Below are positions 1 to 64,000 of a stretch of DNA of 64,000 nucleotides, one piece after another. A program made the translations under genes and the position numbers. Position 1 is the stretch's first letter, and each line of letters opens with the position of its first letter. The notes beneath the pieces are model-generated. The model made no database searches. It was given only the letters and a program-made list of their open reading frames with translations, and was not told the DNA's origin. This DNA is from Cloeon dipterum (Eukaryota; Arthropoda; Insecta; Ephemeroptera; Baetidae): positions 41,623,681 through 41,687,680 of the forward strand of contig NC_088786.1 in assembly GCF_949628265.1 (NCBI RefSeq), in the 5' to 3' direction.

Positions 1-1320
1 TTGTTTAAATTAATATTTCTTAATCAAAAACTACTGTAACGGCACAAATTCTTGTCCATTTTTAGAAAGCTGCTGACCTGTATATATGTCAGATTGAATT
101 TACAATTATCGAAATAAAAATGTGTCGTGTAACGAGTTGACTAATCTGTTTCATTGCTATCATAATTGCTCAATCAAAATGCAATAATTATTGAGAAACA
201 GAGTTGATAACTTAAAGTTATCACAAATGAAATTGACGTATTTGAAAAGTGCTACCACTCGAGGTTGTTTTAATTATATTCAACATGAAATTGACGTAGT
301 TTATAAAAAGTCGATGAACGCCTTTTCCTCCCACACATGATTTATTTTTAACGCTTAGTGTAAAACTCAAGGTTTGAATCGCATATCTCTTGGTCGTTTT
401 TTAGCACTTGAATCTCACAGCAATAATATTGCTCTGTCTGTAAAATAAAAATTGGGAAATCTGTTGTTTCTTGTTAGTCGCGTGAAATTGTGTTTTTCAA
501 TATATAATCAAATATTCCAAAGTATTTCATTCTAGTATGCAATTGGTTCGACTGCCATGAAGCGCAGGTTGCCTATTTTTTATGTGTTAACTTTGGTCCA
601 ATCAACGGGCCGCGATGGGAACGAATTGAGGCCAAAATATAATAGATTTTCAACCTTTTGACAAACAAATGCACTAACTCGGACACACGGAATGATGTCC
701 TTTTCACCTGCTTTTCTGACCCGATAAAATGACTATACATCACGCCGTGGTTTGAAAATCACACCATTTAACTTAAAAATCACGGAGACGCCGGAGACAA
801 ACTGCTTGTCTGGAAAGATGACAGAGATCCCCATTTTTATTTAGGATTCTCTCGTTAACAGCCATTTTAAAGTTCTCTAGTTTGACAGGAGATTCAAACT
901 GAAAATAATTATGAAATTAAATTTAAATTCAATGAAATCAATTTTATTAAAAAAGTCCAAAACGGATGTTGCTTTAAGCTTTGACCCTCGCAACGTTTGA
1001 ACCTTTTGGTCTGTAGCGGTTCTCGCAAACACTCGCGCAAAATAAGTTTATAAACTCTAGATGTCACTTTTAACTATATGATAAGCGAGTCGAATGCTAC
1101 CTTCCACCTTCACTGACCGCTCACCTGCGCTCACCCTCGCACGCATACGGTCATGTCCATGTCACCTGTTATCTCTCTGGCCGGGAGCATAAAGTCGCGT
1201 GCACATCTTTGACGCTTAGTATTAACTAATTGACCCAACGCAATTCCGGGTGTTAATTATGGATTTCTTAAACCTGATTATATACTACGAGTACAAAGGA
1301 ACAGACCCTTTCCATTTCCC
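1..1320. other. AT-rich intergenic DNA, no gene seen
   Basis: No open frame with coding character, splice pattern or recognisable protein similarity was seen on either strand. The stretch is AT-rich with a slightly more GC-rich patch around 1080-1200. Confidence 0.6.
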
Positions 1321-1324
1321 TTTG

Positions 1325-1486
1325 CTCGAACACTTGAACCCTTAGGTCGCTACTGCGCAGGCGTAATCTCCCACCTCTGACGTCACAGCCATGCCTCGTG
1401 CTCGGAATTGGCAGCTGATTGTCAGAGCTGTGACGTCAGTCGGACGACGCTTGCGCAGTAGCGACCGCAAAAGGTTCGAACGTTGC
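1325..1486. repeat. Foldback element with paired CRE-like TGACGTCA sites
   Basis: The arms are inverted repeats: GGTCGCTACTGCGCAGGCGT at 1345-1364 pairs with the reverse complement at 1447-1466 with one mismatch. A second paired block (CTGACGTCACAGC) lies inside. Outer arms with CGAA...CTTGAACC pair more loosely. The loop is about 37 bases. The shape is that of a foldback or MITE-type element; no coding content. Confidence 0.6.
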
Positions 1487-2925
1487 GTGGATTAATGCAA
1501 AGTGCTTTTTGCTTGTACGTCAAAAAATGGTTTTCGATCGGAAAAAATGTTTTTTGCACCTATTTTGACCCCCCTCAGAAATCGATTGGCAACAGCGTAG
1601 AGGCTTCTACAAGGTCGAGGTTTGTTGTTTAATGGCCAATCATTTTTTATCAGAAGGAAAAACCCTTCACATTAAAAGTGATTGACAGGTCTGACAGGTA
1701 GCTGAACTCAATAATTATAAGAATGTGCTAATTTGATAAAAATTTTATCAAGGGGTTTTCTAGGATGCTCAATACAATTTTTGACTAGTCAGAAAATAAG
1801 TTGCAACATGCGTCGCCAGAGTTTCAAGCCTGCTTATGTCGTTCATTAGTTTAATCAAATTTAATCTCTGAAACAGCGCAGCTAGGCACTTGAAATATTC
1901 TTCTAGGCATTGATTGATAAAAAAAATTGCAAACCTATAGTCTTCTAGGAGGACGAAATTAAGTGTTTGCGGTGGCATGTTTGAGAACTCTTATAGATAT
2001 CATCAAGTGTAGAATTTGGACTTTTCAAACAACAGTCAAGATATTAGATTCACAGTTCAAATTTGGCTCTTGAAAGTCATTAAATATATTCGCCCTGGTC
2101 CCAGTAGAACTGCGCAACTCTTAACAAACATTCAATTTTTAATTTTCCAATTGATTCTTGCCATTTTCTTGCAAACTAGGAAAATTGTGTTTGGTTGTTG
2201 AATGTTGCGCAATTTGACCGAGATATGGACGAATTTAACCTATATAACTCAGGTGTAAAGCTATTTAGAAATTAAAAACGGTGACAAATATTCAGATAAA
2301 AGGCCTGCGCACGGTAAAATACTGATTGTCTCTCCAAAAAATGCGAATCTAAGACGTAGTTATGTTTTTTGTCTGGAAAAAAGAATGCAAAGACTCAATT
2401 GTCCTATATCTTCTTTGATGAAGATTACAAATAATAAATGATCATTTGCTCATTTATTTAATCAACTCCGGGGCAAGATCAATCGGAATACAAGCAAATA
2501 ATAATCTTCACGCAAACGTCATAACTAATCAGCATCGAATGCCTGTGCACGCGGCAGCGAGACGTGAATAATTACAAAACGTCGTATGTAGGCATGTAGC
2601 ATTAGAATTTGCATCGTTTCTGGCTGTGAGCGGTCAGAATTATTCATTTTAAAACCTAATGGCGGCCAGTGAGTAAGCGGAAAATTGGACCAGAAAAATG
2701 ATTAACAATGTCAGGTGACACGAAATAAATAACACGAGATAAATAATCTAATCTGTTTTAAAATGTACTCCGCAGTGACCCTCAGGAAATGATGAAATGT
2801 TTCAATTTATAAATTAAACAAACTGAATTTCTTTCGGTCAATAAATTAGAAAAGCAGACATTAAAACAAATATCGCTTAGACTAAAGTGCTTTTTGTATG
2901 TTATTACTACGTCTCTAAATCTAAA
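1487..2925. other. AT-rich intergenic DNA, no gene seen
   Basis: Only short open frames without coding character are present. Nothing here could be assigned to a gene or repeat. Confidence 0.55.
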
Positions 2926-2929
2926 TCTG

Positions 2930-3136
2930 GGGTCCCTCCTGCCCTTGAGACTACACTAGACCATCTGGCCCTTGAGACAACTTCGGTCCATCTGATACCT
3001 CATATCATGAGTTTCAGCGGGTTGCTCGCTAATACTGCAAATGCCTAATTTCTCCATAAATGTGATTTTTTGTGATAATATCATGTTTCTTAATGTTTTG
3101 ACCTGTTAAGGAGAAATAAACAGAATTGAATTGAAT
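2930..3136 (+). mobile_element. Possible 3' end of a non-LTR retrotransposon
   Basis: The stretch ends in a polyadenylation-like AATAAA followed by a short GAATT-repeat tail (AATTGAATTGAATT), the usual 3' signature of Jockey/CR1-like LINEs in arthropods. The sequence before it reads like a degenerate 3' UTR. No reverse transcriptase frame is attached, so this would be a 5'-truncated insertion. The assignment rests on the tail alone. Confidence 0.3.
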
Positions 3137-3139
3137 TTC

Positions 3140-3690
3140 CTTACGCCGAAACAGTCAGGTCCATATTCTCCTCTTTCGACTTGTCTCGCCACCCTCCTCC
3201 ACGCCTGCGAATTTCGTCAGGATCTCAGGAGGTGCCCTTCGCATTAAAAACATCGCGGAACTCCCGGGGGCCCTTTGGGACTTTTGGCGGTTTCCCTTCG
3301 TTTCATTAAACGGGAACGTATCTTCCCCGGGTGCACTCGACGTCCACCACCTCCTACGTGAATTTGGTCCCAATCATCCCCGATCCCCCTAAGCTCGTGC
3401 TACGAATCGAGACTTTCAGGGTTTTCCGGCGCGGGCTGCCTCCGGGGGTCCGTACGAACAAATTCCCCCCATTTGAATAACACGGTTTTCGCTGCCCATT
3501 TTGGCATCAAATTCGCAACCTCCGTTTCTCCACGAGGGGCCCTCGGGCGCGACGCCTCCCATTGGCGAAAATGGTCCTTCGGCTTCATCACGACTCTTAT
3601 CTCGAATTCGCAAGTGCAATTATTTAATAACATAAATTCATGTTGAAGATCAAATGTATTGTGAACAATTTGGACTTCGCTCATAGTTGA
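3140..3690 (-). other. GC-rich block with a 94-codon open frame, origin unknown
   Basis: This island is much more GC-rich than its surroundings. The longest minus frame (3400-3684) starts with a methionine next to AT-rich DNA and has low-complexity Arg/Pro-rich sequence. I recognise no domain. It may be repeat-derived or a fragment of an exon; it may equally be a chance frame in GC-rich DNA. Confidence 0.2.
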
Positions 3691-4082
3691 AAGGCAATCA
3701 GAAGATAGATTAACAATAACATAGCCAAAAAAATCGATATATTCTAATCGATTTATATCAATATTTTTACAATATTTACATACTAATAAAACGTTAACCT
3801 AGCACTAATTAGCAGAATTGTAGTCGTACTTATAGTTTATAATATTTGTAATTGTAACTGGACTAATTGTAGGTTTAGGAGAAGCAATCAAACACCGGCA
3901 CTTTGCTTGCTGACTGACTCCTAACTGACTTTATTCACGCCCCACGCATGCTCCCTAACGCACTCTCTCAATCGTGCGGGAATAGTTCAAAAGTTAGAAT
4001 AGTGAATATATGTAACATAATATACGATGACATATTTCAGCGATATTATTTCAACCACCGTATTTTCTTCTGATAGAAAATA

Positions 4083-4299
4083 ATATTCGTTCGTGCCGCG
4101 CAAATTTGATCAATCTCGCCCCGCCCACTTTTTAATCCCTCTCCATCGCGCAAACCAGTCAGCTTGGCTCCACGTGGTAGAACTCTCCTATAGGACTATC
4201 ACCTAGAGCTAACTCCTACAAACTGACTCGTTTGCGCGATGGAGAGGGATTACAAGTGGGTATGGGGCGTGGGGTTGATCAAAGTCACCAACGAATATA
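4083..4299. mobile_element. Foldback MITE, family 1, copy 1
   Basis: Terminal inverted repeats begin ATTCGTTCGTGCCGCG on the left and end in ACGAATA on the right. Sub-terminal blocks pair across the element: CCCTCTCCATCGCGCAAAC near 4139 with GTTTGCGCGATGGAGAGGG near 4230. Two further copies sit in introns of the Rumi gene (about 29,660 and 30,520). There is no coding capacity, so mobility would need an outside transposase. Confidence 0.7.
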
Positions 4300-6149
4300 A
4301 AAAGCCTGTGGCGCGCGTTTTGTTAAATTAAGCCTGAAAAATTGTGTTGATTTTATACTATGGAGGAGTCACTGATGATTACATTTTTTTGCATGGTAAG
4401 GTGTAATCCATACAGGTATTCTTCAATTTTGTAAGGTAAGCGATAAAATAATGGCCGTGAAAACCCCTGCAAGCAAGGATAACTTTAGGCTGACTATTAT
4501 TTGTTTTATCAATTAAAAATCTTTTATCAAGTTCTGCAATATTACCAGGATTCGCCAATTTTGCAAAGTGCAAAAGTTCACTACTGTTTTATTGCGCAAA
4601 AACTAGCTGGGGAAAAACCTGCAGAAGTTTGGGAGTTTTCCACATTTTAACGAATTTAGTTTCACTATTGCGCCAAAAACATTCAGAAATTTTGGAAAAT
4701 TACGATTCATGTTAAAATTTATGGTCTTTTGGCTAAACCATTGTGCTTTGATGCTGACTTTGTAAAAATCCCAATCTTCGGTTTTTGATATTTTGCGCAT
4801 TTTCCCGAAACACATTATTTATTCAAGATCAGAAATTCTAATGATGGATGACCAAAAAAGGGATTTGTTTTAATTTAAGATGAAATTCCACTTTTATTGT
4901 GTTAAATTAAAAAATATGAGGAAAACCTCAAAACCGGTGGTTTTCCAGCGTGTTTTGCGCATTGAAATATTGGCGAACCCTGGGGATAACCGGGGGGAGC
5001 GCTTCCGCAGGTTAAAAAATCGTTAGAGGGCAATTTTATTCGTAGAGTCCAAGTCTGACGTGGCCTTTTTATCTTGCAGTTGGTTACTGTTGGCTACCAC
5101 GAGCACTCTTCTTGGTTTCAACCTCTTTAAGGTTTGTAACGCACTGCCCGGTCTAGGGTTCGGGACTTGTGCTAGTGCGCTACACCGGTTAGCACTCTAG
5201 GTGCTTGCCGGATTTGGCCTTTCTGGACCGCGTGCCGCACTCCCGTGGGGCGGCAGCGTGTTCCCTAACTTAAGCTTGGGTTCGTCTGGACTCGACGACG
5301 CAAGCCGGACACTAACCAAGTCCTTCGCACTTGGGAGGATGGTTGTGTCCTCGGCCCTCCAACACTGCCTGAAGGGCAGTGCCAAAAGAGGAACTTTACG
5401 CAAATTGCAAATCCTAAGTCTAACTTGCAAATTAACTACAAATGAGAGATCTAGGATAATACAAACTACTCCTATTTGTTGGCACTCGGGTTTATTAAAA
5501 TCCACGTCCGCCTCACTCCGCGGCTCGCGTACAACTGCCCCCTCCTCACTCTTCGAGTGCAGGGAGGGGCGCATGAAAACATATAGTTCAGGGGAAATTA
5601 CAAAGATGCGCTGCAGGTTTTTTCAGTATAGTTGTTAACTTTACTAACGTTCGAGGACAAAATTAATACCGTTTTTGCGTGAAATTGAATAATTGATGGT
5701 TAAATAAGGGCGCTAAAAGAAGTTATTACAAGCTTAGCGCTCGATAAACTAAGCACACGCTTAGACATGGCTGTGAATTCGATTTGAGAGCCTTGCGAAT
5801 TTTACGCTGTGGTTTTTGTCTCGTTAATGTCGATTAGGCAGAGAAAACGGGATATTATAATGCTCTCGTTTCCCTTACGATTGCTGTGACAGCAGCAAAC
5901 CAAATTGTGTATGTATATATTCGGCTTTCCAAGCGAATTTCATAGACTCCTCTAATAAGCTTCCCCTCACACTTGCATTAATTCGGTCTCATTCAAAAGT
6001 TACACGCTCCCTCAACCAAATGCAACAATAACAAAATCTATACATTCCTTATTTCTCGTTACGGAGCCACGAAGAGCGAGCAAAACGACGTTTGGCGCGC
6101 ACTATTCTTTTTTTTCGTGATTTACGGTGGAATTTGTTATCTAACACCC
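4300..6149. other. AT-rich DNA with an unassigned GC-richer block
   Basis: Between 4600 and 5000 are short motifs (TTTTGCGCAT, AAAACC) that recur in the E2F introns and look like debris of one old repeat. From about 5040 to 5640 the DNA is GC-richer and open on both strands (145 codons plus, 125 codons minus). Neither translation has a recognisable domain, so I treat the block as probable repeat sequence. Confidence 0.4.
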
Positions 6150-6510
6150 GACGTGTCGTGCATATAGATTTCTTGCAAAATAAATGAGCTTTCCAGTGGC
6201 GTGCTTAAATAATTTTTAGCCTCAATCTTACTAATAGCGGGCGCACGCAGGAAAATAGTTATTTTTATATTCGTCATTTTTTGAAACTGCAAATCTCGGG
6301 TTGTAACCATTAAAATAGCAAAAACTACCCACCGTTGGTTTGTACCCGAGGTTTGAAGTTAACAAAAATAACGAAATCAGAACAATACATATTTTTTTAA
6401 TTTTTTGGCCGCAATTTTTTATAAATTTCGAAGCCATACAATTTTTTAAGCAAACCACTGGAAAGCTCGTTTATTTTACAAGAAAATCATATGCATGACA
6501 TGTATAGGGT
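6150..6510. mobile_element. Element with about 60-bp terminal inverted repeats
   Basis: The left end (6150-6211, containing GAGCTTTCCAGTGG) matches the reverse complement of the right end (about 6449-6510, containing CCACTGGAAAGCTC). The match extends outwards through a GCATATxxATTTTCTTG-like stretch. The interior is AT-rich and non-coding. It lies just upstream of the first caspase gene. It looks like a non-autonomous DNA transposon. Confidence 0.6.
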
Positions 6511-6780
6511 TACAGATCAAATTCCGCCACTGCAAAAAAAATAAAAAGCGCGCGCGAGATGTCGTTTTGCTCGCTGTGAACAGGGAACGGAATTTCGAAC
6601 AGATTTCGTTTTAGTTGCGTTTGGTCGGGGAAGAGAGTTGATTGCTGCCAAATTCATGCAAGTTCCGACACCCATCCGACCAATACCAAAGTAGGTTTTC
6701 AATTTTACGAACTTTGTTTCCCCATCCTGAATTTTATTATTAGAGGCGTTTCATAGGGTGTAACCTGAAATTTAGAACAA
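6470..6780. repeat. Upstream flank shared by caspase units 1 and 2, copy 1
   Basis: This segment aligns with 9270-9480: both contain GGGTTACAGATCAAA, a run of GCGCGCGCG, TTTTGCTCGCTGTG, TTGCTGC and CCGACCAAT in the same order. It shows that the gene duplication included upstream, probably promoter, sequence. Confidence 0.6.
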
Positions 6781-7108
6781 AAATTTTGGGAGCATTTTTT
6801 GGAAATCGCAATTTTTGAATTCTTGTGATGTGATTTCATGAGGAGATTTTCATGATTTTGCGTGGTGAGGGAATCTAACTTATAAGAATTTTTATTGTGA
6901 TATTAACGGCGCGCAACGATTAGGTTTGTTATCTTTATTATTATTATATATATACATATATATAAACTAATAAATAGATCACAAACCTAATCGATGCACT
7001 CCATTAATATCAAGATAATAATTCTTTCAGATCCCTTGTACCACAGTTTTACTACTTTTTTCGAAGGATATTAAGAAAGAAATTAAGTATTGGTTTCCAA
7101 ACGCCCTC

Positions 7109-8339
7109 ATGATGGATCGACCTAAGTTATCTACTGCCAATCTTGGTAAATTCGGCAAAACAAATGCAGACAAGTATTGAATTATATGACTGTAAAAGCG
7201 ATCATACAATTTTATATAAACAGCGTGTTCGTCCTCGTTGCACATTGGGACTTTAGAGATGCTGAAAAAACAGAAACAGTTAGATGGTCGGATCACCAAG
7301 ACGTACAAAATCTGAGAAATACGTTTGAGAAGAACCGTAACTGCCAATTCAGGGACATTTTGTCTCCGAAAAAAGAAATTTTGCTCAATCTTCTCGCTGA
7401 CGAAAATAAGCTCTTGCAACACTTCTCTTCTTACGGTACTGTAATCACAAAAGTGGCATTTATTTATATATAAATCGATTAATTATTCTTCATTTGTCCA
7501 GAATTACCATCAGTTTTCATTCTCATCATTCTATCGCACGGTGATGGACATGGAAAAATTTATACCGATCACTTGAAAGCGGAAAGTCGCAATTATGATA
7601 GCTTCACCACAACTGAGATATTTGAATCTATGAAAACTTCGACCGCTCTCGAGAGCTGCATCAAATTTGTTGTCAACAGCGTGAGTTTCAAATTTCTAGA
7701 TGCATTCGAAAGTAATTTTGATGCAAACATAACAGCCTTCGCAAGGTTGTTTCGACATCTCACCATTCGACAAAAGCTATTGGGAAAAGAAAAGCTCTTC
7801 ATGCACGCCGAAAATGTCAAATCTCTTTGTGTTTTTTGCAACCGTACAAGGTCAATTTAAAAAATATATTCCTTCCGAGAAAATGGTTAAAATAATTTTT
7901 AGGCTTTATAGAGGACATTGGAGACACTTGGACCGTGAAGGCGATTTGCGAAGTTTTCAACTCACTGGAAAAGAACGAACCGCTATCATCTGTGATAGCG
8001 AAGATTCAGGTTAAATTTTGTCACCTCGCCAAAATGAAAGCTTTCGATGTCGTATCATATACAAATCAAGTTAAAAAAGATCACAGTCTCATCATTTACG
8101 CTTCAAAGTATAATTTTACAATTGACTCCTTAAAGGGAAATTTAAAATTTTTGTCAAACAGTCTCAAGAGAAAACCAACCTGCAGATCACTCAGAAATAA
8201 ATCAAGTCACAAAACGGAAGCCAATGAGGATATCTACACTCGATATCTTAACGAGAATATTCTGGGGATCAAGGCTGATAAGGGAATATTATCAGCGTTC
8301 GTCATGGAAAACGATAGCCAGTCCGCATCATCATTATAA
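7109..8339 (+). CDS. Stand-alone caspase homologue with catalytic Cys replaced by Ser
   Basis: Five exons can be joined in phase: 7109-7173, 7224-7435, 7502-7680, 7736-7850 and 7903-8339, giving 335 residues. The order is that of a peptidase C14 domain: large-subunit strand VFVLVAHWDF, a helix rich in charged residues, the catalytic-His strand VFILIILSHGD (His105), then the active-site loop. Where active relatives have PCRG or QACRG, this protein has PSQG (Ser154), with a Cys three residues later. A small-subunit strand (NLFVFFATVQ) and helix follow. The tail of about 80 basic and polar residues is unlike a prodomain. An upstream exon equivalent to that of unit 2 is degenerate here (stop codon near 6860), so the start is set at the paired ATG codons; the reading frame is open further upstream to the acceptor. 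It is probably a pseudo-enzyme with a regulatory role (inference), or a gene in decay. Confidence 0.75.
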
Positions 8340-9265
8340 CGCCTGCTTTGTACCGCGGGAACCATTGCGCATTTCTCAACAATCAAACGCTTGTTGCAAG
8401 AATAGGGCAACAATTTATTTGACAGTGATAATCTAGGTGTTTGTTGAGCGATGCGCAATTTTACCGCGACCAGGACGTTTTGTATGTGACGTCCTTTACT
8501 TGGATATTTGCTCATATGTATTCCTGTTTGCACCCAACCACATTGCCAAAAAACAAATATTTGCAACTTTTTTGGATATCACAAAATATATTTGACAAAG
8601 TTTGAAATTTTAAAACTTCCGTCATCGCAGCACACATTGGTTTATTGATATGTTGATTTATGATCATAAAGAAGTGTCGCAATCACCATGTTTCATGAAA
8701 ATATTCCTGGAATATTATGTGATATTAATTAATGATTTATTAAACGCAAAATATGCGTGCAACACACTCTGCATCAAAAATTTAATCAATTTTTACAAAT
8801 TTTCGCTGCTTTCTCTCAAAGTAAGTTTTCTTGCTGTACACTTTTGGTGATGATATTTTTCACAAGTACCTCCACAGAATTTACATCTACAATCATTATT
8901 AGGTTCATGTGATATTATTTAATTTGTATTTTTATGAGTAAGAATAAACACCAAATAAATATTTGCCGGAAAATTTGGTTGAAATCTAAGAAACAAGGCC
9001 GACTCGAGTTCAGAAAATTAAATTGAACGGGAGCAACTATACTTACTCACTCTTTCTCCACGTTTGCTCGAACTCCACTGCCCATTATTCCACTCCGCGT
9101 GCACAAGCCAGCGCATAATAAATATGTAGCTTGTGCTCCTGCGCCCGCAGTATCAGTTGCTATCACTATGCACATATTTGCATGTAATGTTTGAAATAAA
9201 CATCTGAGAAGCAATTGATGATATGGATAATCTATTTTATTATCTCATTGCACCCGGTGTCACTC
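8340..9265. other. AT-rich spacer between caspase units
   Basis: No gene was found. The stretch contains 3' flanking sequence of the first caspase homologue and AT-rich DNA; short plus-strand frames here have no coding character. Confidence 0.5.
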
Positions 9266-9269
9266 TGCC

Positions 9270-9480
9270 TCTGTGGGGTTACGGGGTTACAGATCAAAAT
9301 CCGCTGTAAATCACGAATATAATGAACAAGAGCGCGCGCGGATAATCATTTTGCTCGCTGTGCGCGACTCCCAAGCGAGAATGGAATTTTCGTTTTTGTC
9401 GCGTTTGTTGGAAATGGGAAGGTAGCCTGAGATTGCTGCTAAGTTTGTGCAACTTCCGACTCCCAGCCGACCAATGACAA
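9270..9480. repeat. Upstream flank shared by caspase units 1 and 2, copy 2
   Basis: This is the counterpart of 6470-6780, in the same orientation with small indels. After it, roughly 9480-9990 has no counterpart upstream of unit 1 and looks like an insertion. That insertion contains TATAAAAAAG near 9559 and a 146-codon open frame (9500-9940) without a recognisable domain. Confidence 0.55.
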
Positions 9481-10053
9481 AGGATTTGACACCTATGACA
9501 TGGCACTTTGGCCGGGAATCTCCATCGGTGACGTCATAAGGTGGCACGCGTGGAACCGGTATAAAAAAGTGCCATGCGCATTTCGCCGAATCTGCGGTGC
9601 ACTGCGATCTAGGGTAATCGCGTTGATACCAAATCTGATAGAAGACCGCGCGAAATTGGTGCTTTTATTTGCGGATGATAACTTCTTGTTGCCAGGAGTG
9701 ATAGCGATCAAAAGATGCGCCGTTACCTTATCTCGTCTCTGTTATTCCTTCAACTCGCAGTGGTGCATAGGGGCTTGGAAGTATATCAAAGAGAAAACAA
9801 ATACTAGGGCAGCCAGTGCAAGCTGCCGGTATCCGGATATTTCCGTACTTGTCCAAATTTTTCGGTTCCGAATTAAATCTCCAAAAAGAGAAAGAAAGGA
9901 ATCCCGGGATTTTTGGTTATTTCAGTTTAACCTGAAATGAATCTTCGGGTTAACTTATCAAATATGTAGTTAATACCAAGTCATTGGCTTAGCGTGCACT
10001 CATAAACAAGAGCTTATTCCGAATCACTGCTTGCTGCTTTGCACCATTTCAGA

Positions 10054-10847
10054 ATGCGTGAATTAATTTCACGAGAAGATTATCTAGCGTTACAATTCCA
10101 CGCGGTGAGGGCCGTCAAACTTATCAACGAGTTAGGGTTAGATATAAACGTAATCGATACGCTCTGTTAATTTGACAAAACATTTCTTTCAGATCATGAT
10201 TGCATTAATTAACAGTGTTTGGAAGCTAAGTACGAAAAAATATTACTATTGGTTACCAAAAACCACCCTCGGCATCGTGAAGGATCGACCTCAGTTACGT
10301 GCCAAGCTTGGTAAATTCGTCAAATCAACAAATGCAGACAAGTACTAAATTTTGTGACTATGTAAAATTTAAGTGATCATAATATTTTATATAAACAGCG
10401 TGTTCGTCCTCGTTGCTCATTGGGACTTTAGAGATGCTGAAAAAACAGAAACGGTTAGATGGTCGGATCACCAAGACGTACAAAATCTGAGAAATACGTT
10501 CGAGAAGAACCGTAACTGCCAATTCAGGGACATTTTGTCTCCGAAAAAAGAAATTTTGCTCAATCTTCTCGCTGACGAAAATAAGCTCTTGCAACACTTC
10601 TCTTCTTCCGGTACGGTACAAAAAAGATAATTAATAATAAAAATCGATTAATTATTCTTTATATCCAGAATTACCATCAGTTTTCATTCTCATCATTCTA
10701 TCGCACGGTGATGGACATGGAAAAATTTATACCGATCACTTCAAAGCAGACGGTCGCAATTATGATAGCTTCACTACGACCGAGATATTTAAATCCATGG
10801 AAACTGCCACTACTCTTGGAAGCTGCATCAAATTTGTTATCAACAGC
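10054..10847 (+). pseudogene. Truncated caspase homologue (large-subunit half only)
   Basis: Four phased exons are present: 10054-10104, 10193-10341, 10399-10610 and 10669-10847, encoding about 197 residues from MRELISREDY. The third exon is identical in protein sequence to that of unit 1 except for one residue at its end, so the duplication is recent. The catalytic-His motif LSHGD is intact. After the fourth exon the donor and the first bases of the intron match unit 1, but the exon with the active-site Cys and the whole small subunit are missing. They are replaced by unrelated AT-rich DNA with a LINE-like tail. The product cannot be a functional caspase. It could act as a decoy if expressed, but is most likely a broken copy. 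Its first exon gives the best view of the family's original N-terminus. Confidence 0.7.
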
Positions 10848-10864
10848 GTGAGTTTCAAATTTCT

Positions 10865-11150
10865 AGATCAATACACCAGTTGTATAGAGGGCGACACTTC
10901 AATTTTCAGGAATATAACAATTTTATGAGAGAAATGCTCTTAAGGTCTTTTATCGTGCGTACACGCATGTTCTAGATCTAGTTCAAAATATTGTACGTTA
11001 TTTATCGCTCATATGCCCGCTTCATGAATGAATAATGTTTATCTACTGATTAAATCAATGTTGTAAAACATTGTATATATTTAATATGTATATATTGACA
11101 AAAATTGTACATACTATGGACTATGGGTTTAATAAAGATAAGATAATTTT
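10865..11150 (+). mobile_element. Probable LINE 3' tail inserted in caspase unit 2
   Basis: The sequence replacing the lost exons is AT-rich and ends AATAAAGATAAGATAA, a simple A-rich repeat typical of LINE 3' ends. No protein-coding part remains. The insertion point coincides with the loss of the unit 2 small subunit. Confidence 0.35.
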
Positions 11151-11212
11151 GAATTCAAATTATAACTAACCCAAACCCTGTTCAAATCCGTACCTTGTCT
11201 ATTCTAGACATG

Positions 11213-11570
11213 TTATATCCGCCTTAACATAACCTCTGGCATTATTCAAAGATAAATCCAGTTCATTTTCTCCCAAATCAGCAGAAGACAGTTCGTTGAG
11301 GCCTGCTCCTGCAAGTGCAGATTAATAATGTGATTCCCGGCTTAAATGTCTATTACAAATCCGGCCCATAGAGCACCGCAGGAGCCCCTCGACCGAACCC
11401 GTTCCTGATTTCCCTTTTATAAAAATCAGTAAAGTTCCCCATTTCTGCGTATAATTCCAGCAATACCTCGGTCAATTTCGCCGCCTCGACAGCAGTTGGC
11501 GAAAGGGTTGGCGCAAAAGCACCTGTTTGGAGGCCTGAAGAGCCCAAAGGGTGCAGCCACTTATTCATTA
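11213..11570 (-). other. Orphan coding-like block, function unknown
   Basis: A 71-codon minus frame (11353-11568) has balanced amino-acid use and includes the stretch LTEVLLELYAEMGNF. A second open stretch with coding character (LNELSSADLGENELDLSL) lies just downstream on the same strand, ending near 11213. The two might be exons, but the phases I tried do not join cleanly. No family recognised; a retroelement or gene fragment is possible. Confidence 0.25.
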
Positions 11571-11968
11571 CATATGTATAACCAAAATTTTTTGTTTGCT
11601 TGCAGGCTGAACGAACCTAGGTCATATCGCCCCATCATCATCGTGTATTAATTAATATCGCTGAACATGAGTGGCTGTTTATAAAGAATAAGTCATAACA
11701 CAAATGTAAGAAATTCATATTTTTTATCATTTAAACATTCCACAATATTTTTTGCAGGACCAAGAACATCTGCTTTTCTTTTAATGGAACTCTAGAGTTA
11801 CGGGCTATCGCAGAGGGAAATAAATCAAAATTCATATAAGCCCTATGTTAATTATTGTTTTTAAACAATAAAATAGGATGGACAACGAATTTGTTGAAGC
11901 GGGTATAAAGATAGGTATATATTTATAATATGTGTATAATTTTCACTTTCAATTTTTGTAGAACTAAA

Positions 11969-14900
11969 ATGACAGCAGGATTGGGATACTTTAAGACAGG
12001 ACTGAGGGAGCACAGGGCAGATAAGTATGCGTATATATTATTATTTCCTTAAATTCCTAAAAGTACCGTGTTCCTATATAATGGAAATTTAATTCATTTT
12101 CGCAGCGTTTTCGTCCTGGTCGTACAATACGACTTTATTAATGATCAGGATAGTCGAGAAGATGCCAGAAACGATATAAATAAATTGAAGGACACTTTCC
12201 ACAACAAAAGAAATTGCAAATTTCGCAACATATCTAAACCAAAAGATGAACTGCTCAGGCTTCTTTCTGACGCTACTAAATTGAAGGAACTCTTTGATTC
12301 AGAAGGTGGAATAACTTCAACGGAAAAATTCCACTTTATTATTAATAATTTTTATTTTTTAGGAAGCGTGCCCGATGTTTTCATTCTCTTTATTCTTTCA
12401 CACGGAGGAGAGGATGGAAAAATTCTTACAGATCATAAGGTCAATTCACAGTATGAAACCTTCACAACAAGGGAAGTTTTCGATAGCTTGCAAAATTTGA
12501 ATAAATATGAAAACTGTCTGAAAATGGTCGTATTTGGTGTGAGTTTTTATAATTTAAAATGCATAAATAGGTTTAAAAATATTTAAATTTTACAGCCATG
12601 CCGAGGACAATTGGAAGACTCCATTTGGAGGAAACCGTCATTCTTTGTGAACTTGTTCTACAGCTACAATAACCGAAATTCATGCAGAATTACGCGTGTT
12701 CCCAAATTGCACAACCTTGTTGTACTGTACTCAACAGTAGAAAGTAAATATTCTAATATTTACTAAGCATATCGAAAAATTTTAATCTTATCTATACGCC
12801 AGCCACATCAGCCGTGCGAGATAGCAATAAAGGATCGAGGATTGTTGATGTAATCTGCGACACATTCGACAAATTGAAATGCGATCAGCCTCTAATCTCT
12901 GTACTCACATTGGTGCAGTTCAATATGCACAAGCTTATGATCGAAAAATTGCAAGAAGGGAGTTTACAGGAAAAAAAAATATTTCAGACACCTGAAGTGA
13001 AAATGTCCTCGCAGACTAATAATTTCGTTGTTAAGTCACTCTATGAAGTTCAAAAGTAAGTTAACCACTTTGTGAATCTCTGCCATTTTTATGTCCGTAT
13101 ATGCATAAGAATACCTGAAACAATCCCTGAATCAAGTAAAGACGGATATTACGATTGGAGGGCAACAAGCGAACAATACATGCGAAGAGGACGAGGAATC
13201 ATTTTATACCAGGACAGCTTAGGTAAATTACTTCTTAATTTAGGTTACTGACATATATCACCCTGCTTAATCCTGCATTCTCATCTTAATATATATGTAT
13301 ACCTTATATACAAGTTGGAAACTGTTAAAAATGTTTCCGGATTTTTAGATGAAGAGATGGGAGCGATAGAACTTGCTCTCAAAAATAACCTTGGCGTCGA
13401 CTGCAGTCGCATGGATATCAAAAAGGAATTCAGCTACCAAGAACTTGAAAAAGGTGATTATTCAACCGCATTATTTTGTCCCCTCAAATTATTATTCTTG
13501 TTATATAGTGTTTAAGTGTCAAGATCAAAATTCCAATGTCGCGTTTTTCCTGGCATTCTTGTTCGGACGAGTGGATGAGGACCCAGAGACAAAGGAACTC
13601 TCCGTAGTTGTGAAGGAAAGATTTTTTATGAATCTATTCGAAAGGGAAAGAAGTGTCCCAATAGGAGGCCTTTTGTACGGACTCATAGGCCCCAGAAATG
13701 AAAAGCTGATTGGAAAACCCAAAATCCTATTTGTCATCGATCGACCAGCACCCGTGAGAGATGGATTACAGGAGATAAAGGCAAATATAAAACTTACAAC
13801 ATTTTTTCGATGAACATATCTGCGACTTCAATCAAAAGTCACAGCTTTTTGACCCATAAAAATTTATCGAAAATTATTTTGGCTTCAAAGAGGTTTATTC
13901 CTGATAAACAATTATTTCTGTTTCCAGGATCCTAATGAGCTGGACCATGTGGCCACTAATCATAGTGGCTGGCTAGTCTTCATTTTGCATGATACAGGTA
14001 AGCCCTAGTTGATTGAGTTCGCTATTTTTACAGTATGTACATATCCCTTTACATTGCAGTGAAGGTGAAGAGGTTGATCCATATTTTAAAGAGCGACAAA
14101 CTCAAAACAGACTGTCTGCAAAATTTGCTTGCGGATCTGCTTGTAAATCAAAACCAAGATCGCAATTTTTTAGATTCTACGCTCCAGTACAAAATGACCT
14201 TTCCGCACTTCACCGTCGAACCTGTCTTACAAGTTACGTACAATAGGGGCGAGAGAACGGAAAAAAGCTACCAGAACATTTTGGAAGAGGCATCACTGCA
14301 GGGATTGGGAAGAATTTGGCTGCTGAGTGCGGTCGCCGGAGCAGGAAAAACAGCCATGCTGAATAAACTTTCGATAGACATTCGCGATAAAATTGCGGAC
14401 AAAAAAATCCTTCTAGTGCAACTATCAAAGGTGTCGTCTTTCAACATCAGCAACCAAGACGCGGCGCTTTCAATAGTGAGTGCGTTCCTCGCAGATGCAA
14501 CGCAGAATTCTACCGATGAAGTGAAGAATTGGATTGAAAACAAAGAAGTTTTCGTGTTTATCGACGAGTACGACCATATCACGGAAACTATCAATCAAAA
14601 ATCTGTGTTGGAATTGATTGAGACTCTTGGACGTCATAAAATAGACGTTTGGATCGCCACGAGGCCCCACGGTGCGGCGTCGGTTCAGAAATATTTCCGA
14701 GCAAAGTCAGGAGATGGTGAAAGCCTCATAGTACTTCACATCAATCGTCTAAATGAAGACCAGCAAGCCAAAATCTTGCGCAAGTTGGGCATGTACGAGA
14801 AAAAGTGGAATTATTTTAAAGACATAAAGGACGGAAATATGGTTAACTTTTTGAAAAACCCAATGCACCTCACCGTTGCTGCACGACTCGATGATAGCGC

Positions 14901-15177
14901 AGATATCTGCGAGTTCCTCATTGATCATAAAATAAAACTATTTTTCCATAGGAAAGGCAACACAAACTGGACGCATAAAGAATATTACGATCTGATGAAA
15001 AATCTTTCTAAAATCTTTAACAGAAATATCAATGAACTGGAAGAAAATGATAAACAACTTATCAACGAGTTTGGCATCACGGATATCGACAGCGAAGGAG
15101 ACTTGAAGTACTCTTTTCAGAGTTTCTTTGACTGCTTTCAATCAAACAAAGACGTTGACTGGAGCGAAAGAGCTTAA
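11969..15177 (+). CDS. Caspase - pseudocaspase - STAND (NACHT-like) NTPase fusion
   Basis: Ten exons join in phase (11969-12024, 12106-12305, 12363-12538, 12596-12743, 12803-13055, 13110-13222, 13349-13453, 13509-13753, 13928-13997, 14060-15177) to give 827 residues. Residues 19-250 form a caspase domain with His99 in LSHGG and Cys146 in GPCRGQ, 47 residues apart as in caspases. The small-subunit strand LVVLYSTVE follows. Residues 280-515 repeat the fold (RGIILYQD, VAFFLAFLFGR, KPKILFVIDRPAP, GWLVFILHDT), but FGR stands where SHG should be and no Cys is present, so this half is a pseudocaspase. The large last exon carries a P-loop NTPase: Walker A AVAGAGKT (546-553), Walker B VFVFIDEYD (619-627), the sensor-type motif WIATRP (653-658) and NPMHL. 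These are features of arthropod STAND/NACHT-like proteins. It ends soon after, without a repeat sensor domain. Expected role: a nucleotide-switched protease in cell death or immunity (inference). The ATG used lies 8 bases inside the first exon; an upstream exon is possible. Confidence 0.85.
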
Positions 15178-15827
15178 ATTTTAAACTTCAATCTTGTATC
15201 ACGTAAATATAAATAGATTTAATCAAAATCAGTGTCTTGAGGTTACTTTCCGTTTTAAATGTATCTAAATTTTCGATTTATATGTTAGCCAGCAGTGGCC
15301 ATGCAGATGCGTGTTCAAGATTGGTCCCGCCAGTCAGATTTTTTAACGACGCTATTTTCCTTTGCTGATTTAATAATCTTTTGAGTTAACTACGGGTTTT
15401 AAATGTTTAATTTTCTATAAATTTTAATATTTTTTTCCTAATGGAAATCAGTGGGCGATAACATGTGTAATTGACAATTACTAATTGTATAGTGCAGGGT
15501 GTTGATTTGTTTAATTTTGTGAGCTTATGAATACTTTAAATTTTAATAATTTGTATTGTTAGAGTTCAATGAGCATGATAAATATTATTGTCTCAAAAGC
15601 CAAAATGGCTACAATTATAACCGAACTCAGGAATAATTATACAAATCTGAAATCATGTAGTCTGCAAGGCCAGATTTCAATTACAGGACAGGTTTTTTTC
15701 ATCTTGTTACTATCTACCTCCAACATTTGTATTTATAAAAATGATTTTTACTTTTCCCTTGTGCCACTTATTTTGACATTTTCTTACTATCAAAAATAGA
15801 TAATTTTTTATCTTGAACAAGCACTTG

Positions 15828-16181
15828 TTATGTACATGTTTGAACCCATCTCTCTCCCTTTCTATAAATTCTTATCTTGTCAAATGTCTCATCTTCTCCG
15901 CGACGTGTGCCAGCAGACCGAAAGACGCGGCAGGCACGTGGCCACCAGCCGCGATCAAAGAAGAACCGATTCATGTATAATAATGGCTTTTCATTATATT
16001 TTGCATTACCGTCGAGCGAGCACTTGCTAGCTTTGACGTCTTCCACATCATAAAATGTATTTTTCCAATTCATAGACTGGATCGTGACACCCCAATAAGT
16101 GGCGTCCCATCCACCCTGCCTGTGCTTTCGAGACGGCTTTCGCCAGCTCGGAACAGCAGAGACGGATTCCTGACCTCGCAT
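15828..16181 (-). other. Uncertain 117-codon open frame
   Basis: The frame is long for AT-rich DNA and starts with ATG. It is rich in Arg, Trp and aromatic residues (for example GGWDATYWGVTIQS). No domain is recognised and no splice partner was found. It could be an exon of an unknown gene or a chance frame. Confidence 0.2.
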
Positions 16182-18588
16182 CTGCCTTCCCCAGTATTCC
16201 CTCTTTGTCAGTTACAGTAACGGAATTTTATTTTTTTTTCAAAGTCTCGTTTGCGTTAATGTCATAACTTCAGAACCGCGCATAATTTACGGCCAATTTT
16301 GCAATCAAACGAATTTTTCTCTGTTGGAGTCACTCTTAAAAAATAAACCAAACTCAAAATGTATTAACAAATGCTCAAATTTATGTTTCATTGCTTTTTG
16401 TCCTCCTTCTTGACCAGCAGTAGCATTAATTGAAGAAACGATAAATTGTTCTTAATATTTCACCATTAATTAAAGGCTCACTGAGGAGCAGCCTTTTTCC
16501 ATTTTATTAAATAGATTCAATTATTTCAAGTGTTAATAATTTTCGCGGCACATCCTTTCAATTATTATCAGCTCTCGGCCTCGTTGGCTCTCGACGGTGA
16601 ATAGTTAAAGATTGGCTTCGGGACACTTATCAATTGTTTACGAACGAGAAACCTAGTTCAACTGATCTTATATGCTTGGGCCCATCTGGCCGTTGAAGGA
16701 ACTGGAAAGATAAATAGTACAAACTAATAATACGCGAGATGAGTTATCTTGAGAGGCATCCACGCCGCGAAAAGCGGCACGTCAGGAGACGACGCTCCCG
16801 GTTCTGATAAGATTGAAAAGTTAAGAGGTCGGAGGGCACAAATCATATTTTCTGCAGTATTTGGAAATAGCATTAAATTCGCTGATTAAAGATAATGTAA
16901 ACTTTTTGTTTCTTAATAAAGTACCGTAAACAATTGATTGTGCTGTCCTTTTGGAACTTCCAAACGGGACGAGGGCTAGGAAATATATACTTGATCGATT
17001 TTAAGTGTATTCTTTTGACCTGCTCTATTGATTTTTTTCGGACTTCTCATGTCTATGCAAAGAGGAGACCGTTTGTTTATAGATTACTATTTAGAGGTGT
17101 GTCGAAAATTTACCCGTATATAAAAAGTGGAAGGCCAAAAATAGCACAACATTATGCTCCACAAAAATAAGAATTAAAATGAGGCTCTTTGTTTCCAAAT
17201 TAAAGAATTGCGAATTTAGAAGGATTTGTGGAAGAAAAACGTGATGGAACGAGGGGAAAATCGACATGAAGAAATCTTCCGAAAAGGGCACAACTCGCTG
17301 CGAACACAAACAGCGTCGGCTGCGACGTCACCATGAAAATCAACGTGAAGTTTCGTACAAATTATATAGCTTCTATGACTGTTGGGAGAGGTTTATTGCA
17401 ATTGAAGAAATATGAATTTTCATATATGATCTCAACTTTCATTTAAATCCTGATGGCTAGCTTTTAGCTTCATTTTCATCAAAATGTCTAGTGTCTTTTA
17501 TATAAAAAAAATAAAATTATTTATTATTTGAAATGATAAATGAAAGTATGAATCAAACCTGATATTATTCGTAATTCGTAATAGAGCCTCTGCAACATTA
17601 CGGTTTCTCTAGACCATACGAATTTCCCTGTTGAATGCCATTTTTTTAATAAACGTCTTGCTAACTAAACTTAAAAAAATATATACACATCAATTCACGC
17701 TTAGGAGACGAGAAATTAATAAATCTGAACCCTAGAAAATGAATAGAACGAGCTGGACTTAACAAAAGCACAAGATATCCCGGCTCTAAAAGATTCCGGC
17801 CGTTCTCAAATACGCGTTACTATCTAGTTCTAATATTAATTGATCGTGAACTGCTGGGATATGAATCGAATTGATCAAGGACGATCGGATCAGGGGCCCC
17901 AAATATTTGATTGTGAGACCGATTTTTCGTGCACAAAACAAAAGGATAAAAAAGTGGTACCACTTTCACCGCGGTCTATAGCTTTTTCTGGATCATCTTC
18001 TGCCTCCAAAAACTGGATAATCCGAGATGACGCACAACACTATCACACTGCACATTTCTCTTTCCCTGCACTGCACTCGCAAAAACCCTCAAAATTTGGC
18101 AGAAGTCCTTGCCCACGAGAGTAGTCGAAAAAGCGTGGTGTACCATGCAGTTGACACAACTGAGACTTTGAGAGTCGCAACAAAGTCTAACAACTATACC
18201 AATATTAGCGCTCTGTCTAAGTGGGTTGGGCACTGCATGGGCAGTCTCTTGTTTGTTTTATTAATTGGCGCTTTATTCTGGCGCGGAAACAATTTGCAAA
18301 GTACTCTTTCAACCCCTTCACTACAATTTTGAAAATGTAAATTCATTTTCTCTTGGGCTTAAAAGTATTTTAAACGTAATAGTCTTAAGTAATATATCTT
18401 ACGGGATTTAAACTATCCAAAACTCATCCTAAATTACCACCCCGTCCATGTTATTTTGAAATTCTGCGTCGTTAATTCGCAATTTGAGTCACAGCAACAA
18501 AATTTCTCACAGTGTGTAAAATAAAAATGAGGAAATCTGCGTTGTTCATTTTATAAAATTAGAAATTTAACCAGCCCGTTGGCTCGCA

Positions 18589-18798
18589 TTGTTCAGCAGA
18601 ACGCTCCAGGAGTCCAGGAGTGTCAAAAAGCAATGTGAGGTATTTGAGCAGTTTGGAGATCTAATTCTGGCTACCCAATGCGTCAGAGATGCCAAAAAAG
18701 TGGTTAGTTTAGTGACTCGAAATCCTCAAATTGCTCAACGGGCTGCTTTGCACCTTTCCAGCATGCGTGATTTGGCTTCACGGGACACGAATGTCTAG
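18589..18798 (+). other. Short coding-like fragment, possibly a retrocopy
   Basis: A 69-codon frame has a helical, globular-looking composition (FEQFGDLILATQCVRDAKK). The following GC-rich 160 bases continue in broken frames with repeated stops. This pattern suits a decayed exon or retrocopied gene piece. I do not recognise the parent. Confidence 0.25.
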
Positions 18799-19502
18799 CG
18801 TTTCAAAAAAAGTCCTTTGTGCGGAGGCAAGTGGCCCTTGAGTGCAGGGCTTGGGTCCCTGAAATGTGCGGCCTGGTGCGCCCATTCAATCCATTCGCGG
18901 TGTTATTCGCACTCGGAAATCAGCATTCGTGCCAGTGCAGTAAGCGCCCTTCCCGGTCCGAGAACAGGGATAAAAAGAGCAAAAATAAATTATTAAAATT
19001 TTTAAAAGCACTTAACTATTTATTACGATTGTTTATCTAATTTTATCTGAATTTTTAAAGCAGTATTTGCAGTATACACAATCCTCATATTTTAGCAATG
19101 ATGATTTATCATTTTAAAAAATTACATTTATTGAGGTGCAAAGAATAATTAGTACAATTAAGTTAAAACGTAAATATCGATGATATTACTTCTTTACTTA
19201 ACGAAGAGATGGCAATTTTGAAGATATGAGTAAAAATTCAGGAAAAAACTTGCTGGTGGTCTTCTCTTATTCAAGTCACAAAATATTTTTTACTGTTACT
19301 TAAAGTAAAATGCAGCGTAAGAGCGTATGATATTTCGTAAATTCTCAGAATGCGCGTTCCAAACAATCCAGATTATTGTTAAAGAGTTGGAAATGCAGCT
19401 TGGCATTATTAGGATTTTCGTAGCTGAGCCAACATTTTGTCAGTCAATCATTCTCACTCCCTGAGTAAACTCGTGATTTCGTTTGCTCTCGGCCTCTGTG
19501 AA

Positions 19503-21833
19503 ATGTCTGGATCTGAAGAAAAGCCAACGAAGAGCGCGGCTCCTATCTCAGAACCTAATGATAGGTAAGAATTAATTTGGCCATAATTTGGTTTCGCTTA
19601 TTAATTTATATACAAAATTCAGTGCAGGGTCAGAAGACGAGGAAATAATTCGAATTCTACAAAAACCAGAGTCGCAGCAGCAAATGGACGAACCCCGAAT
19701 TCTCTCAGGTATGTACGGGAATTTGGTTTAAACATTTTATTTTTTATTTTTCCATTCCAAAGTTATATTTTAATCAACATTTTTCCGTTTTCAAAAATCC
19801 CGTAATGATAATCACTATACATATAAGGGACACTTTTTACATTTTTAATAATCGCAGTTCCGAAACGCCCAAAAAGACCTGATTACTCAAACGATCCTCA
19901 AAGTCGACGAGGAAACTCGATATGTTCTGAAGAGGTGAATCCAGAAAAAAGACAAAGGAGGACGGAATTTGGGGTCGGAAATGCTCACGCCTCGACCAGT
20001 TCAGATCAGCGTAAGAAGAATTTGGAACCATCAATAGTTAAAATGTTAATATTTCTAAAAACAGGGGACAATTACATTCCTGGAACTTCGCTCACAGAAT
20101 ATCGACCCGAACAGAGTTTCCAAGGCCAACTGATCCCTCCATCCCAGCCGATAGCAACAGCTTCGGGAGGACACGCGGGTTTCCAGGCTGCATATTTTGG
20201 AAACCAAGAATTTCAAAAACAATATTCTCAGAATCCTGAATTTTGGACGCAGCACGAAGCTGAAAGAAATCAAAATCATCTCGTGCTCTCTCAAGTTCCG
20301 AGAGGTAAATAGAAAAAAATAGGAAATTGTTGAATATTCTAAAATTATTGATTTTCTATCTACCTATTTCCAGATGCATTGGTTTAGTTTAACCTAATTT
20401 TTTCATTTTCTATGTAAATTTTTTAGCCTTAATTGGAATGAATGAATGAATTTATTATTAAACTCATTTAGAATCATTACTGGAAAATTATCGAGAGTCT
20501 GTAGAGAGTTCTTTGCATCATGGAGGAAGAAGTTATTATCTTGCCCTTCAAAAAATGAAAAGTGGCAAAGCTTTCTGGTCCTGATGAGATGAATTATGAT
20601 AATCTTAAAATCTTAGCAAAACTTTTACTCCCTGAGCTTATACTTCTTTTTTTATATAGCCTTAAAATTTGAAACAATGATTTTTTCGTTTTTGAAAATC
20701 ACGTTATCACTTCATAGGGAAACTTTATTTTACGTTTTTGTAACAATTGCAGTTCGGAAACGCCCAGAAGGATCTGATTATTCCAACGATCCACAAAGTC
20801 GACGAGAAAACTCGAATCGTTCTGGGGAGACGCATCCAGCAAAAATACAGAGAAGGACGGAATTTGGGGTCGGAATTGCTCACGCTTCGACTAGTTCAGC
20901 TCCTTGTAACTACACTTTAGAGCCTTCAATCATGAACACATTTTGACATTTCTAAAATTAGGGGCTAATTACATGCCTAGATCCACGCCTGGTGTATATC
21001 TACCCGAACAGAGACGCCAAGACCAACGGGCGACTCCAGCCCAGCCGATTGCAACCGCTTCCGGAGGACACGCGGCTTTTCAGGCTGCATATTATCTTGC
21101 GAACCTAGCATATTTACAAAGACAAATGAATCCCACGTTTGCAACACAGCTCCAAGTTGCAACAGATCAAAACCATCACAGGCCCTCGCAAGTTCTGAGT
21201 GGTAAACAGAAAAATAACAATAGGAAATTCTGAAATATTCTAAAATGATTGATTTTCCGTCACGTTTTTAGTAAATCCTGCTGCTGAAAGTGCCAAATCT
21301 TCCCGAAAAGAGACCCTACTTCCGCAAGGTATGAATCATACTTTTCTAAAATTGATCGTGAAAGAATTTAGTGAGTTATTATTTGTCATTTTATTCCCTT
21401 TTCAGATGCATCGGAGGATGAGAATAAGTTGCAGTGCCCTCACTGTGATTCCAAATTGTCCAACACTACAAATTTGCGTTTACATATTTATAGCATGCAC
21501 GATGATTTGCTCTTCTGCATGGTTTACAATTGCGGACGAGGATTCAAAACACCGAAAGAGCTCGAGGATCACATAGAGAAGGATCACAAAAAGAAAGAGA
21601 GAGGGAAGGTGTTAAAGAAGCGAACTCAAGGAGAACAGACTTCTGCCGTCTGTCCATTCTGCAAACTATCAATAGCAGCATCTGCTATTCACAACCACTT
21701 CCAATCTTGTTTAGAACGTGACTCAGCATCGCCAGTCCGCAAGTGTGAATTGCATATCCCATGCAATATGTACTTCAAAAACGAGGCGGAGAAGGCGCAG
21801 CACGACGAGACAGTGCACAAGAAAAAACCATAA
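19503..21833 (+). CDS. C2H2-type zinc-finger protein with a duplicated exon pair
   Basis: Eight phased exons: 19503-19564, 19623-19708, 19858-20010, 20065-20304, 20753-20905, 20962-21201, 21272-21328 and 21406-21833; 472 residues starting MSGSEEKPTK. Exons 3-4 and 5-6 are a tandem duplication with identical lengths (153 and 240 bases), sharing motifs such as RRTEFGVG, PIATASGGHA and FQAAY. This middle part is Gln/Pro/Ser-rich and probably disordered. The last exon holds the zinc-binding part. First is a classic finger (CPHC...HIYSMH). A second has a four-residue spacer (CMVYNC...HIEKDH). Then come two less regular Cys/His clusters (CPFC...HFQSC and KCELHIPC...HDETVH). The C-terminus is basic. 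It is probably a nuclear DNA- or RNA-binding protein; I recognise no named orthologue. An old LINE fragment lies in the intron between the duplicated pairs. Confidence 0.75.
20470..20665 (+). mobile_element. Fossil non-LTR reverse transcriptase fragment
   Basis: Across two frames the sequence reads ALQKMKSGKA then SGPDEM, followed by a Leu-rich helix. This matches the conserved KxxKAPGPDxI block at the start of LINE reverse transcriptase domains. Frameshifts and stops show it is dead. It lies in the zinc-finger gene's intron between the duplicated exon pairs. GAATGAATGAATG just upstream resembles a LINE tail repeat. Confidence 0.6.
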
Positions 21834-22897
21834 ATGGGATTGGAAAAGTCCAACTCACTTTTAAGGAGAATGTTAAAAGCGATCTGAACACCATCGCTTT
21901 GATTAAAAAAATCCTGGGGATGTAAAATGTAAACAAATGGAATATTTCCGATCGTCCGTCTAAACGAGATTCAATTTTATGAGAAAACACTTACCGGAAG
22001 AATATCCAAGTATTGTAGAATAAAATACAATTTTAACAGCTCTTAGATTTAGTTATACAGATTTTAAGCTTTTGCCCGTGGAAATCTTTCAAGCTAGAAT
22101 TCAGTTCGAAAATTGTCTAAAAATAAAAAGCATTAAAAATCCTCAATTTTCGTGTTTCAGTGAGAAAATTAAATGTTTTCCTTATAAGGACTTAAGAGTG
22201 CGCACCATAGGGGGTTGATACTCTCAGGAGAAGTCTTAGAATAAGAGGGTCAAATGATTTTAAACATCATTTTTAAAAACAAATTAAGCGGGATTTTCAA
22301 TTTTTCGACCTGAATATCTCGGTCCCTGAGGACACGAAAAATCCGAGCTTTCAAACGCGGGGTAGCACGGTCCCGTCGGGCCCCTGGGGCCCGTAGAACA
22401 GTCCTCCGAACTCTAAAATTGCTGAAAATCAACGTTTTTCCGACTTTGAAAATAAATAGCTTGAGCCCTAAGGTTTGGGCCGAACCAAAAATTAAAACGA
22501 CGCCCACAAAATTCCATGTTGAACATTACCAAAATCGACCCGTTAAGGACCTCTGGGGCTCGTCAGGCCGGTCTAAAAAACGAGAAATCATCTCGTTATA
22601 TTTTTCGCAGGGCACAAATGGGCCGAAACGGGTCCCAAAAGATGTGTACATGGCGATATTTCAACCTCCGTACAAACAGCTCCATTTTTTACCACAGCAA
22701 AACGTTTATTTAAATTACAATCTTAATTATTTGGTGGCTAGTTTTTGAAGTTTTTTAAAACAAATTAATAATACATACATAAAATTAATTTTATATCAAT
22801 GTAAGAAAGGTTTAAGAAAGACTAAAAAATTAAGCTAACGATTGTCTACGCATAATTAATCCTTTCAGCGATTTATTGCAATCCATCATTTGCAATT
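21834..22897. repeat. Spacer with unclassified repeat-like sequence
   Basis: From about 22,200 to 22,700 the DNA has phrases such as CTGAATATCTCGGTCCCTGA and evenly mixed GC content, with open frames on both strands and no domain. It looks like an unclassified dispersed repeat. The right part is the 3' flank of the dihydrouridine synthase gene. Confidence 0.3.
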
Positions 22898-25800
22898 TCA
22901 GTAAGCGTTTGCCTTGTGTTTCGGCAAAAAGTGGAAGTGCTGCGGCACCGGTCCGAGCAGCAATTCGCTGATGGCGACCCAGTCTGCGCTCCTCGGACTG
23001 GCCATCAGGGTCTCGAGGTGGTCGCGGCCGCGGAACGGTGGCGGCCGCTCGTTGATGGCCTGCGGCGGCCGCTCCAGCAGGCCGAGCGGCACGTAGCGGT
23101 AGAGGAAACTCAGCCACTCGAGCAGAAAGCGGCGACACGTCTCGACGCCCTTGTCGTCGCTGCCCCAGTGCTCGAGGCCCAAGTTGACGTACTCTTTGAG
23201 GATGTCCAGGCGCTCGCTGGACGAAATGTCCCACTGCCGCTGCTCTTTGATCTCTGTGAAGATCCACGGCTTCATCAGCGCGCCCCTGCCGATCATCACG
23301 CCTAAAAATGGAAATAAATTAAAGGCGGGAAAGGGTTAGAGTCATTTGAACTGACCTGCGACGTTGGGACACATTTCGCGTTTCGCTTTATAGTCCTCGT
23401 AGGAGAGGATATCGCCGTTGCCGAACAGGGGCACGGGGGCGGCGGCCTTCGCGCACTCGTCGATGTACGCCCAGTCGGCCATTTTTGTGTACCTCTGCTC
23501 CCGCGACCTCCCGTGCAGCTGCAAAAAAATAAATCCTTTTTAGACAACATAAACCGCAGGAAATAAAATAAGGGAGAAATTCGCGCTCGAATAGTGCGCC
23601 ATTTTGTCTGGGAAGAACGTTGGAAACATTACAGCGAGATCAGAAAAGCAGTTCCAGCAGTCACGTGACCAAATCCCGCGATCTCATTGGCCGACAGCAA
23701 TCACGCATACAGCATTGATGCGTGCGCATCTCTCTTGCTTCTCCCCCCCCCCCCCCAGTTACCAAGCATTCTTCTGCCAGTATGCGTGCCTGCTCTCGAC
23801 TAATGAGAAGGCTGGATTGCGTCACGTGACTGCTGGAATAGGGATCTGGCAACGGAGTTTTCAGTATTAAAAATACTGGATTTTGCCGGATTTTTTTGTG
23901 CGTGAAACTGGAATGGCCGCCGAAAAGATGGGCGTAACCAAGGGCTAACACGGCAAACACTGCTCCTTATGTGCCGCCATGTTAAATTTTCTCGGTTACG
24001 CCCCCCTCTGCAGCTGTTTTAACGCTGAACATATCAGTGTTACATATATATTATCACAAATTCGGCCATAAATACACTGTTTTTTAAAACCAAAACCCGG
24101 TCGAACAAAACATCCCTGTTGGAAAGGCATTATTATTATATTTTACCGTGATAAGGGAGGCTCCGGACGTCTTGAGGCGCGGAATGAGAGTGTGCGCCGT
24201 CTTTTTGTCCGAATAAACGCCCGTGCGCGTCTTCACGGTGACTGGCAGGTCGCTGACCTGCGTCATGGCCGTCACCATCTGCTCCAGCACGTTTGGCCGA
24301 CGCATCAGGGCGCTTCCTGCGCCCTAAAATACACTGCTATTAAGTACTACCCCTCAAAAAGGGACAAAAATTACCTGTTGGTAGATTAGATCGATTGGAC
24401 AGCCAGTGTTAATGTCTATAAAATGAATATCCGTCTGCTCCTGCAGCACCTGAGCGCACTTGGCCAGGATTAGGGGGTTGTTTCCGCAGATCTACCGAAA
24501 AATCAGGTCATTTTTCATTTCGGTCCGCACATCTTCGGGGCTCACCTGAGCGCCGAATAGGGTCTCGGACTCGTGTCTGCGCACCAGGGCCCATTCCTGC
24601 GGCTGTCCCTGAAGGATGGAGCTAGCCACCGCCATCTCGCCGCAGGTCACGTCCGCCCCGAACCTCCGGCATACCCTTCGGAAGGGTAGGTTGCCCAGGG
24701 TCGTCAGCGGCGACAGGTAAAGTTTGTCTCGCCACTCAATCTGCGAGTTTTAGAAGTCAATTTAGTGCTGATTTAATTAAAAAATATTACCTTTGGTTTC
24801 TCCTCTGCCCTGAGTTTGACCTGATCCTCGTCTGCCACGGGACCCTGACGCTTTTCGCCCTTGCAGACCTTCTCACTCTTTGAAAAATCGTATTTGTACT
24901 TGCGCAGGGCCAACTGCACCTCTTTGCTGAGCACATTTGTGCTGCTCGCCGGGCGATCAGGGTCAAACAGCTCAGGGTCGACCTTGTTGTAGCCCTCCTC
25001 GGAGATGTGAGACGAGCCGAACCTTAAAAATTTCAAACTTAACTTCTAGGTACTAAATTTTTAATGATAAAAATGGATCGGCCAATTTTCCGCCACTTAT
25101 GGATTGGTTTAAAGAAGCCGCTGGACAACAGATTTCAGGGCAGATTCATCCCCTTCAATATTTGGGAAGAAAGAAGTTTAAAATGGCTAAATTCCCAAAG
25201 TGTCAAATACATATCGGTCATTTTTATGCAGCATTAACCTATTAAAACTGCCGAAAACCGGATTTTTAAGGATTTAGAACGGTTTTCCGATCACTGAGAG
25301 TTGTTTTGTCTTGAAGATTATTTACTTTACAAATTTTAACGCACTCTGTCAATTTTTCAAACCACCATCAGTCCATTTATACTCCGGCAAACGTGGAATT
25401 TCGTGGCTCACTTGCTTCAAAACAAATTTCCACAAATAAAAATACCAAATCACCTGCAGGCGAGGCCCCTGGGACACCTTCCGAAGGTGCTGTAGAGGTA
25501 GCAGGTGGATCCGAGGTCGGCCGGCTTGAGCGCCAAATAGTCCCGCGCGCTGTGCATGTGGTTGCATTTGGCGCCGCGCTCGCACTCGGGCCACGGCTCC
25601 CCTTGGCGCACGTCGATGAGGCTGACGCACACCTGCGTGCCAGGGTCCGCCTTCCAAGGCACCCCTCGAGCTTTATTTTGTCCTGCGAGGCCGGAAATGG
25701 TCAAATTACAGTAGACGACCAGAAACGAATCGCACCTCTTTTCCTCTCCTCGCGCTTCGGCTTCTTGCTGGCCGGCTCCTCGCTTTGCTCTTCCTTCTGC

Positions 25801-25930
25801 ACAGTTTGCTGCTGCTCCTCCGTCTGGATTATGAACCTGAAGAGCGAATTGAATGAAAAGAGAATGAAAATGGAGATTAAATTTACTCTGGCTTGATCCG
25901 TGCCACGCCCTTCTCGCCGGCCGCCTCCAT
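22898..25930 (-). CDS. DUS3L: tRNA-dihydrouridine(47) synthase, DUS3-like
   Basis: Nine exons on the minus strand: 25887-25930, 25736-25836, 25454-25682, 24791-25022, 24546-24740, 24375-24491, 24147-24323, 23356-23518 and 22898-23301; 553 residues. After a charged N-terminus come two CCCH zinc fingers (Cys82-Cys88-His92 with Cys67, and Cys109-Cys118-Cys124-His130), the hallmark of the DUS3 branch. The FMN-binding TIM barrel follows: [29 protein letters not shown] with the catalytic Cys298, VKTRTG, and VMIGRGAL. A helical C-terminal domain ends the protein. It reduces uridine 47 of tRNA, and in other eukaryotes some mRNAs, to dihydrouridine using NADPH and FMN. It is somewhat shorter than vertebrate DUS3L because of a brief N-terminus. 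It is transcribed head-to-head with the Rumi gene, about 620 bases away. One intron (23519-24146) carries a foldback element and a C tract. Confidence 0.93.
23742..23757. repeat. Poly-C tract
   Basis: A run of about 15 C in the large intron of DUS3L. A similar run lies at about 37,763-37,778 in an E2F intron. Both are prone to sequencing-length error. Confidence 0.8.
23890..24012. mobile_element. Foldback element, family 2, copy 1
   Basis: The block starts GGCCGCCGAAAAGATGGGCG and ends GGTTACGCCCCC, so GGGCGTAACC-type ends face inwards as inverted repeats. The same sequence occurs in reverse orientation at 47,455-47,620, including an internal GCCGCCAT motif. It lies in an intron of DUS3L. 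Confidence 0.6.
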
Positions 25931-26552
25931 TTTCGTCGGCAAGGAAGGGAACAGTTTCGGCACACCGCCGAATCCTGCTCTCACGTGTCTTTTTGGTTAG
26001 AGATTTTTGTTATTGTTTTCAAAGCTGAAGATATAAGGGGCGTGGCCGTTGCTTGTGATTTTGTTAACCGGTTATTTTTTAAAGTTTTGGCTTTTTAATG
26101 AGAAATGTCTCAGGATTATTGTAAATTATTTATGATTTAAAAATTAAAATAAATAATCATAAAATGGAACGAGTTTTTAAATCGTGAAATTCTCATGGGG
26201 AAAACTCCAGTTGTTAAATAAAACCGGTTAAATTCGTTAACCATTAAGAGGCGTGTAAAAAACCGTCACCGGTTAAAATTCTTAGCGAGTCAGTTTCGAA
26301 TAATTCGCGTCCGAATTTCTTCTAAAAAGACTAAATCGATATAAATATGCTCTTTTTAAAGTATTTTCTTCCCTTAATTAAGATTTAATGTGTCTAAATA
26401 CTAAAACTGATTCAAAATTATACCGGTAAAAATTATTTTTATCATAACTGCTGAGGAGGGGCGTGGCTCTTCAAAGCTGTGTAAAAATTCGTAAACAAAC
26501 AAACAAACAATAGAAACGGCGGCCGGCTCGCATTATTTTCCATCCGTCCACG

Positions 26553-29500
26553 ATGTGGTTGAGCCGCCTCTTCTCCTTGGCGTTGATTGCGTGCGAGCTG
26601 TCCGGGAGTGCTGGACACGAGGCCGACGAAGGCTTCTGCACCAAGGAGGATGACCAGTGCGGCGACAAAACCGAGCCACCGCCGCCTTCGCCAGGTACAT
26701 AATAACCATTTCATACGCAACTATAATTCATTGAGCAAAATCTTTTATTGCGATATTATCAAAACAACAAATTGGAGTAATTGGACGAATTAATGGACGA
26801 GAGCGTATTTGATGGCCTTGATGACGCCGAGTGGGAACAAGGAGCTGCCGTTGTTGACGAGCTTGAAGGTACTTTCGATGCCTCGGACAGCTCCAGGCTC
26901 GGGCACGTCCTTGCGTTTGTGGTACAGCTTGACCTTGTCCATCACTTCCGAGTCTTTCACCATCGCGTCCGAGCCGCTCACCTTGCGCAAGCAACACTTG
27001 TCCTTGATGGTCACATCGATGTTCAGCTGCGCGCCCTTCGGCAGAAACATGTGCGTCTTCAGCAGCTCGATCGCGTTCATCCTGAAATCAAAAAAAGCAA
27101 GGGGCGTGTCCGTTTAATTCAAATTGCTAAATAAGAGAGTCTCACTTGTAGAGTTTGTTGTCCTCGCGCGGGATGTCGCGCTGAAGGAGCATCTTGCCCC
27201 TGTGCACGATGTCGAGGTGGACAGTGATGTGGTCAGGTAGCAGGTGCTTGACCCTGCCCTTGTTTTCCTCCTTGAACCTGACGTCGGTGAGGTTTTCGTC
27301 CGTGTAGTCGATGGGGCAGAAGAGTTCGACGCCCTCCACCAAGATGGACTGCTTGGCCTCGAACGCCAGCACGAACTTGTTCGCCTCGCCCTTCATGAAG
27401 ATGAAACTGCCGCTGTCCAAGACGGTGTCCACGTTCGTCAGGTCCTCCTTGCTGACGAAGTTCTGCGCCAGCGTCTCGGCCTTCCGGGCCACTGTCTCCG
27501 TGCAAATGTTCGGATTCTCGTTCTCCAGCTTGAGATTGGCGACGTCGATGATGGCGCCGTTCTCCATCTTCACCAGCCAGAGGCGCTCCTCCTTCGTCAG
27601 CCACTTGGCGATCCCGGACAACGCGCTCGAAGGCACGGTCAGCAGCCGCAGGTGCGGCAAAATGTGCTTCCTGAATAGCGGCCTGGAAGAACAACGGGTT
27701 GATTGTATTTCTGAGTTCTAAGTGAAATTTTAAAAAGGGGGCGTGGTCGAGCAGATCGTATTTGTAGTTCTTAGCAGCGGGAATTTTGAAAAAAGGGGGT
27801 GTGGTGATCAGTCGGATTCGCGGCAAATTTTTTTTAAACCGGAATTCCTCAAGGACAAGAAATTATTTTTCAGGAATTTTGATTAAAAACAATTGCAATC
27901 TCATTAATATAAGAAATAAATTTTTTTTACGGATTAAATTTCTTTTTACGACTTTCTTTAATGGGCCTAAAGAGGGTCGACGAACTCACTTTTTTTCTTC
28001 TTCCTTTTTGGCAGAGAGGTGTCTGAGGCACGCTTTGATCAGGCTCATCTCGGACTCGATGTTCATCTCGGGGAAGGTCAAGAACTTCTCCAGAGCTTCC
28101 ATCGAGATTTTCAGAAAGTCAATTTGTTCCAGCAGTTTCTCCGTGTTTTTGCTGATAAACTGGAATTAGAAAAATGCCAAGAATTCGATCGACTCGAATT
28201 CCTGCACTCGTATTTCAAGAATGCTCACCTTGTGGCAAATTTCGAGGACGACCTTCTTGTTGTGGTGCTTGTTGAAGGTGCTCCACGCGTTTTCCATGGT
28301 GATCGAATCGGCCAGCAGTTCCTCCGAGCACAATTTCATCAGGCCGGGAATGCTACATGTTTCAGCATAGCCAGCCAATTCGATGCCTTCCTCGAAGGTT
28401 TTAGGCTTTCTCCTCAGCGTGCGGATGTGGCAAAACCTAATAAATGAATAATTCGCATTGTCCGAATGTTTTCTGAATTTTTCTACTCACTCGACGACCA
28501 TCGCAAAGACCTCGGGGTTCTCGAACTTGAGCTTGACCAGATTTCCTGGCCCGCTACTGTCGATCACCCCTGCCAAGTAGGAGCTGTATTTTTTTATGTC
28601 AATCAGCACAGCGGGAATCTTCTGCCGAACAAAAAAAATACCGAAAATCGCAACCAAATTATGAAAAAGTTTGTTCTCGTACCGTGATCTTGCCGTTCGA
28701 TGCAATCTCAAACGCAAAGCCGGTTTTGCCTTCCTTCACCAGGTCAAGTTTCCTCTCTTCCCAGGTACTTTCCTCTCGGTCTCGGATTGGAGACATTTTC
28801 CAGGCAGAATTGAACTTCAAACTCAAACCGTGAATCGTAGGTGTCCAAGACTTGAGTGAATGAACAATCAGAAGCCACCCAGGCTGGAATTGACTGGATT
28901 AAGTAGGACTGGCGACAACCGACATATTTAAAAAGGGATTTTTAAGCCCCTCCTCCAATGACGTCACTGCGCCGTTTCGCTGGCAGTCTGTGACGTCATT
29001 GGAGGAGGGGCTTATTACACTCCCTCTGTAAATATGTCGGTTGTCGCCAGTTCTACTCAGGCTGGAAAGAGGCCTGTTCTCACCCCCACCTCCAACTTCT
29101 CCTCTCTTGCCGGAACCTTTGTTTCCTCCCCTTGCGCCGTGTCTCGCAGCCAGCTCAGCCAGAATGCCAACTATGCTGGCAATTGCTGCATTCCTGGCGA
29201 GAATCATGCCTGGAATTTCTCTCCAATTTCTCTCCACACTCTTAATGATAAATCTCGCCAAATGAATTCGATTTTTCAGTTTCAGAGGCGGCCAAAGATC
29301 CGCGATGGGACAAGTATCTGCAGCTGATGGCGGCGGCGCGCGACGCGTACGAGCCGTGTCCTGTTTCGGACAACTGCTCGTCGTGCCACCTGGACGTGGT
29401 CAGGGCCGACCTGCTGCCCTTCCGCGACGGAATCTCCGAAGAAATGCTCAAGGCTGCCGCCCAAAAGTCTCTATATTTAAATAAACCTTTTTTAAAATTT

Positions 29501-31238
29501 TATTAACGGGCAGCGTTTCAGGGGAACCAAGTACCAAATCATTGGACACAAGGTTTACCGCCAGAAGGAGTGCATGTTCCCTGGCAGGTGTTCAGGGATC
29601 GAGCATTACCTTAAAAAGGTAAATTAATTTGTTCTCGGTTGATATTAAATTCGAAAGAATGGCCGATATTTCGCCACGCCCACTTTTAGTCAGCTGGTTG
29701 GAGCGAAGTTAGCTCTAGGCGATAGTACTCGGACAGGTATACCAACTGGAGCTAGTTTCACTCCGATCAGATGACTCGTGCGCGCGATACAGAGGGATAA
29801 AAAAGTGGGCGGGGCGCAAAAAATGGCACTAACCGCAGAATGCACATGACTTTGATAAGGGGGCGTAGCTTTAATTAATTTTTAAGGCCGTGATTTAAGG
29901 TATTTTGAAAAAACTTAGAAAAGGGGGCGTGGTCATGTGTAGATTAACCGCGGGAAATTTGAATGAACCGCACGTTTCTCGATTAAAACCTAAGAAAATC
30001 GTTGGTTTTATCTAAACCAAGAATGGTTTTTGTGTTGCCAAACTCAGGTGGCGAAGAAATTGCCCGACCTGGAGATGGTGGTGAACGTGCGGGACTGGCC
30101 GCAGGCGCTGAAACGGTTCGACCGGCTTCCGGTGTTGTCGTTCAGCAAAACGAGCGACTACTGGGACATCAGCTACCCCGCGTGGGCCTTCTGGGAGGGC
30201 GGCCCCGCCATCCAGCTGTACCCGCGGGGCCTGGGTCGGTGGGGCGAGCTGCGTCGCAGCTTGCAGGACGCCGCCCAGCGCTGGCCCTGGGACGCAAAGC
30301 ACCGCAGGGCCTTTTTCAGGGGCTCCAGGACCAGCGCCGAGAGGGACGCGCTCGTCCTCCTCTCCAGGGCGCGACCTGACCTCGTCGACGCCGCCTACAC
30401 CAAGAATCAGGCCTGGAAATCGCCGAAGGTATAAATACCCTGAACCTTTGGGAATTATCTTTTGAGTATAAATTGGTTTTGGTTTGATGACAAAGATTTT
30501 TTACAGTTTTCACAGGATTTAAATCGTTTGTACCGCGGAAAATTGGCCGATCGATGACCACGCCCACTTTTAGATCCCCCTACATCGCGCACATCGGAGT
30601 GAAGTTAGCTTTCAGAGAGTTCTACCACTTGGAGCAAACTAATTTTCGATCAGATGACTCGTGCGCGCAATGCAGAGGGATATAAAAGAGGGCGTGGTCA
30701 ACGATCGGCCAAATTTCCGCGGCACGAACGAATTTTTTAGTATTAATTTTGTAATCTGAATTCAGGACACGCTAGGGGCGTCACCTGCTGAGGAAGTGCC
30801 GCTGGAGGAGCACTGCAAGTTCCGGTACCTGTTCAACTTGCGGGGCGTGGCTGCTTCGTTTCGGTTTAAACACCTTTTCCTCTGCGGCTCGCTGGTGGTG
30901 CACGTGGGCAGCGAGTGGACAGAGTTTTTCTACCACGCCATGAGGCCGTGGGTGCACTACATTCCTCTCGACGCGGACGCCTCGCAGGACCAGATCAGGT
31001 AAAGCTCGATTTTAATTAAAGAATTGATTTGAAATTTGGATTTGGCAGGCAATTGATCGAGTTTGCGATGGAAAACGACGACGCCGTGTGGGAAATCGCC
31101 GAGCAGGGCCGCTTCTTCATCGAAAAGCAGCTGCGGCCCAAGGACGTGACCTGCTACTGGACGCACCTGCTCAAGAGCTACGCCAAACTGCTCACCTTCC
31201 AGCCGCAGCTCGACCCTGATCTCATCCTCATTCCATGA
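26553..31238 (+). CDS. POGLUT1: Protein O-glucosyltransferase 1 (Rumi)
   Basis: Six exons: 26553-26694, 29280-29466, 29522-29618, 30048-30428, 30766-30998 and 31049-31238; 409 residues. A hydrophobic N-terminus ([16 protein letters not shown]) is a good signal peptide for the ER lumen. After a short acidic linker comes the CAP10-type fold of the Rumi family: conserved Cys residues, [11 protein letters not shown], the long GC-rich exon with [18 protein letters not shown], then [20 protein letters not shown] and [19 protein letters not shown]. It transfers glucose (and in some species xylose) from UDP-sugar to Ser in EGF repeats such as those of Notch. The protein ends DLILIP, without the KDEL-like retention signal usual in this family. 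Intron 1 (2.6 kb) contains an antisense BTB-BACK gene and a palindrome; introns 3 and 4 each carry a family 1 foldback element. The 3' end faces TRMT61A, 108 bases apart. Confidence 0.93.
26790..28796 (-). CDS. BTB-BACK domain protein nested in the Rumi intron
   Basis: Six exons on the minus strand: 28683-28796, 28491-28621, 28229-28436, 27990-28159, 27146-27682 and 26790-27081; 483 residues. The first 110 residues follow the BTB/POZ pattern ([39 protein letters not shown]). A BACK-type helical region follows ([57 protein letters not shown]). The C-terminal half is beta-rich with no kelch, MATH or zinc-finger repeats that I can see. BTB-BACK proteins usually dimerise and recruit substrates to Cullin-3 ligases; that role here is inferred from the fold. 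The entire gene lies in intron 1 of the Rumi gene on the opposite strand, and its start is about 105 bases from a strong palindrome. The exact subfamily is not recognised. Confidence 0.8.
28902..29056. repeat. Near-perfect palindrome with CRE-like sites
   Basis: The left arm contains ACTGGCGACAACCGACATAT and AAGCCCCTCCTCCAATGACG; the right arm is the reverse complement with few mismatches. Each arm carries TGACGTCA and an inverted CCAAT motif, and the loop is about 20 bases. It sits between the start of the nested BTB-BACK gene and Rumi exon 2. It may be a transposable foldback element or a bidirectional regulatory element. Confidence 0.75.
29655..29832. mobile_element. Foldback MITE, family 1, copy 2
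   Basis: Ends GGCCGATATTTCGCCACGCC and GTGGGCGGGGCGCAAA are imperfect inverted repeats, and the core shares GTTAGCTC and CAGATGACTCGTGCGCGCGA with copy 3. A sub-terminal block present in copies 1 and 3 is missing on the left. It lies in Rumi intron 3. Confidence 0.65.
30520..30736. mobile_element. Foldback MITE, family 1, copy 3
   Basis: This is the best preserved copy. The left end CCGCGGAAAATTGGCCGATC and the right end GATCGGCCAAATTTCCGCGG are inverted repeats. They extend through TGACCACGCCC inwards and TCGTTxGT outwards. The interior CAGATGACTCGTGCGCGCAA matches copy 2. It lies in Rumi intron 4. Confidence 0.75.
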
Positions 31239-31346
31239 TTGCATTCAATGTTTTGTAAATAAGTCTGACTCCGAGATTACTGTGAATACAAAATTTAATT
31301 CGACGTCAAAATTTGAATTTATTCTTTACAAGATAAAAATTAAAAA

Positions 31347-32469
31347 TCAACAAGGGGTTGCCCAGGGTTTCAAGGTGGCGAATGTCAGGAAGCCCGAGTG
31401 GCCAGGGATCGAGGCGCAGGGTAGGCTCGTCAGGTACCGCTCTTGCTCCTCACTTCCAGCCTAGATTTAATTTTAATTCAAAAATAAAATTCTGGAGATC
31501 TGAATGAGCGACAAACCCACCAGATTGAGCTTGCCGTGCGTCCTGTACTGGACGCTGAGCTCCTTGCAGAGGCACTCGATTGTCTCCGTCTCGAAAAAAT
31601 CGTTTTTTAAAAGCGCCTCCTTCGTCCGCACCACCTGCTCCACGCACGGAGAAAATATAGCTATCCTTCCACCTGTAAAAAAATTAAAAATCAACCGAAA
31701 TAAAATTTTAAACCAACTCGTACCTGGACGAAGAGCCTTTCTGGCGTGTCCGATGGCGTCCCAGGGACACGGCAGGTCGAGGAAAACGGCGTCGACCGAC
31801 GCGGCGTCGACAGGGTCGAAGCCCAGGGCGCAGACGTCTCTGTGCGCCACCCTGACGAGCGGCTCCTTGTAGCCATGCAGGGCAAACTCCTGCCGGGCGG
31901 CGTCGGCGCGGCCCTCGTGGAAGTCGAACGTGTGCAGCTCTCCGTCCGGCTTCACCGTCCGCAGGATCGAGTGGGACAGAGACCCGCTTCCCGTGCCTGA
32001 ATTTAAAAAATGAATATTCAGGGGAATAACCCTCAGGGCCGGTGCGACTGCGACGGACCTGCTTCGACGACCTTGCAGCCGGGACGCAGTTCGAGTTGAG
32101 CGACGATGAGGGAAATGTCTGGAGTGTACAGAATTTGCGTCCGGTGCGGCAGGCACTGCGTCCAAAGGTCGCAGGTGGGCGCCAGCACCAGGGCCCAGCC
32201 CTTGGACAGGGCCACCTTGGTGCCGTACCGCTGGCCCTCGAGCTCGGACACCCGCAGCGCGCCGTAAACTGTCTGGAAAATGTTGTCAACCAAATTGCCC
32301 TTCTTGTTCGTCATCTGCGAACGGGAAAATGGTCCAATTACAGATCTCGACCGGTCATTCGACGGCTCACCTTGGGCTCCACCTGAAGCGGGAAGATGGA
32401 GGTCACCGACAGGTAGAGGATGACCGTGTCCCCGCGCTCGATTTTCGTCTTGAACTCGGGGAAACTCAT
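31347..32469 (-). CDS. TRMT61A: tRNA (adenine58-N1)-methyltransferase catalytic subunit
   Basis: Five exons on the minus strand: 32371-32469, 32059-32314, 31724-31996, 31521-31672 and 31347-31460; 297 residues, the usual length for the family. It starts MSFPEFKTKIERGD, a typical N-terminus for this enzyme. The Rossmann fold is complete: SAM-binding VVEAGTGSGSLSHS, acidic strand end ELHTFDFHEGRA, the motif IV-like VDAVFLDLPCPWDAI, and GGRIAIFSPCVEQV. The C-terminus is GHSGFLTFATLKPW. With TRMT6 it forms the nuclear complex that makes m1A58 in the T-loop of tRNA, including initiator tRNA. It is convergent with Rumi and divergent from archease (579 bases between start codons). Confidence 0.94.
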
Positions 32470-33047
32470 TTTGGGCCGTCGGACAGCCGGCTCACGTGTG
32501 TTTGTTTATGTTTTCAACTTCCAAGCAGATTTGGCGGGGAAACTATGAAACAGCGGCGCTGCAGAACGTGTGAGTTACTAACTTAGAAAAGGAAAAGGAG
32601 TAGAGATAATTTAATGTTTAACTTGAAGAACTTTGAGGAATTATGAACGAATTTCCTAAATATTTAACTTTTATTAATATTTTTATTGTTTTTAAAAAGG
32701 AAACATCAATTTATCAGTTTGTGGGAAGTCTAAATACGCAAAAGTCTTATCTCTCTTCCGCACACCCCACACGCATCACATGTTTGTTTACAAGTCGATC
32801 AAGGTTTCTGGCGCACTTGCCTGATACCTGACACGAGCGATTGCGGACCTGCTGATTTGCCCTGAGTAAGGTGGGACGGATCCGCCGCGACCTGGCCGCT
32901 AGGTCGGCGACACCCTGGGCCGGAGGGCACGGCGATTAAAGGCCGTGGTTGGTATCTAAAATCGTCAGGTGTGTTGAGGAAGTTCGGCTTATCAGTTCGC
33001 TTGACACGTGTATGACAATTCTTGCAGGAAGTTAAAGAACCGATAAA
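32470..33047. promoter_or_regulatory. Divergent TRMT61A/archease intergenic region
   Basis: This is the shared upstream region of the two genes. It includes a GC-rich, hairpin-forming patch at about 32,820-32,960 (for example GCGACCTGGCCGCTAGGTCG) that is probably an archease 5' untranslated exon or promoter. No TATA box is evident. Confidence 0.35.
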
Positions 33048-33755
33048 ATGGAGGATCACGAAATCGACGGCGAACTGGGTCCTTTTGCCCCTGAGGTCTA
33101 TGATATTCCCTGGAAGCAATACGAGTGTAGGTTTTTTCCGATTTAAAATGAGCCGTGTTAATATAAAAAATTTATAATTTTCAGATTTGGACCACACAGC
33201 AGATGTCCAGTAAGAATTTGTTTGGGTTTTTTTATTTCATTTTTAATTAATTTAAAACTCGGCAGGCTGCACTCGTGGGGCGACACTGTGGAGGAGTGCT
33301 TCGAACAGTGCGCCGTGGCCATGTTCGACTACATTTCCGAGCTGGACAAGTGTGATGCAAGTGTTGAAACAATTTCGTGTGAACCTTTAATTTATTTTAA
33401 CGGTTTTGCAGATTTTGGAAATGCGGAGGGTGTCTGTGGAAGGGCACGACATGTTGTCCCTGCTGTACAATTTCCTCGACGAGTGTCTTTTCATGTTCAA
33501 CTGCGAGCCCTTTTTCCTGGCCAAGGTAAACAAGAATATTTTTCGTTTTATTTTATTAGAAATTTCCGTCCGTAGAAGGTGAAAATCATCGAGTTCGACC
33601 GCACGGCGTGGAAAATCCGGGCCGAGCTGTACGGCGAGGAGTTCGACCTGGAAAAGCACCCTCAGGGCACGGAGGTCAAGGCCATCACCTACTCCAACAT
33701 GCAGGTGCACGAGGACAAGCCGCAGAAGGAGGTGTTCGTCATCATCGACATCTAA
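33048..33755 (+). CDS. Archease, tRNA-splicing ligase cofactor
   Basis: Five exons: 33048-33126, 33185-33209, 33266-33362, 33412-33525 and 33576-33755; 164 residues. The signature YLDHTADVQLHSWG is split across the 25-base second exon. It is followed by LLYNFLDECLFMF and HPQGTEVKAITYSNM, and the protein ends VFVIIDI as in animal archease (ZBTB8OS in vertebrates). Archease activates the RtcB/HSPC117 ligase that joins tRNA exons and the unfolded-protein-response mRNA XBP1 in animals. The donor of exon 3 (AGT before GTTGAA) is weak but is the only one that keeps the conserved frame. Confidence 0.93.
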
Positions 33756-33874
33756 CCGCCAAGATTTAATTCGGTAGGGGGGCAAACAGAGGGGAAGAAA
33801 AGAAAGCACAAAGGAATATAAAAAAAGGTCAGCTGCTGGCGGGAGCAGATGCGAATTTCCCCATTGACACCTTC

Positions 33875-33903
33875 TGACCGACCGACCGACCGACCGACCG
33901 ACG
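33875..33903. repeat. (GACC)n microsatellite
   Basis: About seven tandem copies of a GACC unit lie between archease and the E2F gene. Confidence 0.85.
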
Positions 33904-34018
33904 CTTGCTCTGCTCGGAAAGGGGGAGGCGGAGCGGCGGCAGCTGGCACGCGCGTTTAAAGGGCTGTGCAAGAATGCAGCCGCTTCCCCCCCTCCATCGG
34001 GCACAGCTTCCTCGACCG

Positions 34019-34026
34019 TTTCGCGC
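34019..34026 (+). promoter_or_regulatory. E2F-type binding site TTTCGCGC
   Basis: An exact match to the TTTSGCGC consensus, about 1.6 kb upstream of the E2F start codon and just after archease. It would fit autoregulation, but one short site can arise by chance. Confidence 0.35.
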
Positions 34027-34850
34027 CTTTTACGGCGGCTCCTAGCAGCTGTTGCCTCTTTTACGGCAGCGACCGACGACGCGGCCCCCCAGCGAGCATC
34101 GCCGAACCCATTCGAAAAGCAGAGGACGCAGCTTGTGAAGGATTTTACTCGTACATACTTTCGCCATCGTGATCACTTCCGGACCCTCGGCTCGGCATCG
34201 CGTCACAGCGCTCCCCTGTCGTGGAATGCACGCCGCTCTCCCTCCCTTCCTGTGGGGTGGCATTCAGAACGGGTGTACTCTGCTCTGAAGAAGAATTATA
34301 ATAATGTATTATATTGTAAACCAGAATATATGTGTATAAGGGACAAATCGAGTGGGGAGTACGTGCAATGTGCAACAGAATCTGTTTCAAACCAACGGAA
34401 ATTCGTGATAGAAAATCATCGGCAACAGCTTCGAGCGTGCACGCGTAATTCTAAATATCTGCCAGAATAATCAGGGATGTTAAATAAAATTTTATTTAAT
34501 AAATATGATGTGATAAGAACTTTTATTTCATTTAATGTGTGAGAGAAGTAGTCTCTAATAATTATGCGTAAGAATTTAAAGATATTCCCCAAGAATTCTT
34601 CAAACAAAATTGGCGGCAAGGGGCATTTTTCACAGTTGTACGCAAAGAATTCGTTTAAAAAATCTGACAATAAACTCACAGTCCGTTCCAATCCCATTTT
34701 CAAATGACGGGAGTTTTTGAGTGTGAATTTAAGTCAAAACCACCATGTTTTCGGGCCGATAAAACCGAAGAATTGGCCGAATTCGGCTCTCGCATGAGCG
34801 AGGCAATGCGCGCTGGTGGGCCACAAGGCGTGCGGCGGTTGGTAGGCCTG

Positions 34851-34860
34851 TTGGCGCCAA
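34851..34860. promoter_or_regulatory. Palindromic E2F-like site TTGGCGCCAA
   Basis: A symmetric GGCGCC core with flanking TT/AA resembles overlapping E2F half sites. It lies about 30 bases from an inverted CCAAT box (ATTGG) near the presumed transcription start of the E2F gene. Confidence 0.35.
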
Positions 34861-35638
34861 GCGTCTCCGCTAATCGGTGCGGCGCGCTGTGATTGGTCGG
34901 CAGGGAGAGCGAACGGCCGGCCAGAGCGAGAAACACTCATTTACAAAGACGGACCGAGGCACAAGCAGCAACGAGCAGAGCAAGCGGCCGCTACCAACCG
35001 TACGTTGACTGCGAGTGACGCTTTTGCAGCCCGAATCCGAGGGCCCGCGCCGAGCCCCCGGCCCCCGCACGCAGTCCGGCCCCGACGCGGGCCCGCCGCA
35101 TTCGCGCAGCTCGCACGCCGAACCGCCCGGCGGCCCCGGCCGCCGAACGAACGCGACCCGCGGCGGCCATTACGAGCACCCGCCACCGCCGTAGCCGCCT
35201 TCGCCGGACGTTGTTGCCGCTCGCATCGACGCCCCGCACCCTCGGAGGGTCGCGCAAGCCCCGGCCGCCGTAGCACGCCACCCCCCGCCGCCTCCTCCAG
35301 CCGCCAGGTGAGTCCTGAGTTCGATTCGGGCGCGAGCAGCCGCAAGCGTGGCTGCCGCCCGCCAAATCGTGATCGAAGATGGCGCGTTCCGACCCCCAGG
35401 GCCCACGTCAGGCCCCCTCAGACCCCGCGGGCCGTCCGGATGGGCTCGAATAGGGAAAGAATTCTGTCGATGCTTCCGAGTTCTCGGATGCACTGGCCGA
35501 ATTCTGTCATTCGACCAATCGGGAGTATCTACTTATATGTTGAGGTGATCTCAAATGTGGACCACCCGGTTCTACCCTGTTGTCAGGGATGCCCTTGAAG
35601 GCGGGAAGCTAGCATCGGAAGAGAGCGAGTCGAGGGAG

Positions 35639-38600
35639 ATGCCGCGCGTGAGCCAAGCCCCGGGCCACAGTGCGCCGGCCGCCGAGCCCGGGGCCTCGAC
35701 GTCGGCGACCACGACGTACCTGCCGAGTCCGTCGTACATGCTCGACCACGAGTACAGCCAGACGCCGCAGAACCAGATGCTGAAGCCCCGCAGCGCCACG
35801 GCGGCGCCGCCGCTGCGTCAGGACGCCCGCCCCGTCGTCGACATCGAGGTACGCAGCCGTAAATCGTAGCCAGAAACCGCACGCTTGCACTTCTTGCCGG
35901 GTGAAATTTCCGTAAATTTGATTGGTGAATGGTTTATTCATTGGATTGTGATTCGACCAATTGTAATTCGACCGAATTTCAGCCGACGAGAGGTGCAACA
36001 GCTTCGCACTCAGTAGATTTAGATTTTAGGCTTGCTTCGTTTGCTGTGCGTTTGAATCGTTAACAAATTTCTTCCTGGTCGCTTAATAGCCTAAGACAAT
36101 TGTGTCACAGCAAGTGAAACGCCGGCTCAACCTCGAGGGCACGCCCCCCTCCTCATCCCCCGATTCGGGCTTCAAGGCGCCCAAGGCGAAGAAGCCTCGC
36201 ACTTCGGCCGCCAGCACTTCCTCCACGCCCAGCCCCAAACGTGAGTCATTTCTTTTGGACAAATGGGAATTTATGCGTTGAGATAATCAAAAAAATGACT
36301 GGAATCCAACCCGAGAAGGCAGCGCCACAGCGGCAGCCAGCGTAACTAAATTGCTCGATAGTTTCTCAAGCGGCCGTGGCGCTGCAGCCTGGATCTGGCT
36401 GTAGTGCCTGTGAGCCAATCGGAGAGCACTTTCTGATTGGCTCGGACCAAGACGGGCTGAGAACCGAGAAGGCAGCGCCACAGCGGCAGCCAGCGTAACT
36501 AAATAGCATGCTCGATCTGGTCGTGAGCCAATCAGAGAGCTTCCGGGTTCCGGGTGCAAACGTGGCGCTTTCTGATTGGAACTTCCGGTTTTCAGGAAAT
36601 TCATTCGTCAGTAGTTGTTGCCTTTTCTAGAAATAAAAACCGGCAAGGCATGATTCTCTACTAACAAAAATCCTTTTAACAATATATATATACAATAATT
36701 TTTATTTCAGCGCCATTTGCTTTAAAACCATGTTTTTTTCTCCCGTGTTTTTTCGCAGCGGCGCGGGCGGAAAAGACGCGTTACGACACGTCGTTGGGCC
36801 TGCTGACCAAGAAATTCCTGAACCTGCTGCAGACGTCCCCGGACGGCGTGATCGACCTGAATAAGGCGTCGGAGCACCTGAGCGTGCAGAAGCGGCGCAT
36901 CTACGACATCACCAATGTCCTGGAGGGGATCGGCATCTTGGAGAAAAAGTCGAAAAACAACATCCAGTGGAAGGGCGGGTGCGAAGGCGCGCCAGACGGT
37001 CCTTCGGCCGCGTCGCAGCTCCAGTCGGAGCTGATCGGTCTCGAGCAAGACGAGCTCAACCTCGACTCGCTGATCGAGAAGGCAAAGACGGAGCTGCTGG
37101 TTCTCTCGGAGGACACGCGGCTCGCCTACGTCACCTACCAGGACCTGAGGAACCTGGCCGGCCTCCAGCAGCAGACCGTGCTTGCTATAAAGGCCCCGCC
37201 AGAGGCTGAGCTCAACGTTCCTGAGGTATCTCACAATTTTTTTTATGAAAAAAAAAATGTTAGGACGCAAAGCACAATATAGAGAGTTGGTCACGAAAGT
37301 CCTAAAGTCAAAAGACAATAATACACCTTTATCCAATATAATACATCTTGCATCTCTGGCTGCGTGCAGAGGCAAGAAAGAACGGAGAACTAAGGAGAGT
37401 AAAGGCTTACTCTCCTTTGAATTCACGAGAGTAGGGTCTAAGGACAGCAATCTCCTTAGTACGTTCCTGGTGGCCGCAAAATTTGCGCAGCTTTCAACAA
37501 CCAAACGCAAGCAAAAGGGCAAAAAGTGAAACAATGACAATTTGGTAAATGTTGAGAAGTTGCGCAATTTTAACGCTGCCTGGACACGGCACTAAATCTC
37601 TAGTCCGGGCGGAAAAGCAAAGAAAGGTAATCTCTTAAAAAAAATTGAAAAAAAATGGAAAAAAATGTGTTTTGATTTAATTTTGGGCTTCGGTCAGGAC
37701 TGATTTCGCCAGAAGGCGAAGTTGCCCGAGGACGTGGCCCTTACGTTGAGTAACCTATATTCCCCCCCCCCCCCCCATTGGTTAATCGTAAGTTTGTAAG
37801 TAGACCTCGGCGCGGTGTGAAAAAATAATTGGAACCTAAATAGTGGTTTTTCCTCTAAATTCGCTAAAAAACTCAACTTAAAATCTAGCATCATTTTAAA
37901 GTGGAGGTTATAAAAGATCACCTAAATTAAAATATTTAGATTTTCCGTAAACCTCAGCCGAGGAAGCAGGAAACGCTAAAAGGTGTAATTCCTGAATTGC
38001 AAATTAAAACCAAGTCGTATTACAATGAGCAAAATGAATTTGGATTCAGACGGGAAATCCGAACTGATGAAAGAAAACTTTTCTGAAGTAATTAATTCCT
38101 CTGCAATGTCTTTAATTATTTAGAAAAAGTCGAGAAGTGAATAGCAGATTAGTTCAACGAGAAGAGAATTTGATTCTAATTATTTTATCACTTTTCGTCG
38201 TAATGTTTGCAATTTAGTTAGCGTTTTTACGTGGAACCACTCGCCGCGAGCGCCACTTTGGTCAGCAAACTGCCGACTTTCAACCAGAGCGTCCATCGTG
38301 CCAGCATGTTTTCGGGAATAATCGCATTCGGAGCAGTTGTTACATTAGTCTCTTAATTTTGTAAATCAGTTCCAGGCGAATTCATGAATTCATCGACGTT
38401 CAAATTTCTAGGTGACACTTGATATTAAACCAACTAGGAGAAATCATTCCACGTTTGAAGCTCAGGTACGGAAAACGCTAAAACTCGAATTTTTCCGGGA
38501 TAAGTATTTTATGCTGCATAAATAACTCATGAATATTTATTTTAAATTTAACGCTTTACATCCAAATTTTTGTAAAATAAGTTTTATTCAGTTGCGTAGT

Positions 38601-41600
38601 AAATTCCTCTTATTTATGTAAAAAAAACAGTTCGCAAAAACTCGTGTGCGTTTTTTCTGCCATCACGGCGATTTTTTCAGAAACGCATTCATTTTTGTTG
38701 AAAAAAAAATTTCTCATGACGGAGACCATAAAAAGGGATTTTTACAAACAGTAAAAATGCCACTTGCTCCATCAATAGACCGAACACGCGAACAATAATC
38801 GTTATTTACCACAATTTCGGACTTTTCTTGGCGCGTGAATTCGGAAAATTGCGATTCCTCAGAACGTCCTGTTTTTGAACTGTTTTTTTCTTTGCGCCTA
38901 AAACCAACGGTTTAAAAAAAATCTAAAGGACAAGAAGAAATATTTATCTAGTCGCGTAGTAAATTCCTCGTATAAATCAATAAAATACAGGGTACACAAA
39001 AACCCGCATTTTTCCGGAAAAAATAATTGCAATAATTTTTGGCGGCTTTAATTTAAACGCTTTCTCTCTATTTTTTATGTAAAACGATATTTAATTTAGT
39101 CGCTTAGTAAATTTCACATGAAAATCCATTAAAAAAAACGGTTCGCGAACACATGGCTGCGTTTTTTCTGCAATTTTGCGCATTTTTCAGAAACGCATGC
39201 ATTTTTGTTGAAAATGAAAAACTCTCATGACGGAGACCATAAAAAGGGATTTTTACAAATCAATAAAAATGCCAGTGGCTCCAACAACAGACTGAAAACT
39301 CGTACAAAAATTGTAATTTTCCAAAATTCTCTAATATTTTTGGCGCTAAATGCGGATAAACACTAAACAAAACTTGATTTTCGGTGATTTTTGAGATTAT
39401 AAATAGAAAACGCTTCCATTCCCGAACTTCAAACATGGAATTTCCCCATCTATGTCAACAATTTAAAATATATAAATCAAGTGGCACGTAAAAAAATTCC
39501 CATCAAATGTCTGAAGGAAAATAAGAATTTATTTAATTAGAATTGCACCTTGTTACATACTGGATTTTGAGACATTTGCATTCAAATTTCAATTTCAAAT
39601 TTTCCTTTTTCACGAAGTCGGAATATTTACAAAAACACACGTAAAAATACTCGTTTAAGTCACAAAAATTGTAATAATGGAGTGACGAGCTCTCCGAGAT
39701 TTCCCGTGAAATTTTTATCCGAACAATGGCGACGGACGCTGTTAATTTCATCGTGGCCATGCGTTTCGCACAGAGGTCTACTAATTGCAAACACCGACCT
39801 TTTTTTCAGCGGGGTCCATATGTGCGATAAAATCGGTTCGCACTGCGCAGATCCAAAATGGCGTCTGAAAGTGTCGTGGTAGAGTCTAAAGTTTATTTTT
39901 GCGACCTAAAGACACAATTAATACGAGTAAAGTAAACATTACGTCACGATATTGACGAAATCTTGCTTCTTTTCGCGCATTTTCACGTGACCGATTTTCT
40001 CGCGCCATTTTTCATCTGCGCGTGCTGCATTTTTAGGCATTTATCTGAAGCAAAATAAAAGTTTGACGTTGATTTTGCTCTGGACAGGGCCCTCTGCAAA
40101 TGTACCTGCGGTCGGAGACTGGCGAAATCGAAGTGTTCTTACTGCCAGACGAGGAGAGCGAGCAGAAAATGGCGCCCGAGAAGCTGGAGTCGCCGACGGC
40201 TGCCCAAATGCCTCCGGGGCCCATGCTGTCCGACATGGGCAACGACTCAGGTAGCCGCGCCTCGACCTGACCTTTCCCCTGCATGCCTTGAACCTTTCTC
40301 AGTGTTTGCGCTTGCGTGTCGTTTGGTTATTTCTTTTTTGCAATAAAGTGATCGCCAGGTCTCAGGTTGGTTTCGCTTTATTGCTTTCTCGCCTGCCCTG
40401 GCCCAGGCCCTGGCCGTGGCCCTGGAGGAACGCAGAGAAGAGGAGCGACCCTGAGAAGGAGCGGCTGGCGCGGTGCTAGTCTTGTGGCTGTGACCGTGCC
40501 GATTTGCCGGGCCACATCACAGTCAGAAGGCTAGACACGGCGCGCAGCCAATGTCCATCCACCCTGCAGCCTCGACTGTCCAACCGTCCGTCCGTCCGCC
40601 AGAGCCTTTTGGCTGTGACCCTGTGTCCCGTTTCGCCTCACATCACAGTCAGAAGGCTTTGGCGGCGCCGACCAACCTCACCAGCTGCCGTCGCTTCTGC
40701 TTTCCTCCGCTTTTCGCTGAATATTTTTAAAAAAAATTAAATTAAATCGTCCAGGGAGCATAACATAGACAAGTAACTTTTTTTAAATTGGTTTTTGCTG
40801 CTTTTTTGGCCTGGAAAGTAAATTAATAGTCAAATTATGCTTTAAATATTTTTTTAAAAATCACGTTTAATTTAAAAATTTGTTTTTTACCTTGGTTGGA
40901 TTTCTATATTCAAAATTACGAGTTCCTTCCGTTTAGGTGTGCAATAGAATTGTTTACAACAATTTGTTTTTCTCAATTTTCTCATTGCTGCGTCTTTTAA
41001 AAAAATATTTCCATTATTTTTATTCCTCTTCAAATATTGGGGCAATTATGATGCAATTTCCGCTCCATTATACAATTTTTATTAATATTATTCGTTATAA
41101 AAACAATTTCATCATGCTTGGGAAACTCTTTTGTAATGTTTCGAAACCATAATTGACTAACAAAAATCATGGCCAGCGCTCAATATTGACAGAATTTTCC
41201 AATTTGTAAAAATTTGATAACCGTTTTATAATTTCCGCGAACTGGACGATTTATTTCTTCTGATTTGGAATTTTAGCGATCGATTTCTCTCTCATCTTTG
41301 CTTCAAAGGAAACTATTGTTAAAATTCGATTTTTAGGTTTTGGCGAAATCAGGGAAATCGTTATTGGAGACTTTCAATTTTTCTGATTTTTCCGAGTGTC
41401 ATAAACGCTATCGCAAATTCGTGAATGTCTCGAGACTGAAAAACAGGGTTGAAAAAATAAGTTTCTTGCAGTTAATGGTTTATTTTCAATATTTTCTCAT
41501 TTTTAACCCAAGACCTCGACGTGAATAATTGTTAGAGAAATATTTTGATAAATTGTGAGAATTTAAAGAAAATTTCGACAACCCTGGCCGCAAATTTTAG

Positions 41601-43484
41601 ATTTTTTCTGCGGAAAAATGCAAAAGAATCATATTCTTCGTAAGAATTTGTTAAAACCGTTTGGCAGGTAAATAATGCAACCCTGTCAAAAAGATTATAA
41701 TTAATTACTAATTTTGCATGCTGAAATTAACATGACGCCAGGGGTTGAATTTAATGCAGTCTTTTCTGGCGTCGGGTAAGACTCGTAGTAGACTATCTGC
41801 GTCAACACAATCGTAATTCTAGATTTTCACTAAAAATGGACACCGATTTATTCCAATATTAACCCCGCGTGTGTCGAAAATTGTTCTTTTCCATCCTAAA
41901 AAATTTCTATACGCTCAAAATCACTTGAAACAACATTGTTCTCTACGCCTATGAGATAATTTAAGATAATCTATTCCAAATTTTCAATAATTAAAATTTT
42001 TTAAATATTTAAAACTAAATTGGGCAAATTTAAAAGTTGTCGGCCATCTAATTAATCATCTTTAGACACCAAAATTAACAAAATTAAGGTTAAGGCTTCA
42101 TTTAAACTCAAGACATTCACGATTTTGCCAACCCTGACGGCTCGTTTCAACAAATTTAGCACTGTATTACCGGGAAAACCGCGTATCTAGATTTTTGTGA
42201 CACCCAGGGTTCGCGAAAACCCCACATATTTCTGGGAAAAAAACCCACCACAATGCCAAACCTGTTTGCTTGAATTTTGCGCATTTTTTCCAGCTGGTTT
42301 TTTGCGCCAAAAACCAGTAGTGCATTTCCTCGCGCTGCTAAATTGGCGAACCCTAATTTCCAAAAATTCAAAATATTATTGCGTTAGCTTAAAAGATGTC
42401 GGCCATTTTAATCGGCATCGTTTGGCACGAAAATTAAGGTTCTAGCTTTATTTAAACTCGAGATATTCACGATTTTGCAGCCTCTGACAGAACTCTTTTC
42501 ATAAATTCGGATTTTCCGGTGAAACACTTCGACTTTTCCAGCGAATTCGAGTTTTAATGACACCCAGCGCTCGCTAAAACCCGCATTTTGCGCATTTTTT
42601 ATTGCAGATTGATGACCGAAAAATGGTATTTGTACAAAATCAGTTCAAAAGCACGAAAATTTTAATTTCATTATCGTAATTTTCCAAAATTTTGGCCTCT
42701 TTGGCGCTAAATGTGACCGTTTTTGGGTTAAATTCGTAAATTTCCTGGTTAATTTTTTGCAAAACTGGTTAAAACCCCCGAAAACGCTCTAAAAACTGAC
42801 GTAAAAATTAGAAACGCAGTTTTGCCTTATTTATTATCCGAATTTTGCGCAGTTTTTATTGCAGATTGATGACAGAAAAAATGAATTTTTACAAAATCCG
42901 TATTAAAGACCGAATATTTTTATTTATGTATCGTAATTTTCCAAAATTTATTGCTTTTTTGGCGCAAAATGTGAACTCTTGGGAGCTACATTCGTAAATT
43001 TCTTGGTTAAAACCCCAAAAACACTCAAAAAATCAGAGAAAAAACAGACGTAATAATAAAACCTCACCTGGAAAGACGCTAATTACAACAAAAAAATTGA
43101 AAATTGCCAAAATCTTTGATTCGAAAAATAAAGAGTTTCGTCTTGACAGCTCGGAAACCAATTTCCAAGAGACATTTTCCTGCGAAATCCGCTAATTATT
43201 TTATTTTGAATGGCCTTTCTCATTTTCTTTGGCCTTGCTATTTCCTGTCTTCCTGCATGCCTGAACCTGAATAAAATAAATGGTAGAATTGAAAAAATTT
43301 GGCGTGTTGTTGTTGGTGCTAACCTGTGGTGGCTTTTGCAGACATGTTGGAGCCGTCGATGCTGTCTTCGATGGCGAACCACGACCTGTTCATACCGTTC
43401 GAGCTGCCGGTGGGCAGTCCCGACTACTGCTTCAGCATGGACCACAACGAGGGTCTGTCGGACCTCTTCGACTTCCACCTCTAG
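35639..43484 (+). CDS. E2F transcription factor, activator (E2F1-3) type
   Basis: Five coding exons: 35639-35848, 36111-36240, 36759-37225, 40088-40250 and 43342-43484; 370 residues. A Ser/Pro-rich N-terminus is followed by a basic, cyclin-A-binding-like segment ([12 protein letters not shown]). Next comes the winged-helix DNA-binding domain (residues about 118-187), with the invariant RRIYD at 159-163 and [19 protein letters not shown] leucine-zipper-like coiled coil and marked box follow (LGVYxL-like dimerisation region ending in [18 protein letters not shown]). The C-terminus [20 protein letters not shown] is the Rb-binding/transactivation motif, which marks an activator E2F. With DP it controls S-phase genes. 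The start is placed at the first ATG after the acceptor that keeps the frame; the frame stays open upstream of it. Introns 3 and 4 are about 3 kb each and full of repeats. Confidence 0.92.
36311..36510. repeat. Direct and inverted repeats in an E2F intron
   Basis: A block reading GAGAAGGCAGCGCCACAGCG, then GCAGCCAGCGTAACTAAAT, occurs at 36312-36353 and again from about 36464. Around and between the copies, GTGAGCCAAT and GATTGGCTC form inverted pairs. The unit is GC-richer than the rest of the intron and looks like a short mobile or tandem repeat. Confidence 0.6.
38590..39300. repeat. Diverged tandem repeat in the large E2F intron
   Basis: Two blocks about 500 bases apart (38,630-38,775 and 39,140-39,290) share TCATGACGGAGACCATAAAA followed by GGGATTTTTACAAA. 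A shorter motif (GTCGC-TAGTAAATT) occurs three times, near 38,596, 38,952 and 39,100. The unit is non-coding and seems to be an old tandem array. Confidence 0.65.
40474..40658. repeat. Two tandem hairpin units in E2F intron 4
   Basis: Each unit pairs GGCTGTGA on the left with TCACAGTCAGAAGGCT on the right, giving a stem of about 16 bases with a loop of about 25. The units (about 40,474-40,534 and 40,603-40,658) are around 120 bases apart. They could be small foldback elements or structured intronic RNA. Confidence 0.6.
41990..42980. repeat. Diverged repeat units in E2F intron 4
   Basis: Paired blocks recur: TGTCGGCCAT with TTTAAACTC and ATTCACGATTTTGC at about 42,040-42,130 and 42,397-42,480; GATTGATGAC with TATCGTAATTTTCCAAAAT at about 42,606-42,700 and 42,864-42,960. 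The GCGCATTTTT and AAAACC motifs also recur near 4600-5000. These look like remnants of a dispersed repeat family. Confidence 0.55.
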
Positions 43485-45009
43485 CCACGCCCTCAATTGT
43501 ACAAAGTGTGCGTGCGGCGGGGCAGGCCGGAAGGCGGGCGGTGCCATGGCTCTCGGGCGGAGGGAGGCCTTTGCAAAAGGCCTTTTTTAAACTGGACGAG
43601 TGTTCGGCTCGCGTCTCTTGTTTTCGTCTATGTTTTACGTCTTGACTAAGGGGTTTGCTCTTGGGTTTTAACAGTTCAACTATAGCTCTTGCGTACATGT
43701 AAGTGCCTGAGACTCGCGGACAAGAAAGAAATTAAGAAAGCAGCACCAGACCGCTGCCTAAACTAAATTAAAAAGAAACAAAAAAAAATCGGAAAGAGTC
43801 GCGTTGGCAGTCGATCGCCAAGTACAATTTACACAAATACATAATATATTAATCGTTTTTTAGTTTGTTGCTTGTACAGACTGATTGTTTTCATCTTTTT
43901 TAACTCGCCGGCTAATTTTACGTTGATTTCCTTCCTCTCAAAAATTAAATTAAAAAAAAGAAAATCTGATTGGCGCCTACAAATTAAAACCGACATATCA
44001 AATGGCAATACTTCAACAAACTGATTCTCTTCATTTTTGCCGAGCCGATCAGATCTCCCGTGGATGAATGAATGATTGCATTATTCTACTTCTTATGAAT
44101 TTAGGGGACACACTTATATAAGAGCGAACCGAGTGCCAGTGAACAGAACAGAACAGAAAAGAAACGAGGTGTGCAAGCGACAAGTCTATTAATTATTATT
44201 TTCATTTCAATTGGCGTCTTGACGTGTAGCAAAGTTAGTCTAGGATTAGGAAGTGAGTGCACCGACGTGACCCACAACTCATTTGACAAATTCGATGAAG
44301 AAAACAAACACACACACTAACAAAAGTAAGCATCGCGTTCCATTTAAAAAATGAATAAAATAAATAAATGAAGAGTGACAGACAGTCTCACTTGCGAATT
44401 AAAAAATCCCTGCACCAATGCAGAAATGAACAAAATGGTGGTTTTATTTCTATTCCGACGTCCTAGGCGAGAATTCTCTATTCAAAATGGCACAACTTTC
44501 GCAACAGAAGAGGAGGAACCGCCACCGACAGCTCGCTGCACCAAGTCGCGGCGCATGCGTACATCCCTGGAGGGGCACTACCAACCTTGAAATTCAGTTT
44601 GTCCGAAATTCTTCGCGCTGGATGTTCTTCATTTCGCTGGAAATGACGTTGTTTAAACAAATTTAGGTGCCTAAATTTTTAAAATCGCTTTAAAATAAAT
44701 TTCCATGCATGTGATGCGAGTAATCAAGCGCTTGTTTAAATTTGTCAGGTTGGCACAGTTGAATCTCCGTTTTAACAGCATACAAGAACGGCCGCCATCT
44801 TGCAAATCTCCCGCGAATTTTTCCCAAGCTCCCCTCTGCATTTACGTCACACCAAGATGGCGGCTGTTTCTCATCTCAAAATTCTTCCACTTTCACGTCA
44901 GTTGTTTACAGTTTACGTGCTGCCTTACAGGAATTCTGTCGTTATTCTGATCTCGAATCGCTTGAAAAAGATGAGAATCTTCATCTAAAGCGTAAATTCA
45001 GCAGTGATC
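43485..45009. other. E2F 3' untranslated region and spacer before TFIIF beta
   Basis: AT-rich sequence with ATGAATAAAATAAATAAATG at 44,350-44,369 is a likely polyadenylation site for the E2F transcript, giving a 3' UTR of about 0.9 kb. From 44,400 to 45,009 is spacer and the promoter region of the next gene; no separate gene is supported. Confidence 0.5.
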
Positions 45010-47227
45010 ATGTCTGCCGGCCACCATACGGACCGGGAACTGGACCTGTCCAACGCCGGACGGGGCGTGTGGCTCGTCAAGGTGCCCAAGTACATCGCGG
45101 CCCGCTGGGACAGGGCGCCGGGCAGCATGGACGTCGGCAAATTGCGAATCGCCAAGTATGTCGCTGCAATTAAAATAGGATCGCAATTATTGACTGTGTG
45201 GTGCGTTCGTTTCTGTCTGATTGCCAGCAGGGTGCAGGGACAGAAGTCGTCCAACGTGTCGCTGACGCTGAGCCAGGCCGTGCTGGCCATGAAGGACGAG
45301 GACAAGCCCAAGGGCAGCCCCGACAGCGCCGAAATCCCGCGCGACCACACGCTCGACGTGTCGACCGTCACGCACCAGGCGCTCGGCGTCTTCTCGCACC
45401 AGACGCGTAATTAAATTAAGTTAAATCAATCGAGGCGTTTTAATTAATTCTTTAAATCTGGACAGCCTCCAATTGCAACGACGTCGTGCCCGAGAGCGAG
45501 AAGCTGGTCTTCGAGGGTCAGATCGTGCAGAAACTCGAGTGCAGGCCGCAGGGTGAGGATTTTAAACCGTTTTGTGGATTTCAAGTGTTGATTTTGTGTC
45601 TTCGGCAGCCAATTCCAAGTACATGAGCCTCAAGCTGGAGGCCATCCGCAAGGCAGCCATTCCCAAGAGGGTAGTCAAGCAGCTCGACAGGATCGTGCAG
45701 AATTATAAACCAGTTTCCGACCATAAGCACAATGTAAGTCTGAGGATTTTAAAATTAAATTATAGATTTCTTGTTAGCTTTTGTACAGATTTAAATTCAT
45801 ATTTATTAATTAGACGAAATTTTGGGGATAATTCGAGTGTTTTAATGGGTTTCACACACTTGACCCCATGCTGAAACCGGAGTTAAGTTCCAAAAAAGAA
45901 CTGCGCCAGCTTTCTAGGCCCCCTGGAGAGCATCACTCTAAAGAGAGCAGTGTAAGTTAAGGAGAAGTAGAGTATCAGCTGTGATGCCATTCTCGCCGGC
46001 TAGTATCTCTACTCTCCTTTCCTTACACTCTAGAGTGGGCGCGGTCGTCGCGGGCAAAGAATAATGCTCGCTGGGGGGCCCAGAGAGCGCAAAGAGTGAT
46101 GATTGCTAGGGGTCCTAGAGAGCCAGCGCATCTGATTGGTCGCCGCGCTGCTTTACTAGGAAACTCGAATTGACGCATGCGCAGTTTTAATTTAGCCTCA
46201 ATTTCCGTAATATTTGCATTTTATCATAAACATAGGGTTTTTTTACAAACGCTACTGGTCTAAATAAAAAAATCTGACCGTTCCACTGCGTGAGTGCGTG
46301 CGAGGAAATCGTTTTTTTGCATTTTCCCGCTCAAAAAACACAAACCCCACACATGACCCCCTCTGACGACTGGAGGAACCGTGAGGAAATCGTCTCAAAT
46401 TGCACTCATATAGTACTACAACTTAGTTTATCTGCTTAATTCAGCTGATAAAGCCGGAAAAAGCTGACTCCGGGTATAGAGGGGGGTCATAATGTGGGGA
46501 GTACAGGAAAATTGGTCAAAATTAAAAAAATATTGATTGGAATTCCGGTTATCAGGTAAATCCCAACCTTCGCAGACATTTTGAATTAAATTTTCTGATT
46601 TTTAACCCCCCACACAGCCCCCTACTTGGACTGGAGGAGTGAATTTTTCTGATTGGACTTGAAATATCACTAAAATCGTCTCTATAATCTTAATTTGAAG
46701 ACCTTTGGAATATTGTTGGCCGCTTAGAGTGCTAAAAATGGCTACTCCAGTCTCACAGGGGGGCACAGTGTGGGGTTGCATTCAAAATTCCCTCCAATTT
46801 GAGTTTTTGACGCTCCAGGCGTATCCAATCCATTTTTAAAAGGCCAATCAAGGCGTTGTTGTTGTAACTCCGGTTTTGGAGGGGGGCCAAGTGTGCTGTT
46901 TTCTCGAAAATTCTTACGATTATCTAAATTTGATTATTTCAGATCGAGTACGAGGAGCGGAAGAAGGCGGAGGGGAAGAAGGCGCGTGACGACAAGGAGG
47001 CTGTGCAGGAGATGCTGTTCTCGGCGTTCGAGAAGCACCAGTACTACAACATCAAGGACCTGGTCAAGATCACGCGCCAGCCGATCGTGTACCTGAAGGA
47101 GATCCTCAAGGACGTGTGCGTGTACAACCTGAAAAACCCGCACAAGAACATGTGGGAGCTGAAACCCGAGTACCGCCACTACAAGGTCGACGAAGCCGCC
47201 CCCTCCACCTCCACCTCCAACGACTGA
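45010..47227 (+). CDS. GTF2F2: General transcription factor IIF subunit 2 (RAP30)
   Basis: Five exons: 45010-45155, 45231-45406 (or from 45228), 45466-45552, 45609-45733 and 46943-47227; 272 residues. The N-terminus reads ELDLSNAGRGVWLVKVPKYI, the TFIIF beta dimerisation barrel. A linker (RKAAIPKRVVKQLDRIVQN) leads to the winged-helix DNA-binding domain (LFSAFEKHQYYNIKDLVKIT, QPIVYLKEILKDVCVYNLKN, MWELKPEYRHYK). It binds RAP74 and RNA polymerase II, suppresses non-specific DNA binding and is needed for initiation. Exon 2 has a CAGCAG tandem acceptor, so one extra residue may be included. A Thr/Ser-rich tail (APSTSTSND) follows. A polyadenylation-like AATAAATAAA lies about 95 bases after the stop. 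Intron 4 (1.2 kb) holds a foldback element and AT-rich repeats. Confidence 0.94.
45901..46130. mobile_element. Foldback element in TFIIF beta intron 4
   Basis: The outer ends CTGCGCCAGCTTTCTAGGCC and its counterpart near 46,110-46,130 pair, as do inner blocks (AGTGTAAGTTAAGGAGAAGT at about 45,949 with the complement near 46,010-46,030). CATCACTCT and its complement also pair. The interior is non-coding. This is a different family from the Rumi-intron elements. Confidence 0.6.
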
Positions 47228-47229
47228 AC

Positions 47230-48497
47230 TTACCTTACTGACTTTTCTAAATAATTCTTCGTGCGCGACAGTGAGACAACTGCAAATCGATTCCGATATA
47301 TTTACATGCAAATTATCGAATAAATAAATTTGTCATAACCATAACTGAGAATTTTTAAACAATTTTGGTGGGAGATGCAGTGAAAAATTAAACTAGAACC
47401 TGCGAGGAAGTGCTAAAACCTATTTACTAGGCGTCAGGGACGTTTCCTTTGATATTTCGGCCGTTTTTTTCTGTTCGTGAAATTGAAGAGGGGGGCGTAA
47501 CTGAAAGAAAACAATATGGCGGTGCAAACATCACAGACATTAACATGCACTGCTTGCCGCTTTGTATTCCATCGGTTACGCCCCCTTTTCGGCGGCCGAT
47601 TTTTCTTGAGGGGGCGCGCAACCTAGAGAATGCAACACTGCGTCGTGAAATCGGCAGGTAAGGGTGCGCTCTGCGTTGCTCACCGTTCGCAGGGGGCGTG
47701 GTTCGCCCACCTCTTCCACGCCTCATTTCAGCTGTTTCGACGCTAAACATTCCGTTGTGATGCACATTAAAAATTTATTGCATTGTTTAATTAGAAAAGA
47801 TGTTTGGTCCTGCTCTCAAATCTGCCCGTCATCCACGTATTGCGCGCGAATATTCAAAAAGGTAAAAGACTAATCGAAGTGATGACAAAAATAGTCTAAA
47901 CATATTTTCTTTCGATCAATTTTCAAGGATTAAATTAAATTATTCAATTGAATTGTTGTTCAGGTCCAGAGAGCTGCATTTCATCAATTTGAATTATTTC
48001 TTTTAATCAGAATAGTGAGTGTTCGAGCATTTGAAAATTAAAAGTTTTGGAAATGAGGTGAAAAATGAAAAACTGCGGGGTTGCATTTTAAATTAGTGCT
48101 GTATTGAAACAGTTTACATAATTTATGCCCTAATTCACGTTTTAATTTTATTTGCTGTCGCTGTATAAAAAATATGGAGAAGTTTGCTGTTTGTAAATTG
48201 ACAAGCAAACTTTCACATTTTCAATAAATTGATATTTTAAGAATTATACACGTGACATTATAAAATATATAGAATTTTGTTTTGAAATAAAAATTCCTCT
48301 TCGTGGCAGGAACTTCTGAGGATTGAAATAAGCAATTCCTGCAATGATATTTGGTTAAGAATTTTGTTATTTTCTCTTGTCGCTGATAAATCACCTGTCT
48401 CTCAGTTGAAGAGTCGTATATATACACGCGTCCGTCATCTCGGAATTTCCTCTCGTGATTATCGAGTTGTTTCTCGAGTATCGTCGCCAGAACAAGA
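47230..48497. other. Spacer between TFIIF beta and the paralogue array
   Basis: Apart from the foldback element, this holds the 3' flank repeated in the array: GAGCTGCATTTCAT, then TTCGAGCATTT and AAAACTGC, also seen near 51,210, 53,590, 55,270, 60,070 and 61,740. No gene was found. Confidence 0.5.
47455..47620. mobile_element. Foldback element, family 2, copy 2 (reversed)
   Basis: It contains GGGGGGCGTAACTGAAAG on one side and GGTTACGCCCCCTTTTCGGC on the other, an inverted-repeat arrangement. The whole block matches the reverse complement of 23,890-24,012, including ATGGCGGTGCAAACAT opposite the GCCGCCAT region. It lies 3' of the TFIIF beta gene. Confidence 0.6.
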
Positions 48498-49416
48498 CTA
48501 TTCCTCGCGACGAAACATCCACGGAATAAAAATCTTATTTACTAAATTGGAAAGCAGAAAATAATAAATTTTGGGTCCCACCTCATCTTATTCCATTCTT
48601 ACCTGCGGCCAAAAGCATTACCAATAATAATAATCCTCCCCAAGGAAAATGTCTTCCATGATCAGGATTTGGTTCGTCAGGGTGTTCTTGTGTGGCAGCC
48701 AGGGCTTCAACATTCCAGGGCCATCCAAGTCTGACTGGCGTGGCTTTGGTAAAAGTCAATTTTTCCCTTGGTTTATTTAATAAATAAAATTACGTTCAAT
48801 GTTGTTTCGAATCAAGTCTACGTCTAAGCTTTGTGCGTTTTCTGCTCTTGCACAAGTTGAGGATGAAGATGGGGATGCACGAGTTTGGGAAGTCCTACCC
48901 CTTTGGCTCTGAGCTTCAGACCCGGCTAAAAAGTATAGCATATAAAAAAGTTACTTATAAGATACATATTCATATTTAATTTTTAATTCAATTCCCAATT
49001 AAGTTTCCAAGAATCACAAAAGCCTCGAAAGAATCGATTTTCAAAGTCCGACTGATTTAAAGAATTTAACAATAGAAGGAATTTTTTCTTCCTACTATAA
49101 TAAATTTTAGACAAAGCAAAGAGCCAGAGATTCAGCCAAAGATAAACGAAAAATTAGCTTAAAAATAATTAAATTTCTCCTATTGAGAAAGCTGGATCTG
49201 CATCATTCCCTTGTTGCTGAGATGTTTCTGATGTCTCACCACGGATTATTAAGCTGGAGCGAAAATAAAATTTTGATCAGGAAAATTTAATTCAATAATC
49301 TTGGTTTGGACTCACCGTTCAAATAACTCAACCATGCTCCTTACATATTCGCCTCTTATTATAGGTGTATATATTTTGCCATTTTTGGGTGGAGGTGGAC
49401 CCTGCTTATCTGCCAT
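48498..49416 (-). CDS. Array copy A: small Ser-rich protein of unknown family
   Basis: Five exons: 49316-49416, 49240-49253, 48794-48925, 48603-48743 and 48498-48541; 143 residues starting MADKQGPPPPKNG. The third exon has the family's polar core (SQRGRTSQTRASPSSSSTC). The donor of exon 2 used by the other copies is mutated here (GG instead of GT). An exact GTGAGA donor 24 bases upstream inside the exon restores the same phase, so the model uses a 14-base exon 2. Exon 4 ends in a hydrophobic stretch (GGLLLLVMLLAAG) not seen in other copies, possibly a membrane segment. No known domain. It is the leftmost member of the tandem array. Confidence 0.55.
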
Positions 49417-50219
49417 TTTTCCTCGCGAACAAAGCTCTCAACTTTACCTAAACTGATGCTTCTCCTGCGGCTGAACGCAACAATCTGGCGTTTCGCTGGC
49501 ACTTATTCGCTCTCAACGATGCTGCACATTCGAGAAATTCAAAGAATTCTTCCACGTTCTTTGCGGCGGACACGAATAATTGTCTTTTCTAGAGACCGGA
49601 ATATCAAGAATTTATGCTTCTTGCAGCTGTCGAGTAATGCACCGCTCTTGGAATTTATTTCTTCTCTTTTACGAAATGGATAATATGTCAAACATTTAAG
49701 CAATTCTTGCAAGTATTATGCAATTTCCCGATTTGGAAATACAAAAATTATTAACTAAATGTCTGCAGAATGATTGGAATTTCCCGAAGATCCGAGCAAG
49801 AAATTAGATATCCTTCAGGATATACTTTTGAACAATAGGCGGATATATATATCCAATTTCTTGTCGGGATCATTTCCACGCTGCTATTAATTAATGCCTT
49901 TGTGAAATCAAGAATCTTTTAAACCTATTCATCGCTTTGTATATATCTCCTGTTTCTGTTTAAAAAGGTAAAGACCTGTTGTTTGTTTGACTTTTTAATA
50001 CGAAGAACTTATTTATTTAAACATCCCGCAAGCATGTTTACAGAATCAAGAGAGTACTGAGCAAATTGAATTGCTAAATTATTGAAATTATCATGTTGAA
50101 ATTACCCACCCTGACCTACCTCAGGGTAATTAAGTATTAATATGAAAATTATACTTATTCACAATAATTTTTATTAAATGCCCAATTAATTTTCAAACCG
50201 ATGTTAAGGCCTCCCTGCG

Positions 50220-50895
50220 CTCATGACAAATAAGTCCAATCTTAGGAATGCCCTTGAAATAATCCACTTTAGTATTTTATATCGCAATTATTTTGGCGGA
50301 AGCCCGGATGAACGATCCAAATTTTGTGCCTTCGTCAGGCCATATGGAGAAGATGCGAGGTTGAGGATGATGCACTACAACTATAGCTTGGAAAGTCGAA
50401 CCCCTTTGGCTTTTGAGCTTCAGACTCTGCTATAGAAGTATGATATACGCAAAAGTTTTACTTCATTAGTTAAATTCATAATTCATTGTTAATAAAATGC
50501 CCTATTATTTTTAAACCAATTTTTAAGGCCACTCGTGACACAAATTTTCCCAAGAATCACGAAGAAGTCATACCTTGAAATAATATATTTTCAAATTCCT
50601 ACGGCTATCTTGGACAATTTAAAAAATTTAACAATGGAATGAATTTTTCTTTCTGGAATAAATTTTAGACGTGTCAAAGATTCGGCCCAAATTCTTTCCT
50701 TATTGCTGTATTTCTGATATGTTTCTAATTTGTCTTTTGATCATGCTGCAGAGGACAGAAAATTTTTGATTAGGAATTTAAATAAATTAAGGCTAAGACT
50801 CACTCTTCGCAGTAACCAATGATGCTCTTTGCCGAGTTGAGCATGTTATGTAATTCGCAATTGATGCGTTCAGACATTTTTCCATCATCTGCCAT
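50220..50895 (-). pseudogene. Array copy B: broken paralogue
   Basis: Exon 1 (50804-50895, MADDGKMSERINCEL) is intact and nearly identical to that of copy F. Exon 2 (near 50,700-50,750) has a stop codon at its end and lacks the GT donor. The exon 3 equivalent near 50,290-50,430 carries a TGA after about 30 codons. Exons 4-5 are not found downstream. A short peptide could still be made from exons 1-2, but the gene is probably dead. Confidence 0.6.
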
Positions 50896-50975
50896 TTTTC
50901 CTCGGGAACAAAGCCCAACTTTACCTACCACTGCTTCCAGTCAAGCAATGCACCACGTTTGGAATTTATGTGAAT

Positions 50976-50985
50976 CCCTTTTATG
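50976..50985 (-). promoter_or_regulatory. TATA-like box of copy B
   Basis: CATAAAAGGG on the minus strand, about 80 bases before the start codon, in the same position as in copies D and F. Confidence 0.45.
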
Positions 50986-51630
50986 GTGCAAACAACAACG
51001 GTAGAAATTTAAAAACACTTAATTTTCAATAATATATATTTGTTCTCACTTAACCATAACTATAGCGGTACCACAAGGAATATATACATTAAAATTGTAA
51101 AAAATTCTAATTATATTAATTTCGATACAAAGTAATATTATTGAGGAACAAAACATATTTTTTCCCTCGATAATATTTTCAATGGAGGATATTTTTGATC
51201 AGTGTGAAGAAAACTGCATTTCAAGTAGTTTAAGTATCTCCTCTTATCAATAATACAATTTAAAACTATCGGAGAAGGGTGCTCGAGCATTAAAAATAAT
51301 TTTTGAAAAAAGGTGAAAAATAATGAAACACTTCATGGGTACATTTTTAAATCATTATTTTATTGAAATTATTTACATAATTTATATGCTCTATTTATTG
51401 AGAATTTCATTCAAGCTAGTAATTGTCGCTGTAAAAAAAAATACGAAGAAGTTTTTGCTGTTGTAACTATAAATTATTCCATGATAAATGATCCTCTTCA
51501 TGGCAACAACTGCTGAGGGCTGAAATAAGCAATAATTCCTGGAAATTATTTTGGTTTAGAATTTTCAGAATTTTCTCCCGTCGCTGAAATCTTATTACCT
51601 CAATTTAAGAGTCGGATTTTGCTTTCTGGA

Positions 51631-52543
51631 TTACTGTCGCCTCGTCGCGTTTAGAGCAATTTTCTCACATTGACTGAATTCTGAATTTGATGCAGAAAAT
51701 AATAAATTTCTGGTCCCATTTCATCTTCCTAATAATGCCATTCTTACCTTCTGATAGTTTGTTCATCTCTTCTTTTACATAGTCAGGATTTGGTTCGTCC
51801 TGATTCTGAGCCGCAGCCGCTTCGTAAGTATTCAAGAGCCTTTGAAGTATGTCTAGTATGACTTTGGCAAAAGTTAAATTTTTTTCTTTGATAATTTAAT
51901 AAATAAAATTACTTTCGAGTTTATTTCGCATCTCCTCGTCTGCCGGGCGAACCTCATTGTGTGCCTCTCCTGGTCTTGGAGAAGATGAGGTTGAAGATGA
52001 TGGACCACCTAGTTGGGAAGTTGAACCGCTTTGGCTTTGATCTTCAGACTCGGCTTTAAAAGAATAATATAAAAGTTGCTTTAAATAGCAATTTCAAACC
52101 GATTTTAGGGCTTCTCACAATTAAGTTTCCAAGAATAACAAAAATAAGTCAAACCTATTAAACCCTTGAAAGAATCGATTTTCAAATTTCTACGGCTCTT
52201 GTACAGTTTATAGAATTAAACGATGTACGAAAATTTCCTTCCTAGGATAAATTTTTGACGAGGTAAAGAGCCAGAAGTTCGGAAAAAATTTAAGGAAAAA
52301 TTGGCTTAAAATTAACTCAATTTCTCCGATTAGAATTCCGGATCTCCATTCTTACCTTCTTGCTTATTTATTCGTGCCATTTCCTTCAATAAGCTGCATG
52401 GAAAAGAATTTTTTTGATCAGGAATTTAAATAAATTTTGTTTCAGACTCATCAATCGTAGAAAAGACTAAAGCTCTTTCCTAAGTTATACGCGCTAAGCA
52501 ATTCGGAATAGCTGGGTGGAGACCTGTTTCCATTATCTGCCAT
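51631..52543 (-). CDS. Array copy C: acidic Ser/Gln-rich protein, mutated first donor
   Basis: Five exons: 52452-52543, 52356-52393, 51913-52053, 51748-51861 and 51631-51680; 144 residues starting MADNGNRSPPSYSELLS. The core is acidic and polar (AESEDQSQSGSTSQLGGPSS, then NTYEAAAAQNQDEPNPDYVK). It is nearly identical to copy E in most exons. The first intron begins ATGAGT where all other copies have GTGAGT or GTAAGT, so normal splicing of exon 1 is doubtful. If unspliced, translation stops at a TGA directly after Tyr-Asp, giving a peptide of about 30 residues. The copy may therefore be recently inactivated. No known domain. Confidence 0.55.
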
Positions 52544-52636
52544 TTTACTCGTGATCGAAGCTCAACTTTACCTACAAACAAATGTGTCTACTATGCGGCT
52601 GAACGCAACAATCTGACTGCTTGAATTTATGTTCAA

Positions 52637-52646
52637 CCCTTTTATA
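52637..52646 (-). promoter_or_regulatory. TATA box of copy C
   Basis: TATAAAAGGG on the minus strand, about 95 bases before the start codon. An Inr-like CAGTCAGATTG lies about 30 bases downstream, a standard arthropod core promoter layout. Confidence 0.6.
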
Positions 52647-53259
52647 GTACCATGAAAAAACAGTAGAAATTTAAAAACACCTAATTTTTAATAATATTAT
52701 TCTCTTAACGATAATTGACTCCTAATCGTACCACAAAAGGGATTTACATTAAATTGCTAAACACTTTAACTATATTATTTTCTACAAAGTAATCTCATCA
52801 AGGAACAAAAAGGCTCTATTCTTTTGAACAACAGGCGGATATCCAATTTCTTGTTGGGATCATTTCCACGCGGCGCTCTTAATTGTTGCCTTTGTGTAAT
52901 CTAGAATTTTTTAAATCTATGCATCTTTTATAAATCCTATGTCTCTTTATAAATAATATTTGTTTGATTTATATGCAAAAGAATTTGATTTAGACATTCC
53001 GGAAACATCAAATCATGCAAATTAAATTTTTAATTTATTGAACTAAAACTTGTCATGCTGGAATAATTTACATCGGCACCATTATTACCCATCCTGACCT
53101 ACCTCAGGGTACTTACCCTGATTTCGAGTACTACACCATTTTCGTCGCTTTCTCTCGTTTTATTTGGCTTTTATAAAAGTAGATTTTTGTATTCTCTGGC
53201 ACTCCTTTGGCCTTCCTGGGCCTTCCTCAGGTCGCATAACCAGAGCTCAGTCGTTAATA

Positions 53260-53450
53260 TACTGCTGTTTGGGGCCCTAATTGCACTACAATCATATTTT
53301 TTGACTTCCGTCAAATCGCCAAACCCTGTTTTTTTCAGTGTTCCTGCAAACTATCGCGCGGCGGATGACGGTGATTCGAGCCGCGTGTATAATACCCGTT
53401 TGTTTCCTGCTTTTTGCTCTTTGCATTGCGCGCATAGTGAAATTTACTTT
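53260..53450 (+). repeat. Repeat shared with 57,050-57,215
   Basis: Both copies contain ATTGCACTACAATCAT, then CACTATCGCGCGGCGGATGA, GTGATTCGAGCCGCGT and TTTGCATTGCGCGCATAGT in the same order. The open frame over it (53,187-53,549) is not conserved in the second copy, so it is unlikely to be coding. The pair marks the end of the C/E block duplication. Confidence 0.65.
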
Positions 53451-53994
53451 CCATTAAACGAAAAGAAATGGCTAATATTATTGTTAAATCGAAGTAATAA
53501 CAAAAAATATTCTAGCTCTATTCATTTGATCAATTTACAACGCTTTTAAAATGATATTATTTGGTTGAGTTGTTGTTTACGTCCAGAAAGCTGCATTTCA
53601 TGAATTTTAATTATCTCTTTTTATCATTAACTCAATTTAAAATTGTCATTGAAGCTTGTTCGAGCGTTTAAACATTAACTTTTGAAATAAGGTGAAAAAT
53701 AAAACACTGCATGGTTGCATTTTTAAATCTATATTCTTTATTGAAATTATTTACATAATTTATATGCTCTATTTATTGAGAAGTTCATTCAAGCTAGAAC
53801 CCTTTTTATATATTTGTTGTCACTGTATAACAAATACGAAGAAGTTTGCTGTTGTAGATTGAAATTATTTCAAGATAAAAGATTCCTCTTTTCGTGGCAA
53901 CAACTTTTCTGAGGGTCGAAATAATCCTTTCCTGGAATGAATTTTGGTTTAGAATTTTCAGGATCATCTCCCGTCGCTCAAATCTTACCTCAAT

Positions 53995-54935
53995 TTACGA
54001 GTCAGATTTGCTTTCTGGATTACTATGCTTCTTGATTAGTAAGTCTAGGACTATGTTTAGAGCATTCTTCTCAAATTCATCGAGTTCTGAAATCAATGCG
54101 GAAAATTACCCATTTTCGCATCTTCCTAATCCCATCCTTACCTTCAAATAGTTGTTTCACCTCTGCTTCTGGAGGGCCAGGATTTGGTTCATTCTGACTC
54201 TGAGCGCAATCCGCGTCGTAATAAGTATTCAAGATCCTTTGAATTCTGTCTCGTATGACTTTGGCCAAAATTACATCTTATTTCTTTGATAATTTAATGA
54301 ATAAAATTACCTTCCATGTTGCCTCGAACCACCTCTACCTGGCGAACAAAATCTTGTTCCTCTTCTAGTCTTGGAGAAATTGCGGTTGAGGATGCACCAT
54401 CTGGGGCAGTCGAACCCCCTTGGCTTTGATCTTCAGACTCGGCTTTAAAAGTATAATATAAAAGTTACTTTTAATAGTAATTTCAAACCGATTTTAGTGC
54501 CTCTCATCACAATTATTAAGTTTCCAAGAATACCAATAAATAAGTCAAACCTTAAGCCCTTGAAAGTATCGATTTTCAAATTCCTACGGCTCTTGTACAA
54601 CTTATAGAATATAACGATGGAAGACATTTTTTCCTAGCATGAATTTCTGACGAGGCAAAGAGCCAGAAATTCGGAAAAAATTAAAGGAAAAATGGGCATA
54701 AAATTAATTGAATTTCTCCAATGAGAAATCCGGATCTCCATTCTTACCTTGTTGCTTATTTGTTCGTGGAATTTCCTTCAACATGCTGCATGAAAAAGAA
54801 ATTTTTTGATCAGGAATTTAAATAAATTTGGTTTCAGACTCACCGATCGGAGAAAAGAATTAAGCTCTTTGCCACGTTGAACATGTTAAGCAAATCGGAA
54901 TATCTGGGTCGACAACTATTTCCATTTTCTACCAT
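53995..54935 (-). CDS. Array copy D: intact member of the acidic family
   Basis: Five exons: 54844-54935, 54748-54785, 54311-54442, 54142-54258 and 53995-54086; 156 residues with all donors and acceptors consensus. It starts MVENGNSCRPRYSDLLNMFN. Exon 2 adds a basic segment (RMLKEIPRTNKQQ). Exon 3 is Ser/Glu/Gln-rich (AESEDQSQGGSTAPDGASS). Exon 4 begins with an amphipathic stretch (VIRDRIQRILNTYYDADC), and the C-terminus has a probable helix (ELDEFEKNALNIVLDLLIKK). There is no signal peptide or known domain. This is the best reference model for the array. A GTAAG site follows the stop codon, so a 3' UTR intron is possible. Confidence 0.65.
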
Positions 54936-55011
54936 TTTACTCGTGATCGAAGCTACTAATGTGTCTACTGCAGCTGAACGCAACAATCTGACTGCCTGAA
55001 TTTATGTGGAT

Positions 55012-55021
55012 CCCTTTTATG
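55012..55021 (-). promoter_or_regulatory. TATA-like box of copy D
   Basis: CATAAAAGGG on the minus strand, followed about 30 bases later by an Inr-like CAGTCAGATTG and then the 5' leader with TTGCGTTCAGC, shared by all copies. Confidence 0.55.
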
Positions 55022-55490
55022 GTACCGTGAAACAACGGTAGAAATTTAAAAACACTTAATTTTCAATATTATTATTCGCTTAACGATAATTTGACTCCTA
55101 ATTGGTACATACCAAAAGGGATTTCAATTAAATTGCCAAAAACACTCTAATTATATTATTTTCTCTATACAAATGTTATCTCATTGAGGAACAAAACATA
55201 TTTATTCTCGAAATGTCATCCTTTGAATCAATAATATTTTCATTGGAGGATATTTTTATCAGTGTGTGCAGAGAGCTGCATTTCGTTTATAGTTTAATTA
55301 TCTCCTCTAGTCAATAATATAATTTAAAATTTTCGGAGAAGTGAGTTCGAGCATTTGACAGTTAATTTTTGAAATAAAAGGTGTAATTTACATGATTTAT
55401 GCCATATTTTATTGTGAAGTTCATTCAAGCTAGTACTTTTTTATATTTGTTGTCACTGTATAACAAATACGAAGAAGTTTGCTGTTGTAA

Positions 55491-56558
55491 CTATAAATTT
55501 TTCCTTGATAAAAGATCCTCTTCGCGCCAAAAACTTATGAGAGTCGAAATAAGCAATTCCTGGAAATTATTTTGGTTAAGAATTTTCAGAATTTTCTCCC
55601 GTCGCTCAAATCTTACCTCAATTGAAGAGTCGGATTTTGCTTTCTGGTTTTCTGTCGCCTTCGTCGATAAATAATTTAGGATGACGTTTTTAGCAATCTT
55701 GTAACTTTGACTGAATTCTGAATTTTATGCAGAAAATAATAAATTTGTGGTCCCATTTCATCTTCCTAATAATGCCATTCTTACCTTCTGCTAGTTTGTT
55801 CATCTCTTCTTTTACATAGTCAGGATTTGGTTCGTTCTGATTCTGAGCCGCAGCCGCTTCGTAAGTATTCAAGAGCCTTTGAAGTCTGTCCAGTGCGACT
55901 GTGCCAAAAGTTAAATTTTTTCTTCGATAATTTAATAAATAAAATTACTATCGAGTTTATTTCGCATCTCGTCTGCCGGGCAAACCTCATTGTGTGCCTC
56001 TCCTGGTCTTGGAGAAGATGATGGACCACCTTGGGAAGTCGAACCCCCTTGGCTTTGATCTTCAGACTCGGCTTTAAAAGTATATAATTGAAAAGTTACT
56101 TTTAATAGCAATTTCAAACCGATTTTAGGGCCTCTTATCACAATCCAAGAATAACAAATAAGTCAAACCTATTAAAGCCCTTGAAAGAATCGATTTTCAA
56201 ATTCCTACGGCTCTTGTACAGTTTATAGAATTAAACGATGTAATAAAGGATAAAGAAGGATAATGAAGGATCAATTTTTGACGAGGTAAAGAGCCAGAAG
56301 TTCGGAAAAAAATTTAAGGAAAAATGGGCTTAAAATTAACTAAATTTCTCCGATGAGAAATCCGGATCTCCATTCTTACCTTGTTGCTTATTTGTTCGTG
56401 GCAAGAAGCTGCATGGAAAAGTTATTTTAAGATCAGGAATTCAAATAAATTTTGTTTCAGACTCACCAATCGGAGAAAAGAATAAAGCTCTTTCCTAAGT
56501 TGTAAGCGCTAAGCAATTCGGAATAGCTGGGTAGGGACCTGTTTCCATTATCTGCCAT
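55491..56558 (-). CDS. Array copy E: acidic family member with extended C-terminus
   Basis: Five exons: 56467-56558, 56380-56408, 55949-56071, 55785-55898 and 55491-55717. The N-terminus MADNGNRSLPSYSELLS and exon 4 are almost identical to copy C, but the first donor is intact here. Exon 2 has lost nine bases in frame. In the last exon the family stop codon is absent, so the frame runs on. It continues through a possible 57-base intron (GTAAG to CAG) that is a multiple of three and has no stop. The product is 194 residues if retained, 175 if spliced. Function unknown. Confidence 0.55.
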
Positions 56559-56649
56559 TTTACTCGTGATCGAAGCTCAACTTTACCTACAAACATATGT
56601 GTCTACTGCGGCTGAACGCAACAATCTGACTGATTGAATTTATGTTCAT

Positions 56650-56659
56650 CCCTTTTATA
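56650..56659 (-). promoter_or_regulatory. TATA box of copy E
   Basis: TATAAAAGGG on the minus strand, in the same position and context as in copy C. Confidence 0.6.
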
Positions 56660-57049
56660 GCACCATGAAACAAACAGTAGAAATTTAAAAACACCTAATT
56701 TTCAATAATATTATTCTCTTAACGATAATCGACTCCTAATGGTACCACAAAAGGAATTAACATTAAATTGCCAAACACTTTAACTATATTATTTTCTACA
56801 AAGTAATCTCATCAAGGAACAAAGGCTCTATTCTTTTGAACAAAATAGGCGGATATTCAATTTCTTGTCGGGATCATTTCCACGCAGCTCTAAATTGTTG
56901 CCTTCGTGAAATCTAGAAACTTCAATCTATTTATAAGTCCTGTTTCTGTTCAAAAAGAAATACCTGGTTTTTGTTTGACTGAAAAGCGAAGAACTTTATT
57001 TAATCATTCCACAAGCACGTTTATCGAATCATTCAAAAGTTCAGAGGTG

Positions 57050-57215
57050 CTAATTGCACTACAATCATTTTCTATGTTTTTGTCAGGTCGCCGAATCACG
57101 ATTTTTTTCAGGTGTTCCTTCACACTATCGCGCGGCGGATGACGGTGATTCGAGCCGCGTAATACCCTTTTGTTTCCTGCTTTTCGCTCTTTGCATTGCG
57201 CGCATAGTAAAATAT
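57050..57215 (+). repeat. Second copy of the 53,260-53,450 repeat
   Basis: See the block at 53,260. Small indels and a lost GTAT separate the two. Spacing from copy E mirrors spacing of the first block from copy C. Confidence 0.65.
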
Positions 57216-57329
57216 ATTATATAAAATATATCTAAACATATTTTTTTAATAAGATGAAAATGAAGCACTGCATGGCTGCATTTTTAAATTATTTCTTTTT
57301 TGAAATAATTTACAAAATCCTTTTTATTG

Positions 57330-58500
57330 AGAACTTGCGAGAGGTGGCGGCCAGAGTGCACGCCCAGGGTTCCCCTGTCTGGAAAACTGCAACGCCATCT
57401 AGCGAGCCAGACGCGTGGGACCAGGAGGTGAGCGCGAGCATGCAGCGAGAGGTGTGCGCAATATGATTATTAAGTTTGCCGACAAATAAAACCCAAAAGA
57501 TGAACACAGGGACGGCCCAAATGATAGCCCAGTTACAGGTAGGACTCTTACCTGGCGTGGAGCACCCGCCACCCCCTCTGTTGCCCCCCAAAACTTGCCC
57601 AAAAGGTCCCTTAAGTGCGCGGCGTCTAGCCGCTTGGCGCGCGGGAAACCGAGTCCCGCGTATTTTCGTTTATTTCATTGTCTATAAGCACATTGCCGAC
57701 CTTTATAGTAGATTTAATATGTAATTTTTATTTGCATTAACATGTGTTAAGAGTCTGGGCTCCCCGAAAGAGTCCAGAACTCGAATTATTGAGCCGCGAA
57801 AGTGAAATACGAGACGGAATCCAAGATGGCGGGCGTTGTTAAGACACTACGTCCCTTGGTGGCCATCAGGCCACGCGGCCCGCCCGCCGACAAGGCCCCT
57901 GGTTGGGCCTTAGCCCTTTGTAGATTAATTTGTCAATTTTATTTAAATGTGAATCTCTCTCGGCCATGATTTATTTGTTGGCATTGAAAATTGGATGTAT
58001 CTGTACTGCCATAATAACTCCGCTTGTCCTTCCCCTTCTCCCCCGATGCCCTCAACCACTATATGTGGCTGGTCGGGGGGTTGGGAGGGGGCGCTCGTGC
58101 GCGCCCCGCCAGAGCGGCCAATAGGAGAGCGGCGGGATTTTTGAAATGTCCGTTAGGCGGTGGCGTCCCTGCCTGACGCCGCCGCCAACTCTCTCTTGGC
58201 GTAGTTGGCGTCAGGACGTGGTGGCGAGCAGACGTGCGTAGTTGCGTAGGCTCTGCCGCGACTCTTGACGGTTCTGGTGGCGATAAAAGTGTCTGGCAAG
58301 GCTGTAAGAGCGGAGTTGTTGAGCAGATAAGTTTTTGGTGCATTTTTGGCGCGGATTTTGGGTGCTGGAAGCTATAGGATCTGATCTAGCACGCACAGTT
58401 TGTAATCGAGAGTTGTGAGAGAGAGAGATTGTAACTGAGATTTGTGCCGTATTACTATATGAGAGTCAAATAATCAGTACAAAGTTGTAAAAGGGTGAAT
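57330..58500. mobile_element. GC-rich insertion within the array, type unknown
   Basis: This segment is far richer in GC than the array around it, and no counterpart was seen at the other gene junctions. It holds simple hairpins (GTGGCCATCAGGCCAC near 57,860), CpG-rich patches and short open frames on both strands without domains. GAGAGAGAGAG occurs near 58,417. It is probably an inserted element or displaced DNA; no transposase or reverse transcriptase is visible. Confidence 0.4.
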
Positions 58501-58741
58501 AATATAGAATCCAAAAGTCTGAACAAAGTCAAAAGTAAATTAAAATAAATTTAATTTAATTAAGATATAAAATTCCTCGTGGCAAAAACTTGTTTGTGTC
58601 GAAATAAGCAATTCCTTGTTATAAATTTACTTCTTTTTTCTCCCGTCGATGAAATCTCACCTCAATTTAAAATTCAGATTTTGCTTTCTGGATCATTGTT
58701 GCTTCGTGAAAATTGTTTCCAGGAAATAATCGTATTGCGAA

Positions 58742-59720
58742 TCATCTTCTCAACTTTCCTGATTTCTGAATTTGATGCAGAAAATAATAAATTTTGGGTC
58801 CCTTTTCATCTTCCTAATCCCATCCTTACCTTTTAACATTTTTAATAGTTCTTCCATTTCTGCTTTTGAATGAGCAGGCGTTGGTTCATCGTGTTTCGGA
58901 GGAGCGGCAGCCGTGTCGTCAGATTTTTGGCCACGTAGGCTCGATTCCGATCCTAAATATAATAAGAAGTGTTTTGAAATGTGATCTATATGATGTTTGA
59001 CTTTGATCAAAATTAAATTTTTAGAAAAATTCTCTTCATCTCTTATAATTTAACAAATAAAAAAATACTTTTGGTGTCGGCTGGGTTTTCTTCTGAGCGA
59101 TGCAAATTTTGTGCTTCTTCTATTCTCGCAGAAGATGAGGTTGAGGATGATGGGCCAGCGTGGGAAACCAAACCCCTTCGGCTTCTAGACTTGGCTAAAT
59201 AGTATAATAAAAAATGTCATTTTCAGACAAATTCAGTATTAATTGTTAATTAAATGCCCAAATAAATTTCAAACCGATTTTAAGGCCCCTCATAACAATT
59301 AAGTTTTCAAGAATCACAAATAAGTCAAGCCTTAAGCCCTTGAAAGAATAGAGTTTCAAATTCCTACGGTTCTTCTTCAACTTAAACAATCTAACAATGG
59401 AAGGAATTTTTTCTTCCAAAGAACAAATTCTGGACGAGGCAAAGAGCCAGAGATTCATCCAAAATTTAAGGGAAAATTGGCTTAAAATTATTAAAATTTT
59501 CTCTTATGAGAAAGCCTGATCTGCATTCTTACCTTGTTGCAGAGATGTTTCTAATATCTCCTTCATCATGCTGCAGAGAAAAGATAAAATTTGATTCTGA
59601 ATTTAAATAAATTTAGGCTAAGACTTACTCTTCGCAGCAACCAATGATGCTCTTTGCCGAGTTGAGCATGTTATGTAATTCGCAATTGATGCGTTCAAAC
59701 ATTTTTCCGTCATCTGCCAT
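58742..59720 (-). CDS. Array copy F: acidic family member
   Basis: Five exons: 59629-59720, 59533-59570, 59069-59194, 58830-58952 and 58742-58758; 131 residues, all splice sites consensus. It starts MADDGKMFERINCELHNMLN, nearly the same as copy B. Exon 3 contains the recurrent Ser block (GPSSSTSSSARIEEAQNL). Exon 4 has a Lys/Asp/Glu-rich stretch (GQKSDDTAAAPPKHDEPTPA) and a helical end (AEMEELLKMLK). The last coding exon is very short because a TGA occurs six codons in, so the C-terminal helix of copy D is lost. Function unknown. Confidence 0.6.
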
Positions 59721-59805
59721 TTTTCCTCGGGAACAAATAAAGCTCAACTTGACTTATACCACTGCTTCCAGTCGAGCAATGCACCACGTTTGGAATTTAT
59801 GTAAA

Positions 59806-59815
59806 TCCCTTTTAT
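59806..59815 (-). promoter_or_regulatory. TATA-like box of copy F
   Basis: CATAAAAGGG about 90 bases before the start codon on the minus strand, same context as copy B. Confidence 0.45.
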
Positions 59816-60417
59816 GGTGCGAACATCGCAGTAGAAATTCAAAAACGTCTAATTTTCAATAACATATTTTGTTCTCTTAACGATAATTGACTCCTGATGG
59901 TAATATAAAAAGTGATTTAAATTAAATTGCCAAACACTCTAATTATATTATTTTCTCTATCCAAATGTTATCTCATTGAGGAACAAAACATGGTTATTCT
60001 CGAAAGTCCTCAAAGGGCCTTTGACTCAATAATATTTTCAATGGAGGGATATATTTGACCAGTGAAATGCAGAAAGCTGCATTTCATGTAATTTAATTAT
60101 CTCCTCTAACCAATAATATAATTTAAAATTATCGGAGAAGCGAGTTCAAGCATTTAAAATTTGATTTTTTTTTAAATAAGGTGATAAATGAAAAACTGCT
60201 TGAGTGCATTTTTAAATTATAAACTGTATTGAAATAATTTACATAATTTGAAAAATTCATTCAAGCTAGAACTTATTTTATATTTGCTGTCGCTGTATAC
60301 AAAATACGAAGACGTTTGCTGTTGTAACTAAAAATTATTTCAAGATAAAAGAGATTCCTCTTCGTGGCAACAACTTCTATGAGGGTCGAATAATAAGCAA
60401 TTCCGTCATCAGTATTT

Positions 60418-61421
60418 TTAAAACCAAAGCACAACAATTGAGGTCCGTCTTGTTCTTCGAAATCTGTATGGTACGACTTTGGTAAAAGTTTATATTTTTC
60501 CTTGTTTAATTTAATAAATAAAATTACCTTTGATGTTGATTGGAATCACCTCTACCGGGCGAACCAAATTTTGTGCCTCGTTTGTTCTTCGAGGAGATGC
60601 ATTTTCTGAGGATGCACCAGCATCGCAAGTCGAATCACTTTGGTTTTGAATTAAAGATGCCTCATTTTCGGCCATTTTTGGTTCCTCTTCTTCCTTCTTT
60701 GCTTCTGAATGACCAGGCTTTGGTTCATCCTGTTTCGCAGCGGCAGTTTTTTGGTCTTCTGGACTCAATTCTAAAAATATGAAAATAAATATATCGAATA
60801 TTCTTTCTATACAATTGTTTGACTTTGTAAACAGTCAAAATGTGTTTAAAAATAATCAATTCTTTAAATTATTAATAAAAAATTCTTTCGGCGATGGCTG
60901 GATTTTCCTCTCCCAAACACTGCAAATTTTGTTCGTCTTCTGGTGTTGGAGAAGATGAGGTTGAGGATGATGCACGACTTCTATCTTCGGGACTCAAATC
61001 CTGAATTTGTCTTAGAATATCATTGACTAAAAAAGAGATAAACTTTTAACACAAATTCACAGTTAATTATTGATTAGTTTCCAAGAATCAAAATTAAGTT
61101 AAAAAATAAAGCCCTTGCAAGAATCGGATTTAAAATTCCTACTGCTCTTGTAATTAAAAGAATTGTACCATCGTGGAATAAATTTAAATTAAATTTCTCC
61201 TATGAGAAATCACTTAACCTCTTTGCTGCATTTTTTGTAATTTCTCTAGCCTTTGCTGGGATAAAATTTCACTGGTTTCTCTGGAGTGAAAAGAAGATTT
61301 TTGATCAGGAATTTAAATAAATCTCGGCTCGGACTCACTTTTCTTGGCCTAAAACAATCCTGCACTTTACCATGCTGCCGGGCTTGTCACTTTTTTCGCT
61401 ATTGACGGACCTAACTGCCAT
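60418..61421 (-). CDS. Array copy G: longer paralogue with a lost donor
   Basis: Five exons by homology: 61339-61421, 61219-61280, 60886-61026, 60528-60770 and 60418-60476; 195 residues starting MAVRSVNSEKSDKPGSM. Exon 2 is a Gln/Lys-rich helix (EILSQQRLEKLQKMQQR). Exon 3 has the Ser block. Exon 4 looks like two older exons fused, an acidic one (LSPEDQKTAAAKQDEPKPGH) and a second Ser/Asn one. The donor after exon 3 reads GA instead of GT. If the intron is retained the protein ends about five residues later. The copy may be damaged. Function unknown. Confidence 0.5.
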
Positions 61422-62466
61422 TTTTCCTCGGGAACAAAGATCAAATTTGCCTAAACTGATGTTTCTCCTGCGGCTGAACGCAATAGTCTGACTGCTCGAA
61501 TTTTTAGTACCATGCAAGAACAGTAGAAATTTAAAAACACCTAATTTTCAATAATATTATTCGCTTATAGATAACTAATTTCCTAATGGTAACACAATTA
61601 AATTGCCAAACACTAATTATATTTTTTCCGTACAAAGTTATCTAATTGAGGAACAAGACATATACTTATTCTCGAAATGACCTTTGAATCAATAATATTT
61701 TCAATGGAGGATATATTTGATCAGTGAAATGCAGAAAGCTGCATTTCATGTAATTTAATTATCTCCTATAACCAATAATATAATTTAAGATTATCGGAGA
61801 AGCGAGTTCGAGCATTTAAAAATTGATTTTTTTAAATAAGGGGAAAAATGAAACACTGCATGGGTTTATTTTTAAATTATGATTTTATTGAAATATTTTA
61901 TTTATTTATTGAGACGTTCATTCATGTTAATTTTTATAATATTCGATGGGAATCTATTTAAAAATATGGAGAATTTTGCTGTTGTAAACTGACAAGCAAA
62001 CTTCATTTTTTTCGCTAGGAAATTTTCTACAAATCAAGATTTTGAGATATATACACTTGTTAGTTTAAAATATAATTTTGTTGAAGATAAAAAAAAACTC
62101 CTCTTTGTGGCAAAAATTTCTGAGGGTCGAAAAAAGCATTTCCTGGAATGAATTTTCGTTTAGAGTTTGGTTATTTTCTCCCGTCGCTGAAATCTCACCT
62201 CAATTTAAGAATGGCATACCCGTCCGAGTCGGAATTTCCTCTTTCTCTGGATTATTGAGTTATTATATCATGAATATGGTTTCCAGTAAATGGCTGCGTC
62301 GAGACACAACATCTCAAGAATCCTGCGTTCTGAATTTGATGCAGAAAATGTTAAATCTTATCTCCGTAATCTCATTCTTACTTCTGCGGCTAATATTTGT
62401 TGCTTGTCCTCTCTGATCTCTGCTTCTGAATTTGGTTCGTCGTCTTTTGGTGCAGCAGCCGCGTCG

Positions 62467-63266
62467 TCAGTATTTTGGCTCCTCCTGCTCTTCCTTCTTT
62501 TCCTCTGAATTATCAGGCTTTTGTTCGTCCTGTTTCGGAATGGCAACCGTGTCGTCAGATTTTTGCGCGTCTGCTGAGCTCACTTCTAAAAATATACATA
62601 AAATAACAAATGTTTTAATAAATCGTGTTCTAGATAATTGTTTGATTTATTTAACAGCAAAATGTTTTTAAAAAATTCGTTTCTTCGATTAACGTAACAA
62701 ATAAAATTACTTTCGGTGCCGGCTGAACTTTCCGCATCGAAATATTCCGAACTTTGTTCGTCTTCTGATGAAGATGAGGTTGAGGATGATGCTCTTCTTC
62801 TAGCTTGGGGACTCGGAACCCACCATTGGCTTATTTTTATATCATTGACTAAAAAATAAGTAACAGAAATTCACAATTAGTTTTTAATTAGTTTGCAAGA
62901 ATCACAAATAAGTCAAACATACATATAAAGCCCTCTTGCAAGAATGTGTTTTCAAGTTCCTACTATATTCTTCTACAATTTAAAGAATTTAACAATACAC
63001 GGAATTTCGTCATGTTTCAAAGATGAGTCATTAGAAATTAGCCAAAATTAGAAAATGAGAAAGCCTTACCTTTTTCCAGATATTTTTGTAAAATCTCGTG
63101 CTTTTCCTGGGGCGAAATTTCACTGGTTCCTCTGGAGCAAAAAAAAATTTGGTCAAGAAATGAAATAAATCTCGGTTCGGACTCACTCTTCGCACAAACC
63201 AATCCTGCACTTTACCATGCTGCCGGGCTTGTCACTTATTTCGCAATTGACGAACCTATCTGCCAT
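62467..63266 (-). CDS. Array copy H: paralogue with a frameshifted fourth exon
   Basis: Exons 63187-63266, 63070-63131, 62711-62848 and 62467-62585 give 132 residues starting MADRFVNCEISDKPGSM, closest to copy G. Exon 4 is acidic (KQDEQKPDNSEEKKEEQEEP) and runs into a TGA. Another frame then reads on from that point in family-like sequence (NTDDAAAAPKDDEPNSEAEI). A frame-disrupting indel has therefore probably cut the protein short. Remnants of the last exon are near 62,260-62,340. Function unknown. Confidence 0.5.
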
Positions 63267-63839
63267 TTTTCCTCGGGAACAAAGATCAAATTTGCCTAAA
63301 CTGATGCTTCTACTGCGGCTGAACGCAACAATCTGGCGTTTCGGATCGCTGGCAGTTAATCGCTCTCAACGATGCCCCACATTCGAGAAATTCAAAGAAT
63401 TCTTCCACGTTCTTTGCTTTGTATTCAACGCGTAGTCTTTTCTGAAGGTTGGAATGCCAAGATTTTACTCTGCTTCCAGTTGTCGAGCAAAATGCACCGC
63501 TTTTGGAATTTATTTCTTCTCTCTTTTACGGTAAAAATGCCAAGCATTTTAGCAATTTTTGCAAGAGTTATTCAATTTCCCGATTTGGAAATAAAAAGCT
63601 TTTCATAAATTAATGTCTGCGGAGTGCTTGGAATTTCCCAAAGATCCCAGCAAGAAATTAGACATCCTTCAGGATATCTAAAAGATATACTTCGATGGCG
63701 TGTCGGGATCATTTCCACGCTGCTCTTAATTGTTGCTTTTGTGAAATCTATAGAATCTTTTAAATTTACATCTCTTTGTATGAATCCACCCCAAAAGCAC
63801 GTTTATCGAATCCTTATATCGTACTGAGCAAATTAAATT

Positions 63840-64000
63840 TTTTTACTTGATTCTACTTAATCTACATGAAGTAATTTACATACTTTATGCCCTATTTATT
63901 GAGGAGTTCATTCGAAAAAAGCATGCTTAAGTTTTTTTTACTTTTGAAGAAAATTTATTTGCTGTCGATGTATAAAAATATATTTGTAGAAATTTGCTGT
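63840..64000 (-). other. Flank of a further array copy beyond the window
   Basis: TTTACATACTTTATGCCC, TATTTATTGAGGAGTTCATT and TTTGCTGTCGATGTATA match the 3' flanking sequence found after the other copies. The array therefore probably continues past the right edge. Confidence 0.55.

Follow-up and report, generated by a model that had tools for sequence, protein, structure and literature searches.

Within the window, a stretch of 64,000 nucleotides from the genome of Cloeon dipterum, a single gene encodes in one chain an active-type caspase, a likely pseudocaspase and a STAND NTPase. The ten-exon model, the domain matches and the order caspase, pseudocaspase, NACHT in 22 of 22 fetched and modelled loci all support this composition, which an earlier note on the DNA had proposed. 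That note was not aware of a described arthropod system with this domain order. The fusion is not unique: the gene belongs to a large family, the other checked members of which carry ankyrin repeats downstream. We consider the window gene to be probably a divergent, C-terminally shortened and sensor-less member of an NLR-like family with a built-in caspase effector, and the caspase-pseudocaspase-NACHT family as a whole looks like a self-contained danger receptor.

The gene lies at positions 11969-15177 of the forward strand and was modelled by hand as ten exons encoding 827 amino acids with no internal stop; all nine introns are bounded by GT-AG and are compatible in phase (Table 1). A spliced protein-to-DNA aligner, given the window protein as query and supplied with no splice sites, returned the identical ten exons. 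In the protein, LSHG is found at residues 97-100, GPCRG at 144-148, AVAGAGKT at 546-553, FIDEYD at 622-627 and ATRP at 655-658. Intron 2, which is 57 nt long, is in frame and stop-free, and its retention would add 19 residues; all 20 relatives have an intron there. No tandem repeats were found between positions 5000 and 20000. Two caspase copies lie just upstream of the gene and are partial or lack the Cys.

Table 1. Exons and motifs of the window gene (positions in the window; counts refer to related loci or aligned members)
Feature	Positions	Strand	Content
Exon 1	11969-12024	+	Start codon, residues 1-18; intron 1 common to 20/20 loci
Exon 2	12106-12305	+	Active-type caspase begins; Arg residue 36 aligned in 21/21 members
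Exon 3	12363-12538	+	LSHG with catalytic-type His, 12395-12406; 21/21 members
Exon 4	12596-12743	+	Catalytic-type Cys; GPCRG straddles exons 3/4, 12536-12607; 21/21 members
Exon 5	12803-13055	+	Active-type caspase, small-subunit-like part, and start of linker; intron 5 in 20/20
Exon 6	13110-13222	+	Linker and start of likely pseudocaspase; intron after exon 6 in 0/20 relatives
Exon 7	13349-13453	+	Likely pseudocaspase; intron 7 in 17/20
Exon 8	13509-13753	+	Likely pseudocaspase, stretches at would-be His and Cys sites: FLFGRVDE; GKPKILFVIDRP 13712-13747
Exon 9	13928-13997	+	Likely pseudocaspase, NHSGWLV 13958-13978; intron 9 in 20/20
Exon 10	14060-15177	+	End of likely pseudocaspase, NACHT, degenerate winged-helix end 15121-15138, stop codon
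NACHT motifs in exon 10		+	Walker A 14329-14352, Walker B 14557-14574, ATRP 14656-14667

About 106 places with a related NACHT, some of them fragments, were located in the 190-Mb genome; at least 77 of them are preceded, on the same strand, by matches to the caspase and middle domains. A search for six copies of the telomere repeat TTAGG gave no match. Spliced alignment of the window protein scored 895-1046 in 20 loci, compared with 111 or less in 80 runs with shuffled queries. In 15 of these 20 loci, the aligner placed small exons downstream of the NACHT exon, the largest one; these were judged to be artefacts and removed, and the NACHT exon was instead read on in frame as far as the next stop or the end of the locus. 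Ankyrin repeats lie in the same open frame as NACHT in 10 of the 11 relatives checked (a subset of the 22 loci), the exception being L025, where they occur downstream in a shifted frame; LRRs were absent from the Pfam lists (E 0.01) of the same 11. The window copy ends just after the winged-helix region, and no ankyrin remnant was recognised in the window, where the tails of 19 relatives (the L025 tail, <900 aa, being left out) gave 63 hits at E <=10, the best at 0.31. Short frames are not peculiar to the window copy, since among the 110 NACHT rows a further 12, some plainly fragments, have an open frame of <450 aa. Outside the animal, each caspase-domain profile gave pattern hits only in viral contigs, none of them confirmed, and a pattern-based scan of an 84,980-species prokaryote collection with the active-domain profile gave no confirmed relative. 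Prokaryotic contamination is ruled out by the introns, the conserved gene structure, the 43-Mb contig and 94 genome matches to Chitin_bind_4, a cuticle family of arthropod type.

The N-terminal domain matches Peptidase_C14 (PF00656) over residues 25-268 at E 1.3e-17 (64.8 bits; curated cut-off, 21.4), and the catalytic His (SHG) and Cys (CRG) are present in all 21 aligned members, the window copy included. A profile built from 12 of the 21 members (A2) matched caspase-3 at E 1.2e-9. The window domain is 43-48% identical to those of 11 relatives; searched alone with phmmer against the PDB, it gave weak matches (best E, 0.0016), which counts against our reading. By its motifs, the domain is a predicted active caspase, which would use its Cys to cleave after Asp. 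A divergent relative, L030, has GPCRS in place of GPCRG.

The caspase fold of the middle domain, at residues 280-515 in the earlier note and taken as 290-512 in the comparison with FLIP(L)-like pseudocaspases, is putative and is based on profile comparison. A profile of 21 members matched 84 PDB sequences at E <=10; all 60 among the matches listed were caspases, caspase-8 included, with a best E of 9.2e-6 among those listed, and the similarity covers the large-subunit half only. The window's own middle domain matched no Pfam family. The Pfam C14 model matched 7 of the 21 members at E <=1 (best, 1.7e-5), the window copy not being among them, and unrelated Pfam families also matched, in up to 6 members, the best at 0.0024. 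The restriction to the large-subunit half and the small number of single members matched both count against our reading. The would-be dyad columns 452-454 (His, in three slightly different alignments) and 524 (Cys) hold neither residue in any of the 21 members, which agrees with the earlier description of a second C14-like domain devoid of catalytic His or Cys at the aligned columns; the placement of these columns depends on the alignment, and HMMER supports the Cys site. Cysteines exist near the dyad columns, for example at column 445 in 20 of 21 members. The domain of the window copy is 31-41% identical to those of 20 relatives.

The NACHT domain (PF05729) was matched at residues 547-697 with an E of 1.6e-7 (31.7 bits; curated cut-off, 26.7), and GK of Walker A, both Asp residues of Walker B, and TRP are invariant in the 21 aligned members. 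For the P-loop STAND NTPase of the earlier note, the motifs and a NACHT domain were found, and an NB-ARC domain of the Apaf-1/Dark type was not (Pfam, E <=10). The other death-platform components sought, namely the death-fold domains (CARD, PYD, DD and DED) and WD40, were likewise missing from this list at E <=10, a range in which HMMER's filters discard the majority of hits weaker than about 0.1. The NACHT exon matched no STAND protein in the PDB by phmmer, which also counts against our reading, and a structure prediction of exon 10 alone was uninformative (mean pLDDT, 41.5) and was discarded. In NLRs, a winged-helix His helps hold the closed ADP state; of the 21 aligned members, 20 have this His, and only the window copy has F instead. 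One relative, L010, gave a sub-threshold NB-ARC hit (E 0.0036). A genome-wide NB-ARC search led to two places, both within NACHT genes of this family; since the search reads exon by exon, it provides no evidence that Dark is missing.

It is very improbable that two or three neighbouring genes, a caspase and a pseudocaspase with NACHT, were wrongly merged into one model. Six of the gene's nine introns coincide in position and phase with introns of all 20 relatives tested, and the linker intron between the caspase domains and the pre-NACHT intron each recur in all 20, within 6 columns and in the same phase. Conservation of the linker intron in place and phase argues for a single gene, not two, and a single spliced model spans all three domains in every one of the 22 loci. 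A merger would draw some support from the exon 6/7 intron, which has no counterpart in the 20 relatives, and from the fact that the model is built on genomic sequence. The test for separate genes set beforehand came out, from the linker and pre-NACHT introns, against separation. Rather more serious, if still unlikely, is that the window copy is decaying and no longer functional, the drifting remains of a full-length member whose repeat tail was lost. In each of the three domain trees the copy sits on the longest branch (1.13, 1.63 and 2.34 changes per site), and it evolves fastest in NACHT; tail and winged-helix His are both gone, and the two upstream caspase copies are partial or without Cys. 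Decay does occur in the family, as the frame change between the NACHT and ankyrin parts of L025 indicates, and it would yield the same long branch and truncation, a point against our reading. A relic is nonetheless hard to reconcile with 827 codons in ten exons with no stop and nine usable splice pairs, and with catalytic and nucleotide-binding motifs that are intact despite the low identity to relatives (31-41% in the middle domain, 43-48% in the caspase).

Two further alternatives concern what the domains do. The caspase domain might be no working protease, its SHG and PCRG motifs being structural and signalling proceeding by scaffolding. GPCRG differs from the QACXG given for the caspase active-site pentapeptide in the passages of one source (PMC2575513), and L030 departs further; on the other hand, LSHG and GPCRG do not change in any of the 21 aligned members, in a domain much of which is variable (column identity averages 59% in 12 members), and an Arg occupies the likely substrate-pocket position in all 21. 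This alternative is quite improbable. As for the middle domain, it might, instead of being a dimer partner, serve oligomerisation or docking, or inhibit the active domain, in the manner of an adaptor set between the effector and NACHT; we hold this possibility in some doubt. It would suit the lack of any match between the middle-domain and active-domain profiles of the same proteins (hhalign, local and global; HMMER cross-matching did not exceed its shuffled and reversed controls), a lack that also counts against our reading. The small-subunit half of a caspase fold would hold the dimer surface, and in the middle domain this half has no caspase match, yet it contains strictly conserved residues such as HSGWL. 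Against this, the large-subunit half does match caspases, caspase-8 among them, and FLIP(L) offers a precedent for a dead caspase fold as an activating partner, as described in passages of PMC7586951.

In the reading that we prefer, that of an NLR-like receptor with its own caspase, typical members run from an active-type caspase through a likely pseudocaspase and a NACHT switch with its winged helix to a tail of ankyrin repeats. The tail may sense or restrain; its release would permit nucleotide exchange by NACHT and oligomerisation, and the oligomer would cluster the N-terminal caspases and activate them by proximity. The pseudocaspase would most likely form the second half of the caspase dimer in cis, the part that FLIP(L) plays in trans for caspase-8. 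By that analogy, a built-in dimer partner is plausible, and a dimer half from the same chain would leave one active site per protomer. The window protein has kept the caspase dyad and the nucleotide-binding motifs and has lost the tail and the winged-helix His, so that it should act without a sensor of its own; it may be weakly autoactive, or full-length relatives may recruit it as a partner into their oligomers. More tentatively, the family might represent a new class of animal innate receptor, with sensor, STAND switch, initiator protease and dead dimer partner in one polypeptide and about a hundred genes in one genome, in which the window gene would be a sensor-less executor without the winged-helix lock, firing by itself or amplifying the oligomers of its full-length relatives.

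In animals, the accepted picture of death platforms is one of separate proteins assembled by death-fold adaptors. A receptor family with its own caspase and pseudocaspase would show an animal skipping the adaptor step, and the FLIP-type idea of a dead partner would become testable in one chain at a fixed stoichiometry. The window copy, the sole one of 21 aligned members to lack the winged-helix His, offers a natural way of testing whether such a receptor needs its sensor. The family also bears on two claims, made in the passages of the respective sources, that NACHT is absent from Drosophila (PMC2575513) and that arthropod NLRs have no N-terminal effector domain (PMC11508797). A search of the open-licence PMC literature by titles and abstract openings found no published arthropod system of this kind.

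The apoptosome consists of Apaf-1, Dark or CED-4 with caspase-9, Dronc or CED-3, its STAND switch clustering an initiator-type caspase. A STAND switch that would cluster such a caspase is common to both systems; here, however, the domain is NACHT rather than NB-ARC, there is no CARD or WD40 match, and caspase and switch are in one chain. Apoptosome membership is ruled out by NACHT and by the absence of NB-ARC, CARD and WD40 from the Pfam list. With FLIP(L)/caspase-8, the family shares a dead caspase fold, as predicted, beside an active one, and its middle-domain profile matches caspase-8 among other caspases; whereas FLIP(L) is separate and joins caspase-8 via DEDs, according to passages of PMC7586951, both folds here are in one chain with no DED. 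Hybrid immune genes of amphioxus (TNFR-caspase, LRR-caspase, TIR-NACHT and death-NACHT) likewise fuse a sensor or switch directly to an effector or connector, but the main-text passages of PMC2575513 name no caspase-NACHT fusion or pseudocaspase. Bacterial caspase-STAND fusions of conflict systems, as presented in passages of PMC8195603, have an N-terminal caspase effector and a STAND module in one polypeptide; the present family differs from them in its animal-type caspase, its introns and the likely pseudocaspase between effector and switch. Metazoan NLRs resemble it in NACHT, in the winged-helix His motif and C-terminal repeat tail of the relatives, and in forming a large clustered gene family. 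They differ in that their N-terminal CARD, PYD or death domain recruits an effector, whereas here the effector is the caspase itself, and in that their tail repeats are LRRs rather than ankyrin, the window copy having no tail. 'NLR with its own protease' fits the family better than 'apoptosome'.

The window gene (11969-15177) had been read in an earlier note as a single phased ten-exon gene, and this model was borne out: ten hand-placed exons give 827 codons without a stop, all nine introns are GT-AG with fitting phases, and a spliced protein-to-DNA aligner, queried with the hand-model protein and supplied with no splice sites, recovered identical exons. G+C content is 41% in exons versus 28% in introns. 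A Pfam scan of the window protein placed both a Peptidase_C14 domain (residues 25-268, E 1.3e-17) and a NACHT domain (residues 547-697, E 1.6e-7) above cut-off and matched no family in the middle domain. Retention of intron 2, which is in frame without a stop, would add 19 residues ahead of the catalytic His.

The note had also claimed that one protein joins the three domains, with separate genes as the alternative. Window introns 1 to 9 are common to 20, 20, 20, 20, 20, 0, 17, 11 and 20 of 20 related loci of the same genome, an intron being called shared if it lay no more than 6 alignment columns away in the same phase. All 20 thus share the intron that lies between the caspase domains (intron 5) and the one ahead of the NACHT exon (intron 9), a pattern that points to a single gene and against separation. 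With the window protein as query, these loci gave alignment scores of 895 to 1046, versus at most 111 for shuffled queries on the same loci (80 runs); for two divergent loci, queried with relatives instead, the scores were 937 (L029) and 799 (L030). A single spliced model running from caspase through middle domain to NACHT was obtained at all 22 loci fetched, a biased sample in that 20 were picked for good or caspase-bearing matches.

The motifs reported for the two outer domains hold across the members aligned. LSHG and GPCRG, which carry the caspase dyad, occur in all 21 aligned members, as does an Arg at a position that likely corresponds to the substrate pocket; a second pocket-type Arg is found in 13 of the 21, including the window copy. 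The active-domain profile matched caspase-3 at E 1.2e-9. The NTPase motifs are equally constant (Walker A GK, both Walker B Asp and TRP, each 21/21).

The middle domain had been described as a second C14-like fold lacking the catalytic His and Cys. The lack of a dyad stood in 21/21 members, and the caspase likeness was recovered for the large-subunit half only. At the expected places the stretches are of type CVLTCIFGQVSE and GKPKIFFIVDQ. The His place falls at column 452, 453 or 454 (our own alignment and two HMMER alignments to caspases) and the Cys place at column 524 (our own and one HMMER alignment); none of the 21 rows has His at 452-454 or Cys at 524. His does occur at column 523 in two rows, and Cys is frequent at 445 and 449. 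A profile of the 21 members matched 84 PDB sequences at E <=10 (best E 9.2e-6), and all 60 matches listed are caspases. When members were scanned singly at E <=1, Pfam C14 was found in 7/21 (best 1.7e-5), the window copy not among them, and unrelated families in up to 6/21 (best 0.0024). We regard the middle domain as likely a pseudocaspase, with a small-subunit half that has no caspase match. Speaking against a caspase fold, the family's two caspase domains did not match each other by hhalign or HMMER, so a recent tandem duplication is an unlikely source of the pair.

The genome searched comprises 190 Mb in ten contigs, five of them of 33 to 43 Mb. Chitin_bind_4, a cuticle-protein family, marks arthropods, and 7tm_6 odorant receptors mark insects; the genome has 94 and five matches to them, respectively, and so belongs to an arthropod, probably an insect. 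The NACHT domain of a typical relative gave 110 matches (E <=1e-6), which merge into 106 places, a number that includes fragments and some distant matches of doubtful value. On the same strand, no fewer than 84 of the 106 have a middle-domain match up to 6 kb upstream, no fewer than 88 a caspase match up to 9 kb upstream, and no fewer than 77 both. These counts use all 110 NACHT rows, with 85 middle-domain and 94 caspase rows hand-picked, mostly one per place, from what was listed of the 204 middle-domain and 228 caspase matches. The value of 77 is a lower bound, because the window gene itself was scored without a middle-domain match, as were L029 and L030, although both have the full domain order. 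Two large contigs hold most of the 106 places, 51 on C4 and 34 on C2, with the main clusters at C4 29.3-36.1 Mb and C2 0.79-4.7 Mb; the window copy is on C1, away from them.

Features observed in the window and elsewhere in the genome
Feature	Coordinates	Strand	Remarks
Lone caspase-like gene, same family, upstream	7112-8339	+	spliced reading 7133-8132, onward to stop at 8339
Second, truncated copy of that gene	10295-10847	+	large-subunit exons only
Sequence ahead of both upstream copies	about 6550 and 9330		also appears duplicated, by eye
Intron 2 of window gene	12306-12362	+	57 nt
Open frame, higher-G+C stretch	about 31473-32310	-	by eye; presumably TRMT61-type tRNA methyltransferase
Open frame, higher-G+C stretch	about 36680-37209	+	by eye; presumably E2F transcription factor
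Ankyrin-tail matches outside the NACHT frame in relative L025	L025:4462-6920	+	frame change in the gene, unmodelled intron or assembly error
Strong Pfam caspase cluster	C5:27147932-27160033		away from NACHT places; apparently ordinary caspases
Strong Pfam caspase cluster	C4:1033374-1039141		as above

The lone upstream gene keeps SHGD, and SQG replaces the family's CRG, so that the catalytic Cys is lost. No NACHT was found between it and the next copy among the window matches to the family, and it is possibly an intact stand-alone pseudocaspase. Its truncated copy, with a DNA identity to 7224-7680 of 98% in exon 2 and 90% in exon 3, is probably a recent local duplication.

The window copy differs from its relatives at the C-terminus. 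Of 11 relatives scanned with Pfam, 10 have ankyrin repeats in, or in the extension of, the NACHT frame; the eleventh, L025, has a 430-aa NACHT frame without them, directly followed by ankyrin-tail matches in a different frame. The window copy terminates nine residues beyond the winged-helix stretch, and 19 tails searched against the whole 64-kb window gave 63 matches at E <=10, the best at only E 0.31, hence no tail remnant. A short frame is not peculiar to this copy, as 12 others of the 110 NACHT rows are below 450 aa, several being fragments. The winged-helix motif of the relatives approximates F-L-H-Q-T-F-A-E-F-L-A-A-Q, with its His in 20 of 21 aligned members; the window copy reads YSFQSFFDCFQSN, the His being replaced. 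This histidine helps to keep NLRs in the closed ADP state. Passages of a review describe ADP as closing the NACHT subdomains and name no histidine (PMC9520476).

In the family at large, the repeat tail would sense, the NACHT would then open and oligomerise, and the oligomer would activate the caspase by proximity, with the pseudocaspase as its cis partner. A precedent for a dead caspase domain partnering an active one is FLIP(L), whose pseudo-caspase domain is described as pairing with procaspase-8 to form an enzyme that has a single active site (PMC7586951). The window copy would retain effector and switch, with neither sensor nor lock; it may therefore be autoactive, or serve mixed oligomers as an amplifier or helper. 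Alternatively, it may be a relic. It forms the longest branch in all three domain trees (caspase 1.13, middle 1.63, NACHT 2.34), the shortest of the three marking the caspase part as best kept.

The earlier note's apoptosome-like reading was not upheld, since the STAND switch is a NACHT and the name does not suit the protein. Nor is it strictly an NLR, the LRR and death-fold N-terminus both being missing. The note was not aware of any described arthropod system with this domain order, and our literature search found no caspase-pseudocaspase-NACHT protein among the titles and abstract openings listed; other arthropods may well have copies that are unannotated or unpublished. A 2024 survey gives the N-terminal effector as missing from arthropod NLRs (PMC11508797), and the main text of an arthropod immune-gene survey mentions neither NACHT nor NLR (PMC4833078). 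The family would be unexpected to specialists and is open to direct test. Caspase-STAND fusions are reported in bacteria (PMC8195603), and an amphioxus study describes hybrids of the TNFR-caspase, LRR-caspase and TIR-NACHT types and reports that Drosophila and C. elegans lack NACHT (PMC2575513). Judged from its sequence, the family is of a known kind, a STAND receptor with a built-in effector; what is new is the union of caspase and pseudocaspase, in an animal, in a greatly expanded family.
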